Assembly: GCA_963575745.1 (NCBI GenBank)
Contig: CAUYUJ010019926.1
Span: 275,826 to 339,825 of the forward strand
Reading direction: 5' to 3'
Length of the DNA stretch: 64,000 bases
DNA from: Prorocentrum cordatum
Taxonomy: Eukaryota > Sar > Dinophyceae > Prorocentrales > Prorocentraceae
Position numbers and translations under genes: made by a program. Below are positions 1-64,000 of the stretch, piece after piece (the stretch's first letter is position 1; each line of letters begins with the position of its first letter). The notes under the pieces are model-generated. The model ran no database searches. It was given only the letters and a program-made list of their open reading frames with translations, and had not been told where the DNA came from.

Positions 1-127
1 TGTATGTCCTTGACGCCTTTGACGTCTTGGGCTAGCGGAGATTGCTGCGTTCTCAGGGTCGCCGTTCTAAACTCAGCATTCGGAGACTCTGGAAGGTACC
101 GCGTGGTTGGTGCGTGCGCAACTTTCC

Positions 128-205
128 GTGTGTGTGTGTGTGTGCGCGTGCGCGTGCGCGTGTTTGTTTGTGCGTGTGTTTGCGTGTATGAGTGCATGTG
201 TGGGT
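128..205. repeat. alternating TG/CG tract
   Basis: Alternating purine-pyrimidine DNA, first TG repeats and then CGTGCG units, of the kind that can adopt Z-DNA. It creates spurious open frames on both strands. No gene is seen here. Confidence 0.85.
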
Positions 206-249
206 TGGTGTGCCAAAGCGTGCGCGCGACGGTATACATGTGTGCCCAC

Positions 250-1110
250 CTGGTGGCCCCAGGGGGAGCTCGTCCGGGGGCGCGAAACGTGTGAGGGGTG
301 CGCCGAAATCTGCGTGGGGCGGCAGGCGCACACCCGCACTTGGGGGCTGTAGGTGGAGCCCCCCGTGTGGGGGCACCAGCCGGGTGAGGGGTGTGCTGGA
401 ATGTGTGCGGGGCGGCTCTGACCCCTGAGCCGCCTGCCCCGCCCCTGCTTTCCCTCGGCCGCGCCCTTTCCTCGCTCCTCCCCTTGCTGCACGGGGGCAC
501 AATTCGCTCTTGCGGCATCCCTTCTTGAGCCTCTCATCGCCAGCGCAGCCACCCTCTGCCTAGCCGCCGGCGCAACCGGTGTGCGGGGCGGCATGCGCTC
601 TCGCGCGCTGAGGCCGTCAGCGGAGCTCCGCGCGGGGGCGCGGCACGTGCGAGGGGCGTGCCGAAGCGGGCGCGGGGCGGCCGCCGCCCACGCCCACGGG
701 GGGCGTAGGTGGAGCTCCCAGTGGGGCATGGCCTGCATGAGGGGTGCAGAGGCACGAGCGCGGGGCGGCATGCGCCCAAGCTGCCACCTGGGCCGTAGCT
801 GCAGCTCCCCACGCAGGGGTGATTCGGACGAGGAGTAGGCACCCATACCTCTACCCTTCGCCGCCGTTTTCCCCTTTTTGGGCCTCCTGGGAGGCCCTCG
901 TCGCCACCGCTAGATTCACCTCGACATCCTGGTCAGAACGCACCCCAGGAGAGGTCCGGGAGTGGCGGTATCGGTACCTTTCGATTTCCCTGGTAGGTCG
1001 AGCTCCCCATGTAGGGCTGATGTCTATGAGGGTTGTGCCGACGTGGGCGCGGAGCGGCATGCTCCCACCTTGACTGGGCCTGGAGGCGGAGCTCCTGTGT
1101 GGGCGCGAAC
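250..1110. repeat. degenerate ~90-bp GC-rich tandem family
   Basis: Motifs such as GGTGGAGCTCC, GTGAGGGGTGTGCCGAA and GCGGGGCGGCATGCGC recur about every 90 bases with strong divergence. The same motifs in reverse complement make up the cleaner 89-bp array near 35.3-36.4 kb, so the two regions are one family in opposite orientation. No coding signal is visible. Confidence 0.6.
867..985 (+). repeat. dispersed repeat, copy 1 (pair with 27,308-27,425)
   Basis: About 115 bases, from a TTTTCCCC tract through CCTCCTGGGAGG, CTGGTCAGAACGCACCCC and GGAGAGGT, match a stretch near 27.3 kb in the same orientation with scattered substitutions. The function is unknown. Confidence 0.75.
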
Positions 1111-1553
1111 CGTGCCGCGAGTGTGCCGATATGGTGTTTCCTTTTTGATCTTTCCCCGACGTTCGACATTTTGCTCACGTCCCCCGGCAACGCCTCTCGA
1201 CCTGAGCGCTTCTTTCGCGGTATGCTTCCTCGTCGGCTTTCGTCGCCTGATACCCGCGCGGTTTCGCGCTTTTGGGATCCCACGTCGGCCGTGTCCTCAG
1301 CTTCCTCGATTGGGTTTCCAAGAGGGGTTACCCTACCTGGAACGGTTTCGAGTCGATTGGCGCCAGCGTCCGTTCCCACAGACTTGCTGGGTTTCCCACG
1401 ACCTCGTGCGGCTCCGCCCTCCGCTTCGCCGCGCGCTGTTCGGCCTTGCTCTTCGGCACGCAAGCGACGGCTTTCACGGTCTGAGCGTGCCTTCACATCG
1501 CTTCCCCTCCGAGCCCTCCACTTCCTGCGTTCCTTGGAGCCCTGCCGTGTTTA
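1111..1553. other. no recognised feature
   Basis: Moderately GC-rich unique-looking sequence with open frames on the plus strand. None has a recognisable domain, splice pattern or conserved motif. Confidence 0.4.
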
Positions 1554-1656
1554 GGGGGCCACAGGCGAACCCTACCCCTACCCCCCACGATTTCTGAGGG
1601 GGAGGGTGGGTTTCAGAAATCGTGGGGGGCAGGGGTAGGGTTCGCCTGTGGCCCCC
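1554..1656. repeat. 44-bp near-perfect inverted repeat with G-rich loop
   Basis: Positions 1,554-1,597 are the reverse complement of 1,613-1,656 with a single mismatch. The 15-base spacer is almost all G on the plus strand. A strong hairpin or cruciform is expected, and the G runs in the loop and arms could form a quadruplex. Confidence 0.9.
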
Positions 1657-1908
1657 CAGTGTTCCGGCGCGTCTCGCCGCTGCTCGACCGACGTTTGACC
1701 CCTCACGCCCGCCGGTGCGAAACAGTGCCCGCCCGCGGGCGCACTGCTGCGCGCGCCCACCGCCATCGGGGGCCGCAGGTGCGGCTCCCGCTGTGTTCGG
1801 GGCGTCGTGCGCTTGCCTTGGCGCGGCCGTTGGTGGAGCTTCCTCTGGTCTGGGGGTCTGGGGGCACGAAGCGTGCGAGTGTTGCGCCGGAGCCAGCAAA
1901 CCCAAGCT

Positions 1909-2062
1909 CAGGAGGGAGGGGGAGGAGGAGGAGGAGGAGGAGGAGGAGGAGGAGGAGGAGGAGGGGAGGAGGAGGAGAGGACGAGCAGGAGGGGAAAGAA
2001 GGAAGGAGGAGGAGGAGGAGGAGGAGGAAAGGAAGAGGAGGAGGAGGAGGAGGAGGGGGAAG
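1909..2062. repeat. GGA trinucleotide microsatellite
   Basis: Interrupted GGA/GAG repeats give poly-Glu, poly-Arg and poly-Gly frames on one strand and poly-Pro/Ser/Leu on the other. This is not a gene. Confidence 0.95.
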
Positions 2063-3690
2063 AGGATGTGGAGGAAAGTTCAGGCTGAGGAGACGCGCTG
2101 CGCTGCGGAGATATAGCGAAGGCGGCAAGGAGGAGGATGGACGAGAGAGCTGGGGGAAGTCGGGGTGAAGGGAGACAGCTCGGCGAGGGGGCCACTGGCG
2201 CAGGCGCCCGAGCACAAGATCAACTGGGTGAAACCGCGCGGCGACCTCTGAGCGGCAACGGTAGCGCGAACGATCTGCCAGACGATCGATGGCACACCAA
2301 GGTCCCTGCTCTTCCTACCATTCCCCCACGACGGCCCAAGACCACCCCAAGAAGACCTCAGGACCCCCCCCCCAAGTGGCCCCCAAGCCCTCTGACCCCG
2401 CCCTGTCGGGCCCGAAGGCGTGCCGAAACGACCCAGCAGGCCCCCCGAGTGCCCCAGATGGCACCAAGAGAAGACACCATGATGGTACCACCCTAGTTCA
2501 AACCCTTTCGTCTGGCAAGCAGATTGTATGATGCTGGGTGCACGTGCCATTTTCCCCCCCTCCTCTTATCCCTGCTACTCGCCATCGCCCCATACAGCTT
2601 GCACGAGGACTAAGGAAATCCCTAGCTTGGAAGGGGTACCCTCATGCTCTTCGGATCTGGGATCCCGCCTTGCCTTGGATATCCTTGGAGTGCTCCTCGT
2701 TTTGGATCTGTTCATGGGGCCTGGGGCACTTGGCGAAGGGGCTCATGTTCTTGAGCCACGTTCTTGTTGCCAAGTTTCGATTGTACTATCGCCATCGCAC
2801 CTCCCCCCTCGCCTCCCCCTGGGGCCCTAAGATTATGAAGCCTGGGCCATCTGGGCTCCGGCGCCGGATCTGCCTGACGAGAGATCGCGAGCCGCCCTTG
2901 CGATGAAATAGCGTCGACCTTCTTCCGTCCGTCACCACACGATGCTGGTCGGGGAGGCCCTCGGCATTGGCTTTTTTGGTCACGGAACCGCGTCCTCGTC
3001 GTCCATACTCCGTCTTGCCTACTTTATCAGCGTCTTGAGGTGATGTGCTGCACCACGTGGTTTGGAACCTTTGCTCTGGACTACATGTCTTCACCGTGCT
3101 GCATAGGGTTGGGTTCGGCAGGCAACGTGGTTTTTATTGCGAGTGGGTGTCGTTGGTGTGATTGAGGCAACTACTGATCTTCATGGTGTCGGTGGCATGG
3201 CTCTGGCATGAGGTGGCTTGTGTATTCGATACTATCCTGACGTTTCTCTTCGGAGTAAATCTTGATGCAGCTCCGTGCGCCTACGGTGAAATGAGGACCG
3301 ATGCAGACACGAACGCGTGGGGTACAGATCACATGTTTCCTTTTGAACGGATCTCAGCGGGATGCTGAGTGGTAAGCTTGTGTTGAAGGATCTTTGCCGA
3401 TGCTAACGGATGAGAGGATAGGTAGGAGGGGGGGAGCAGGATAGGGAGGGGGGACGAGGAGGGCTGAGTATGTTCCCATGATCTGCGGGCGTGTTCCAGC
3501 AGCCTCTGAGTGTGCAGTTTGAGACGCTTCCCACGCTTCCGGTTCCTCAGCTGTCGATATAGAGCTGCGTGCGCCCCTCAGCTGTCGCCGCACCGCACGC
3601 GGTCATAATGCTGCCAGAAGGAAGAGGAGGCACACATTATTCATTTCTACTTATTCGGAAGTTCTTGATTTTTTTTGGGGGCAAGATCCT
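2063..3690. other. no recognised gene; mixed low-copy sequence
   Basis: Unique-looking sequence with short open frames on both strands, none longer than about 160 codons and none with a recognised domain. The part at 2,320-2,470 carries loose CCCCAAGA/GACGGCCC motifs of the dispersed family seen at 4.9, 6.6, 7.6, 23.7 and 26.3 kb. Confidence 0.4.
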
Positions 3691-3691
3691 T

Positions 3692-3758
3692 TCATTTCTA
3701 ATTGTTCTATCCTGGGCCTCTTCCTGGCCACTAGGGGGCCAGGAACAATTAGAAACGA
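3692..3758. repeat. small fold-back repeat
   Basis: The 16 bases at 3,692-3,707 pair with 3,743-3,758 with one mismatch, and an inner CCTGGCC/GGCCAGG pair extends the stem. Further AATTAGAAATGA-like copies follow to 3,790. Confidence 0.75.
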
Positions 3759-3965
3759 GCACAATTCGAAATGAGCACGATTAGAAATGAACGACGCGTA
3801 CTGTTGAAGGCACCCCTCCTGCTGCAGGCCTGGGTCACGCTGTCTAAGGCCTTCCCGGGGGCCGCTCTCGAGGTCGCTGGTGGGCAGCCCCCGCGCAGTC
3901 ACGGCTTGCGCCTCTTTGAGGGCTGGCGCTGGTGCCAGCCAGATGCAGTCGATTACCAGCCTGGA

Positions 3966-4100
3966 ACCTATCCCTATCCCTATGTTGGGCATCGCCTTGT
4001 CACGATGGCGATCTTAGGGATTCCCTCAGTTTCTGATGGTGCATCCCTAAGATTGTCATTGCCTTTTCGTGTGTCAATCTCAGGGATAGGGATACGCTCG
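3966..4100. repeat. imperfect inverted repeat
   Basis: CCTATCCCTATCCCTA on the left and AGGGATAGGGATA on the right bracket inner CTTAGGGAT/ATCCCTAAG sequences, forming a nested imperfect stem. It may be a small MITE relic. Confidence 0.5.
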
Positions 4101-4149
4101 AGGCTGGTTAGTGGACGGTGGGGCTGCGCGACGCCGGACCAAAAGCGGG

Positions 4150-4275
4150 CAGCAGCAGGACGAGGAGGAGGAGGAGGAGAGGAGTAGGAGGAGAAAGGAG
4201 GAGGAGGAGAGGAGTAGGTAGGAGGAGGAGGAGAGGAGGAGGAGGAGAGGAGGAGGAGGGAGGAGAGGAGGGGCG
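4150..4275. repeat. GGA/GGAGA microsatellite
   Basis: Purine-rich GGA repeats with GGAGTA variants. Non-coding. Confidence 0.9.
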
Positions 4276-4315
4276 AGCAGCCGGCCGGGGCGGGCATGCT
4301 GTCCGTGGGCGCGCG

Positions 4316-4414
4316 CGGAGCAGGTCTTCGGCAGCAGGGCAGGGCGATCCCGCGCGACCCTCAGAGGGCTTCGGCAGCGGGGCAGGGCGATCCCGCGCGA
4401 CCCCCAGAGGCTCG
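4316..4414 (+). repeat. short tandem duplication
   Basis: A unit of about 54 bases containing GGCAGCAGGGCAGGGCGATC and CCGCGCGACCC occurs twice in tandem with few changes. Confidence 0.6.
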
Positions 4415-4894
4415 AGGCGCCGCTCCCTCAGTGTGTGCTCCATGCGTTGTGCATCACCCCTGGTTCCTTCCCTCACTCGGGGGCGGCAAAGTGGGGGGTG
4501 ATGACAGGGGGCCAGGGAGAGAGGATTCATGCGTGGGGCCATGATTTATGGACGCCCCTCTCTTGCTTCTATATTTCATTCCGTCCTCAGCCCACCCCTT
4601 GGGCCGCGCACATGCCGCCGGCCATGATTTGCAACCCCCCCTCTTGGACACCCCCCTCTTGGCCGCCCCCGACTTACCCTCCCTTATCTGCAGGAGGCAA
4701 GAGGAGGAGGGCTGATGAGCAGGGAGAGGGCGAAAGGGGGCAGGAGCAGATCAGGAGAGGGTGGGGGGGTGGGAGGGATGATCGATAGGTGGGAAGATGC
4801 AGGGACAGGAGGAAGTGTGGGATGACAGGGGGTGTGAATCGGATCAGGAGGTGGGATGTGTTGGGACAAGGCCAGCTGCATACGGCAAGTCCAT

Positions 4895-5300
4895 TTTTGG
4901 GCCGCCTTGTGGCCCTCTTGGGCCGTCTTGGTCGCCTCTTGGGCCGTCTTGGGGCACTCTTAGGCCGTCTTGGGGCTCTCTTGGAGGCTTCTCGGGCCGT
5001 TTGGGGGTGGTCTTGGGGGCCTCTTGGGCCGTCCTGGAGCGTCCGAAAGCCGAAAAGGCGAGAACGCCCAAATCCTCCCAACATCGAACGACTATCAATT
5101 CTGTTTGCATTTTGGGGCCCTCTTTAAAGGCCTCTTGGAGGAATCTTGGGGCGTCTTGGAGACCTGTTGGACCATCTTGAGGCCATCTTGGGCGTCTTCG
5201 AGCGATCGTTCGGTGACTCGGGGCCCTCTTGGGTCGTCTTGGGGACCTCCTTGGCCGTCAAGGAAGCCTTGGAGAGCCCTTGGGAGGCGCCATGGCCTCC
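4895..5300 (+). repeat. degenerate GGCCTCTTGGGCCGTCTTGG repeats
   Basis: Many variants of a roughly 20-base motif (GCCTCTTGGGC, GTCTTGGGGC, GGAGGCTTC) follow each other. The same motif family recurs near 6.0, 6.6-6.95, 7.56-8.05, 17.4, 19.4, 23.7-24.2, 26.3-26.76 and 39.5-39.7 kb on one strand or the other. It is one of the most widespread dispersed sequences in the window. Confidence 0.75.
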
Positions 5301-5920
5301 CAGGGACCCCTTGGGAGTAGGACGGGAAGAGATAGAAGTTAGAGGGGGGGGGTGGGGGGCGAGGGGGGGAAAGGGAAGAGAGAGAGTAGGCAGGTACGGG
5401 GGGGGAAGAGAGGGGAAGAAGGATGGGGGGAAGAGATAGAAAGCGGGTAAGGAGGGGAGGTACGATAGAGACGGGGACCAGGGTACCGTGGTGGAGCGGG
5501 CGGTCGGGCGGTCGACGGCAACGGGGCTGGCGTCGATGGGGGTGCAGTCGTTGGCGCGTGGGGGGGGGCGCGCCCCCACAGCTGCTGCCAGGGGCTCGCG
5601 CTGCCGACCGCGTGGCTGTCGTGCCTGTGCCTTCCGTTGTTGGGTCCGCAGCTCCGACGGCGTTGTACGTCTCAGGCGGTGGTTGCTGTGGGCGCATTTT
5701 GTATTTAGCCGCGAGATGGGTGGTGGTGCTTGGGAGGCGGGGGGCAGTGAGCGCGTCGGAGCGACGGTGCCCCTGCGGTCACGGCGGGGAGGGGGGGGTC
5801 TTTAGAAGATTACAGAAACCCTACCAGACAGCACTTGGCATTCTTGCACGCCTCAACGTGCCGGGGGGCACGGTGGCGGATTGCAAAGGCCTTACGGGCG
5901 ATGCCGCCGACCCTGTGCGG
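5301..5920. other. no recognised gene; G-rich low-complexity then GC-rich sequence
   Basis: Up to about 5,470 the plus strand is G-rich low complexity. The remainder is GC-rich with open frames that have no recognised domain. A motif near 5,870 (GGCACGGTGGCGGATTGC) recurs near 22,078. Confidence 0.4.
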
Positions 5921-5935
5921 GGACGACGACGACGA

Positions 5936-6012
<77 letters not shown>
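5921..6012. repeat. GAC then GGC microsatellite
   Basis: A GAC run passes into a GGC run and returns to GAC. It gives poly-Asp/Gly or poly-Thr/Ala frames on the plus strand. Confidence 0.95.
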
Positions 6013-6559
6013 CTGACGCTCTGGAGTCCTTCTTGGGGCTCTCTTGGGAGCCTCTTGGGCTCTGTTGGGAAGCTCTGTGATCGCTTGGAGCCGCCTCGGA
6101 GCGGATCTGAGGCCTCTTGGAGGCATGTCGGAAAATACGCAGCACCCCGCAACAGCAGATGCGAGTGAGGAGGTCGCCTCGGGGGGGGATCGGGAAGAGA
6201 GGGTGGGTTCCCCTTGTTCACAGCGGGGAGGCGGGGGGAGAGGTCCTGAGTTCCACCTGTCCACAGAGGGATCCTCCCCTTGTACCCATTGCTCACAGGG
6301 GGGACCAGGAGAGGGAGAGGGGGGAGGGAGGGGGCCTTGAAGGCAGACCCAGAATGCAAGAGGCGAAAACCCAGAATTAAGGAGCTCTTAATCCCATTTA
6401 CATATTCTTATAGTCCCCGGCCCTTCCCCCCCCCCCCCCCCCCGAAACCGGACCAGGGATCCTCTGGATCCTCTGGATCCGTGCCCGACCCCCTGGACGC
6501 CCCTGCAGGAGGCCCCCCAGGCGTTTCACTCCTCCTGGAACCCCCTGCTGGGCTTAGGC

Positions 6560-7290
6560 AACGGGCCCAAGTCGGTCAGGAGAGCGGCCGAACGCTCCCC
6601 CGAGGGCCCCAAAGGCCCCAGACACCCACTAAACGCCCGAAGACGACCCAAAGAAGACCCCCAAGAGGCTTCCCAAACTCAGAAACCATTGATTTTCCAA
6701 GTTTTTGTTCCATTATTTTTTGGGAATGCCTGTTCTTCGGTCTTCTGGGCGTCCGAGACCGCCTGGGAGGCTCGAACATCGCAACAAAACCATCCGAAAG
6801 GGCTTCCAGGCAGCCCAAGAGAGCCCCAAGATTGCACAACATGGTTCCAAGATGGCCTAAGAGAGCCCCATGACGGCCCAAGATGGCCCCAAGACACCTT
6901 CCGAAGCATTCCAGATCGCGACCCGGTCGTTCAGGGAGACCGCGGTTGGAGGCAGGGTGGCCCGAGGGGGAGCCCCCAGGGACCCCCAGAAGACGCCCAG
7001 GAGGCCTCCAGAAGGCCTTAAGAAAGCCAGAGGAAAAAATATGAGGCCCCCTGATGCTCTCCAAGGAGGAGCCTCCACGAAAAGAGCTGAGGAGGATGGG
7101 GAGAATACGCAAGGTATGACGATAATGAGAGAAACAGGGAGGAAGGATACCAAACAACATTATTATAACAGCGATGCTGGAAAGGCAACAAGGAGTTATC
7201 GCTAAAGTGGCGGCTCGACCTTCCTGCCGTTCCGCCTGCATGCCAAACTTCAATGACCACGGAGCATGGCGCGAAGCGTCAACGCAGTCT
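6560..7290 (+). repeat. dispersed repeat family R1, copy 1
   Basis: About 730 bases contain the CCCCAAGA/GACGGCCC motif block. A distinctive tail follows, with TCTCCAAGGAGGAGCCTCCA, GAGCTGAGGAGGATGGGGAG, GCTAAAGTGGCGGCTCG and a terminal GGCGCGAAGCGTC hairpin. The tail is repeated in the same orientation at about 8,070-8,356 and inverted at about 23,513-23,800. A microsatellite follows the hairpin directly. Confidence 0.8.
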
Positions 7291-7291
7291 T

Positions 7292-7346
7292 GTATGTATG
7301 TATGTATGTATGTATGTCTGTCTGTCTGTCTGTCTGTCTGTATGTA

Positions 7347-7393
<47 letters not shown>

Positions 7394-7438
7394 ATGTATG
7401 TATGTATGTATGTATGTATGTATGTATGTGTATATTCC
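7292..7438. repeat. TATG/TCTG tetranucleotide microsatellite
   Basis: Blocks of TATG and TCTG tetramers abut the 3' end of the preceding dispersed repeat copy. They produce spurious Met/Tyr/Val/Cys and Leu/Ser/Val/Cys frames. Confidence 0.95.
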
Positions 7439-7499
7439 GATGCATAAAGTTTGTATAAGGCCGGGGACCCCAGAACACGCGCCCCCCCCCTCGCCTAAC

Positions 7500-8356
7500 G
7501 AATTTTGTCCACCCCGGGCCTCTCCGGGCAACCCTCCAGACGGCCCAGGAGAACCCCATGAGAGCCCGAAGACGGCCCCAGAGGGCTCCAGGCGTACCGG
7601 CGCGCCCCCGAAACGACTCCAGAGAGCCCCAAGACGGTCCACGACCCTAAAAAAAGCCGTCATACCCGCAAAGATCGTTCCGAAATGTCCCAGGAGGCAT
7701 CCAAGAGCACTCCCAAGAAGGCCCCAAGAGGCAAAACTCTTGGATTTTCTGTTGGTTTTTGGTGAATTTTGGGGTTCTCCTCTTTTCGGCTTCTCACGCT
7801 CCAGAACGGCGGTCTTCTGGGCGTCCGAAGCTGCCTGGGAGGCTCGAAAATCGCCCAACAACCACAGGCAGTCCAAGAGAGCCCCAAGACGGCACAGCAG
7901 GGTTCCAAGATGGCCTAAGAGAGCCCCATAACGACCCAAGATAGCCCCAAGACACCCTCCGCAGCATTCCAAGTCGTGACCTGGTCGTAAAGAGACCGCG
8001 GTTGGAGGCAGGGTGGCCCGAAGAAGCCCCTGGAGGCCCCTAGAAGACGCCCAGGAGGCCTCCAGAAGGCCTTAAGGAAAGCCTGAGAAAAAATGTGAGG
8101 CCCCGAGAGGCTCTCCAAGGAGGAGCCTCCACAGAAAGAGCTGAGGAGGATGGGGAGAATATGCAAGGTATGGCGGGAATGAGGAAACAGAAACAGGGAG
8201 GAAGGATACCGAATAGCATCACTATAACATAATATAACTAACAGCGATGCCGGAAAAGGCAACAGGGAGTTTTCGCTAAAGTGGCGGCTCGGACTTCTTG
8301 CCATTCCGCCTGTATACCAAACTTCAAGGAGCAAGGTGCAAGGCGCTAAGCGCCAT
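7500..8356 (+). repeat. dispersed repeat family R1, copy 2
   Basis: Same order of sequence blocks as the copy ending near 7,290: CCAAGACGGCC-type motifs, the TCTCCAAGGAGGAGCCTCCA block, then GCTAAAGTGGCGGCTCG. It ends in a GGCGCTAAGCGCC hairpin at about 8,344-8,356, followed a little downstream by an AT microsatellite. Confidence 0.8.
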
Positions 8357-8389
8357 TTATTTGCTTTTTTGTTTTTCATCTTCTCTCTA

Positions 8390-8449
8390 CATATATATAT
8401 ATATATATATATAGAATATGTGTATTTATGTGTATATTATATATTATAT

Positions 8450-8488
<39 letters not shown>
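8390..8488. repeat. AT dinucleotide microsatellite
   Basis: Two AT/TA runs are separated by a short TGTGTATTTATG spacer. They lie close to the 3' end of the preceding dispersed repeat copy. Confidence 0.95.
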
Positions 8489-8490
<2 letters not shown>

Positions 8491-8499
8491 GAGGTTGGG

Positions 8500-9570
8500 G
8501 TGTGAGTCCGACGTGAAACGGAGAACTCCCCTACCGGGAAGTCGATTTCGGTTTCGGGTTCGTGTCGTGCGTGCCGTGCGTGCGTGCGGGCGAGGCGAAG
8601 CTGCGTGGGTGGGCGAGAGGAAATCCTCCTGTGGCTGGTCCGCGGCCGGACAATATGTAACTCCTCTGGCGGCCGATGCCCCGCGGTGTCCCGCCGGTGT
8701 CCCGCCAGTGTCCCGAAATCCTCCTGTGGCTGGGCCGCGGCCGGACCAAATGTAACTCCTCTGGCGGCCGGTGCCCCGCGGTGTCCCGCCGGTGTCCCGC
8801 TGGTGTCCCGTTGTGTCCCGTGGTGTCCCGTGGTGTCCGCCGTTGCTAGGGCGAAGTCAAGACTCATGATTTTCCTCCGTCCGGCGATGGCTCGCGGTGT
8901 CCCGTTGTGTCCCGTTGTGTCTGCCGTTGCTAGGGCAAAGTCAAGACAAATGATTATCCTCCTTCCGCCCGTCCGGCGGTGGCTCGGGGTGTCCCGCGGT
9001 ATCCCTTGGTGGCCCGTGGTGTCCCGTGGTGTCCCGTGGTGTCCCGTTGAGTGAGATCGATAGTGAGATCAATAGTGAGGTCGATAGTGAGATCGAAAGT
9101 GAGATCGATACTGAGATCGATGTGGTGCCCCGAGGTATCCCCAGAAGTGAGATCGATAGTGACATCGATAGTGAGATCGACAGGTGTCCGTGGTGTCCCG
9201 TGGTGTCCCGTTGAGTGAGATTGATAGTGAGATCGATGGTAAGATCGATGTGGTGTCCCGAGGTGTCCCGTGGTGTCCCGTGGTGTCCTATGGTATCCCG
9301 TTGATTGAGATCGATAGTGAGATCGATAGTGAGACCGATAGTGAGATCGACAGGTGTCCCGCGGTGTCCCGTGGTGTCCCGTGGTGGCCCGTGGTGTCCC
9401 GTGGTGTTCCGTTGAGTGAGATCGATAGTGATATCGGCAAGTGTCCCGTGGTGTCCCATGGTGTCCCGTGGTGTCCTGTGGTGTCCCGTTGAGTGAGATC
9501 GATAGTGAGATCGACAAGTGTCCCGTGGCGTCCAGTGGTGTTCCGTTGAGTGAGATCGATTGAGTCAGAT
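8500..9570 (+). repeat. composite minisatellite: GTGTCCCGTG and GATCGATAGTGA units
   Basis: A leader (GTGAAACGGAGA, TCGATTTCGGTTTCG, GCGGGCGAGGCG) is followed by ten-base units like GTGTCCCGTG. These alternate with twelve-base units like GATCGATAGTGA, each holding the palindrome ATCGAT. The same leader and array order recur at 30,890-31,650. The Asp-Ile-Asp-Ser-Glu-Ile open frames come from the 12-mers and are not evidence of a gene. Confidence 0.9.
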
Positions 9571-9739
9571 GTTGATTCCCCCCCCCTCTCCCCCCCCCAC
9601 AACTTCCTTATCGCCCGAAGCGTGGTCGTATAGGTATATATATACACATACAGATGTCTCCCACAAGCGTTCTCCTAGCAACAGCCCGAAATTCCGAAAT
9701 TCCGGGTTCCACCGTTTCCCTCTCATCCTTCTCTTCGGT

Positions 9740-10258
9740 CCTCCTCCTGCTCCTCCTCCTCCTCGCGAGGACGAGGAGGAGCAGGAGGAGGAGAAGCACA
9801 GAGGACGAGGAGGATGAGGAAGACGACAAGGACGAGGACCACGAGGACCACGAGGACGAGGAAGACGAGGGAGGGTAAGACGGAACGGAGGGAGGGTAAC
9901 ACGGAACCGAGGCGAATTGGCGGAAGGCAAAACGGAACATAAGGACGAGAAAGCGAAACAATTGTAGGGTAAAGCGAACAGGAGGGATGATACAATGACA
10001 CGGAGAGAGGGTGAAACGGAACGGCTGGAGGGCAAAACGGAACGGAAGGAAAGTAAAACGGAACGGAAGGAGGGCAAAGCGGAACAGAACAACACGTAAA
10101 ACGGAACGGAGGGAGGGTAACAAGGAACGGAGGGAGGGCAACACGGAACCGAGGGAGAGCAAAGCCAATCGGAAAGCAGCACCAAGGTAAAACGAAACGG
10201 AGGGAGGGCAGAACGGAATTGAGGTAATATCGAACGGAGGGAAGGCAAAACGGGCCCG
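9740..10258. repeat. degenerate CGGAACGGAGGGAGGGTAAAA repeats
   Basis: After a short CTC/GAGGA palindromic stretch (9,735-9,800), units of about 24 bases built on AACGGAACGGAGGGAGGG repeat to 10,258. The same motif occurs again at 20,125-20,225. Confidence 0.8.
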
Positions 10259-10484
10259 ATGTTTCCCCAATAGCGTTTCGCTAGAGGGTCCTAACAGAGA
10301 TCAAGAGTTCACTCCTCCCACCAGAATCTCCACAGGTGGGGCCGGGGGGCGGCGTCTCCCAGGCCCGGCGTTCACTGTGATGTTCTAGTTCGATTAGGCC
10401 CAGGAGTGCGACTCAGAATGATGTTCTGGTTCTTCTCGCCAAGAAATGCGACTGATGATCGTGTTTTGGGTTGATTTCATTCGA

Positions 10485-10935
10485 AGTGCCCTTTGCCGGG
10501 GCCTCGAACACAACGTGTGTCACGTGTGTTCCCATCTATTGCCCCTCGTCTATGGCTCGAATCATATGTTCCTATAGAATGGCCCTTTCCTGGGGCTCGA
10601 AACCCATGTGTTTACGTATGCTGCTATCGACTTCCGCTTTCTTGTAGCTCGAATCCAATATGTTTACGTAAGTTCCTATATGTTGCCCCTTTCTTGGGGC
10701 TCGAATCCTATGTGTGTGTCTCTGTGTGTTTAATATGTTCCACTGGGTTACCCTTGTCCTGTTTCTCGGATCCGATGTGTTCTCACATGCTGCTATCGAC
10801 TGCCCCTTTCCTGCGGCTCGACACTTGAACGTTCTACATATGTTCCTAAAGTTTGCCCTTTTCCTGCGTCTCGAATCCTATGTGTCCATGTATGCTGCTA
10901 TAGATTGCCTCCTTCCTGGGTCTGGAATCCCATGC
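10485..10935 (+). repeat. 52-bp tandem repeat array, block 1
   Basis: CCCTTTCCTGGGGCTCGAA, a TATGTGT stretch and TGCTATCGACT recur at about 52-base spacing (53 or 65 in places), about eight copies. A second block of the same family is at 13,950-14,385. Confidence 0.85.
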
Positions 10936-11014
10936 ATGTTTAAATTCCCCAAACAGCTTGCTGCACTAGGGGTTCTTACTTCGGTTAACCATCTCGGGAC
11001 CCTCGCCGCAAAAT

Positions 11015-11190
11015 AGCCGCCGTGCTGCTCGTCGCCGCCCGTCGCCGTCGCCGCCCGTCGCCGCCATCCTCGCCCGTCGCCGCCCGTGCCTCCCGTCGCC
11101 GCCCGTCGCCGTCGCCGCCCGTCGCCGCCATCCCCGCCCGTCGCCGCCCGTGCCGCCCGTCGCCGCCCGTTGCCGTCGCCGCATCGCATA
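11015..11190. repeat. CGCCGCCCGTCGC minisatellite
   Basis: Tandem units of CGTCGCCGCC type with interspersed CATCC variants. Open frames here are repeat artefacts. Confidence 0.9.
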
Positions 11191-11259
11191 CATTGCACCG
11201 CATAGATTGCATCAGATAGGTTGCATCGTATATATTATCCTTTCTTCCTTTCTTTCTTT

Positions 11260-11570
11260 TTACAGAAACAATAGATCCTACCCCACCTGGGATTATCCGG
11301 TCTCCTTCTCGTCTTGCAATTTACATCTGATTCCGCCGTATTGTCCACCCTAAATATGAACTCATACCGTCCCAGCCAGGCTGGTATCGACACCCCCCGT
11401 CATCCTCTGCAAGAGATGCTATGCGCGCGCTCGTTTACCACAGATAATCAGTTTCCAAGAACCCTTTGCAACACATGGGACGAAGTGCACACCCGCGCGT
11501 CGTCGCGCGCATGCCGAAATCTATCAAACAAATTTAGTTTTCGTAAAGATTTCAATTTCGAGCGCCCACC
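11260..11570 (+). repeat. dispersed repeat family R2, copy 1
   Basis: Sequence blocks AACTCATA, CCCAGCCA, GGTATCG, CTATGCGCGCGC, ATGGGACGAA and CGTCGTCGCGCGCATGCCGA occur in this order. They recur at 12,650-12,910, and the second half recurs at 11,690-11,850. The CG-alternating core (GCGCGCGTCGTCGCGCGC) is conserved in all copies. Confidence 0.75.
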
Positions 11571-11689
11571 AACTTATTTGTTTGGCAACACGGAGTTTCA
11601 AATAAGAGTTGCGCCCGCGCTCCTTGAAAGCCCTTGGATTTTCAACATGTTCATAACATGCTACCAAACGTGTTTCGCGCGCGCACGTC

Positions 11690-11850
11690 GAGATCGTTGG
11701 AACGCCCTTGCGCGCGTGCTGTCGCGAGAATCCTTTGCAACAAAAGAGACGAAGTGCGCGCGCGTCGTCGCGCACGCATGCCGCAATCCGTCAAGAACCC
11801 CAGGTGTCGTAAGGATTTCAAAACCGAGTGCCGCGAACCATATATATATG
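11690..11850 (+). repeat. dispersed repeat family R2, partial copy
   Basis: Contains the shared CCTTTGCAACA, GACGAAGTGCGCGCGCGTCG, GCATGCCG and GGATTTCAAAACCGAG blocks of the family, without the left part. Confidence 0.7.
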
Positions 11851-12200
11851 TATAAACCATGGCTTTGCAACATCAGTTTTCAAACAAAAAATGCGTTCGC
11901 GCTCTTGCGAATTATTAAGACAACCGCAGATTCTTTCAACATGTCAATAGAATTCTGCCAAGCGGGCCTCTCGCGCCGCAGGCCGAAATCACTCGAACGC
12001 CCTCGCGCATGCGCTGGGGGGGCATGGTCCGTGCCAAATAATATTGTTCGGGCCACTTTCGCGCGTCGGCCGCGCGCGCATGTCGAACTCCTTCTTAAAC
12101 CTTCATCACCGACGCGAAGACGCCGTCATCGTCGTCGGCGTGATCCGCATCGGCGCCGACATTGGCTGTGCCATCGTCGTTGTCAACATCGTCACCAGCA
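11851..12200. other. no recognised gene
   Basis: Contains further diverged pieces of the adjacent repeat family (CGCGCATG, TCGAACTCCTT). No recognised protein motif is present, and the long frame that crosses it runs into an ATC repeat. Confidence 0.4.
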
Positions 12201-12204
12201 TCTC

Positions 12205-12216
12205 TATTTGCATCAC

Positions 12217-12253
<37 letters not shown>

Positions 12254-12255
12254 GT
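12205..12255. repeat. ATC microsatellite
   Basis: A pure ATC run reads as poly-His, poly-Ile or poly-Ser on the plus strand. Confidence 0.9.
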
Positions 12256-12649
12256 GTCTACTGTTCTCGGCGTTGCCATGATACCGCCCCCGCCCAAGTC
12301 GCCGACTCGCACTGAAGTGCCCGCTGAGGTGTGCCCAGCGGTCAGCGCCACCGTGGCCGCGCCGGTCGCGCCAAACTAGCTGGCCGCCGCACGCAAGTGC
12401 TTACGCGGGCTGGCACGGCCGCAGAGATGCACCAGCCAACATCAAGCACTCATGGCAATCGCCGCCGCTCGCATTTTGCAAAACAAGTTGCGGGTGGTTG
12501 GGTGGGATGGTTGCGCGAGCAGTGGAGTTGACAATTGCGAGTTCCACAAGTGAACTTTCTTTTCTTCAAAGAGAATAGGTTCTACCACCCTCCCCCCCCT
12601 TCCAGGGTTAAAGATCCCCTTGGAACCGATGCAAGAAACAAAAGATTCC

Positions 12650-12910
12650 CACCCAATGTCCATTCTATCTTTGAACTCATATTATCCCAGCCAAACCGGT
12701 ATCGCCCCCCCCCCCCCACCCCCCCCCCCCCCCCCCCGCCATTTCTTGCAACAAATACTATGCGCGCGCACTTGTTTATCACAAATCATAAGTTTTCAGA
12801 AATCCCTTAAGCAACATGGGACGAACTGCGCACACGCGCGCGTCGTCGCGCGCGCATGCCGAAATCCTTCAAAAAGCCTCGGTTTCGGAAGGATTTCAAA
12901 ACCGAGTTCC
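12650..12910 (+). repeat. dispersed repeat family R2, copy 2
   Basis: Second full copy of the blocks seen at 11,260-11,570, interrupted by a long C run at 12,706-12,737. It ends in GGATTTCAAAACCGAG. Confidence 0.75.
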
Positions 12911-12974
12911 CGAAACACAAAAGCACAGGGTTTCGCAACACGGATTGTCAACACAAGCATGCGCGCGCGCTCTT

Positions 12975-13710
12975 GCGTCGTCGTCGTCGTCGTCGTTCTC
13001 GTCGCCGGCATCCCTCCTCCCTCGTCGCCGTTGTCGTCGTCGTCGTCGCCGTCGTTGTCCTCTGTCTTTCTTCGTCGTCGTCGTCGTCGTCGTCGTTGTC
13101 CTCTTTGGCGTCGTCGTCGTTTCCGTCGTCGTTGTCGCCGTGGTCGTCCTTCCTCCTCCCTCGTCGTCGTCGTCGTCCGTCGTCGGCGTCTCGTCGTCGT
13201 CCCTCCTATTTCGTCGCCGTCGTCGTCGTTATCGTCGTCGTCGTTGTCGTCGTCGTCTTCCTTCCTCCCTCGTCGTTGTCGTCGGCGTCGCCGTCCTCCC
13301 TCCTTCGTCGTTCGCGTCGTCGCCGTCCTCCCTCCTCCCCTCGTCGTTGTCGTCGTTGTCGCCGTCGCCGTCCTCCCTCCTCGTCGTCTTCGTTGGCGAC
13401 GTCGTCGTCTTCGTTGGCGACGTCGTCGTCTTCGTCGTCGTCTTCGTCGTCGTCGTCGACGTCGTCGTCGTCGTCCTCGTCGTCGGCGTCGTCGTCATCG
13501 TCGGCGTCGTCATCGTCGGCGTCGTCATCGTCGTCGTCGTCGGCGTTGGCGTCGTCGTCGTCGGTGTCGCCGTCGTCGTCGTAGTCGTCGTCGCCGCTGT
13601 CGTCGTCGTCGAAGTCGTCGGAGACGTCGGTGTCGTCGTAGTCGTCGTCGTCGTCGGCGTCGTCGTCGTCGTTGTCGCTGTCGTGGTCGGCGTCGCTGTC
13701 GTTGCCAAGT
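12975..13710. repeat. GTC trinucleotide microsatellite, ~730 bp
   Basis: Interrupted GTC/CGT repeats. Minus-strand frames read as poly-Asp and plus-strand frames as poly-Ser, Val or Arg. Frames of up to 410 codons crossing it are artefacts. Confidence 0.95.
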
Positions 13711-13829
13711 GCCATTTGGTACCCACCGTCACGGTCTTAAGAAGTCTTGCGACCAAGTTGCGGGTGGGAGGGTGAGATGTTTGCACGAGCAGGGGAGAGG
13801 ACAGCTTCAAGACAGTCAAAGTGAATTGC

Positions 13830-13915
13830 ACCACGTAGAGTGCACCGCATAGAGGGCATTCCATAGTTTGCATCGCATACATTGCACCACTTATATTGCG
13901 CCGCATATATTGCAA
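13830..13915 (+). repeat. ATTGCACCGCATA short tandem units
   Basis: Units of roughly 12-15 bases around TTGCATCGCATA and TTGCACCGCATA repeat with drift. The same units occur near 11,180-11,235. Confidence 0.7.
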
Positions 13916-13949
13916 GAACCTATTGGTTGGGGTCCACGCTGGGTAACAT

Positions 13950-14390
13950 TTGTTCCAGTAGGTTGCCCTTGTTCTGTAGCTCCAGTCCCATGTGTTTTTA
14001 CGTATGTTCCTGTATATTGCCCTTTTTCTTCGGGCTCGACATTTGTGCGTTTCGGATATGTTCCTACCGACTGCTCCATGCTTGTGGCTCGACTCGCAGG
14101 TGATTAACGTATGTATCTATCGATAGTCCCTCTTCTGTGGGTCGAATCTCATGAGTTTGACGCCTGTTCGTATCTATTGCCCTTTTCCTGGAGCTCGAAT
14201 CCGATGTGCTTCACATCTGTTCCTATCGATTTCCCCTTTCCTGAGGCTCCAGTCCTATGTGTGTTTACGTATGTTCTTACAGGTTCCCCCTTTCTTGGGG
14301 CTCGACACTGGAGTGTTTGACGTATGTTCCAATCGATTGCCCTTCTCTTGTGGCTCGACTTGCATGTGTGTTTCCCCACATCCTAAGTGG
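13950..14390 (+). repeat. 52-bp tandem repeat array, block 2
   Basis: Same family as the array at 10,485-10,935 (CCCTTTTCCTGGGGCTCGAA, TATGTTCCTATCGATTGCCC). The units are about 52-58 bases. Confidence 0.8.
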
Positions 14391-14428
14391 GGTTCTTGTT
14401 CCCCACATCCTAAGTGGGGTTCTTGTTT
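14374..14428 (+). repeat. duplicated small hairpin
   Basis: CCCCACATCCTAAGTGGGG, a 6-bp stem, is followed by TTCTTGTT and then repeated. It sits exactly at the left edge of the higher-order duplication that follows. Confidence 0.7.
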
Positions 14429-14439
14429 TCTCTGCATAC

Positions 14440-14607
14440 CCTCCGCGCAGGATCTCTCCTCCTCCTCCTCCCTCTCCTCTGCTCATCTTTGCTTCCTCCT
14501 CCGCATCATCATCACCATCACCATCACTCCCCACTCATCATCATCATCATCACCATCAGCGTCACCATCACCATCCCACGACCACTCACCATCATCGGCA
14601 TCGAACG

Positions 14608-14662
<55 letters not shown>

Positions 14663-14663
14663 G

Positions 14664-14716
<53 letters not shown>

Positions 14717-14841
14717 CTACTCGCTGACTCACCACTTCGTCCCCATCATCAACACCACCATTTACCATCAGAATCGCACGATCACTCACCATCAGCACTC
14801 ATCATCACCACCATCATCATCATCACGTCGTCATCATCACC

Positions 14842-14875
<34 letters not shown>

Positions 14876-14945
14876 TCATCAGTCATATATCATCATCAAA
14901 CACCGTCGTCATCATCCCATCACCATCATCCACCAAGAGGGAGCC
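14440..14945. repeat. ATC-rich block 1 of higher-order repeat
   Basis: Begins with CTCCGCGCAGGATCTCTC, then a TCC-rich leader, then long ATC runs interrupted by CACCATC and TCACGTCGTC. It ends in CCACCAAGAGGGAGCCTCGT. Near-copies occur at 15,398-15,950 and 17,870-18,310. Confidence 0.9.
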
Positions 14946-15376
14946 TCGTCGGTGAGTGAATTGTGAGGAAGTCTCAGGCGGGAGCCCCCTCCCTATGGGG
15001 CCCGCAGATCATGTTACTAATCCGAGCGGGTCATCGGATTCCTGTAACTGTCGTCACCTTTGGGCTCCTCAGGTCTGAATTCGGAGGAAGTATCAAGCGG
15101 GAGCCTCGTCTGTGAGTGAATTGCGAGGAAGTCTCAGGCGGGGGCCCCCTCCCTATGGGGCCCGCAGATCATGTTATTAATCCGAGCGGGTCATCGGATT
15201 CATGTAACTGTCGTCACTTTTGGGCTCCTCAGGTCTGAATTTGGAGGAAGTATCAGGCGGGAACCTCGTTTGTCAGTGAATTGCGAGCAAGTCTCAGGCG
15301 GGAGCCCCCTCCCTATGGGGCCCGCAGATCATGTTACTAATCCGAGCGGGTCATCGGATTCCTGTAACTGTCGTCA
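14946..15376 (+). repeat. 160-bp tandem array 1 (~2.7 copies)
   Basis: The motif GTCTCAGGCGGGAGCCCCCT recurs at 14,971, 15,131 and 15,291, exactly 160 bases apart. Each unit also holds GCAGATCATGTTA, CATCGGATTC, CTGTCGTCAC and a second half-related copy AGTATCAGGCGGGA. Confidence 0.95.
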
Positions 15377-15397
15377 TTTTTTAAATGGGGTTCTTGT

Positions 15398-15575
15398 TTT
15401 CTCTGCACACCCTCCGCGCAGGATCTCTCGTCCTCCTCCCTCTCCTCTGCTCCTCTTTGCTTCCTCCTCCGCATCATCATCACCATCACCATCACTCCCC
15501 ACTCATCATCATCATCATCATCATCACCATCACCATCACCATCGCACGATCACTCACCATCATCGGCACCGAACG

Positions 15576-15645
<70 letters not shown>

Positions 15646-15806
15646 CTACTCGCTGACTCACCACTTCGTCCCCATCATCATCACCACCATTTACCATCAG
15701 AATCGCACGATCACTCACCGTCAGCACTCATCATCACCACCATCATCATCATCACGTCGTCATCATCATCACCACCACCTCCACCACCATCATCATCACC
15801 ATCATC

Positions 15807-15882
<76 letters not shown>

Positions 15883-15950
15883 ATCATATATCATCATCAA
15901 ACACAGTCGTCATCATCCCATCACCATCATCCACCAAGAGGGAGCCTCGT
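15398..15950. repeat. ATC-rich block 2 of higher-order repeat
   Basis: Near-copy of the block at 14,440-14,945 with a longer ATC run near its end. Confidence 0.9.
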
Positions 15951-17104
15951 CTGTGAGTGAATTGTGAGGAAGTCTCAGGCGGTAGCCCCCTCCTTATGGG
16001 GCCCGCAGATCATGTTACTAATCCGAGCGGCTCATCGGATTCCTATAACAGTCGTCACTTTTGGGCTCCTCAGGTCTGAATTTGGAGGAAGTATCAAGCG
16101 GGAATCTCGTCTGTGAGTGAACTGTGAGGAAGTCTCAGGCGGGAGCCCCCTCCCTATGGGGCCCGCAGATCATTTTGGTAATCCGAGCGGGTCATCGGAA
16201 CCCTGTAACTGTCGTCACTTTTGGGCTCCTCAAGCCTGAATTTGGAGGAAGTCTCTGGCGGGAGCCTCGTCTTTGAGTGAATTGTGAAGAAGTCTCAGGC
16301 GGGAGCCCCCTCCCTATGGGGCCCGCAGATCATGTTGGTAATCCGAGCGGGTCATCGGAACCATGTAACTGTCGTCACTTTTGGGCTCCTCAGGCCTGAA
16401 TATGGAGGAAGTCTCAGGCGGGAGCCTCGTCTGTGAGTGAACTGCGAGGAAGTCTCAGGCGGGAGCCCCCTCCCTATGGGGCCCGCAGATCATGTTACTA
16501 ATCCGAGCGGGTCATCGGATTCCTGTAACTGTCGTCACTTTTGGGCTCCTCAGGTCTGAATTTGGAGGAAGTATCAAGCGGGAGCCTCGTCTGTGAGCGA
16601 ATTGTCAGGAAGTCTCAGGCGGGAGCCCCCCCTCCCTATGGGGCCCGCAGATCATGTTATTAATCCAAGCGGGTCATCGGATTCTTGTAACTGTCGTCAG
16701 TTTTGGGACCCTCAGGTTTGAATTTTGAGGAAGTATCAAGCGGGAACCTCGTCTGTGAATGAATTGTGAGGAAGTCTCAAGCGGGAGCCCCCTCCCTATG
16801 GGGCCCGCAGATCATGTTATTAATCCAAGCGGGTCATCGGATTCATGTAACTGTCGTCACTTTTGGGCTCCTCAGGTCTGAATTTGGAGGAAGTATCAGG
16901 CGGGAACTTCGTTTGTCAGTGAATTGCGAGCAAGTCTCAGGCGGGAACCCCCTCCCTATGGGGCCCGCAGATCATGTTACTAATCCGAGCGGGCCATCGG
17001 ATTCCTGTAACTGTCGTCACTTTTGGGCTCCTCAGGTGTGAATTTGGAAGAAGTGTCAAGCGGGACCCTCGTCTGTGAGTGAGTTGTGAGGACGCGTCAG
17101 GCGG
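15951..17104 (+). repeat. 160-bp tandem array 2 (~7.3 copies)
   Basis: GTCTCAGGCG-type starts fall at about 15,972, 16,132, 16,292, 16,452, 16,612, 16,773 and 16,933, a 160-base period with one or two single-base shifts. Copies differ by point changes such as CTGTGAGTGAA versus TTGTCAGTGAA. Confidence 0.95.
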
Positions 17105-17860
17105 GAGCCTTCCTATGGGTCCCGCAGCTTACGTGGTTCCTCCGGGTCATCCTCCGGCGCGCGCTTCCTCTGGGTCGTCCTCCGGCGCGTATCGGTTGGG
17201 ACGCACGTCGTGCGCTTCCTCTGGGTCGTGTTCCGCGCGAGGACGAGGAGGAGGAGGATTGCCAGGAAAAGGAGGAGGGATGATGCAGGACGAGACAGGA
17301 AAGCAGGAAGAGGAAGAGGCTGAGGGGAGGAAGGACGAGGAGGAAAAGGAGGAGGAGGAACGCCCGAGGAGGCCCCAGTAGGTCCCCGAAGGCCCAGAAG
17401 GCTCCAGGAGGCCCCAAGAGGCCCCAGGAGGCCCCAGGAGGGGGCAGGAGGCCTAAGGAGGAGGCAGGAGGAGGAGGAGGAGGAGGAGGAGGAGGAGGAG
17501 GAGGAGGAGGAGGAGGAGGAGGAGGAGGAAGCGGATGAGGGAGAGGGAGAGGAGGAGGACAGGGGATGAGGAGGAGGAGGAGGAGGAGGAGGAGGAGGAG
17601 GAGAAGGGAGAGGGAGAGCAGGAGGAGGAGGCAGGAGGCAGGAGGGGCAGGGGGAATGGGGGGGAGGAAGCATAACGAGGGGGAGGGGGAGGAGGTGGAG
17701 GAGGCAAGAAGAGGAGGAAGAGGCAGGGGTTGAGGCAGGAGGAGGAGCAGACAGGAGGAGAACGAGGAGGCAAGAGTAGGTGTGAGAAGGGAAGGGGCAG
17801 GAGGATACCCCCATGCAGGCTAAAGAGATTCTCATGTGGGGTCCTTCCGTCGGAGTAATT
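17105..17860. repeat. GGA-rich block, copy 1
   Basis: Begins in a diverged 160-bp unit, then CCTCCGGCGCG and GGGACGCACGTCGTGCGCTT, then interrupted GGA repeats. It ends in CCCCCATGCAGGCTAAAGAG and GGGGTCCTTCCGTCGGAGTA. The whole block recurs at 19,150-19,981. Confidence 0.9.
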
Positions 17861-17869
17861 TTCTTTGCA

Positions 17870-18196
17870 CACCCTCCGCGCAGGATCTCTCGTCCTCCTC
17901 CCTCTCCTCTGCTCCTCTTTGCTTCCTCCTCCGCATCATCATCACCATCACCATCACTCCCCACTCACCATCATCATCACCATCAGCATCACCATCACCA
18001 TCGCAAGATTACTCACCATCATCGGCATCGAACGATCATCATCGTCATCGTCATCATCATCATCACTACTCGCTGACTCACCACTTCGTCCCCGTCATCA
18101 TCACCACCATTTACCATCAGAAACGCACGATCACTCACCATCAGCACTCATCATCACCACCATCATCATCATCACGTCGTCATCATCACCACCACC

Positions 18197-18227
<31 letters not shown>

Positions 18228-18310
18228 TCATCATCATCAACCGTATATCATCATCAAACACCGTCGTCATCATCCCATCACCATCATCCACCAAGAGGGA
18301 GCCTCGTCTG
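17870..18310. repeat. ATC-rich block 3 of higher-order repeat
   Basis: Third copy of the ATC block, with a shorter ATC run. It joins straight onto a GGA block after GTCGGAGTAATT. Confidence 0.9.
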
Positions 18311-19149
18311 TGAGTGAATTGTGAGGAAGTCTCAGGCGGGAGCCACCCCCCTATGGGGCCCGCAGATCATGTTACTAATCCGAGCGGGTCATCGGATTCC
18401 TGTAACTGTCGTCACTTTTGGGCTCCTCAGGTCTGAATTTGGAGGAAGTATCAGGCGGGAGCCTCGTCTGTGAGCGAATTGTGAGGAAGTCTCAGGCGGG
18501 AGCCCCCTCCCTATGGGGCCCGCAGATCATGTTATTAATCCGAGCGGGTCATCGGATTCCTGTAACTGTCGTCACTTTGGGGCTCCTCAGGTTTGAATTT
18601 GGAGGAAGTATCAGGCGGGAGCCTCGTCTGTGAGTGAATTGTGAGGAAGTCTCAGGCGGGAGCCCCCTCCCTACGGGGCCCGCAGATCATGTTATTAATC
18701 CGAGCGGGTCATCGGATTCCTGTAACTGTCGTCACTTTTGGGATCCTCAGGTCTGAAGTTGGAGGAAGTATCAGGCGGGAGCCTCGTCTGTGAGTGAATT
18801 GTGAGGAAGTCTCAGGCGGGAGCCCCCTCCCTACGGGGCCCGCAGATCATGTTATTAATCCAAGCGGGTCATCGGATTCATGTAACTGTCGTCATCTTTG
18901 GGCTCCTCAGGTCTGAATTTGGAGGAAGTATCAGGCGGGAGCCTCGTTTGTCAGTGAATTGCGAGCAAGTCTCAGGCGGGAGCCCCCTCCCTATGGGGCC
19001 CGCAGATCATGTTACTAATCCGAGCGGGTCATCGGATTCCTGTAACTGTCGTCACTTTTGGGCTCCTCAGGTCTGAATTTGGAAGAAGTATCAAGCGGGA
19101 CCCTCGTCTGTGAGTGAATTGTGAGGACGCGTCAGGCGGGAGCCCCCTC
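18311..19149 (+). repeat. 160-bp tandem array 3 (~5.2 copies)
   Basis: GTCTCAGGCG-type starts fall at about 18,328, 18,488, 18,648, 18,808, 18,968 and 19,128, an unbroken 160-base period. Confidence 0.95.
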
Positions 19150-19981
19150 CCTATGGGTCCCGCAGCTCACGTCCTCTGGGTCGTCCTCCGGCGCGTATCG
19201 GCTGGGACGCACGTCGTGCGCTTCCTCTGGGTCGTGTTCCGCACGAGGACGAGGAGGAGGAGGATTGCCAGGAAAAGGAGGAGGGATGATGCAGGACGAG
19301 ACAGGAAAGCAGGAAGAGGAAGAGGCTGAGGGGAGGAAGGACGAGGAGGAAAAGGAGGAGGAGGAATGCCCGAGGAGGCCCCAGTAGGTCCCGGAAGGCC
19401 CAGAAGGCTCCAGGAGGCCCCAAGAGGCCCCAGGAGGCCCCAGGAGGGGGCAGGAGGCCTAAGGAGGAGGCAGGAGGAGGAGGAGGAGGAGGAGGAGGAG
19501 GAGGAGGAGGAGGAGGAGGAGGGGAGGAGGAGGAGGAGGAGGAGGAGGAGGAGGAGGAGGCGGAGGAGGAGGAGGAGGAGGAGGAGGGGGGGGGGGGGAG
19601 GGGGGAAGGAAGATGGAAACGAGGAGGAGGAGGAGGAGGAGGAGGAGGAGGAGGAGGAGGAGGAAGCGGATGAGGGAGAGGGAGAGGAGGAGGAGGATGA
19701 GGAGGAGGAGGAGGAGGAGGAGGAGAAGGGAGAGGGAGAGCAGGAGGAGGAGGCAGGAGGCAGGAGGGGCAGGGGGAATGGGGGGGAGGAAGCATAACGA
19801 GGGGGAGCGGGAGGAGGTGGAGGAGGCAAGAAGAGGAGGAATAGGCAGGGGTTGAGGCAGGAGGAGGAGCAGACAGGAGGAGAACGAGGAGGCAAGAGTA
19901 GGTGGGAGAAGGGAAGGGGCAGGAGGATACCCCCATGCAAGCTAAAGAGATTCTCATGTGGGGTCCTTCCGTCGGAGTAAT
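19150..19981. repeat. GGA-rich block, copy 2
   Basis: Copy of the block at 17,105-17,860 with an expanded GGA run (19,470-19,670). Together with the preceding ATC block and 160-bp array it makes a composite unit of about 2 kb present twice. Confidence 0.9.
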
Positions 19982-20119
19982 TCGTGTGCCGTGCGTCGCG
20001 CTGGCTGGTTAACTTACATACCTGACCGGGGCCTCCTCCCGCTGCTCCAGTACATGTCCCTCCCCTCTTTCTCCCCCCCTCATCGCCGACATCGAAGCCC
20101 TATGACGTCCCCCGTTGGC

Positions 20120-20225
20120 CAGGCGGAACCGAGGGAGGGCACAATCAAACGGAAAGCAGAAAGAGGGTAAAACAAAATTTAAGGCGGGTAAAACCGAACG
20201 GAGGGAAGGTAATGAAGGGAGGAAA
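20120..20225. repeat. CGGAACGGAGGGAGGGTAAAA repeats, small block
   Basis: Short block of the same degenerate repeat as at 9,740-10,258. Confidence 0.7.
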
Positions 20226-20244
20226 AGCAAAGCAGGTCCGTTGT

Positions 20245-20850
20245 GTGTTATTCTGAATCGTTTCGGAGGCTGTTTCGAAAGCTGTTTCGCAACCGTGTCG
20301 GAACTGCTTCGGAGGCTGTCTCGGAGCCGTTTCAGACCCGTGTGGGAAGCTGTTTTGAAGCCATTTCGGAAGCCACCTCGGAGCCGTGTCGGAAGCTGTT
20401 GCGGAGCTTTGTCGGAAGCTATTTCCAAACCATCTCGTGTCAGAGCTGTGTCGGAAGTTGTTTGGGAGCCCTGTCGGAAGCAGTTTCGGAGCCCTTTCGT
20501 TTCGGAGCCGTGTCGGAAGCTGTTTGGGGCCTTGTCGGAAGCTATTTCGGATCCGCTCCGGAAACGTTTCGAAACCGTTCCAGAAGCCTCCTTGGAGCTC
20601 CCTCGGAGCCGTGTCGGAGGCGTTCCCGATACCGTTTCGGAGCCGCCTCGGAACCCTCTCCGAACTTGTTTCGGAGCCGTTTCGGACCCGTCTGGTGCCC
20701 CGTCGGAACCGTTTCAGAGTTGTTTGGAGGCCTTTTCGGAGCCATTTTGGAGCTGTTTGAAAGCTCCCTCGGAGCCGTTCCGGAGCTGTGGGATCCACAT
20801 GAGCCGCTTGGGGGCTCCTTCGGAGCCGTTTCGGAGTCGTTTGGAGGTCC
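20245..20850 (+). repeat. degenerate TCGGAGCCGTTTCGGAAGCT repeats
   Basis: Variants of GTTTCGGAGCC and GTCGGAAGCTGTT follow each other at about 21-base spacing with heavy drift. All three plus frames stay open over long distances, giving artefact proteins. Confidence 0.85.
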
Positions 20851-20919
20851 CTCCGGGGGCCTCGAAGGGGCGCTTCAAGGGGCTGTCAAACCTGGAACAC
20901 AGAACTCCGGAGTTCCCAG

Positions 20920-20965
20920 TTCCTGGAGAGAAGCCTGAAGTTCCAGAGTTCCAGGCTTCTCCCCA
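20920..20965. repeat. small hairpin
   Basis: GGAGAGAAGCCTGAA pairs with TTCCAGGCTTCTCC across a short loop, downstream of a GAACTCCGGAGTTC palindrome. Confidence 0.6.
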
Positions 20966-21264
20966 GGGGACCTGCAGTTGAGAAGGAGAAACCCTGGTGT
21001 TCCGTGTTCTCGTAGGGCGGATTGCTCTGGAGAATTTTGTTTCAGATTTCGAAGTGAGTTTCGTGCGGATTTTTCTTTGGCCAGAAATGAAGTCTAAATA
21101 ACATGCACGGGGAATCCACTTCGTTTTTCACTCGCAGTTTCGGGGTTTTGCATTGACAGAAGTCCACGCGCAAATCCTCTGCAGCACGTCTGCAAGGTCG
21201 TTGCAGTGATGAGCTCCCCTTGCCCACAGCTATGGACGAGGGAAGCAGCTGTGACGAGTTCCCC

Positions 21265-21277
21265 TTGACCACAGCTG

Positions 21278-21343
<66 letters not shown>

Positions 21344-21620
21344 GGAGGAGGAGGAGGAGGAGGAGGAGGAGGAGGAGGAGGAGGAGGAGGAGGAGGAGGA
21401 GGCGAGGAGGAGGAGGAGTGGGGAGGAGGAGGAGGAGGAGGAGGAGGAGGAGGAGGAAGGAGGAGGAGGAGGAGGAGGAGGGGGAGGAGGGAGGAGGAGG
21501 AGGAGAAGGAGGAGGAGAGGAGGAGGAGGGGAGGAGGGGAGGAGAGGAGGAGGAGGAGGAGGAGGAGGAGGAGGAGGAAGGAGGAGGAGGAGGAGGAGGG
21601 GGAGGAGGAGGAGGAGTTCC
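21265..21620. repeat. GAT then GGA microsatellite
   Basis: A perfect ATG/GAT run of about 75 bases passes directly into about 280 bases of interrupted GGA repeats. The preceding sequence contains a duplicated CAGCTGTGACGAG-type unit. Confidence 0.95.
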
Positions 21621-21866
21621 CCTTGCCCCCCCAGGGCAGGCCACCCCCCTGTGGGGGAGGGGCGGGGCGCCACGACCCCCGGGATCCCTCCCGGGACCCT
21701 CCCCTGGTCGACCCCCTGGCGACCCGCCTCGGGGACCCCCCCCCTCCCCCCCAGCGGCGAAGGGACTCGAGGGATGGAGCTTTCCTTCGACTCAATCGGG
21801 GCGTTCCTCGAGCTCCGGCTGGCTGGCTGGACGGCTTGAGGAGGAGGGCCCAGGGAAAGGGGGGGA

Positions 21867-21867
<1 letters not shown>

Positions 21868-21913
<46 letters not shown>

Positions 21914-21914
21914 T
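21868..21914. repeat. GAC microsatellite
   Basis: Short GAC run reading as poly-Asp, Arg or Thr. Confidence 0.9.
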
Positions 21915-22455
21915 CAAACAGAAAGGGGAGCGGCGACGGCGGCGACGACGAAGACTCAAGCGGAATCACGTCTCACACATGCCGACAGGGTCGTCAAATT
22001 TACGGCAGCGCAGTATGGAGGGTTGAAGACCCGTGGGATCCCGTGGGGACCTGAGGGCGCTCCACTCAGTGCCTCGCGGCACGGTGGCGGATTGCGAAAC
22101 CCAGGGTGCAGTCACGACGATGGCATTTGGAACAGTTCGGGTTCGGAAGGGGCCCGCTGTTCCGCAGGCCCCTCCGTGGCTGTTCTTTCGGCGCTCCTCG
22201 TGGATCCAGGCGCTGCTGGGGCCAGAAAGGGGCTTCGTTCCTGCGCCAGCGTTCCTTACGGAAGCTGCTTGACCGTACGTCGGGGGCGTTGGTTAAAGGA
22301 ATGTGCCCAGGAGGACTCAGACCCTGGAGGATTCCTTATCTGATGCATGCGGCGGTGATATCCATGGACAACCCACGATAGGAGTTCTACCGGCGTCCAG
22401 TCCCTGGATGTCTTATCCAATGGTTCCTTATCCAGTGCCCTCACCGTAGCTGTTT
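21915..22455. other. no recognised gene
   Basis: Unique-looking GC-rich sequence. Open frames on the plus strand have no recognised motif. GGCACGGTGGCGGATTGC near 22,078 is shared with 5,871. Confidence 0.4.
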
Positions 22456-22459
22456 CGCT

Positions 22460-22690
22460 TCCTTCCTCACGAGCGGCTCACAGTGGCGCACATACCCCCG
22501 TATCCGCGCCCCCGTGGTCTGGACTCTGGGGCGCGATCCCGCGGATGCGCGGTTGCACGGATACCTTTCGCGCGCGGCATCCGCGAAAAAGAGGGATGTA
22601 GTATCCGCGGGGGGTCGTGGCCCACGGGCTCGGCTCGCAAGGCCGCGGAGGCGGATAGGTTTTTCGCCCACGGTGACGGACAAAGTCTTG
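22460..22690 (-). repeat. dispersed repeat R3, copy 1 (inverted relative to 27,745)
   Basis: In reverse complement this matches 27,745-27,950 over about 200 bases, including GTGGGCGAA, TATCCGC, a TTTTTCGCGGATGCC-type block, CGCGGGATCGCG and CAGACC. The copies share a short reading frame (MPRA..IRATA..RDR.PESRPRG) on the strand given here, but there is no other sign that it is a gene. Confidence 0.75.
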
Positions 22691-23060
22691 CACCTTCTAT
22701 GCTGATTTTTGTGAGCCCCCCCCCCAGCGCCCCAAATTTGGTTTTGGGGGTCTGCGCCACAATGTGGCGATCTGCCGACTGGCCGAAATCCTGCACCCCG
22801 CTTGTGATACGGACCAGCACTGAATCGGCGGCAGGGGGTCGCGTTGAAATTCGCGCTGGCACCATGGTTGCGCGGGCGGTGCAGGACTCTGTCAGTCGGC
22901 CGCTCCTCCACCCGCGCCCAGGGGGGCGACCATGGTGGTCGCTCCGCCAGCCTCGGTGGCGGCCTGTGACTCCGCCCGCGCGGGCGGCGCGGAACCCGAT
23001 GGGTGCGCACCCAGAGGCTCGGCCCAGGGGGGTTGGTGGTAGGGCGGCCTCGCCCCCTCT
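22691..23060. other. no recognised gene
   Basis: GC-rich unique-looking sequence. Frames on both strands lack known motifs. Confidence 0.4.
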
Positions 23061-23064
23061 CGTT

Positions 23065-23230
23065 TTCTCTGTCTCTCTCTCTCTCTCTCTTGTTGTTTCC
23101 CATCATGTTATTTTTGTTATCTTTCTCTCTTGTTGTTTATCATTAGTGTTGCTTGATCTCTCTCTCTCTCTCTCTTTCTATCTCTTGGCGTCTCTCTCTC
23201 TCTCTCAATTTGTCTTTCCCTCTCCCTGTG
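23065..23230. repeat. CT-rich microsatellite region
   Basis: CT dinucleotide runs are interrupted by TTGTTGTTT segments and followed by a short TA run. Confidence 0.85.
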
Positions 23231-23289
23231 TATATATATATACATGATGTGTATGCACATGCACATATTCTAAGCATTACGTATGGTCC

Positions 23290-23485
23290 ATGTTACTAGA
23301 TGGTCGGGGCATGAGAAGGCATGACAGTATATGCAATGTTATGGTATGGTATGACTGTATACGATATGAGATGGTATGACCTGCTGCGATCTGATACGAG
23401 ATGTATGCGATGATCTGGTACGGCATGATCTGGTATGGCATGATCTGATATGGTATGGTATGCCATGTCATGATGTGACATGTCA
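23290..23485. repeat. ATGGT/ATGATC degenerate pentamer-decamer repeats
   Basis: Units such as GGTATGGTAT, GATCTGGTAC and GGCATGATCT repeat with drift. The sequence then leads into the hairpin end of the inverted dispersed repeat. Confidence 0.75.
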
Positions 23486-23512
23486 CACACATATATACCA
23501 TTTTTAAGACTG

Positions 23513-24255
23513 CATTGGCGCTTCGCGCCATGCACCTTGGTCCTTGAAGTTTGGTATGCAGGCGGAATGGCAGGGCAGTCAAGCCGCGCCGGTACAGTAA
23601 TGTTATTCGTTATCCTTTCTCGATGTTTCTTTGTCTCGTTCTCGCCATGCCCTGCGTATTCCCCCCGTTCTCCTCAGCTCTTTTTGCGGAGGCTCATCCT
23701 TGGAGAGCTTCTGGAGGCCTCGCAAAAGTTGGTCAGGTTTTCGTAAAGCCTTCTGGAGGCCTCCTGGGCGTCTTCTGGGGGCCTCTGGGGGCTTCCTTGG
23801 GCCACCCTGCCTCCAACCGCGGTCTCCCTGAACGACGGGGTCACGATTTGGAATGCTTCGGAGGGTGTCTTGGGGCCATCTTGGGCCGTCATGGCGCTCT
23901 CTTATGCCATCTTGGAACCCTGTTGTGCCGTCTTGGGGCTTTTGGACTGCCTGGAAGCCCTTTCGGATGGTTGTGGGGCGATTTTCGAGCCTGCCAGGCG
24001 GCTTCGGACGCCCAGAAGACCGCCGTCTTGGAGCGTCGGGAAGCCGAAAAGAGGAGAACCCCAAGATTCACAAAAAAACAACAGAGAATCAATACATTTT
24101 GCCTCTTCGGGCCTTCTTGGAAGTGCTCTTGGAGGCCTCTTGGGACGTTTTGGAGTGATCTTTGGTGGTATGAGGGCTTATTTGGGCTGTCTGGGGCCCT
24201 CCGGGGCCGTCTTCGGGCTCTCGTGGAGTGCTCCCGAGAGGCCCGGAGTGGGTGA
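23513..24255 (-). repeat. dispersed repeat family R1, copy 3, inverted
   Basis: Reverse complement of the two copies at 6,560-7,290 and 7,500-8,356. The GGCGCTTCGCGCC hairpin is now at the left end, next to microsatellite DNA. The TTTGGTATGCAGGCGGAATG block, the GGAGGCTCATCCTTGGAGAG block and the CTTGGGGCC-type motif block follow. The three copies show the element is mobile or was duplicated in both orientations. Confidence 0.8.
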
Positions 24256-24364
24256 AATTCATTGTGGGGGGGGGGGCGGATGAGGCGCGCTTTTTCCGGG
24301 GTAGGGGGGGGGGATGCGTTTTTTCCAGGGTGTCCCCAGCCTTATAAACATATGTGAATAGGAA

Positions 24365-24374
24365 TGTATGTATG

Positions 24375-24412
<38 letters not shown>

Positions 24413-24455
24413 CATATACATACATACATGCATACATACATACATGTGTAGTTGC
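24365..24455. repeat. TATG/TA/TACA microsatellite
   Basis: A GTATGTAT run, a TA run and a TACA run form an overall inverted-repeat microsatellite. Confidence 0.95.
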
Positions 24456-24604
24456 CTCTTCCTTTCTGTCTGTAAGCCGGGCGGCAGGAAAAACCGTTGC
24501 CCTCCCCCCCAACAAAAAAAATATCCCGGCAAAGCAACCTAACAGCGATGTGTAGGAGCATATCTGGAAGCATTCCCCTTAAGATTCAGCTGAGAATCCA
24601 GTTG

Positions 24605-25282
24605 TAGAATTCTGCTGTTCTCGCAGTCGCAGTCGCATTCGCGATGACAGTCGCAGTGGCAACGGCAGTCGCAGTCACAGCCTCGGCCTCAGCCTGCCTC
24701 AGCATCAGCCTGCCTCAGCCTCAGCCTCAGCCTGCCTCAGCCTCAGCCTCAGCCTGCTTCAGCCTCAGCCTCAGTCTGCCTTCAGCCTCGGCCGCAGCCT
24801 CAGCCTGCCTCAGCCTCAGCCTGCATCAGCCTCAGCCTCAGCCTCAGCCTGCCTCAGCATCAGCCTGCCTCAGCCTCAGCCTCAGCCTGCCTCAGCCTCA
24901 GCCTCAGCCTGCTTCAGCCTCAGCCTCAGTCTGCCTTCAGCCTCGGCCTCAGCCTCAGCCTGCCTCAGCCTCAGCCTCATCAGCCTCAGCCTCAGCCTCA
25001 GCCTGCCTCAGCATCAGCCTCAGCCTGCCTCAGCCTGCTCAGCCTGCTTCAGCCTCAGCCTAAGTCTGCCTTCAGTCGGCCTCAGCCTCAGCCTGCCTCA
25101 GCCTCAGCCTGCTCAGCCTCAGCCTCAGCCTGCCTCAGCATCACCCTCAGCCTCAGCCTGCCTCAGCCTCAGCCTCAGCCTGCTTCAGCCTCAGCCTCAG
25201 TCTGCCTTCAGCCTCGGCCTCAGCCTCAGCCTGCCTCAGCCTCAGCCTGCCTCAGCCTCAGCCTCAGCCTGCCTCAGCATTC
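24605..25282. repeat. CTCAGC hexamer minisatellite with higher-order structure
   Basis: CTCAGC units are interspersed with CTGC and CTTCAG variants. Longer blocks (CTCAGTCTGCCTTCAGCCTC) recur several times, so the array has a second period above the hexamer. Because 6 is a multiple of 3, each frame gives a simple dipeptide repeat such as Ser-Ala, Gln-Pro or Leu-Ser. Confidence 0.95.
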
Positions 25283-25290
25283 AAAATGTG

Positions 25291-25985
25291 GCCCGGGAAT
25301 GGAGTTCTGGGAACTCGAAGAACACGAAGTGGCCTACAGTTGGCTCTGGGCATTCAAAATCATGCCCAGGAATGGAGTTCTGGGAACTCGAAGACCACGA
25401 AGTGGCCTACAGTTGGCTCCGGGCATTCAAAATCATGCCCAGGAATGGAGTTCTGGGAACTCGAAGACCACGAAGTGGCCTACAGTTGGCTCCGGGCATT
25501 CAGAATCATGCCCAGGAATGGAGTTCTGGGAACTCGAAGACCACGAAGTGGCCTACAGTTGGCTCCGGGCATTCAAAATCATGCCCAGGAATGGAGTTCT
25601 GGGAATCCGAAGAACACGAAGTGGCCTACAGTTGGCTCCGGGCATTCAAAATCATGCCCAGGAATGGAGTTCTGGGAACTCGAAGACCACGAAGTGGCCT
25701 ACAGTTGGCTCCGGGCATTCAAAATCATGCCCAGGAATGGAGTTCTGGGAACTCGAAGACCACGAAGTGGCCTACAGTTGGCTCCGGGCATTCAAAATCA
25801 TGCCCAGGAATGGAGTTCTGGGAACTCGAAGACCACGAAGTGGCCTACAGTTGGCTCCGGGCATTCAAAATCATGCCCAGGAATGGAGTTCTGGGAACTC
25901 GAAGACCACGAAGTGGCCTACAGTTGGCTCCGGGCATTCAGAATGTGGCCCCAGAATGGAGTTCTGGGACCTCGAAGACCACGAA
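25291..25985 (+). repeat. 73-bp tandem repeat, ~9.5 copies, all three plus frames open
   Basis: GCCCAGGAATGGAGTTCTGG recurs at 25,291, 25,364, 25,437 and 25,510 and onward, always 73 bases apart. Copies are nearly identical: AGACC versus AGAAC, one CAGAATC and one GGAATCC variant. Because 73 is not a multiple of 3 and the unit has no stop in any plus frame, each frame reads the same 73-residue repeat in a different phase, giving overlapping open frames of 235-270 codons. The high identity suggests recent amplification. Whether any frame is translated cannot be told. Confidence 0.95.
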
Positions 25986-26269
25986 GTGTGTAACTGTTTG
26001 CTTAAATCGACTTCCGCGGTTTCTCCCCGGATCCTGCCCCGACTCCCCTGGGGAGTCATGATGCTTTCTTTTGAGACCACTAGAAACCTATCAGTCTTCG
26101 CTGTTAGGTAAATAAATGATCTGGAGCTTTGGGGCCCCCTGGACGCCCTCGGAAGAGGCTCCTCACCCCTGCCGCGCCTCCCAGGGCGCCTTGACGGGCC
26201 TTGCCAGCAAGCTCAAAGCGATCAGAGAAGTGGTCGGGAAGGCGTAGGAGAGCCCCACGGCGGCGCAAG

Positions 26270-26765
26270 ACGGGGTCAAGACGGCCCAAGACGCCCCAAG
26301 ACGGCCCCAGTGGCCCCGAAAACGCCCCAAGAGGCCTTCAGAAGAGTCCCCAAGAGGCCAGCATCGTTCCACTCTCCGGAAAGCAGCGCAAGTCGGCCTC
26401 AAGACGGCCCAAGAGGAGCTCACGACGGCCCAAGAGGCCCCAACGACGCCCCAAGAGGCCTTCAGGAGAGCCCTCAAAAAGGACAAGTTGTCCCATTCAC
26501 GAAGGACAACCTTCATTTTTAGCACATCCGCTGTTTGCGTCGTAGCAGCGCCCAAGACGGCCCAAGAATCTTGCGAGATCGCCCCAAGGCGGCCCAAGAG
26601 GCCCCCAAGAGGGCTTCAAGCCGGGCAAAGAAGACCCTAAGATTGCCCCAAGATTGCCCACAAGAAGCTCACGAGGCCCCCAAAGGTTCCCAAGAGAGAC
26701 CCACGAGGACCATGGGAGGCCAAGGGGGACCCAAGACGGCCCACACGCGAGACGTCACACGATAC
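26270..26765 (-). repeat. CCCCAAGACGGCCCAAGAGG repeats
   Basis: Block of the roughly 20-base motif family also seen at 4.9-5.3 kb, here on the opposite strand. Confidence 0.75.
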
Positions 26766-26769
26766 TAGG

Positions 26770-27300
26770 CCCAGGGTGTTCCGAGGGGGCCCATTATCTG
26801 CATTCCAGGGTTTCAGGCAACAGCTAATTGAGAGCCAGAGGCGACCCCGTGGGGCACACGTGTGACTTGTGGGGTCCAAAAGCCAGATACCTACCAGGGC
26901 TTCAGAAGGACGTGTGAAGGCCTGCGGAGGATCTCTGGAAGGACCTGGAGAGAGCTTCCGAAGAGGAGAGAAAAGGGCTCTCGGGACCGGGAATTTTCCC
27001 GGAAGCCGCAACGAGCTCCGGGGCTACCCTGCGGCTCCGGCCTCTTAATCTGAAGCCCTCTCGGCTCTCTACGAGCTATCCGGGACTTTGGCAGCCCCGC
27101 GACTGGCAGAGGTCCTCGTCGGGGAGCTCGCTTGGGGCAGCCTCCCCCGGCGTCCCCTGGCCTCGAGAAGGCCGGGCGCCCCACCGGGGTCGTCCAGCGG
27201 CAGGCCCCCGGTGGTCGGTCCAGCAGCCGGGTGGCCCTGGAGTGGAGCGCCACGAGGAGCCATCTCGGAGGAGGAGAAGGTGCCCGTGCCGCGGCCCTTC
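26770..27300. other. no recognised gene
   Basis: GC-rich sequence with open frames on both strands, none with known motifs. Confidence 0.4.
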
Positions 27301-27307
27301 GCCCGCT

Positions 27308-27425
27308 TTTTCCCCCTTGTGTTGCCCTCCTGGGAGGTTCTCGTCGCCACCGTTGGATTCGCCTCGAAAGTCTGGTCAGAACGCACCCCGGGAGAGGTGC
27401 GGGGAGACTCGGCATCGGTAACTCT
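27308..27425 (+). repeat. dispersed repeat, copy 2 (pair with 867-985)
   Basis: Matches 867-985 in the same orientation through the CCTCCTGGGAGG, GTCGCCACCG, CTGGTCAGAACGCACCCC and GGAGAGGT blocks. Confidence 0.75.
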
Positions 27426-27744
27426 TAAGATTTCCCCGCCATCGGCAGTTCTCTAAAGGCGGTGAGGCGCAGGGAGGGCTGCAGGGGTGGATCACTTCCC
27501 TGGGGGTCGCGGGGCGGCGGCCACGTGTTCGAGCACGAAGGCGTCTCCTTCTCTCCGTCCTCCTCGTCCTCGTCGCTGTCCTTCTGCCCATGATGCTGCT
27601 CCTTCTCCGCCTCCTCCTCCCCCTCCTCCCTCTCCTCCCTTCCTCCCCCTCGTGCCCCTCCTTTTTCGCCTCCTCCTTCTTGAGGGAGGGGGCTCGGGGG
27701 AGAGTTCTGGGACGGCGGGTCACCGAGCGTCGACCCTCTGGCCG

Positions 27745-27950
27745 AGGACGAGCACGATCGTGGGCGAAGAACATATCCGCATCCGTGGGGCCAGGCCCCA
27801 GGGCTGCGACCCCGCGAACACGGATGGTTTTTCCGCGGATGCCCCGCGCGGAGCCCATCCGTGCGACCGCGTATCTGCGGGATCGCGGCCCGGAATCCAG
27901 ACCGCGAGGTCCCAGATACGGATACGTTCGCCGCTCGTGGTACGAGGGCA
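27745..27950 (+). repeat. dispersed repeat R3, copy 2
   Basis: Matches the reverse complement of 22,460-22,690. It is rich in CGGAT palindromic pieces (TTCCGCGGATGCC, ATACGGATACG). Confidence 0.75.
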
Positions 27951-28115
27951 GAGAGCAGGTTCGGTATGGCTCTGCTCCGCGGAGCGCAGCGATGCGCCGT
28001 CCGCTTACAAGGCGCAGCGTGTCGCCTGGGCCGCCGCTGCGACACGCTATGAAAGCATCCCAGCCGCAAGAGGGCAGAGAGGAGGCTCAGGATGGCTCTG
28101 CTCCGCGCAGGCCCG
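27945..28115 (+). repeat. local duplication
   Basis: GAGGGCAGAGAGCAGG..ATGGCTCTGCTCCGCG at 27,949-27,993 recurs at 28,069-28,112, a direct repeat of about 43 bases spaced 120 bases apart. Confidence 0.7.
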
Positions 28116-28331
28116 CCAGCGGTGGTGGCCTCCAGGGGGATTGCCGGCATCTTCGAGGAGGCGTGCCTCCGTTGCCCGCACCACCTCGCCGGCTGCACGC
28201 AAAGAGTGCCCCGCCGCCAGAGAGCGACCTCCGGCGCGGGCCCACACGGGGCCCCCCCGGCACTGGCCCGCGCGCTCGGAACCCCGCGGCTCCTGGGAGC
28301 CGCACACCAAGTGGTCACTCCTGCCCAGGGT

Positions 28332-28466
28332 CCTTGGCATCGCTCGGACGTGTGCATGTTGCTCTCGGCGAGGACCATCGAGGAGAATCCTGGATCATCG
28401 AGCCGAAGGAAAGCACGCACGAAACCGACAAATGCACGGGGAGTGGACGTCCGAGCGATGGCAAGG
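28332..28466. mobile_element. MITE-like 135-bp element with 20-bp TIRs
   Basis: CCTTGGCATCGCTCGGACGT at 28,332-28,351 pairs with ACGTCCGAGCGATGGCAAGG at 28,447-28,466 with one mismatch, enclosing about 95 bases with no coding capacity. Size and structure fit a miniature inverted-repeat element. No clear target-site duplication could be called. Confidence 0.55.
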
Positions 28467-29039
28467 GTCACTCTTGCGTGCAGGCGAGCTTGTGTGGCAG
28501 GTGCGGCTGCCGCTCCCGCTGCCCGTCGCCGCTCCGTCCTCTGCTGCTGCAGGCTGTTCTCGCTGCTCTGCCTGACGTACTGAGACCTCCAGCAATATGA
28601 GGTGTTCAATTGGCGGGTTTTTCGTCGAACTCGGCACTTGGAGGCCAGTATCGGGCCCTGGGACCATCAAAACGGATCTGGGACGACAAGGTATCCGGGG
28701 AGAGACGGTCAGGGCTTCTGGGGCCGCGGATTGACAACAACAGATCGGCAGTTGTGAGGGTAGAAAGCCCATGTTCCTGTTGCCTTTGTTTTTGTTGTCC
28801 ACAGTGGTTGCGCCTATGGTTATCATGTGTACTGATCGTCCCGCAAAGCACCAGGGCTGGGCTCGGCTACACAGGGCAGTTCGGGCGTGACGTAGAGGTG
28901 TCAGAGTCTCGTTGCCCCCAGCTTTGCTTCGGCCACTCCTCCATCTCCTTCTCCCTCCCTCTTCTCTCCTCTCCTCTTCTCCCCTCCTTTCCTCCACTCC
29001 ACCCCCACCGCCAGGAGAGAGCAGGGGGATGAGCAGGAG

Positions 29040-29254
29040 GATAAGAAGGATGAAGATGATGATGAGGAGGATAATGCTGATTCTGAAGATGAATATGAAG
29101 ATACATCTGAAGATGAAGACGAAGATGAAGATGAGCATGATGATGATGCTGATGACGATGATGCTGATGATGCTGATGATGATGAGGATGAAGAGGAGGA
29201 GGATGAGGATGAGAATGATGATGATGATGAGGGTGAGGATGATGATGATGATGC

Positions 29255-29307
<53 letters not shown>

Positions 29308-29308
29308 C

Positions 29309-29341
<33 letters not shown>

Positions 29342-29589
29342 TGATGATGATGCAGGAGAAGGGGGATGAGCAGAAGGTGGGGCCCAGGTGGGGATGATGA
29401 TGATGATGAGGAGGAGGAGGATGTTAATGAGGATGAAGATGAGAAGGATGATGCTGTTGATGTTGATAGTGATAATGATGAGGAGGAGGACGAGGAAGAT
29501 GACGATGCTGCTGATGATGGTGGTGATGATGGTTATGATGGTGATGATGAGGATGCTGATGATGATGGTGATGGTGATGGTGATGATGG

Positions 29590-29621
<32 letters not shown>

Positions 29622-29912
29622 CTGATGATAATGATGATTGTGATGATAATAATACTGGTGATGGTGACGGTGATGGTGACGGTGAATGTGGTCATGATGA
29701 TGGTGGTTAGGTTGATGATGGTGATGATGATGATGATGACGATGATGATGATGATGCTGATGCTGATGCTGGTTTTGGTGCTGATGCTGCTGCTGATGCT
29801 GCTGCTGTTGATGATGATGATGCTGATGATGAAGAAGAAGGAGCAGAAGACGAAGAGGAGGAGGAGGAGGAGGAGGAGGAGGAGGAGGAGGGGGAGGGGG
29901 AGAAGGAGGAGC
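29040..29912. repeat. GAT/GGA microsatellite region, ~870 bp
   Basis: Interrupted GAT repeats with GCTGAT variants end in a GGA run. Plus-strand frames read poly-Asp or poly-Met, and minus-strand frames read poly-Ile, Ser or His. Not a gene. Confidence 0.95.
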
Positions 29913-29924
29913 GGTAGTCAGGTA

Positions 29925-30885
29925 GTTTGTGTGACTGTGTGTCGTGGACGACCCAACAGTGGTCCAACGAGCTGTTCCTCCGCATTTCACGTCGTGGATT
30001 TCCAGATCGTCCACGCGGATCCCCACTGCCAGTTTCCGCAGAAACGCGGATTGCTATTTCTGCAGACGAGCGCGTTTCCCCCCCCCCCCCCGCCGTGGAT
30101 GTCCGCACGAGCTGTGGGGTCGAGAGGAAGATCAGTACTCCAGATCCTTCAATAAGCCCCCCCCGTGCCAACCTGTCCGACGCCCCTTGCCCGCCCCCCC
30201 ACGCGCCCCAAACCCACCCCCTCTCGCTCCCCAACCTCCCCACGCCCCTCGAAGGACAGCGGGTTCCCACGCCCCCACGCGATCCCCCCCCCCCCCCACG
30301 CTTATTGAGAGACCTGGAGTACCTCATGAGCCAAGCGAGCAGGAGCCCCTGGCGGCGCCCCTTGTCCCGGTGCAGCGCCCGGGGGGTTCAGGCAGGGGCA
30401 GCCGGATCCGCACTGGCCCCCCCGACTCCACTGGCAAGCCTCGGCCGCTGCCGGCCAGAGGCCGCACGGAGGGCGGCGCCGCAGGCCTTGACATTCGCCG
30501 ACGTGTTTTCTCTATCCGCAGCCACAGGGCTTCCGACCGCTTTCCAAGGAGTTGTGTGTGTGTGTGTTTGTTCGCTGCCCCCCCCCCCCCGAGCCGGCCC
30601 TGCCACGCGCCTGGCCCTGCTGTGAGCGGGCCCGGCTTCCCCCCTCCTCCCCGCCGTCGCCGGGCGCCTCCTCCTCCTCCCCTTGCATTGGTGGCCCAGT
30701 TCGGGTACCGGTTGTCACGTTATGCCTCTTCCGCCAGCGCAGTCGCTCTGCCTAACCGCCGACGCAAACAGAGTGTGTGTGTGTGTGTTCGCTTGCGATT
30801 CTTTCTTGATGGGGCCGATGGCGGGCCCTGGGGGCCGAACTTGAGGAAAGCGTCGCCAGTTGAAAGAATCATGCCGCTGGGGATC
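29925..30885. other. no recognised gene; C-rich sequence with a TG run
   Basis: C-rich low-complexity sequence with homopolymer C runs near 30,080 and 30,285 and short TG runs near 30,555 and 30,775. Several long plus frames lack recognisable motifs. Confidence 0.4.
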
Positions 30886-30889
30886 TGGT

Positions 30890-31650
30890 AGGATCGGAGG
30901 CGAGGGGGCGAGATCGCAGTGAAACGGAGAGCCCCCCACCAGGAAATCGGTTTCGGTTTCGTACTCGTGCCGCGCGTGCGGGCGAGGCGTTGCTGCGTGG
31001 GCGGGCGGGAAGAATGCGCCCTCCTTTGGCAAGGGCGCCGCCCTGCCAAAAAAACAGCCCCCCTGGGTTGTCCGGCGGTGGCCTGATCTGTGGCCTGGGG
31101 TGTCCCGCGGGTGTCCCGCGGGTGTCGGGCTGGTGTCCCGTCGGAGTCCCGTCGGTATCCCGTCGGTGTCTCGTCGGTGAGATCGATAGTGATATCGATC
31201 GTGAGATCGATAGTATTATCGATGGTGGTACCGATCGTGATATCGATAGTGAAAGTGGTATCGATAGTGAGATCGATAGTGAGGTTGGCAGTGAGAGGGC
31301 AAGGAGGATCTATTGTGATACCGATAATGGGATCGATAGTGATGTCGATCGAGTCAGATCGATCGTGTGATTGATAGTGATGTCCCGTCGGTGTCCCGTC
31401 GGTGTCCATCAGTGAGATCGGTAGTGAGATCGATGTTCAGATCGATAGTTAGACCGATAGTGAGACTGATAGTGGGATCGAGAGTGACATCGATAGTGAG
31501 GTCGATAGTGAGATCGATAGTGGGATCCATAGTGATATCTATACTACGATGGATCGTCAGATTGATAACGAGATCGATCGTGAGATCGATCGTTGGATCG
31601 ACAGTGAGATCGATAGTCAGATCGAACGCGCGAGACGTTAGTTTAGTTCT
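30890..31650 (+). repeat. composite minisatellite, copy 2 (GTGTCCCGTCG and GATCGATAGTGA units)
   Basis: The leader GTGAAACGGAGA, GGTTTCGGTTTCG and GCGGGCGAGGCG is followed by GTGTCCCGTCGG units and then GATCGATAGTGA units. This is the same order as at 8,500-9,570, with a different ten-base variant. Confidence 0.9.
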
Positions 31651-31961
31651 TGACCCCCGAATCCAGGGATTTCAAAGGTCTATGTTCAAACCAAAGCTAT
31701 TGAGTGTTGCACCGCTTGAGTGCCCTAAAACTGTAAGGCTCCAACAGTTCGTGTGTGTGTGTGTGTGGCTCGAGGGTCTTGGGAGGCTCGGGCGCCCTCG
31801 AGACGAGGCGTGCGGTGCTTGCCAGGCCCAGGGAGGCCCCAGAGGGCTTGGCAAGAGGAGGAGCAGCGAGTACGAGGAGGACGAGGGGTGGGGTGGGGGG
31901 GGGAAGGAGAGAGGGGTGGGAGAAGGAGAGAGGAGGAGGGAGGAAGGTAGTTTTTGAGCCC

Positions 31962-32207
31962 TCCAGATGGTATTCCCTCTGGGTCGACCTTTCCCCTCCC
32001 TCCCTCCCTCCCCTTCGGCCCGTTCTCGGCAGTTGAGGAGGGAGGAGGGAGGAGAGAGATGGTGTTCCCTCCGGGTCGACCGTTCCTCGCCCTCCCTCCC
32101 TCCTCTTCCTCCCTCCCTCCCTCCCCTCCCTCCCTCCCCTCCCTCCCTCCCTCCCTCCCTCCCTCCCTCCCTCCCTCCTCCCTCCCCCTTCGGCCCGCTC
32201 TCGGCAG
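31962..32207 (+). repeat. duplicated pyrimidine tract with 3'-splice-like ends
   Basis: A unit of GGTGTTCCCTC, GGGTCGACC, a long CCTC tract and CTTCGGCCCGCTCTCGGCAG occurs twice (31,966-32,036 and 32,059-32,207). Each copy ends in TCTCGGCAG after a pyrimidine tract, as an intron 3' end would. Confidence 0.6.
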
Positions 32208-32391
32208 CTGGAGGCCTCCGCCCCTGCCGGCCCGCGCGAGGTGGGCGAGGGCCTGCAGCAGAGCCTGGGCCTCTCCAGCGGGATGTCCCACGCGGGGCCC
32301 AAGCCGAACACCGTGCTCGACACCTCGAAGCTGCCGCCGAACGCCGTGCTGCTGAACGTGTACGAGGCCGGGGGCCCGAAATGGGCCTCAG
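32208..32391 (+). CDS. possible exon of an unidentified gene
   Basis: One frame stays open with the G/C-rich third positions expected of a dinoflagellate exon. It reads LEASAPAGPREVGEGLQQSL, then GLSSGMSHAGPKPNTVLDTS, then KLPPNAVLLNVYEAGGPKWA. It starts directly after a pyrimidine tract ending TCTCGGCAG and ends at TCAG before GTCTGG, so both borders look like splice sites. I do not recognise the protein. The LLNVYE stretch faintly recalls the first strand of PPPDE (DeSI-like) peptidases, but the piece is too short to decide. No convincing next exon was found, so this could be an exon relic or a duplicated exon fragment. Confidence 0.35.
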
Positions 32392-32609
32392 GTCTGGGCG
32401 CCCGACGTGGGCACGGGCAGACTGGGTACGATGCCCAACAGCAGTTCCCGTTCATTTTGAAGAGGACTCGCTGTCCACGCCGCCGCGGCCCGTGTCCACT
32501 CGAGACAGAAGGCCGCCTGCTCAACAGCGGCCGCTGTTGGTTTGGGACAACGTTTGTTGTTGGGCATTGTACCCATTTTTTCCGTACCCGTTTCGGGCGT
32601 CCAAATCAG
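32392..32609. mobile_element. inverted-repeat element placed like an intron (introner-like)
   Basis: About 52 bases from 32,392 are roughly 75% identical to the reverse complement of 32,555-32,606; shared blocks include CGCCCGA, TGGGTAC and ATGCCCAAC. The element begins with GT right after TCAG and ends with ATCAG, so its borders coincide with possible GT and AG splice sites. Inverted-repeat elements that insert as introns (introners) are known from dinoflagellate relatives. Here this is inferred only from position and structure. Confidence 0.45.
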
Positions 32610-32697
32610 GCGGTGGCTCAAGGGCGGGGGTCCGCAGGGAGGGGGTCCTGAGGCGGACGAGGTGCCTCAAGCAACGCAAATGCACCCTTGGACCCCT

Positions 32698-32985
32698 TCC
32701 TACCCTCAGGGGTCCCATCCCTCAGGACCCCGTCTTTGATCGGCGGCGAGCGAGGGGGGAAGGGAGAAGGAGAAGGCCTTCTCAGAAGGCGGCGGGACTT
32801 CTCAGAAGCCCTCGCGCCTTCTGAGAAATGTTTCGTGTCTTCGGGGAAGGCCTAGAAAACTCCTCGGAAGGCCGTGGGACTTCCGAGCCTTCTGAGAAGG
32901 CCTTCTCCTTCTCACTTCCCCCCCTCGCTCGCCGCCGACTTCCTATCCTCGGGACCCCATCCCTCAGGACCCCGTCTTTGAGTGG
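32698..32985. mobile_element. hairpin element between 40-bp direct repeats
   Basis: An inverted repeat of about 53 bases (32,738-32,791 with 32,885-32,939; GGCGGCGAGCGAGG and GAGAAGGCCTTCTC are shared) is flanked by direct repeats of about 40 bases. These run from TCCTACCCTC through CCCATCCCTCAGGACCCCGT, at 32,698-32,739 and 32,942-32,984. A third copy of the direct repeat stands alone at 34,311-34,352. Confidence 0.65.
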
Positions 32986-33089
32986 AGGAAGCATGCTGCC
33001 TAATAGTCTCCAGATGTTTAAAGCATGTGTTAAATTACCCCATTGCGACCCTACCTAGAAATTGGAGCCCCCAGGAAAGCAGCATTAGT

Positions 33090-33442
33090 TGTTATGCTAT
33101 GCTATGCTATGCTATGCCATGCCATGCTGCGCTGTGTTATGATATGCTATGATATGCTATGCTATGCTATGCTGCGCTATGCTATGATATGAAATGCTAT
33201 GCTAAGCTATGGTATGTCATGTTGCGCTGTGCTATGCTAAGATATGCTATACTATGCGGAGCTGCGCTATGCTATGCTATGCTATGCTATGCTATCATTT
33301 GCTATACTATGCTATGCTGCGCTATGCTATGCTATGCTATGCTATGCTATGCTATGCTTGGCTATGCTATGCTATGCTATGCTATGCTATGCTCTGCTAA
33401 TGCAGCGCTGCGCGATGCTAAGCTAAGCTAAGCTAAGTTAGG
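33090..33442. repeat. TATGC pentamer microsatellite, block 1
   Basis: GCTATGCTAT repeats with GCTGCGC and ATATG variants, ending in a TAAGC run. Open frames read Met-Leu-Cys-Tyr-Ala repeats. Confidence 0.95.
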
Positions 33443-33445
33443 TTA

Positions 33446-33472
33446 ACCCTCTAGGCAGAGCCTAGGTAGGGA
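33446..33472 (+). repeat. 26-bp repeat, left copy
   Basis: A segment with CTAGGCAGAGCCTAGGTAGG occurs here and at 34,167-34,193, about 720 bases apart and bracketing the second pentamer block. The core CTAGGCAGAGCCTAG is a small palindrome. Confidence 0.7.
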
Positions 33473-33649
33473 ATTACAGCCATGCTAATTACCCGAACAG
33501 AGAACTAAACTGGCAACGCGGTTGGCACACACGAGCGCCACTAAATACACCCACAGATCCGGGGCAGGAGGATCAGGAGCTGGATGACGGTGAGGATGAC
33601 GAGGAGGAGCAGGTGGCAGCGGCGGCAGTGGCGGCAGCGGCGGCGTCGC

Positions 33650-34075
33650 TTTGCTTTTGCTTTTGCTTTGCTTTGCGTTGCTCCTGCTTTGCTTTGCTGT
33701 CGCTGCTGTTGCTTTGCCTTTGCTTTGCTGCTATGCTCTGCTATGCTCTGCTATGCATGCTATGCTATGCTGCGCTGTGCTATGCTGTGCTGTGCTGCGC
33801 TATGCTATGCTATGCTATGCTGTGCTATGCTATGCGATGCTATGCTATGCTATGCTATGCTGCGCTTTGCTATGCTATGTTGGGCTATGCTATGATATGC
33901 TATCCTGCGCTATGCTACGCTTTGCTATGCTATGCTGTGTTCTGCTATGCTAAAGCTCAACGGAGCTAAGATGAAGGCAAGCTAAGCTAAGATACACCTG
34001 AGCTAAGATGAAGCTAAGCTAAGCTGAGATGACATAAGCTAAGCTAAGATGAGATAAGCAACGCTAAGCTAAGGG
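33650..34075. repeat. TTTGC and TATGC/TAAGC pentamer microsatellite, block 2
   Basis: TTGCTTTGCTTT repeats pass into GCTATGCTAT and then AAGCTAAGCT repeats, showing stepwise drift of a pentamer unit. Confidence 0.9.
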
Positions 34076-34166
34076 GACGTAACTGGGGGAACCGCGGGGC
34101 GGATACTGGGGGAACCGCCCGGGCCGGTTCCCACTGCCCGGCCCCTTAAGCAAAGAGAGTAAGAAC

Positions 34167-34193
34167 CCTTCTAGGCAGAGCCTAGGTAGGGAA
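34167..34193 (+). repeat. 26-bp repeat, right copy
   Basis: Second copy of the CTAGGCAGAGCCTAGGTAGG segment, here preceded by CCCTT rather than CCCT. Confidence 0.7.
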
Positions 34194-34514
34194 CAAGACA
34201 TGTGGAACACATGTTTAAAACACGTTTAGAACTCTGTCCGACATATTAAGCACATTTCAAATTCAACGATAGGGACTGTTAGGGTGTCCACTGTCGTGGC
34301 ATCCACAATCCTATCCTTAGGACCCCATCCCTCAGGACACCGTCTTTGAGGCATCGGCTCAGCGCCCAGCGACACTCCTCGGAGCAGGGTCGGCCGAGGC
34401 AGCGGCGGCCCTCCCCGGCGTTTGCGCTCCCCGCGGGCCTCCCGGAGGCTCCTCGCCGCCACGGCCGGAGCCGCCTCGGAGAACGCGTCGGCCAGGCTCC
34501 AGCGCCCAGCTTCG

Positions 34515-34732
34515 AAGGCAGGGTGCCCTCCTCCTCCTCCTCCTCCGCCTCCTCCTCCTCCTCCTCCTCCTCCTCCCCGTCCTCCTCCTCCTCCTCCTCC
34601 TCCTCCTCCTCCTCCTCCTCCTCCTCCTCCTCCTCCTCCTCCCCTCCTCCTCCTCCTCCTCCTCCTCCCCTCCCCCTCCTCCTCCTCCTCCTCCTCCTCA
34701 TCCTCCTCCTCCTCCTCCTCCTCCTCAGCAAA
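34515..34732. repeat. CTC trinucleotide microsatellite
   Basis: CTC/TCC run of about 215 bases. Poly-Pro, Leu and Ser frames on plus, poly-Glu on minus. Confidence 0.95.
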
Positions 34733-34834
34733 GCACCCTCATAGCAGCAACGGTGAGGAGGCGGATCGAGGAGCAGGAGGTCGGGTGGTGAAACTCTGCG
34801 CTCCTGGGTAGTTCTCTGTATGCCTAGGCGTGGC

Positions 34835-35265
34835 ATGGGGTGAGGGCACGGCCATGGTGCACCTTGTTGTGTCTCTGCACAGGATCGCTGTCGCGTGACA
34901 GGGGTGGGAGCACGGTCGTGTGCACCGCAGTGTGCTTTTGTACCAGGGATCGTGGCCGTGCGGCAGGGGTAACGAGCACGGCCGCGTGCACCGCATCGTG
35001 TTTTTACCAGGGGTCGTGGCCGTGCGACGGGTGGGAGCACGGCTATGCGCAACGTGGCGCATGTGTTTCGAAAGGGTCGTGGCCGTGTGACAGGAATTAG
35101 ATCACGGCCATGTGCGCCGCATTTTATGTACCATGGGTCGTGGTTGTGTGACAGGGGTGAGAGCGCGGCCATGTGCACCGTAGTGTGTGTTTTCGCAGGA
35201 AGGACCGTGACCGTGTGACGGGTGTGAGAGAACGGCCATGTGCACACCAATATGTTTTTCCTGAT
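34835..35265 (+). repeat. 61-66-bp tandem repeat, ~7 copies
   Basis: GAGCACGGCCATGTGCACC, a TGTGTTTT stretch and GGTCGTGGCCGTGTGACAGG recur at 66, 66 and 61 base intervals and onward. Confidence 0.85.
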
Positions 35266-35339
35266 CATCCTGTGGTGTTGGGCCCTCGTTTTGAAGAGAC
35301 AGCGCCCCGCGTTCCTCACCTCCCGCTGCCCCCTCCCCC

Positions 35340-36430
35340 GCCCCCGCCGCCTCCATTTCGGGTCACCGCTCACACGATTCGTGGCCCCATAGGGAGCTCC
35401 ACCTAAGGCCCCAGTGGGAAAGTTAGCACGCCACCGCCGCCCCATTTCGGCACACCCTCACACCTTTCGTGGCCACATAGGGAGCTCCGCCGAAGGCCAC
35501 AGTGGGAAAGCTCGCATGGCACAGCCGCCCAATTTCGGCACACCCCTCACACGTTGTGTGGACCCATAGGGGGCCCCACCTCAGGCCCAAGTGGGACAGT
35601 TCGCATGGCACCGCCACCCCATGTCGGCAACCCCCTCACACGTTTCGTGGCCCCTTCGGGGGTTCCACCAAAGGCCTCAGTAGGAAAGATCGCATGGCAC
35701 CTCCGCCCCATTTTGGCACACCGCTCACACGATTCGTGGCCCCATACGGAGCTCCACCTAAGGCCTCAGTAAGAAAATTCGCTTCATACGCTTCGTGCCT
35801 CCCTGGGAAGCTCCACCTAAGGCCCCCGTGGGAAAGTTAGCATGGCACTGCCACCTCATGTCGGCACACCCCTCACACGTTTCGTGGTCGCATAGGGCGC
35901 TCCACCTAAGGTCCCAGTAGGAAAGATCGCATGGCACCGCCGCCCCATTACGGCACACCCCTCATACGCTTCGTGGCCCCAAAGGGAGCTCCACCGAAGG
36001 CCCCCAGTGGGACAATTTTCATGGCACCGCCGCTCCATGTCGGAAACATCCCTCATACGCTTCGTGCCTCCCTAGGGAGCTCCACCTAAGGCCCCAATGG
36101 GAAAGTTCGTATGGCGCTGCCGCCCCATGCCGGCACACCCTTCCCACGGTTCGTGGTCCCATAGGGCGCTCCACCTAAGGTCCCAGTGGGAAAGATCGGA
36201 TGGCACCGCCGCCACATTACGGCACACCCCTCATACGCTTCGTGGCCCCGTAGGGAGCTCCACCTAAGGCCCCAGCAGGAAGGTTCGCATGGCACCGCTG
36301 CTCCATTTCGGCACACCCTTCACACGCTTCGTGGCCCCATAGGGAGCTCCACGGAAGGCCCCAATGGCGAAGTTCGCATTCGTCCGCCCGATTCATGTCG
36401 GCACACCCTTCACGCGCTTCGTGACAGAAG
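35340..36430 (-). repeat. 89-bp tandem repeat, ~12 copies
   Basis: GTGGCCCCATAGGGAGCTCC recurs at 35,381, 35,469, 35,558, 35,647 and 35,736 (88-89 base steps), then on with one 59-base step. Each unit also contains GGAAAGTTCGCATGGCACCG and CATTTCGGCACACCCCTCAC. It is the reverse-strand relative of the degenerate repeats at 250-1,110. Confidence 0.9.
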
Positions 36431-36434
36431 GCTA

Positions 36435-37460
36435 CACCGCGTGCGGTACTCGGAGTTTGCGCGCCCCCCTCCTTCCGTCTCATCTCCCTCGCGGTACTCG
36501 CAGCTGTATATGATTGGGTCCTTTGTTAGGCTAATTTGCACGGGCCCTGGCCGTCTGGACCAACAATGCAGCCGGCATTGAAGCAAGAGCAAGATTCCTG
36601 AACGAAGTGGGAGGAAGTCTCAGGCGACACGCTTATTCCGGGAGTGTGGTCTTCTACCTCTCACCGTCCGTCCTGTGGCATTTCTGCATTTTATTTACAA
36701 ATGGTAGAGCCCTTCAGCCTGAGCGCTATCAGGGAACGCGCGGATTTCTGTCAGGAGGGAAAAAACCCACAAACACAATTACTGAATCGTCGATCCCTCA
36801 GAAAACATGGGAAAATATGGAAAGTGTGGGGGGGGTGGGGGGGAGACAAAACCCCAGAAAATATAGGGAAAATATGGGGCATCTTTTTGCTTGTGTGTAT
36901 TTATTTGTGTGTCCCAGGGCCCCTTCATTCTTGGAGCGGCGCCGGGGCCTCCTGCCGCGCCTCCGGCGCCGAGCCAGGCTCCGAGATTCGTGCTGGTGCC
37001 GCTCCGCACAGCTCTTCCCAGGTCGTGGGCGTCCTGGAGGCCCGCGTTGGGTCCAGGGTTATGATGTTCCAACCTACTTTAGCCTCGATCACCAGAGCGA
37101 ATTCCGAGCACCAGAAAAGTACCCCCAAGCTCTCGAGGGTTTTCACGCGTCGGGCCCTGGGAGACACTGTTTCGACACTCTCTCTTTCGACACTTTTCTA
37201 GGTGCTCGAAATCATTCCTGGGACGTGGTCCTAAAGTACGATGGGAGCAACAGAAGCCCAGGGGCTGACAAAAAAAAGCAACCCTGGCATGCAAAAGCTG
37301 GCCCAGGGCGGAAAAGCTGCGGCGCTCAGTTGCTCCTCTCGCCCTGGGCGTTCGGAGGCCCGCGCTGGGGCCCAGGGCCGCAAGGACGACCCGGGATGAG
37401 TAGCTCGTCCCTGGGATGGGGGCCGATGGCACAAAGCAGCAACAAGGCTATGCTGCTGCT
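36435..37460. other. no recognised gene
   Basis: A plus frame of 579 codons begins here and runs into the following GAT repeat. Its first 280 codons have no known motif and its rest is poly-Asp, so I do not call it a gene. GGAGGCCCGCG..GGGCCCAGGG-like pieces near 37,035 and 37,360 are related to each other. Confidence 0.4.
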
Positions 37461-37465
37461 AAACA

Positions 37466-37728
37466 AGAATAATGATGATGACGATGCTGATGCTGATGAT
37501 AATGATGATAATGCTGATGCTGATGCTGATGCTGATTCTGATGCTGATGACGATGACGATGACGATGCTGATGACGATGACGATGATGGTGCTTCTGATG
37601 ATGATGCGGATGATGATCATGATGCTTATGCTGATGCTTATGCTCATTATTATGCTGATGCTGATGCGATTGCTTCTGATTATGACGAGTATGAGGATGA
37701 TGATGATGATGGTGGTGGTGGTGATGAC

Positions 37729-37788
<60 letters not shown>

Positions 37789-38117
37789 GGTCGTGATGAT
37801 GATGATGATGATGACGACGCTGATGATGATGATGATGAGGATGACGATGATGACGATGCTGATGGTGATGATGATGATGATGATGAGGATGATGGTAGTG
37901 CTGACGAACATTATGGTGGCTGTGGTGGTGGTGACGATGATGATGGCGATGCCGCTGCTACTGCTGATGATGATGATGATGTTGATGTTGGTGGTAATGA
38001 TGATCATTCTGACGATGCTGCTGCTGATGATCATTCTGACGATGCTGCTGCTGATGATGGTGATGATGATGACGACGCTGATGATGACGAGGATGACGAC
38101 GACGTTTACGATGATGA

Positions 38118-38155
<38 letters not shown>

Positions 38156-38235
38156 ATGATGATGCTGATGATGATGAGGAGGATGAGGAGGCGCAGGAGC
38201 AGAAGCAGGAGCAGGAGGAGGAGGAGGAGGAGGAA
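37466..38235. repeat. GAT microsatellite region, ~770 bp
   Basis: Interrupted GAT/GCTGAT repeats end in GGA. They read as poly-Asp in one frame. Confidence 0.95.
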
Positions 38236-38344
38236 AGGGAGCGTCAAGTTAACCAGGTCGAGCGAGTCAGCGGGCCCCGCCCATTCCCTTCCTCCCTCAC
38301 ACAATGCATCTCAAACTACGAATCGAGCGTGCGTGGAACGGCTT

Positions 38345-38935
38345 GACACTGGGATCGGAAGGCGGTCCCACCTAGCGGACGGAAGGCGCTCGCGCGCGGC
38401 CCCAACTCCGACGATCTGGCGAGTGGCAAACCACACGGGCTGCTGCCAGTTTCACGTGCCAGTTGCGCGGCGCCCATGGGAGGACAGCATTTCGCCCGCT
38501 CTCGCGCGGCCCCGGACGAGACGTGCGCCGCCCCCGCGCGGGAACACGCCCACTTCCGAGCGGCACGTGCGCGGAGCTTGGGCGAGGGCGGCCAGTCGCC
38601 CGCTCGCGCGGGGATCCAAAACTTGACGAGTGAAACCATGCGCCGTGCCGAGGCGGGCGAGCCACGTTCACGCGAAATCTTCGCAGCGCCCAGGCGAGAG
38701 CAGCAGATTTCCGTCCTCTCGCGCGTCGACGAATCGGCGTGCGAAGCATGTGCGGCGCGGCCACGCGGGAGTTCAGTTCCCTGGAAAAGCGAGCGCGGCG
38801 CCGAGGCGAGATCAATACTTCGCCCTTTCGCGCGGGATGTGCAGGGCGTCCCACTCCGGCTTCAGATTCTGCGACGTGGGGACAGCGCGCCCATGTGGAG
38901 AGCAAAACGAAGACTCGGCATGTCTTGTGACGGGT
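38345..38935. repeat. degenerate GC-rich repeats
   Basis: Recurring pieces such as CGCCCGCTCTCGCGCGG, GCGCCGAGGCGAG and CGCGCGGGA suggest an old tandem family with a unit near 110 bases. No gene is recognised. Confidence 0.45.
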
Positions 38936-39740
38936 AGGATGGATCCCCCGGGAGTGGCCGGCTGTCGGCCCGCTAGGCTGCAACACAGGAGTCAAGTGAC
39001 TTACGTCATTCCGCCGACCCCCAGGAAAGGCAAAGAGCAGCACACGAGCGCGGAAGTCATTCGGAGCGTTGGGCCCGAAGACACTGTGCCGTATCTCGAT
39101 TATCTCGGGGCCTTGCTGGCTCTTTTGGGGGCCTTCGGAGCTGGGCGGTCTTTGTCGGAAGGTTCTGTTGGCCAGGCACGATGTCAAGTGCGTCGAGCGT
39201 TTCTCGAGCAGGATTCGGGCCTCTGGGAAAGGAGAGATCGATGGGGAAGGCTGAGGCCGATCATGTCGCGCGCAGTCTGACCCTTGCGAATGTGGGTAGA
39301 CGGTCTCCGCTCAGGGAAGGCTGTGAGAGGCAATCGCACAAAGCGTTCTGGGAACCGCTTCGGGGCGTTGTCGAGGTCTCGCGACGGCCACTGGGGGGCG
39401 TCCACGGAGTGTGGAGATGCAGTGAGAAGAGAGCTTGCAGCGCGAAGAAAGCGGGTCAAGAGGCGCGTGGATGCATATGAGGGTTCTTGGGATGCTTCTC
39501 AGGGGCATCTTGGATGGCTCATTGTGGCACCTGGGGAGCTTTTTTGAGCTTCTTGGGAGCCTCTTGGGGGCCTCGTCGGGGCTTCTCGGAGGCCTCGGGG
39601 GCCTCTAGTGGGCTTGGGGTCATCTTGGGGGGAAAGGTTCAGCTTGACAGTTCGTATTGGCCCTTTTGGGTGCCTCTTCGCATCTTGCGCCGTCTTGGGG
39701 CTCTCTTGGGTTGTGTGTGTGTGTGTTTGTGTTTGAGGCT
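38936..39740. other. no recognised gene
   Basis: Mixed sequence. The end (39,490-39,700) carries the CTTGGGGGCCTC motif family. A short TG run lies at 39,715-39,735. Confidence 0.4.
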
Positions 39741-39744
39741 AGTC

Positions 39745-40005
39745 AAAGAACTCTAATAATACTCTGATCCAACTCTGATTCAACTCTGGCCCGGAACTCT
39801 GTTTCATCTTTGATTTTCTCGAAACTCTGATTTAACCCTGGTCTGAACTCCGATTTAATTCTGATTCGGCTATGTCCCCGACCAGAGCTAAATCAGAGTT
39901 CAATCAGAGTTCCAGACCAGAGCTAATTCAGAGCTTCAGCTAAACCAGAGAGATGAACCAGAGTTTCAGGCCAGAGCCAAATCAGAGTTTCGTAAGAGCG
40001 CGCCC
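39745..40005. repeat. fold-back of AACTCTGATT / AATCAGAGTT repeats
   Basis: The left half repeats ACTCTGATTC and AACTCTGG, and the right half repeats CAGAGTT, AATCAGAG and CCAGAGCTAA. The two halves are multi-unit inverted repeats about a centre near 39,875. Confidence 0.8.
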
Positions 40006-40029
40006 GTACGGAACTCAATACTAAAAGGG

Positions 40030-40375
40030 GGGACCCAGCTTCAAGCCACCCCCGCCCCCCTTCCTTCGAAAAGAGGGGGGGAGCTTCCGAAGCTACCCCC
40101 CCTCCCTTCTAAAGGGTTTCTAAGCTAGGGGGGCCCTGGCTAAATGGGGGGGGGGCTTCGAAGCTATCCCCCCCCTCCCTCCCTTTTCCGGGGCCGAAGG
40201 TGAGCCCGGGCTTCCCTTTCAAGGCGGGGGGGGGCTTCGGAAGCTACCCCCACCCCTCCTTTCTTTTTTTTGGTCTGGACACTGGGGGGGCGGCTTCAAG
40301 CTACCCCCCCCCCTCCTGTGCAAAGGAGGGGGGGGGGGCTTCCGAAGCTACCTCTCTTCCCCCCTCCCTTCCGGG
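40030..40375. repeat. array of G-run / C-run palindromes
   Basis: At least five units have the form G-run, GCTTCCGAAGCTA or GCTTCGAAGCTA, C-run (near 40,073, 40,147, 40,228, 40,285 and 40,325). Each is a palindrome of 26-32 bases with G and C homopolymer arms. Confidence 0.85.
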
Positions 40376-40439
40376 GCTCTGGCAAAATGGCTGAATCCTT
40401 GACGACAGGTGCGCACTGCAGTGCTAGACAACGAAATTG

Positions 40440-42985
40440 GAGAATAACGTCGACCCCTGGTTCGTTTTCTTACTTTCTTGTTTTCTCGGCCCCTGGTTCG
40501 TAGTCTCGTTTTCTCGGGCCCTGATTCCTTCTATCGTTTTCTCATTTTCTCGGCCCCTGGTTCGCTTTCTTGTTTTCTCGTGTTTTCGGCTCCTGGGTCG
40601 CGGTCTCGTTTTCTTTGACCCTGGTTCGCGTTCTCGCTTTCTCGTTTTCTCGGCCCCTGGGTTGTGGTTTTCTTTTCACGGACGCTGGTTAGTATTCCCG
40701 TTTTCTGGTTGTGTCGGCCCCCGGGTGGTGGCCTCGTTTTCTCTGACCCTGCTTCGTTTTCTCGTTTCTTCGTTTTCTCGGCTCCTGGGTCGTGGTCTCG
40801 TTTTCTCGAACAAGCGTTTTCTGGTGATCTCGGCACCTGGGTCGTGGGTCGTTTTCGCGTTTTCTCATTTCCTCGGCTCTTGGGTCGTGGTCTCGTTTTC
40901 TCGGGGCCTGGTTCGTTTTCTCGTTCTTTTGTTTTCTAGGCCTGTGGGTCGTGGTCTCGTTTTCTCTGTTCCGGTTCGTTTTTTCGTTTTCTTGTTTTCT
41001 ACGCCTCTGGTTCGCAGTCTCATTTTCTCGGGCCCTGATTCCTTTTATCGGTTTCTCGTTTTCTCGGCCCCTGGTTCGTTTTCTTGTTTTCTCGGACCCT
41101 GGTTCGTTTTCGCGTTTTCTGTGCCCTTGGGTCGTGGTCTCGTTTGCTCGGATTTTGTTTTGTTTTCTCGTTTTCTCGTGTTCTTGGCCCCTGGGTCGTG
41201 GTCTCGTTTTCTCGGACCCTGATTCGTTGTTTTCTTTTTCGTTTTCTCGGATTTTGTTTTTTGTATTGTTTTTTCGGGCCCTGGTTCGTGATCTCGTTTT
41301 CTTGTTTTCCCGGCCCCTGGGTCGTGGTGTCATTTTTCTTCGGACACTTATTAGTTTACTCGTTTTCTCGTGTTCTCGGCCCCTGGGTCTGGTCTCGTTT
41401 TCTCTGACCCTGGCTCTTTTTTTGTTTTCTCGGCCCCTGGATCGTGGCCCCGTTTTCTCGAACCCTGGATTGCGGTTGGTTCGTTTTCTCGTTTTGTCGG
41501 CCCCTGGGTCGTGGTCTCGTTTTCTCGGGCCCCGGTTCGTTTTCTCGTTTTCTCGTTGTCTCGGCCCCTGGGTCGTGGTCTCGGATTCTCAGGCCCCGGT
41601 TCGTTTTCTCGCTTTTTTGTTTTCTCGGCCTCTGGGTTTTTGTCTCGTTTTCTCGGCCATTGGTTCGTTGTCTTGTTTTATCGTTTTCTCGGCCCCTGGG
41701 CCGTGGTCTTCGTTTTCTCTGACCCTGATTCGTTGTCTCGTTTTCTTGTTTTATCGTCCCCTGGGTCGTGGTCTTGTTTTCTCTGACCCTTGTTCGTTTT
41801 CTCGTTTTCTTGTTTTCTCGGCCCCTGGGTCGTGGTCCAGTTTTCTCGGACCATGGTTTGTTTTATCGTTTTCGCATTCTCTCGGCCCCTTGGTCGTGGT
41901 CTCGTTTTCTCTGGTTCGTTTTCTCGTTTTCTTGTTTTCTCGGCCCCGGGGTCGTGGTCCAGTTTTCTCGGACCCTGGTTTGTTTTATCGTTTTCGCATT
42001 CTCTCTTCCCCTTGGTCGTGGTCTCGTTTTCTCGGACCCTGGTTCGTTTTCTCGTTTTCTTGTTTTCTCGGCTCCTGGGTCGTGGTCCAGTTTTCTCGGA
42101 CCCTGGTTTGTTTTATCGTTTTCGCATTCTCTCTGCCCCTTGGTCGTGGTCTCGTTTTCTCGGAACCTGGTTCGTTTTCTCGTTTTCTTGTTTTCTCAGC
42201 CCCTGGGTCGTGGTCCAGTTTTCTCGGACCCTGGTTTGTTTTATCGTTTTCGCATTCTCTCTGCCCCTTGGTCGTGGTCTCGTTTTCTCGGACCCTGGTT
42301 CGTTTTCTCGTTTTCTTGTTTTCTCGGCTCCTGGGTCGTGGTCCAGTTTTCTCTGTTCCGGTTCGTTTTCTCGTTTTCTCTGCTCCTGGGTCGTGGTTTG
42401 GTTTTCTCGGGCCATGGTTCGTTTTCTCGTTTTCTCGTTTTCTCTGCTCCTGGGTCGTGGTCTGGTTTTCTCGGACGCTGGTTTGTTTTCTCATTGCCTC
42501 GTTTTCTCGGCCCCTGGTTCGTAGTCTCGTTTTCTCGGGCCCTGATTCCTTTTATCGTTTTCTCGTTGTCTCGGCCCCTGTGTCGTGGTCTCGTTTTCTA
42601 GAACCGATCTTTGTGTTTTCTCGGCCTGGGTCGTGGTCTCCTTTGCTCGTACGGACCTTGGTTTGTTTTATCGTTTTCTCGTGTTCTCGGCCCCTGGGTC
42701 GTTATCGTGTTTTCTTGGACCCTCGTTCATTGTCTCGTTTTCTTGGCTTCTGGGTTTTTGTTTCGTTTTCTTGGGCCCTGGTTCGTTTTCTCGTTTTTCT
42801 CGTTTTCTCGGCCCTTGGGTTGTGTTCTCGCTTTCTCGGGCCCTGGTTCGTTTTCTCGTTGTCTCGTTTTCTCGACCCCTGGGTCGTGGTTTCGTTTTCT
42901 CGGGCACTGGCTTGTTTTCTCGTTGTCTCGTTTTGTCGGCCACTGGGTCGTGGTCTCGTTTTATCGGACCCTGTTCCGTTTTCGC
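40440..42985. repeat. CTCGTTTTCTCGGCCCCTGG minisatellite, ~2.5 kb
   Basis: Units built from CGTTTTCTCG, GGCCCCTGGGTCGTGGTCTC and GGACCCTGGTTCG repeat through the region. Between 42,077 and 42,333 a higher-order period of 128 bases is clear. Stop codons are rare on both strands, giving plus frames of up to 900 codons that read Phe-Ser-Arg-Phe-Leu-Val repeats. They are artefacts. Confidence 0.9.
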
Positions 42986-43244
42986 TCTCTTTCCTACCTC
43001 GTCCATCCCCTCCCTCCTTCCTCCGCTTCCCTCTCCCCCCCTTTCCATCTTCCCCCGTTCGCGCCCCTCTTCCCCCCCCTCTCGTCCTCAGTTTGTCTCT
43101 TTCCTCCGTCCCTTATCCCCCCCATTATCCTCCACCTTCCTCCCCCTCTTCCCGGCCCTCCCTTATCCTCCACCGTCCCTCCCTTTCCTTTTCCTCCTCG
43201 CCCTCCTCCCCTTATCCCCTTCCTTATCCTTCCACCTTCCCTTA

Positions 43245-43600
43245 TGGCTCCGGCCATCGCTCCCGTCTTCGATCCCGCCCTCGCTCTCGCCCTCGTTCCC
43301 GCCCTCGTTCCCGCCCTCGTTCCCGCCCTCGTTCCATCCTTCGTTTCCGCCCTCGTTCTCGCCTTCGCTTCCGCCGTCGTTCCCGCCCTCGTTCCCGCCG
43401 TCGCTCCCTCGTTCTCGCCCTTGTCTCTGCCCTCGTTCCCGCCCTCGTTCCCGCCCTCGTTCCCGCCCTCGTTCTCGCCCTCGTTCCCGCCCTCGTTCCC
43501 GCCCTCGTTCTCGCCCCCGTTCTCGCCCTCGTTCTTGCCCTCGTTCCCGCCCTCGTTCTCGCCCTCGTTCTCGCCATCGTTTTCGCCCTCGTTCCGGGGC
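43245..43600. repeat. CTCGTTCCCGCC 12-bp minisatellite, block 1
   Basis: CCCTCGTTCCCG units and close variants repeat in tandem. Frames read Arg-Ser-Arg-Pro or Ala-Leu-Val-Pro. Confidence 0.95.
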
Positions 43601-43609
43601 TGGCCGGAG

Positions 43610-43885
43610 GCTCCCCAGGGAGCCCAAGGGCCGCCCGGGGAAGTCAGACTTGAAACAGAGTTTCGGCCAGACCTCAAACAGACTTCAGAGATTTGGCCAG
43701 ACCTTAAACAGACCTCAAACAGACTTTAAACAGACCTCAAACAGACCTAAATCAGAGTTTGGCCCAAAACATACCTCAGACAGACCTCGAACAGACCTCC
43801 CGGAGGGGGGGTTCCCCGGAGGCGCCCGGGGAATTCCCGAGGCGCCTGGAGGAATCCCGGAGGCGCTCAGAGGCGGCCCCCGTTC
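43610..43885 (+). repeat. CAGACCTCAAA unit block between minisatellite blocks
   Basis: CAGACCTCAAACAGACTT-type units (43,650-43,795) lie between two GGAGGCGCCCGG/CCCCAGGGAGCC-type GC-rich pieces. Confidence 0.7.
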
Positions 43886-44530
43886 TCGCCCTCGTTTTCG
43901 CCCTCGTTCCCACCTTCGTTCCCGCCCTCGTTCCCGCCCTCGTTCTCGCCCTCGTTCCCGCCCTCGTTTTCGCTTTCGTTCCCGCCCTCGTTCCCGCCCT
44001 CGTTCTCGCCTTCGTTCTCGCCTTCGTTTTAGCCTTCGCGCCCGCTGTCGCTCACGCCCTGGTTCCCGCCGTCGCTCCCGCCTTTGTTCGCGCCCTTGTT
44101 CCCGCCCTCGCCCTCGCTCTCGTTTCCAACCTCGTTCCCGCCTTCGTTCTCGCCCTCGTTCTCTCCCTCGCTCCCGCCCTCGTTCCCGCCTTCGTTCCCG
44201 CCCTCGTTCTCGCCCTCGTTCCCGCCCTCGTCCCCGCCCTCGTCCCCGCCTTTGTTCTCGCCTTCATTCCCGCCCTCGTTCCCGCCCTCGTTCTCGCCTG
44301 TGTTCGCGCCCTCGTTCTCGCTCATCGCCCCCGCCGTCGTTCCCGCCCCAGTTCCCGCCTGCGCCTCCGGCTTCTTTCTCGCGATCGTTCCCACCCTTGC
44401 CCCTTGTCTCCGCCTTCGTTCTGGCCCTCGCTCCCGCCCTCGTTCCTTCCCTTTTCGCTCCCTCTCCGGGCCGCTTGTTCGGTCCTCCGACCTCGTTCCC
44501 GCCCTCGCGCCCGCTCTCGCCCCCGCCGCC
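43886..44530. repeat. CTCGTTCCCGCC 12-bp minisatellite, block 2
   Basis: Same unit as the block at 43,245-43,600, decaying to the right. Confidence 0.9.
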
Positions 44531-44639
44531 CTTCCCCTTTTCCTCCTCCGCCTCATTCTCGGCCCTTCTGATCTGCGTCTTTCCACCCTCCTCGGTGCCG
44601 CCCTTCCCTCTCTCTTCACTCGCCGTCCCTCTCCTCGCC

Positions 44640-44795
44640 CTCCTCCTCCTCCTTCCCCCTCCTCCTCCCCCTTCCTCCTCCTCCTCCTCCTCCTCCTCCT
44701 CCTCCTCCTCCTCCTCCTCCTCCTCCTCCTCCTCCTCCTCCTCCTCCTCGTCCACCTCCCCCCCCTCCTCCTCCTCCTCCTCCTCCCCCGCCGCC
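44640..44795. repeat. CTC microsatellite
   Basis: CTC/TCC run with few interruptions. Confidence 0.95.
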
Positions 44796-45419
44796 CCCCG
44801 CGCGCCTCCCCCCGCCCCGCTTGGATTTCCGAGCCCCCGCTTGCTTTCGAAGGGCGTCGTCGCCGCGAGAAGGCGCGCGCCGCCGACGGGCGCCCTGTCC
44901 ATCCTGGGCCCTCATCTCGGCCCAAGGCCCGAAGTATAGGAGCAAGAAGAAGAGGAAGAGGAGGACGGGGGGGATGAGGAGGGGGAGGGGGAGGAGGAGG
45001 CGGAGGAGGAGGAGGGGGAGGAGGAGGGGTCGGCGGGACCCCCCCCCGTCTAGAAGGCCCCAGAGCTGGCCCAAGAGTTCGCGCGAAATCGCGCGGTAGA
45101 CCCCCCGGAGGAGCGCCCAGGACAGTTCAAACAAACCGAAGAGGCCTATGATATCGCTCCGAACCGCCCCGGCGGCCACCGCGAAAAACCGGTCGGCCCC
45201 TTAGACGGGGCCAGGGGGGAAATTGCAAAGGGGCCCGAGGGCTCCTCTCCCGAAGATGAGCCCCGAGACTGAGAGCGATCGCCCAAACGCCTTTCGAAAG
45301 GCCGCCGAAAGCCGAAAAAAAACCCAGGCGAACCCCGCGACAAAATACGGATGCCCGCGAAGAGCCCCCCAAAAAACCCGCGGAGCCTCATAATTATTTT
45401 CGCGCGTGTTTTTTTTTTG

Positions 45420-45426
45420 GTGGGCG

Positions 45427-45460
<34 letters not shown>

Positions 45461-45462
45461 GG
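45420..45462. repeat. GT dinucleotide run
   Basis: TGTG run followed by a G run. Confidence 0.9.
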
Positions 45463-47920
45463 GGGGGGGCGGCTCCAGACCGGAAGCCGGGAATGGTGGC
45501 GGGATGGGCTGAGAGCCGAAAGGGTCGTCGCCCTAGGGGCTCGCGGAGATTCCGCCCCCGCGGCGCTGCCAGCGGAGTCTGGGCGGCCTTCCGGCCGGCC
45601 GGCCGAACAGTAGACGCGCGCGCGCACCTCGCGCTCAGACGCCCAGATTGCCCAAGATGGCCTCCGAAATGGCCGCGGCCCCCCCGCGAGGGCCCAAAAC
45701 TCCACGTCGAACGCGCGCGCAGGGGCCCTGAGCAGCCCCGGGGCCGCTTCAAAACTACACCGCCCGACCCCGTCAAAAAAATAGATTTTGCCCGTGGCCC
45801 CCGATGGGCAGTGCCATGAGCGCCCCCTATGTTATTCGGCGGTTTTCGCGCCCTCGCCCGCTCCATCGCCCCGAGACGGCCAGCGAGGGCTTCCGAACAA
45901 TTCAGGATTGCCCCAGGATTCCTACGAAACAGCACCGAGGCTTTTGACCGCCCAGCGGGCCCCCCAGATGGCCCGGGAAAGCCGCCCAAGGGCCCCGGGG
46001 GGCGCCGAGGCGCTTCCAAGACCGCCGCCCAGATGCACCCGCCCAAGCAGCTTTCCAACGCGCAGGGTGGCCCGACAGCACCGCGACGCCAGACGGCTCG
46101 AAACAATCCCGGCGCGGCCCAAACCCTTGAATGCATGCTCGTCGAAGGCCCCTCCGCAGCGCTCCCCTGGCGGCGCCCGCGCAGGCGCGGGGGCGACCCC
46201 CAAGCCGCGGCCCCCTACCCCGCTGAAATCTCGCCAGGCCCCTTCGCACCCCGCCGGAGCTTTGGAAATCTCCCGGGGCCTCGCGCCGCCTCCGACGCCG
46301 GTGAAGAACCCCCCCGCCCCTCCCCGCGTCTCCGAGCCGGCGCGGGGCAAATCGGCGACTCGGTCCCCGGCCGCTCTACGCCGCGAAGCAAGAACCACCG
46401 CTAGTCCGATCGCGCGCGACCCCCCCGCCGTCCACGCAGAAACGGAGAGGGGGGGAACGTGTCTGAGCAAGCGAAAGTGCCCAGCAACTGCCGGGCAAAG
46501 CCAGCCCGCTTACAACGCGAGCCGATTTTGACACATCTTCGCCCCCCTGCCAGTGCTGCTTGGGAAAATCACCCCCGAATGCGCCCGGAGGAGCCCCCGC
46601 TGTGGCCCAAAATGCCACGACACCTTCCGCGTCCTTCCAAAGCCCGCCGCTTCCCGCGGAACATATTTTCGAGCGTTCGGACGCGGGCCCCAACGCTCCG
46701 GCACCCTCCGGCAACCTCCGAAAAGCTCCCAAGCCAAACCCCCCATGCACCCTCAAAGCCCTGCTAGGCTTTCGACATTGCTCTTGACCTCTGAGCAATC
46801 CTCCCCAGCCCCCCCCCCGTTCCCCCAACCTCGCCGAGCGCCTTCCCGGGCCGCCTCCGTCTTCGAAAACCTTCCGAGCCCCTCCCGGGCCTTGCTCATA
46901 ATTATCTCGATGCCTTTTAGAAGCCGCCCAGGGCACGTCCGCGCGCTGGCGGCTGAGCCCCCCAGCCACGACCCGCAGCTTGGCTAGCGCGTTCCTTTTG
47001 TTGTTCTTGGAGACGCATGCGCACAGGGCCGACCGGGCAGCGTTCTGGGCCGACGCCGCGACATTGGCTTCGGCACGCCCAACCCGGACCATAATCGCAC
47101 TTATATGTGAGTTCGCGGTCAGACCTAAATCTGCTCGGGATCTCGAGTGATTCGGGCGCCATCACTTCGCGGCATGCCCGCAGGCCCTTTTGTTCGAGCT
47201 GCGTAGGAGGAAAAGAGCCCCAATATACGGGTTCCCCACGCATCCGCGTAATTTCCGCCATGGCAGCGGCGAGCGTGGTTCTGTGGTGAACTACCCTGTC
47301 CGTCCGCCACAAATTGATCTTCTATAAATTGCACTTCTGACATCTCAAGAGTTGACCTTACATGAGCAAGGCTAATTCGATCGAATTGCATTTGCAAGCT
47401 AAAACTTGCACTTCCGCCAACATAGCGACTGATTTTAAACTTACTGGAGTGAGGGGCCGAACGGTCTTAGACTGTCCCTGCGTGCGCGGCTGAGACAGGG
47501 TTCTGCTGTATCGGGGGTGCCTCGTTTTATTGGCCGCATGTTTAAGAGTGGCTCGTTTCCACGGTTCAACATGCATGCAATAAAACGAGACACCCAAAAA
47601 CCATTCCCCGAGCATCCAACACGGTCTAAACCCAAGAGAACGTTTACTCTTGACAGAACAAGAGATCCATCCAAGAATAGGAGAACGGCTTCTCGTGTAT
47701 TACCAGAGTGGCCAAAATGGCAACGGCGGAGAAAGGTGTAGGAGGACGACGACAACAGCGACGACGACATATAATCAGGAGAGGAAGAAGACCCAGGCCT
47801 TCCGATCCACTCGTCTGTTTCGGCTCGTTCTTTCCTCATCCCGACGGTGTGGATATTGCTGCTTCACGCGTAGAGCATGCGAGTCACATCTTGGCCATGC
47901 CCCCATGCCTCGCATATCAG
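45463..47920. other. no recognised gene; GC-rich then mixed sequence
   Basis: GC-rich sequence to about 46,990 has long open frames on both strands typical of GC bias. From 46,990 composition becomes more balanced. Minus frames near 47,125-47,400 could hold a short exon but show no known motif. GAGGGGCCGAACGGTCTTA near 47,447 is a solo copy of the sequence that starts the large element at about 47,925. Confidence 0.4.
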
Positions 47921-48633
47921 CGCGAGGGGGCCGAACGGTCTTACGCGGTCCATGAGCGCGCCTGCAGTGGGCTTCTGCGGCCCCAAAGTTCTGATATCGT
48001 TACCGTTGTTATTGCTGTTCGTCGCCATCGCCCCGCGACCCACCCGCGGACCCGCCCGCCTGCACATTTCCCCCCCAAAGGGTCCCCAACAGAAAAAAAC
48101 GAACAAAACTCATCGACCCGTCACGCGACCCACCTGCGACCCGTCGCGCGCGGCAGAATGGGGGCTTTTGAATCATCTCAGAAGATGGCCACACGATTTG
48201 GGGGACGAGGAATAGCAAGGGCTTGCTGCGAGAGCGACTGCTCCTGTAATTAATCCCCCAGACTTAATACCACCCGTTTTCGCCCACTTGATCGCCGCCC
48301 ACATCATCGCGCGGAGGGGTGGGGGGTTCTCAGGGGCATCTCGATCTTCGCTCGCGTCGTGGGGAAAAGCACGGAAGTCAGAGGTAAAGTTTTCGACCCC
48401 ATAGTTTGACCTCTGACTTTTTCGGCGGAGGGGGGCCCCTGCAGGCAAGGCCCACCTACCCATGGGTAGTTCCTCTCGCTCCCGTTCCTCCTCCGTTCCT
48501 CCTCCCCCTCCTCCTCCTCCTCCTCCTCCCATTTTCGCAGTCGCCCTCCTCATCACCTCTTTCCCAATTCGTGTTCGTCCTGGTCAGCCTCCGCCCCAAC
48601 TCCTCGCCCTCCTCACTCAATTCCCCGCTGGCC

Positions 48634-48659
48634 CAACTACTTATTTAAATAAGTAGTTG
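48634..48659. repeat. perfect 26-bp palindrome (left arm)
   Basis: CAACTACTTATTT is followed by its exact reverse complement with no spacer. The right arm has the same palindrome at 58,037-58,062. A weaker ACTACTCGTTTCT/AGAAATGAGTAGT stem follows directly. Confidence 0.95.
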
Positions 48660-48704
48660 ACTCAACTACTCGTTTCTCAAGAAATGAGTAGTCCAGCGTT
48701 TGGG

Positions 48705-49058
48705 CGAGCAATGTGACACCACATATGAGGAGTAAAACGCGTCTCAAATCCAACCTCCTTGTTGCACCATGCCGAGCACTCCATGCCCCTGGACCCCTTT
48801 TTGCAATGCAGGGAGCAGCAGAACACGGGTGGCCTGCATATGAGGAATAAAACGCGTCTCAAATGCAGCCTCCTCGGCATGGTGCAACAATGAGGTTGCA
48901 TTTGAGACGCGTTTTATTCCTCATATGCAGTGCCACCCGTGTTCTGCTGCTCCCTGCTTTGCAAAAGGGGTCCAGGGGCATGGAGTGCTCGGTATGGTGC
49001 AACAAGGAGGTTGCATTTGAGACGCGTTTTGTTCCTCATATGTTGTGTCACATTGGGC
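48705..49058. repeat. ~350-bp palindrome inside left arm
   Basis: The left half (CGAGCAATGTGACACCACAT onward) is mirrored by the right half (ending ATGTTGTGTCACATTGGGCG) about a centre near 48,880. Each half holds two direct copies of a block with ATGAGGAATAAAACGCGTCT and one block CTGCTGCTCCCTGC / GCAGGGAGCAGCAG. It therefore forms a long hairpin on its own. Confidence 0.9.
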
Positions 49059-49199
49059 GAGCGTCGTCGCCGGAATCACTCATCCCGCGATGTCGCCCAA
49101 GACAGTTATGTTTTGAGTATGGTTTCCTTTTCTGGGGCGTCTCGCAAAAAAAAAGGTGTCTCGTTTTCTTGGTCTCATATTTAAGGGCGTGAGCCGCTT

Positions 49200-51100
49200 C
49201 GGTTTGGTGGTAGCACAGTTTTATGCTAGGGGTGCGCGCTTCGTTTTTGCTCTACCTGGGTACTTCTATGTTGTAGCTAGTAATATTCCAATATTCCCAG
49301 GCTGGCTTGTTAATGTCTTCACACGCCACTTGCCCGTTGGGACAGCGGGGGTTTTGCCGAAAGGGTGTTTTGATTTCCGGAGGCAGTGGGACTGACCCTG
49401 TCTCGCCCTTGAGGCCCTCCCGGAGATTGATCCGGGAGGCGGGAATCAACCCACTTTTTCGGCAGAATATGGAGGAGGAGGAGCAGCATGATGATGAGGG
49501 GTATTGTGAGGAGTGACAAGGAAAGGTCGGGAGTTCGCACAACATTCTGGACAAATTCCCAGTAATGATTTGGTATTATCAGTTTCGCAGATTCTTCTTT
49601 TTTTTGAAGCAGGAAACGCTCGCAAATTTTCAAAAATGTGTTTCTGAGGCGTCTGCACATTGACGCCGCGAAACCACTTGTCACGCCCATGGGTTTAAGG
49701 TATCCGCTTCGCTTTGCGAGGCTGTTAGTTTTACCAGGCCTTGACTGGTGGAAACGTAAGCGCGCTCACGACGCACGGGCGGCACGCCGCGGGCACACCA
49801 CCAGCGCACCAGGCACACAAACGCACAGACACACACGCACACGCGGAGACATGCACGCGATTTGTACGAAGGGTCTGTGTGTTTTCCGTGTGCTGGTGGG
49901 GCGTATTCGGCAGACGAGGTTGGAGGAAAAACTTGTGATCTTCTTAAGCAAGAAACGCAAGTTTTCCTCCTCCACAGCGCTGGAGTGGCGTTGCGTGCCC
50001 GCGGCGCGCCAATGTGCCTGGCGTATTGGTTTGCCTGGAATGCTTGGGTATGCTTGGGTGTGCGTGATATGCCTGGTGTGCCCGGTGGTGTGCCCTGGTG
50101 TGCTTGGTGTTCCCTGGTGTGCACTGGTGTGCCTGGTGTGAATGGTGTGCTTGGAGCGCCTGGTGCGCCTGGTGGGCGAAAGGGGTGAGGATGAACGCAA
50201 TAATGTAATCTTACATTTTTGTTTTTCTCTGCGGTTCGAGGGAGGAGGAGTAAGGATGAGGGAAGCAACAGGAGAGGGAGAAATTGGCAGGAGGCAACGA
50301 GGAGCGATGCGTGGAACTAGCGACAAGAGTTAAGGGGGGAGTACAAACACAACAATGTATCTTTACAGTATTGCTTTTCTTTGCGGCTTACTGTGACTTT
50401 CCGGATTGAGTTAACTCAGTAATTTAATTGCACGGTGATCTTGTGTTTCAGTATTTGAACAACCCAGTAAGTCAACGATGCAGTAATGCAGTGAGGCAGT
50501 GATTCGTCCATCAAGGAATCCACTAGACCTCCGACCAATTCAACCTCCGACGAATTAAGTAATTCATTTACTGGATTGGTCAACCCATCCAAGACAAGTG
50601 GCAAGGCAACCTTCAACTTGAACCTTCAACTTGAACCTTCAACTTGACCCCCCGTGCGGGCTCACATGTTGTATTAAGTTGCTATTGGGCCCCTGAGAGT
50701 GCACCACACAGACACTAGGGACATCCGCTGTCTGCGTTCCTTCCTTCTTCCCATGCTTTCGTTTTCGCCGAAACCTTGACGAGTAGCAGTAAGGGTGAGT
50801 GAGGATGACGAGGAGGAGGAGGAGGGAGAGAGCAAGAGGAGGGAAGAAGATGGTGAGGGACAGCTCCGAGATGGCCTCCTTACTCCGCCCTCCAATCACA
50901 GGCAAGAGCGAGAACGTAAGTTTACATTCTTGCTTTCCTCATTCCTTCCACCCACCTGTCCCCTCCCCCGCGCCTCCGTCTTCCCTTCCCTCCTCCGTGC
51001 TTCTCATGCCTGCTCATGCTCCTTCCACCTACTCCAAACTTCAACTACTCCCCTCCTCCCCCCATCCAACCGTAAAGAGAAGCAAGACTGCACATGTACA
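49200..51100. other. left internal region of the transposon, no recognised gene
   Basis: Mixed sequence with a TGGTGTGCCTGG minisatellite (about 50,025-50,175), three tandem copies of CTTCAACTTGAAC (50,607-50,648) and short related motifs described separately. No long frame has a recognised motif. Confidence 0.5.
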
Positions 51101-51115
51101 TTACTTCTTTTTTGC
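50190..51115. repeat. possible subterminal repeats in both orientations
   Basis: Related segments of about 40 bases built on AAGAGAAGCAA plus TGTAA and TTACATT occur inverted at about 50,196-50,245 and 50,345-50,395, and direct at about 50,890-50,935 and 51,067-51,110. CACTA-type elements usually carry short subterminal repeats that their own proteins bind. That role here is an inference. Confidence 0.4.
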
Positions 51116-51507
51116 TACTTCGTTCGACCCCCCCATCTTGGGCTCAAAGTGGCCATCTTCTTGGTACCACCACTTGGGCAATATTGCGCCATCTTGGAGG
51201 CCATCTAGAACAGGAGCGGTCTTGAAGTCATTTTGGCATATAGTGGTGTGGTGCAGAGGCTATTCCCATGGGAAGCATGTAGTATGCCCTGGAAGCCCGC
51301 TTCCCTATACTGTTTCAGTGGGTCGTGGCCTTGCGAGCGCGGAAGTATTCGTTTCTAGGAAGGATCGCGGCCTCGGGAGCGCGGGTCCATAGTATTTCTT
51401 GTGTGCCACATGGCTCCACGAGGGGGGGGGGGGGGCGTTCGGGCGAAACTCTTGTACGGGATTCGGCACATATGATGATGATGCTGTTGCTGATGATGCT
51501 GCGTATA

Positions 51508-51532
51508 CCGCATGCCATTTTGGGCTCAAAAG
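51508..51532 (+). other. degenerate spliced-leader-like relic before gene A
   Basis: CCGCATGCCATTTTGGGCTC followed by AAAAG matches the dinoflagellate spliced-leader sequence, allowing single-base insertions. It ends 46 bases before the ATG at 51,579. A second, weaker match (CCATCTTGGGCTCAAAG) lies at 51,133-51,149. A relic leader would mean that this part of the gene passed through a trans-spliced mRNA and back into DNA. Confidence 0.45.
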
Positions 51533-51578
51533 GCTGGCTCCATGTTGATTTGATTCCGAACCTTCATAATCACCGGCC

Positions 51579-53036
51579 ATGGGAAGAAGCACCCAACAAT
51601 CTACGTTTACACCCGAACTAGTTCGCGACATTCTGTCAACACATATTCGAGGTTCGGCTGTAAAAAGATGCCAAGAGAATGGCAAGTTGATTGACTACAA
51701 ATTCAAGGCGGTTGGAAGGGGTAGCGACGACGAGGACAAAGAGAAAGAGCTCACAAACGAGACAGACAAAGACTGCCTGCAGAGGCATTGTGACTTATTG
51801 CGGGCAATGTTCAAGTACACAAAGATCTTCAACAAAGACACGCTCGAGGCAGGCGTCAAACTATACAGCAATGAAAAGGTCGGCGGCATTGTCAAGGACC
51901 CCAAGGCAGAGGCATACGCGATCAAACGTATGCAGATTGACATCCAGAGGATCAGAGGGAATTGCAGGACAGGCTCACGTTTGCAGTCCTGGCTTCTTGG
52001 CCTCGTCCAAGCCTACGGGGAAGCGCCGACAACGCTCAGTCCATCGCCCTCGCCGCCGCCTGCTGGCCGAACCACCCCAGGCTCAACAGCTAAAGGCTCG
52101 CTCAGCGGATCGAGCATGAAACAGGCCACGAAGTCGTTGATTCGGGAGTGTGATAGCGATTCAGAGGAGGACGACACGGTGGACTGCGACGAGGGCGATT
52201 GCGCGGTCCTAGGTGCGGTTCGCAAGCATGGCGACGACCACGCGAAAAGCTCCGGACACGGAGCTAAGCAACCACCCCTGCATGCTGACGGCGCCGACAA
52301 TATGGGTGCATCTTTCCAGCCTGTGTTCTACTGGGATCATGCCCAAAGTACCGGTATGGCTACGTTGCAGGACGGGAGCGCACAGAAAGCTGACGCTGTG
52401 TATTGCGACGCACTCTCGGGCATGGTCGCGTGCGAGTTCCTGTTCGACGAGCGGGAGGGCAGCACGAAGTGGGTCACAGAGATCCCGTGGTTGGATTATT
52501 TGCCACGCTCAGGTTTGCACCTGCGTTGCGTTGGTCTGCGATTGGCGATGGCTGGCCCCAGTGTCCCAGGGCCCCAGGACACATTGGATACCCCCAAACA
52601 CGAGGACAATTGCATTGCCCAAAGAAACGGCCACTCCACACGAAACGGCCCTCGAGGCCACGCGGGCGGGGCCCCGCCAGACCAGGGCAAAATCGCAGCC
52701 CCTTGATTTCGGTGACTAGTGGGAGGGGCGAGTGGGGATGCCAGCCATCGCCATGCGCAGCGCATCAACGCAGTGGCAAACGGGGAAGGTGGCGCAGCCT
52801 CGAGGACTGCAACACTCCGGAGGCCCGCGGCAGCGAGGGCAACAACTCTTCGGAGGCCAGCAGCATCGTCCGTTCTTCGGAGGCCAGCTGCCACCTCGCG
52901 CCAGTGGACGGTCAAGACGATCACGAGGGGCGGCGCGGATCGCAAGAGGGGCCAGACATACAATATATGGACGTCGCCTGGCGGAGTCTCATACAGGTCG
53001 CTGAAGAATGCAGTGGCGAATGGGTTTAGGCCGTAG
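51579..53036 (+). CDS. two-exon gene A: MBD-like DNA-binding protein of the transposon
   Basis: The first open frame starts at 51,579 and the last part, in the same frame, ends at TAG 53,034-53,036. Joining 51,579-52,512 to 52,774-53,036 removes an in-frame stop at 52,704 and gives about 398 residues. The N-terminal 160 residues are charged and look helical. A Ser/Pro-rich linker and an acidic stretch (CDSDSEEDDTVDCDEGDC) follow, then a region I do not recognise (FQPVFYWDHAQ..WVTEIPWLDYLP). The C-terminus has RRPAA repeats and about 40 residues with W.VKTITRGG, GQTYNIWTSPGGVSYRSL and KNAV. This closely follows the methyl-CpG-binding-domain pattern (W, K/R-rich loop, Y, SP.G, F/YRS). I infer that it binds element DNA or chromatin. 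The MBD-like tail is more certain than the splice model. Confidence 0.6.
52513..52773 (+). other. proposed intron in gene A
   Basis: Starts GTTTGC after CTCAG and ends AACGCAG. Its 261 bases are a multiple of three, and removal skips the TGA at 52,704-52,706 and joins the frame to the MBD-like end. Other AG sites nearby break the frame. Confidence 0.45.
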
Positions 53037-53502
53037 GGTTCAGTAGGCGCCAGAGTACGCGTCCTTGCTGTGTAGATCTCAGCTCGCGTTTGCATGTCTC
53101 AATCACGCTACGACTCATTGATATGTGGACACTTGCGCTGCTATGGAGTTCCTGGCGGCTTCTGTGAGAAACGTGCATCGGTCTCCTCCTCTCCCCCTCC
53201 CCCCACCGTCCCTCCTCCCTCCTCCCAGGGCGCAGTCGGCGCCTGAAACTATCTGAAACTTTGTAGTTTCAGACAGCGCTTTCCGCGATGAGAAACATTG
53301 GTTTTCATTGACAGTTCCATACAAAATGCACATTTGTAACATGCAGCGTTGAAGTTTCAGATCTGAAACTCTTCTGAAACTCTGGCCCTCGGGATCCCGC
53401 ACGGCGTCTCGGCGACCCCGCTGCGGCCTTCCGCGCAGCCTTTTCGCCCCGAGCTGGCGCGTTCAGGTTTCCTACACTCCATACCTGCGCTGGCCACCGA
53501 GC

Positions 53503-54752
53503 ATGGCAAAGCAGGTGCCTCGCAAGACCCCCCAGAGCGCAAAGATGAGGAGGCCGGCTGCAGCTTCGGCGACGGCAGTGGTGCCGCACGAGAAGACCGA
53601 CGCAGAGAAGAAGGGTTTGGACCGCCTGGCCGATCTAAAGCCAGGGCAACCCCTGGGGCAGGCAGGGGCGCAAGCAGTCACGGACCACTTGAAGCGCTTG
53701 GCCAAGGACGGTTGGGAGTTCCCCCTCCAGGAGTGGAAGAACACCAAGAGCTACGAGGCGAAACGTTCCTTGGCCGTCAAGCTGGCGCTGGACAGGGCCG
53801 GGTCATTTTTCAAGCAGATCGAAGAGCAGTCCCTGACGAGTCGGAGCCAGAAGGCGATCAAGAGCGGATGGCTCCACATCTGGGAAGTCGCTGACTTGGA
53901 GAAGTTCCCGTACAACCCAGAGAACGAGGCGACGATGCAGAAGCTGTACGACTTCGTGGAGGGCTGCCCCACCAGGGCTTCTGAAAAGCCTGCTTTGGCC
54001 AAGAAGGGCGAGCTGCAGTACGACTACTCGAAGAGGATGGTGGACAACCACGTATCCGAGCGCAGGAAGGCTATCACCGTCAAGGGCACGAAGGACAAGG
54101 TCGACGCTGGAGAGGTCAACGACTCGATCGCTCTCATGGACGACGTCTTCGTCGAGCAGCCCGTCCACAAGAAAGCGAAGAAGGCGAAGGTCCCCAAGGC
54201 GATCGAGGACGAGAAGCCCGAAGACAAGAAGCTGCGCGAGGCTGGGGATTGCGTTGAACTGCGCCGCTGTGGCCCTGCTTTCTCGGAGTGCTCAGGGGGC
54301 TCGGCTTGGTTCCGGCCGCGCGCGCTGGAACGAAGCTTCTGCCTGGGCTCATCCTGGGAATGCGGTGTCGCAGATGCGTGGCCGACGCCATCTCGCAGGC
54401 AACGGCGGAGAAGGCGAAATGGATTTCGTCTTACACGTCGCTGAAGACCAAGGTCGGAAAACAGACCGACTTGGCGGAGAAGCTGCAGGCGAAGTACGAT
54501 TTGTTGAAGGACAGAAAGAAAGGCACTCTCGTCACGGCGAAGCTCGTGACCCAGATGTGGTCGCAGTTGTCTACACTGCAGGCCAAGAAGGGCAAGATGG
54601 CGCGCTTCATCGAGGATACCAGCGCCGTGGACCCCCTCAAGTGGGCCAAGAACAAAGCGAAATACGACAAAGAGTTCAAGGATTGCGAGTCTGCCCTGGA
54701 CACCTTCACCGAGGGGGCCGTGTCCCTCGTGCAGAAGGGGTTGACCAATTGA
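53503..54752 (+). CDS. two-exon gene B: lysine-rich helical protein, function unknown
   Basis: Exon 1 is 53,503-54,240 and exon 2 is 54,399-54,752; joined they give 363 residues. The start MAKQVPRKTPQS is the first ATG of the frame and is followed by a dinoflagellate-style RRPAAASA segment. The protein is rich in Lys and Glu and looks largely helical. A compact region at residues 50-180 has WEFPLQEWKN, SGWLHIWEVADLE and YDFVEGCPT. A basic stretch KKAKKAKVPK at about residue 226 could direct it to the nucleus. Residues from about 247 (ATAEKAKWISSYTSLKTKVG) are probably coiled-coil. I recognise no known family. Codon use (G/C third positions) and the precise intron say it is a real gene. Its place between the MBD-like gene and the transposase suggests an accessory role, but it could also be a captured host gene. 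Confidence 0.7.
54241..54398 (+). other. 158-bp GC-AG intron in gene B
   Basis: Begins GCTGGGG after CGCGAG and ends CTCGCAG before GCAACGG, so AGGC is repeated at both borders. This is the pattern described for dinoflagellate introns. Its length is 2 modulo 3, and removal joins the two open frames exactly between codons (KKLREA | TAEKAK region). Confidence 0.75.
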
Positions 54753-54825
54753 GCGGGCTCGGCGCGCGCTGACTGCCGTGGGAGGCGGGCGAGAGACAGA
54801 GACAGAGACAGGAAGGCAGACAAGG

Positions 54826-54834
<9 letters not shown>

Positions 54835-54890
<56 letters not shown>
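54835..54890. repeat. GA microsatellite
   Basis: Pure GA run of about 55 bases in the spacer between gene B and the transposase gene. Confidence 0.95.
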
Positions 54891-54892
<2 letters not shown>

Positions 54893-55132
54893 GTCGCATC
54901 CTGTTCAGGGTCGGGCTCGGGGCGCGTGCCATGGGCATGCTCGCAACCATCCTATTGGCTTTTTTGTTTGGAGGGGGGCGCCGGCGGCGCGTCTGATTGC
55001 GTGACTGGGTAAATGTGAGCGCGTGCCTGCCAGATTCGAGAGGGGGCCCCTCCGCTCCTGTTTCTGCTTGTATTCCTTATAACAATCGTCGCAGCGCGTG
55101 CCTCTGGCAACTGTCGCCCATTCAGCTTTCGC

Positions 55133-55153
55133 CCATAGCCGTTTTGGCTCGAG
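55133..55153 (+). other. spliced-leader relic at the 5' end of the transposase gene
   Basis: Eighteen of 21 bases match the 3' 21 bases of the dinoflagellate spliced leader, with differences at three positions (CCATAGCC, then GTTTTGGCTCGAG). It ends 17 bases before the ATG at 55,171, as expected for a leader added to an mRNA and later copied back into DNA. Finding such a match by chance in a window this size is unlikely (expected well below one). Confidence 0.75.
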
Positions 55154-55170
55154 CCTGCATTGCGGATCGC

Positions 55171-57039
55171 ATGTATCCCGGGACTGGGCACAAACAGCGA
55201 GCCGCGCGCACAGCCGATGGGCCATATGGCAAGCACTCGTGCGACACCAGATGCAGGCCAACGGGGGGCTCAAAGCAACATGTCATGGACGCCCGCGCCG
55301 TCGCAATTGCTCGACCATCCAGCGCGGCAACTACGCCCGCCAGCAGCTCGGCCCCCAGCGATGCGGACATCAGCGATTACAGATCCCATTTGAGTCGGCT
55401 CTTCCTACGCAACAAAATGTCTGCCCTGGATGCCCAGCTCCTGGCTTCGAAGTCGAGTCAAGCTGGGGCCAGAGGAGTCGATGATTTTGCAAGGGTTGGT
55501 TCCCGTGGAGCCGAGCCAAAGAATATGTGTCGGGACATGCTGAGGGCGTGCTTGAAAGGAACAGACATGCCCGACTTGTATTGGGCGAAAGTACCGTGCT
55601 GCAACCCCAAGACGGGCATCAAAAGAGAGGATGTGTGGATGCCATTTCTCCTTCCTCACGAGCTGCTACATCTGCTAGTGCAGAAGGCTGGGGAATCGTG
55701 GGGCGACCTCTGCTCCGTGCCTTCAGGGCTCGAAGCGCTGCGAGCCGAGGTCACGCGCGGGGCGCCGCATCTGTCGGGCGGGCACTTGATTTGCATCGGC
55801 TTCCACGGCGATGGAGTGCCCCATCAACGACGTAAAACAGTCGAGGTATATAGTTGGAATATGTTGGCTTTCCCATCGTCGGAGCGTTTTCTTTTCGCAA
55901 TGGTTGAAAAAGAATTCATGTGTGGATGCGGGTGCAAGGGGCGATGCACAATAGATGGCATTCTCGACATATTTTTGTGGAGTCTCCGGTGCTTGTACAT
56001 GGGCCGATTTCCTACCTCGCGGCACGACTCGTTGGAGTGGCTACCGTCAGACAAGAGCCGGGCGAAACTGAAGCATGGCAGAGATTTTGGATTCCATTCA
56101 ATATTGTTGCAGATCCGAGGAGATTGGCAATTCTACAAGACGATATTTGGATTCAGCGGCTGGGCATCCAAATCAATTTGTTGGCTCTGCGGGGCCACGC
56201 AGCCAGATGGCGATAAGCCGTACAACGATTTCAGCATCCAAGCAGCGTGGAGAAAATGCAGACACAACGTGCGCGATATGCTTAGCATCCTCAGCAATTC
56301 AGGGGTCCCTTTGAGCCCCCTCTTCGGGGCGCCGTGCTTCCACGCGATCATGATAACAATTGATGTCCTACATTGCTTGGATCTGGGCGTCTCTCAAGAT
56401 ATACTTGGGAATTTGTTCTGGGAGGCTATCGCATCGAAAGGTTTCTTCTCAGAGACGACGCAGGAAAAACGAGTGGACCAGTTGCTCCTTCTCGTCAAGG
56501 AGCATTACAAAGAGTGCCGCACTCCTGTTCGCGTGAATGGTTTGACTCTGGAGATGATTAAAAGGCAATCAAAATCACCCAAATTTCGCGCGAAGGGGGC
56601 GGAGACTCGATACATGGTTCCATTCGGATTGTGCTTGGCAGAGAAGATGCACGAGTTCCATGGCACCGTCCATTCGCTCACTGTGCTGGAAATGTTGAGG
56701 TGCTTGTTTCTTTTCTACACGATAATGGGCAATGATGTATACGATGCTGATCGTGCAGCAAGCTCGTGTCGAAAGTGTCTGCTGCTCTATAAATCACTCT
56801 CTTCCGAAGCCAAGAACAAAGTTTTTTGGAAGTGCAAACCAAAAATGCACATGTGGCAGGAGATGGCAGAATACATGGGGACAGTAATCGGCAACCCTCG
56901 GCTCTTCTGGGCATACAAAGACGAAGATTTCGTCGGTTTCATCAGCGAGCTAGCCCATTCGAGAGGCGGTGGTGGCATGAGTAGCACTGTCCCTAGAGTT
57001 GCAATTACGAGGTACAGGGCCCTGGGAGGGGCCACATGA
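55171..57039 (+). CDS. gene C: DDE transposase, CACTA/Plavaka-like
   Basis: The open frame runs from 54,997, but the spliced-leader relic at 55,133-55,153 argues that translation starts at the ATG at 55,171, giving 622 residues. Family signs, numbered from that start: FHGDGVPH with a candidate first catalytic Asp near residue 214; YSWNML; then IRGDWQFYKTIFGFSGWASK with the second Asp near 318, followed by CWLC, the Cys-x2-Cys seen after the second Asp in this group; then IDVLHCLDLGVS; and near the end KPKMHMW and FWAYKDEDF with a candidate Glu near 585. This order matches CACTA/EnSpm and Plavaka transposases. It would cut at the inverted arms and rejoin the element in the nucleus. The frame is uninterrupted and has no intron, consistent with descent from a processed mRNA. 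The assignment rests on motif order and not on a search. Confidence 0.75.
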   Translation: MYPGTGHKQRAARTADGPYGKHSCDTRCRPTGGSKQHVMDARAVAIARPSSAATTPASSSAPSDADISDYRSHLSRLFLRNKMSALDAQLLASKSSQAGARGVDDFARVGSRGAEPKNMCRDMLRACLKGTDMPDLYWAKVPCCNPKTGIKREDVWMPFLLPHELLHLLVQKAGESWGDLCSVPSGLEALRAEVTRGAPHLSGGHLICIGFHGDGVPHQRRKTVEVYSWNMLAFPSSERFLFAMVEKEFMCGCGCKGRCTIDGILDIFLWSLRCLYMGRFPTSRHDSLEWLPSDKSRAKLKHGRDFGFHSILLQIRGDWQFYKTIFGFSGWASKSICWLCGATQPDGDKPYNDFSIQAAWRKCRHNVRDMLSILSNSGVPLSPLFGAPCFHAIMITIDVLHCLDLGVSQDILGNLFWEAIASKGFFSETTQEKRVDQLLLLVKEHYKECRTPVRVNGLTLEMIKRQSKSPKFRAKGAETRYMVPFGLCLAEKMHEFHGTVHSLTVLEMLRCLFLFYTIMGNDVYDADRAASSCRKCLLLYKSLSSEAKNKVFWKCKPKMHMWQEMAEYMGTVIGNPRLFWAYKDEDFVGFISELAHSRGGGGMSSTVPRVAITRYRALGGAT

Positions 57040-57475
57040 TGAAAAAAAACATCATCGCATCATCATCGCCATCGTCATCATCACTATCCACCGCCTTATC
57101 TGTACATCCCAAGACACGGCAATGGACATGAGGGGGCGTGGGCGGCGACACACAGAGCGAACTGGCTGCGACGGGCTGCGAGCTACGATCCCCCAGCCTT
57201 CAATCCCAGCGCCACTAGGCCACGAGGGGTACGGACGGCGATACCCTGCTGCAGGCCACGAGAGGGGCAGGCTTCGGGCACCAGCCACGAGCCCGCCAGA
57301 CGAACGTCAAGCGCAGGTCTCCGCTTGACAGGGCAATGTGTAAGCTCATGTAAAACCTTTCGGTTGCGGATACGAGTGAAGGGCGGGTTGGCCTCGATTC
57401 CGCGGCGTCTCGAAAACCGCCGCTTTCGAAGCGGCTGCAATCAAAGCAGACCGCGTTTTCGAAATTCCCGTCTCG
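57040..57475. other. right internal spacer of the transposon
   Basis: Starts with a short CATCATCG microsatellite right after the transposase stop. No gene is recognised. Confidence 0.5.
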
Positions 57476-57635
57476 AAATTAAGCGGCTCGATTTCAGAAT
57501 TCGAGACGCCCTTAAATATGAGAAGAAGAAAACGAGACACCTTTTTTTTGCGAGACGCCCCAGAAAAGGAAACCATACTCAAAACATAACTGTCTTGGGC
57601 GACATCGCGGGATGAGTGATTCCGGCGACGACGCT

Positions 57636-57995
57636 CGCCCAATGTGACACAACATATGAGGAACAAAACGCGTCTCAAATGCAACTTCCTTGTTGCACCA
57701 TACCGAGCACTCCATGCCCCTGGACCCCTTTTGCAAAGCAGGGAGCAGCAGAACACGGGTGGCACTGCATATGAGGAATAAAACGCGTCTCAAATGCAAC
57801 CTCATTGTTGCACCATGCCGAGGAGGCTGCATTTGAGACGCGTTTTATTCCTCATATGCAGGGCCACCCGTGTTCTGCTGCTCCCTGCATTGCAAAAAGG
57901 GGTCCAGGGGCATGGAGTGCTCGGCATGGTGCAACAAGGAGGTTGCATTTGAGACGCGTTTTACTCCTCATATGTGGTGTCACATTGCTCGCCCA
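57636..57995. repeat. ~350-bp palindrome inside right arm
   Basis: Mirror image of the palindrome in the left arm, centred near 57,815. The element as a whole therefore carries four alternating half-palindromes. Confidence 0.9.
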
Positions 57996-58036
57996 AACGC
58001 TGGACTACTCATTTCTTGAGAAACGAGTAGTTGAGT

Positions 58037-58062
58037 CAACTACTTATTTAAATAAGTAGTTG
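58037..58062. repeat. perfect 26-bp palindrome (right arm)
   Basis: Same sequence as at 48,634-48,659. Confidence 0.95.
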
Positions 58063-59002
58063 GGCCAGCGGGGAATTGAGTGAGGAGGGCGAGGAGTTGG
58101 GGCGGAGGCTGACCAGGACGAACACGAATTGGGAAAGAGGTGATGAGGAGGGCGACTGCGAAAATGGGAGGAGGAGGAGGAGGGGGAGGAGGAACGGAGG
58201 AGGAACGGGAGCGAGAGGAACTACCCATGGGTAGGTGGGCCTTGCCTGCAGGGGCCCCCCTCCGCCGAAAAAGTCAAAGGTCAAACTATGGGGTCGAAAA
58301 CTTTACCTCTGACTTCCGTGCGTTTCCCCACGACGCGAAGATCAAAGCGCCCCTGAGAACCCCCCACCCTCCGCGCGATGATGGTGATTACAGCGATGTG
58401 GGCGGCGATCAAGTGGGCAAAAACGGGCAGTCGCTCTCAATTCCTCGTTCCCCTAACACGTAATTGTTTTTTCATGCTTTGCGCAATCGAATAAAATTAC
58501 GTTGTGGTCATCTTCTGAGATGGCTCAAAAGTCCCCCAAATCTACCGCGTTCGAAAGGTCGCGGGGCGGGGCGATAAATCTGGTTCGTTGGCTTCTATCG
58601 GGGCCCCATGTGGGGTACGTCGCCGGCGGGCGGGTCGCTGGGCGGGCCGCGAGCGGGGCGCGACGGATCGTAGGACGACGACGAGCAAAAATAACAACAC
58701 TGACCCCAAATGGAACAAACCCTTATGACGTGGCCAACGAAGCCGCAATTCAGCCGCTCGCGGCGGTCGCGGGGCGTGTCGATAAGATAGCGCCTTGGAT
58801 TTCTATCGAGGTCTCCTGCGAGGCGGGGCGCGGGCGGGCGGGGCGCTGGGCGGGTCGCGCGTGCATTGCGGCGGGGCGCGGGGCGAGGATCGCGAATACC
58901 AGTGACAACAACGACAAAATTAAACACCGCATCACTGAAGCCAGACGCGCACCCAGGGACAGTGTAAAGACGTTCGGCCTCGTCAACCAGATCTCTTATC
59001 TC

Positions 59003-59165
59003 TAGGTTTAAGGGTGGTGATGCACGCATAGGAGATGATCTCCAAAAAATAACAGCGGCGCTCCTAAATTTAACCGATCTCACTTAAATAACAAGATATA
59101 GGCAACAATAACAAGAGATTTCTCCTAAAAGCTGCTCTTAAATGCTTCGCACCACTTAGATCTAG
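59003..59165. mobile_element. MITE-like element between the two larger elements
   Basis: The left end (CTAGGTTTAAGGGTGGTGAT) and the reverse complement of the right end (CTAGATCTAAGTGGTGCGAA) are related, as are the inner AGGAGA pieces. The whole is about 160 bases with no coding capacity. It may instead belong to the outer edge of the large element. Confidence 0.45.
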
Positions 59166-59632
59166 ACTATTCGGCTGCTTCCAGCCGCAGCGGATGGTCG
59201 GGGTTGCCAGTAATATCGTTCGGCCAATCACTCTGCTGGTTCGAATTTGGTTTGCGCGCAAGTGCATTGTTACGATGTCAAAGTGGCATGACTGGCAATA
59301 CTGTCAAAAAACAATGCTTCAAGTGCAAGAAATGCACTGTCTCAGCGAGGGCTTTTCCGACGACATGGTTTCGTGCTTTTGCCGGCTAGATTTTCTGAAC
59401 GCCGGGCTGAAAACTAGATTGCGGTCTAGAAAACTGAACTGCTAGGAGGTGGTTTTGCACTTGCCGGGCATCCGTGGCACCAAACAGCCCGCTTTCGCCA
59501 CCAATCCGGCTACTTCCAACACTTCCGGCGAAGAAACAAAACTTCCACCCGATAAACAACACTTGCAGACGCAATCGGATGATCTGGGTACGCAGATCAG
59601 ATCCACGGGAAGAATGAGGACGCGCGCTGCCC
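59166..59632. other. region upstream of copia gag; LTR not identified
   Basis: The 5' LTR and primer-binding site of the retroelement should lie here or nearby, but without the 3' LTR (outside the window) neither can be delimited. No gene is recognised. Confidence 0.4.
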
Positions 59633-60560
59633 ATGGCAGCGGCGCCCAGAGAGCAGCTGGCGGATTGCAGAGGCGACATCAAGCTGCCAGAGTTCAGTGG
59701 CAGTGATGAGGACTGGCCCAGCTGGTCCATCAAGGCCCGCGCGTTCTTCGCGCTGATGGGCTGGGATGGCCTCATCGACAATGTTGAGGCCCAGCCAGCG
59801 CTCGCGGTGGACAACGTCAGCATGGGCGAGCGCGCGGGAGCGACGAGCAAGCTGCTGCATGCCATGCTGATCACAGGACACAGCGCAGGGCGCTGGCGAT
59901 TGTCGCGCTTGCAGGCAGGCACGAGGGTTTCGTTGCCTGGCGGGCGATTATGAACGGGTACGAGCTTGGGGTGGGCAACATGTTCGCCGCCATGCTCAGC
60001 GGACTGCTCAACCCCAGGTGGGGCGACCAGAAGCCGTTCGCTGACCAGCTCGTTGACTGTGACAACAACGTGGCGAGGTGCGTCATGCAGGCGGGGAAGG
60101 ACTTCGGCGACGAGCTTCGCATCGCCGCGCTGCTCGTCCATAGCCCCGAGCCGTGCAAGACCGCGCTGCGCAGCGCTCCGACGGCCGCCAGGGTCTCGCA
60201 CATGGCGCTGAGGACCCACCTGAGAGAGTGGATGGCGCCTGGACAGGTCTTCGCAGCTAGCGGCACGGCGGGCCAAGGCGTGGCGCCGATGGAGATCGGT
60301 GCGATCTCGGGCCATGCCCTGCCGCATCAGCCTTGGCCTAAGCGCAAGGGCGACAAGTCGGGGGGCGGCAAGGGTGACAAAGACGGGCGGCAAGGGCGAC
60401 AAGTGCGGGAAAGGCAGCAGGAAGGGAGTCAATAATGACGAGCTCAAGGGCAGCTACCCCGCCATGTTCGAGGGGGCCTGCAACTGGTGCCAGAAGCAGG
60501 GGCACAAGGAGATGGACTGCTGGCACAAGGCGGCTGGCAAGCCACGGGTGCCGTCAGCGG
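59633..60560 (+). pseudogene. gag: copia gag, frame-broken
   Basis: Starts MAAAPREQLADCRGDIKLPE, typical of a copia capsid start (LPEFSGSDEDWPSW). The frame is lost near 59,880 and resumes as RRALAIVALAGRHEGFVAWR. A second break near 60,385 leads into the nucleocapsid zinc knuckle CNWCQKQGHKEMDC (60,479-60,520), a Cys-x2-Cys-x4-His-x4-Cys motif. A Gly/Lys-rich linker precedes the knuckle. Gag would package the element RNA into particles. With two single-base frame breaks it cannot do so from one frame. Confidence 0.85.
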
Positions 60561-63500
60561 CGCCCCCGAAGGCAGCCGCAGTCCAGCAGGCCCCTGCGGG
60601 CGCTGAGGGCCAGAGGGCCGTGGGCGCGGTGGCCGCGGGCTCCGACGGCGACGAGGTCGCCTGGGTCTTTAGAGCCAGGAGCTCGGTCGGAGGCTGCCGC
60701 TGGGAGGAGCGCAGAGGGCTCATCCTCGCAGACAGTGGCAGCGACGAGCACCTCTGCGGCCAGGCGTTCGGAGCGCAGCATCCGACAGTTCAGGAGGACC
60801 CCACAGCGCCCAAGCTCCGCGAGCTGAGGCGCGAGGAGATGAGGCGTCTGGCGGAGACGGGGCAGGTGCTGGAACCGACCACATTCCTCCCCGACATCCG
60901 CGAGCCGACGCCAGAGGAGAGACGGCGCCACGAGGAGAACCAGCACTGCCCACCGCGGCGCTGGTGCGAGCACTGTCAGATGGGACGTGGGCGGGACAGG
61001 CCCCGCGAGCTGTTGGACGCGGAGGTGGAACGCCCCCCCGCGATCGGCCTCGACCTGGCGTTCTTCAGGGGCGAGGCGGTCGGCGCCGTGGAGGCGGGCC
61101 CCCGCGACGAGGACGGCCAGAGACAGGGCGAGGAGGTGGTGCTGGTGGTCGCGGATGCCGACGCGGGTGCCATGCCCCGAAGCCTGACCGACGCGCTGAT
61201 CCCTACACGGTGGCAGCCACGGTGGTGTTCATCAAGGGCCTTTTCCATCAGAAGGTCATCTGGAGGCCAGACTACGAGGACGTCATGATGGACCTGGCCA
61301 ACAAGGTCGAGGTAGAGCTGCCCAACCGCGTGGTCGTGAGACCCGCCCCTGCGTTCAGCTCCCACTCGAACCCCTCCGAGAATGCCAATGGCGTCATCCA
61401 GGCGCAGTTCCGCGCGAGCAGGGGCGCGCTGGAGGCACGGCTGGGAGCCAGGGTCCGACCGGGCACGGCCATGTACAAGTGGTTGCAGCGCCACGAGGAC
61501 TGGGCATGCACCAACCTGAGGATCAAGGCGAGCGGTCGCGCAGCACATGAGGACCTCTACGGCCACGCCTACACCAGGGAGATGGCCACCCCAGGGGAGT
61601 CCGTCCTGGCGCGCCTACCCAGGGGCAAGAATCGCAGGGCGAGAGGCAAGGTGTACCACAAGGGTGACATGGGCTTAGCGAGGGCAGTCTGGCTAGGGAG
61701 GAGCAGCGACACTGACGAGCACATCTGCGCCCTCGAGACGGGCGAGCTAGTCGCGACGAGGACCGTCAAGAGGCCGCCGGAAGAGCGGAGGTTCAACCGC
61801 ACCGCCGTGGCGGCGATCGCGCACATGCCATGGCAACGCCGAGGGCAGGGCGCGGTCCCGCGCGGGATCGAGCCGATCGTTGCGCCCCCTGCCGCTGCGG
61901 ACGTCGACCTGGCGGCGCAAGAGGCAGCTGAGGCACGGCCGGGCCCGAACACTGCTGCCCAGTCCACTGGGGCCGCCCACGGCGGCGGGCCAGCATCCCA
62001 GACGGGCGCGCCCATGGCGGCGCCCTCGGCTGATGCGTCGGGCGACGCCGAGGCGCCTGCTGGAGACAGGCAGGCGGGACCAGCGGCGCAGACGTCGGCT
62101 GGAGGCGGCGCTGGGGGCGACGCCCCCATGGCGCCGATGGCTGCAGCGCCAGCGAGTGCGCCTCCGCTGACGCCCCCGATAGGTCGATCGCCGAAGCGAT
62201 CCGCGGAAGAGGGTGACAATCGAGGCGCCCTTGCGAGGTCCCGAGTTAGCGGGGTAGCAGCTGAGCGCTGTGATGACGTTCGGCCTGACTTCCTGCGGAT
62301 CCTCAGGGGCATGGATGTCCCTGGTCCCCACGCTGCGTCGGGCTCGCAGTTGATCGAGGCCTCCACCAAGCGGGCCCTCGACGGCCTGGAGCAGCACGGG
62401 GTGGGCAAGCTCGCCAGACGGAGCGAGGCCGCCGGCAAGGGGGGCAGCGCCCGCTGGGACCACGTCTACAAGTGTGGCGCGAACCTCGGATGCAGGATCG
62501 CTAAGTCAAGGTACGTCGCGCGAGAGTTCAAGTGGCAGGAGTGCCGCGACGACCTCTTCGCGCCAGGGAGCAGCATGGCCGACAGCCGAGTTGTGGACTA
62601 TGTGGCCCTGAAGCACGGATGGCCCACCTTCACCGTGGACGCGGAGGACGCGTGCTACCATGTCCCCGAGGAGGAGGGCGCGCGGGTCGAGTGCCCACCC
62701 GAAGTCCTGGAAGAGTGCCGCGCGAAGGGCGACGCTGAGGGCTACGTCTGGCAGCTCGCGAAGCAGTTGCCAGGGCGGCGTGCTGGAGGGAAGCGCTGGG
62801 TCGAGTTCGCCGCGGACCAGCTCATGGCCAGGGGCTTCGAGCGGTCACCGACCGCGCCCCAGTTCTTCTGGCGCGCCGAGCCCCCATGTCTGGTGGAGCT
62901 ACGCATGGACGGCATGCACGGCACAGCGCCTGGAGTTGCAGGGTCCGGCTTCGTGCTGGACCTGGGCCGTGACATCAAGGTGAAGTGGTCAGGCCTGCAG
63001 GGCGACGATGCCGACTACGGGTTTCTCGAGGGGCGGCGCGTGCGAGAGGCCGACGCCACTTGCTTTCAGCCCAGCGAGAAGTACCTCGCGAAGGTGCTGG
63101 AGGCGCTAGGCCTTGCGGCGGGCAGCCCGCGCGCCACCCCAGGGGTGGAGGCGCGCAGGACAGGCGGGGATGACACGCCTGACCTCAGCCCAGACGAGGC
63201 TAAGCTGTTCAGGAGCGTGACCATGTGCCTGCTGTTCTACTTGCGCGACCGTGAGGATGCTCAGTTCGACATGAACTACCTGGCTTCGTGCATTTCATCG
63301 CCCCGCGAGGCGGACATTCGAGCCCTCAAGAGGCCGGCAAGGTACCTGGAGGGCACGAGGGACCTGGGCGCGCGGATGGCCAAGCCCAACACGTCGCGTG
63401 ACATCGTCGACCTGGTCGCGTGGACAGACTCCGACTGGGTGGGCGACGCGAAGGGTCGGAAGAGCCAGACCAGCGTGCACATCACCGCGCGCGGGTGTCC

Positions 63501-63837
63501 GATGTTCGGGATCAGCTGTCGTCAAGACGCGCAGTCCCTCGGCAGCTGCGAAGCCGAGTGGCGCGCTGGAGATCGAGGTCTCAGCGAAGGACTTGAGCTG
63601 AAGGCGCTCTTCGCGTTCATTGGCCACAGGGCGCGCATGAGCTGACGATGCGACAACTCGAGCGCGAGAGCGCTGGCGAGGCGCCAGGGCACAGGACGGA
63701 TCAAGCACCTTGCCACCAAGACGCCCTGGATTCAGCAGTTGGTGGTCAAGAAGGTCATCACCATCGAGCCTGTAGCTGGCGACGACAACCTTGCGGACCT
63801 CGGCGCAAAGGCGTTGCCGATGACGCGCCTCGAGTGA
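60561..63837 (+). pseudogene. pol: copia pol (protease, integrase, RT, RNase H), broken
   Basis: Protease: LILADSGSDEHLCG near 60,719, with the catalytic DSG. Integrase: HEENQH with CEHC near 60,929-60,976 forms the zinc site, then IGLDLAFF near 61,045 with the first Asp. The frame then breaks between about 61,160 and 61,200 and resumes at DPYTVAATVVFIKG. The integrase Glu region reads NANGVIQAQ near 61,381, apparently with Gln in place of Glu. RT: TVDAEDACYHV near 62,635 keeps the first Asp, but the YVDD-equivalent reads RMDGMHG near 62,902, so one catalytic Asp is Gly. RNase H: AWTDSDWVGDAKGRKSQT near 63,418. An in-frame TGA at 63,643 cuts off the last 64 codons (DNSSARALARRQG to NLADLGAKAL). 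This copy is inactive but fairly young, since most of the frame survives. Confidence 0.9.
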
Positions 63838-64000
63838 CTCCGCGAGAGCTGCGGGTTGAAGGAGGCGCCCGTGCCAGGGGCCTCGAGGGTTGCTGGAGTC
63901 GGCGCCATGCCGACCGACTTCAGGCCCAGACGAACTTGCTGAAGGCGCTGCTTGCAGTGGCCGCGTCTATCCCCACAGCGGCGCAGGGAAGCTCGACCGA
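63838..64000 (+). other. 3' part of the retroelement, cut by window end
   Basis: Sequence after the pol stop. No polypurine tract or LTR start could be fixed. Confidence 0.4.

Follow-up and report, generated by a model that had tools for sequence, protein, structure and literature searches.

The window, by which we mean the whole 64,000-nucleotide stretch of Prorocentrum cordatum DNA analysed here, contains a 12.3-kb DNA transposon that, across its copies in one genome, carries its three-gene interior in one or the other orientation while the outer ends stay the same. The evidence makes it highly probable that this is a cut-and-paste transposon of the CACTA/EnSpm-Plavaka (CMCT) group, the interior of which has been inverted via homologous recombination between two internal inverted arms. 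Inversion of a segment via a transposon's own repeats is to be expected; here, the two orientations are each common within a single genome.

An initial annotation made from the sequence alone had described a large DNA transposon carrying three genes, and this proposal is borne out by several copies: additional copies are present elsewhere in the same genome, with the same gene set within the same arms. The aligned set comprises 11 copies from the same 4.13 Gb genome, including the window copy, and two others, C13288 (the twelfth copy) and C16513, are known by match coordinates alone. The arms, at 47925..58985, had been taken as the element termini; this was ruled out, as the copies align about 1 kb further outward on both sides, to 47294 and 59588. 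Alignment of the copies did recover a 2-bp target duplication, in nine of the 11 and including the window copy, at termini other than those claimed. The right ends are altered in C314 and C15044, the two copies lacking the duplication. The element ends are short, imperfect, and of CCC type, and the main parts of the element are as follows.

47294..59588, + strand: mobile element of 12,295 bp, with borders from the alignment with 10 other copies
Element ends: left, CCCTGTCCGTCCG...; right, as reverse complement, CCCAGATCATCCG...
47292..47293 (left copy) and 59589-59590 (right copy): target site duplication TA
47294..48272, + strand: outer left segment, which stays unflipped; from about 47925 inward it is diverged arm continuation
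48273..49190, + strand: left internal inverted arm (blastn against 58427-57506)
49191..57505, + strand: invertible interior of 8.3 kb with three genes
57506..58427, - strand: right internal inverted arm (blastn against the left arm)
58428..59588, + strand: outer right segment, which stays unflipped

The same-strand genes expected between the arms were confirmed as open frames on one strand. They also travel together, as had been proposed: the set is present in 11/11 aligned interiors, and the transposase and the Lys-rich gene were additionally found at the twelfth copy.

51579..52538, + strand: first exon of ORF1, with an intact frame in 9/11 copies; its 3′ border is assumed
52758..53033, + strand: likely last exon of ORF1 (the stretch earlier called MBD-like), open in 11/11 copies
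53503..54752, + strand: gene for a Lys-rich helical protein of 363 aa, with exons 53503-54240 and 54399-54752
55285..57039, + strand: DDE transposase of 584 aa, with D176, D280, C299-C302, H522, and E547

The transposase frame is free of stops in nine of the 11 copies. Its conservation was assessed in 14 sequences from one genome, namely the window copy, 12 distant relatives, and the first open part (418 aa) of C16374, a relative with the same architecture as the window element and a transposase 41-42% identical to its own. D176, D280, and C299 are each conserved in 14/14 sequences, C302 in 13/14, E547 in 13/13, and H522 in 12/13, and position 526 is His in 12/13 but Glu in the window copy. 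These are the D-D-C(2)C-H-E residues of the CACTA/EnSpm-Plavaka group, in keeping with the CACTA/Plavaka-like DDE transposase recognised earlier. As delimited in PMC12730594, the CMCT group consists of EnSpm/CACTA, Plavaka, Mirage, Chapaev, Transib, and ESTA, with duplications of 2-5 bp (2 bp in PlavakaA) and ends that are mostly 5′-CA..TG-3′. The window element resembles the group as described there in the order of its two Asp, the C(2)C, and the Glu and in 2-bp duplications like those of PlavakaA. Of the H(3-4)H motif that precedes the Glu in the group, it has the first His (H522), with Glu in place of the second. It differs in having CCC..GGG ends, internal arms, a flipping interior, and two companion genes without known relatives. 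The duplications at C16374 (TG) and its derivative C2980 (CA) also fit the CMCT range, and both share the CCC..GGG ends rather than the usual CA..TG. The ends of Plavaka proper (TGT..ACA or CATCA..TGATG) were not found in the element, no transposase family was matched in Pfam (searched with the window protein and three distant relatives) or NCBIfam, and the transposase patterns had no match in IMG/VR. A single-sequence AlphaFold model of the transposase (mean pLDDT 35.5) was discarded.

Of the two companion genes, ORF1 probably consists of the first exon spliced to 52758..53033, the stretch from which an MBD-like protein had been proposed. This identification gained no support, as no methyl-CpG-binding profile was matched: the stretch returned zero Pfam families at E up to 10 and no NCBIfam match, and its five weak matches in the PDB included no MBD chain. 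The N-terminal part of ORF1 recurs in C16374, with a local alignment score of 79, where 300 shuffles reached at most 62. In the Lys-rich gene, the reading frames suggest an intron between the two exons; the first 245 residues of the protein have 17 matches in the genome, all within the element family and its relatives. Crude polymorphism dN/dS values, which rest on few changes and for which a non-coding control gave 1.0, are 0.47 for the Lys-rich gene, 0.63 for the transposase, and 1.06 and 0.77 for the ORF1 exons; by this measure, selection on the three genes is apparently weak. Among the element proteins tested, there was no significant match in Pfam or NCBIfam and no known recombinase was recognised.

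Relative to the outer ends, the interior lies in orientation A in four of the 11 copies (the window copy, C314, C16693, and C15137) and in orientation B in the other seven; the twelfth copy reads as orientation A from its match coordinates, and in an older relative, C18148 (86-88% identity), the interior is joined B-wise. The copies thus show what a TIR-TIR recombination inversion would leave behind, namely either interior orientation within unchanged outer ends. A plus-strand comparison had suggested an interior swapped for other cargo, an idea dropped once that interior turned up, inverted, on the minus strand. On a tree of the 11 copies (C13288, C16513, C18148, and C16374 were omitted as known from coordinates only, partial, or too distant), well supported branches force at least three flips, and a single clade for all orientation-A copies is rejected (p-AU 1.4e-54). 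Separate transposition, in which the inner part would have been excised and reinserted at the same place, is an extremely improbable source of the two orientations: it requires the inner part to have landed again on exactly the same point no fewer than three times, it fails to explain why inner arm variants move with the interior and outer ones stay, and no point supporting it was found.

An assembly artefact, with a hybrid assembler having set the interiors either way between repeats of 0.9 kb and 98-99% identity, is also very unlikely. Illumina and PacBio reads were indeed combined in the assembly, according to the account in PMC10666404, and the arms are near identical both within and between copies. 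However, both arm junctions are mutually consistent in 11/11 copies, whereas random joining would be expected to yield, in addition, copies in which one interior end adjoins each of the two arms. Moreover, the trees of inner and outer sequence agree on the clade C14101-C15044-C314, supported at 0.998 in each, and on the split that separates C15137, C16693, C18289, and C20765 (0.997 and 0.958), so the interiors sit with their own ends. The relative at 86-88% identity, which is not confusable with the copies, has a B-type junction, and the distance to bridge between unique flank and interior is only about 2 kb.

The two inverted, near-identical arms reported initially were recovered at 48273-49190 and 58427-57506, with 95.8% identity across 934 blastn alignment columns (11 mismatches, the remainder gaps), and toward 47925/58985 the similarity drops to 68.5% across 162 columns. 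An Rfam scan gave no match at the gathering score; of six weaker ones, five fell on arm hairpins. Markers within the arms delimit where the exchange takes place.

48352..48870: exchange interval, bounded by markers, with its mirror at about 57825-58338
48634..48659: perfect 26-bp palindrome CAACTACTTATTTAAATAAGTAGTTG, in the left arm, inside the exchange interval
58037..58062: second copy of the perfect 26-bp palindrome, in the right arm

On one side of this interval, at 48281-48351, alleles track the outer side in 22/22 arms at most columns and in 21/22 arms at four sites, where the left arm of C20765 has right-type alleles. On the other, at 48870, 48950, 48976, and 49105, the variants of a four-copy clade (two copies in A, two in B) track the interior end. 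The exchange point is thereby resolved to about 0.5 kb, and since linked markers bracket the exchange, its rate, site, and consequences are directly measurable by long reads.

The window copy, C3797, C14101, and C18190 each have private variants that appear in both of their arms, that of C14101 being present also in one arm of C15044. Mean arm identity is 98.26% within the same copy and 98.18% between left and right arms from different copies; same-copy arms are thus hardly closer than arms across copies, implying that conversion since insertion has been modest. An arm tree clusters the arms by side (0.989), a pattern driven by the unconverted outer block. The near identity of the arms had been read as a sign of recent activity, an interpretation that we set aside because recombination homogenises the arms, whereas immediately beyond them the homologous sequence matches at only about 68%. 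Arms kept alike by recombination are no clock, and the present case calls for caution in using arm identity as a measure of age; the mean identity between copies, 98.6-99.1%, is the better measure of recency.

Taken as a mechanism, homologous recombination between the arms of a CMCT transposon would proceed as follows. The element's own transposase would mobilise the whole 12.3-kb unit via its short CCC-type ends, an action that we infer from the ends, the 2-bp duplications, the copies, and the catalytic residues. The 0.9-kb arms, about 1 kb inside each end, would recombine with each other, inverting the 8.3-kb interior and its three genes, and gene conversion between them would maintain their likeness. 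The agent would be host homologous recombination, for which breaks in the conserved palindrome may provide the start. The arms may also be retained for another use, e.g., protein binding or replication, and the flip would then be a side effect.

The palindrome could instead be the site of a dedicated inversion, acted upon by a recombinase of the element or of the host, or by a hairpin nuclease, in the manner of FLP on the repeats of the yeast 2-micron plasmid, although the evidence makes this unlikely. In the 2-micron system, recombination between inverted repeats (FLP/FRT) lying between two unique regions produces two isomers; the plasmid has a known recombinase, whereas none was recognised in the window element, the proteins tested here matching no recombinase family in Pfam or NCBIfam. 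The palindrome does lie within the exchange interval. The left arm of the window copy and the right arm of C16374 are identical over at most 38 consecutive bp, a run with the palindrome at its core, and are otherwise 42% identical across the alignment, gaps included. The palindrome has 23 exact sites in the 4.13 Gb assembly (20 in family arms, two in a distant relative, and one in a deleted derivative) against 0 for the reversed control, and is exact in 19/22 arms of the 11 copies. Against a dedicated site, three of the 22 arms are without the exact palindrome, yet their copies occur in either orientation; private variants common to both arms of one copy flank the palindrome on both sides, which points to conversion; and exchange points are resolved no finer than 0.5 kb. 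As conversion is unnecessary for the flip itself, site-specific recombination retains a small share of the probability. It is likewise unlikely that the arms are a purpose-built inversion module in which a dedicated enzyme, for which ORF1 and the Lys-rich protein would be candidates, cuts or recombines the palindrome. If they were, flipping of the module would switch expression of the gene block or multiply one replicating copy, as the 2-micron flip is thought to turn one replicating copy into many, and the element would represent an invertible-segment system within a eukaryotic nuclear transposon.

Regarding origin, the element may be nested, a long-TIR element with the arms as its ends having inserted into a shorter CCC-ended element, with the two co-mobile since; we consider this possible but doubtful. 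The arm core stands at the extreme ends of elements of about 20 kb that belong to an unrelated family and show 4-bp duplications at 5/5 loci examined (at three of the five, the border was moved by 1-2 bases to align the common AAGG start to the end). The weak continuation of the window arms stops near 47925/58985, extending beyond the shared core about as far as is the case in that family. However, by-eye inspection of 47925/58985 recognised no target duplication, arms and outer CCC-type ends are already combined in C16374 and C2980, and nesting would account for the origin while leaving the flips unexplained.

With recombination between the arms as the preferred reading, several documented systems invite comparison. 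Retrotransposons carrying DNMT in Symbiodinium (PMC5890265) and fungal transposons carrying TET/JBP (PMC12730594) represent methylation-gene cargo, the theme of the initial annotation, but the window element has no confirmed methylation-related domain. Galileo and other Foldback-like elements, as presented in PMC4168063, are also DNA transposons with long inverted repeats, although Galileo has terminal repeats and a transposase of the P superfamily, and gives rise to chromosomal inversions between copies as opposed to the within-copy flips seen here. A search of the open-licence PMC literature found no report describing the window element, nor any on flip isomers in a dinoflagellate transposon, and self-repeat inversion of DNA transposons was described in PMC3004938 as having "barely been documented" as of 2010. 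In the Wolbachia insertion sequence ISWpi1, the subject of that report, the inverted repeats of one transposon likewise recombine and invert what they enclose, but at 2/22 loci and through repeats that are its own ends, whereas here the two orientations stand at 4/11 and 7/11, the repeats are internal, and the ends stay put.

The inverted arms of the initial annotation are indeed present in the window, 95.8% alike over 934 alignment columns (48273-49190 versus 58427-57506), and further copies exist in the same genome. A search of the whole assembly (4,128,499,153 bases, 21,875 contigs; an excerpt of PMC10666404 describes the P. cordatum CCMP1329 genome as haploid, with 4.15 Gb in 22,724 scaffolds and 59.7% G+C) with the left arm as query recovered 11 full-length copies of the arm, all paired with an inverted partner ~10 kb away, while a twelfth contig, C13288, carries a single arm. 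Alignment of the window copy (W) with the 10 other full copies, named here by contig, extends the element past the borders originally proposed (47925 and 58985), with similarity spanning 47294 to 59588 and stopping sharply at both borders. The principal features are as follows:

47294-59588: element W, 12,295 bp, with termini CCCTGTCCGTCCG at one end and CCCAGATCATCCG at the other (opposite strand)
48273-49190: left arm
49191-57505: interior, 8.3 kb, with three genes (ORF1, Lys-rich protein, DDE transposase)
57506-58427: right arm, inverted
48634-48659 and 58037-58062: palindrome CAACTACTTATTTAAATAAGTAGTTG, one site in each arm

A 2-bp duplication of varying sequence (TA, CC, CT, CT, GT, TG, AA, GG, AG) borders 9 of the 11 copies; in the remaining two, C314 and C15044, the right ends are altered and no matching 2-bp duplication is present. 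On average, the copies are 99.1% identical to one another in the interior, and the outer parts average 98.7% and 98.6%.

The element occurs as two isomers that differ in the orientation of the interior relative to the outer ends. A plus-strand comparison had hinted at a different interior in seven copies, which was ruled out, as the minus strand carries the same interior, inverted.

Interior orientation among the 11 full copies
Orientation A (4/11): W, C314, C16693, C15137
Orientation B (7/11): C3797, C18190, C18289, C14101, C20765, C15044, C16775

The interior has flipped repeatedly. In an IQ-TREE phylogeny of the interior and outer parts, with the arms excluded, well supported branches force at least three orientation changes, and a tree constrained to keep the A copies in a single clade is rejected (p-AU 1.4e-54). 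The scatter of orientations resembles that of shuffled labels, being as low in 213/500 shuffles for A and 236/500 for B. C13288 has orientation A, judged from search-match coordinates, and in C18148, an incomplete relative (DNA identity 86-88%), an interior end adjoins the left terminus in a B-like arrangement.

The arms themselves bound the exchange (positions are those of the left arm). Across 48281-48351 the arms differ, and alleles track the outer side in 22/22 arms, or in 21/22 at four sites, where the exception is the C20765 left arm, whose right-type alleles probably mark a short conversion tract. Variants at 48870, 48950, 48976 and 49105, which mark a clade of two A copies (C15137, C16693) and two B copies (C18289, C20765), keep to the same interior end in all four. 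Because outer-block alleles follow the outer side and inner clade variants follow the interior, exchange falls between 48352 and 48870.

Within-copy arm mismatches
48271-48351: 3-8 of 70-76
48352-48700: 0-4 of 253-343
48701-48869: 0-2 of ~170
48870-49190: 1-9 of 308-324

Private variants present in both arms of one copy
W: 48628
C3797: 48779, 48848, insertion at 49147
C14101: 48577 (one arm of C15044 has it too)
C18190: deletion at 49189

Since these private variants are common to both arms of a single copy, sequence has moved between arms. Strong copy-by-copy homogenisation is disfavoured, because mean arm identity is 98.26% within copies versus 98.18% when a left arm is compared with a right arm from another copy, and arms cluster by side in the arm tree.

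The left palindrome site falls inside the exchange interval, and the two sites are the only palindromes of at least 20 bp in the window, AT-type repeats aside. The whole assembly holds 23 exact sites, comprising 19 among the 22 arms of the full copies, one in C13288, two in a related element on C16374 and one in its derivative on C2980; the reversed palindrome, searched as a control, gave 0. Between the W left arm and the C16374 right arm, which are 42% identical with gaps counted, the longest identical run is 38 bp (48634-48671), with the palindrome as its core. The C3797 right arm carries ~190 additional bases at the palindrome, near window position 58041, and other copies have short deletions beside it, as if the site were fragile.

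Transposition would be carried out by the encoded transposase, and the interior is probably flipped through host homologous recombination, with the palindrome as a putative binding site or break point. A dedicated recombinase system could also flip the interior, but this is unlikely, given that conversion flanks the palindrome on both sides and no recombinase was recognised in the element; for these reasons, homologous recombination ranks well ahead. The kind of transposase is already known, as is, in principle, inversion via recombination between a transposon's repeats (PMC3004938). As far as the material examined goes, what is new is the internal position of the arms, apart from the ends, with both states common in one genome, together with a family-specific palindrome within the exchange interval and a pair of companion genes that have no known relatives.

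The transposase belongs to a large family in this genome (6,012 first-look candidates, 75 of them scored). In an alignment of 14 sequences, D176, D280, C299/C302, D360, H363 and E547 are fully or almost fully conserved; in the W transposase, Glu takes the place of the second His in H(3)H. The residue order matches the one that PMC12730594 gives for CMCT transposases. CMCT membership rests on these residues and the duplications, because Pfam and NCBIfam returned no transposase match. All 93 candidates for the Lys-rich gene were scored, giving 17 matches, located in 12 copies of the W family, C16513, C18148 and C16374. All 11 interiors contain ORF1, whose first exon is intact in 9 of them, the frame of the Lys-rich gene is intact in 8/11 copies (one with an in-frame deletion) and the transposase is stop-free in 9/11; all three genes are open in 6/11, including the copy with the in-frame deletion.

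The C16374 relative (C16374:146613-160078; 13,466 bp) has a TG duplication, CCC-type ends and ~1-kb arms that are 77% alike. Its transposase, with one internal stop, is 41-42% identical to that of W; it also encodes a Lys-rich protein (local score 160; shuffle maximum 62, 300 shuffles) and an ORF1 N-terminus (local score 79; shuffle maximum 62). C2980:532417-534498 is a 2.1-kb derivative of the C16374 type (93.7-95.0%) with one palindrome, a CA duplication and no interior, possibly a non-autonomous form. The arm core recurs at the extreme ends of a separate family, ~20 kb long, with ends AAGGACTCTTCTT, 4-bp duplications at 5/5 loci examined (C13355:209.7-230.7k, C20999, C4180, C20710, C14689) and ~1-kb terminal inverted repeats whose core is common with the W arms. 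At E up to 1e-3, no relative of W's three genes was found in C13355, the one member read through.

The arms of W and C16374, like those of the 20-kb family, share a conserved block around AAGTCAGAGG...ACCTYTGACTT...GGCGG...GGGGGGCCC...GGCAAGGCCC; Rfam gave no family at gathering score in the W element. Both arms also hold a nested palindromic insert of ~350 bp (48709-49055 and 57640-57987), flanked by the direct repeat TTGGGCGAGC, spotted by eye. This insert is perhaps a small hairpin transposon that was already part of an arm before the copies began to spread. Immediately to the right of the element, an 893-aa frame (60964-63645) weakly matches a reverse transcriptase profile (RVT_2, E 5.4e-6, under the Pfam cut-off) and is probably a copia-like retrotransposon, and the surrounding DNA holds large direct-repeat arrays at window 14.4-19.9k, 25.3-26.0k, 35.3-36.4k and 40.4-43.0k.
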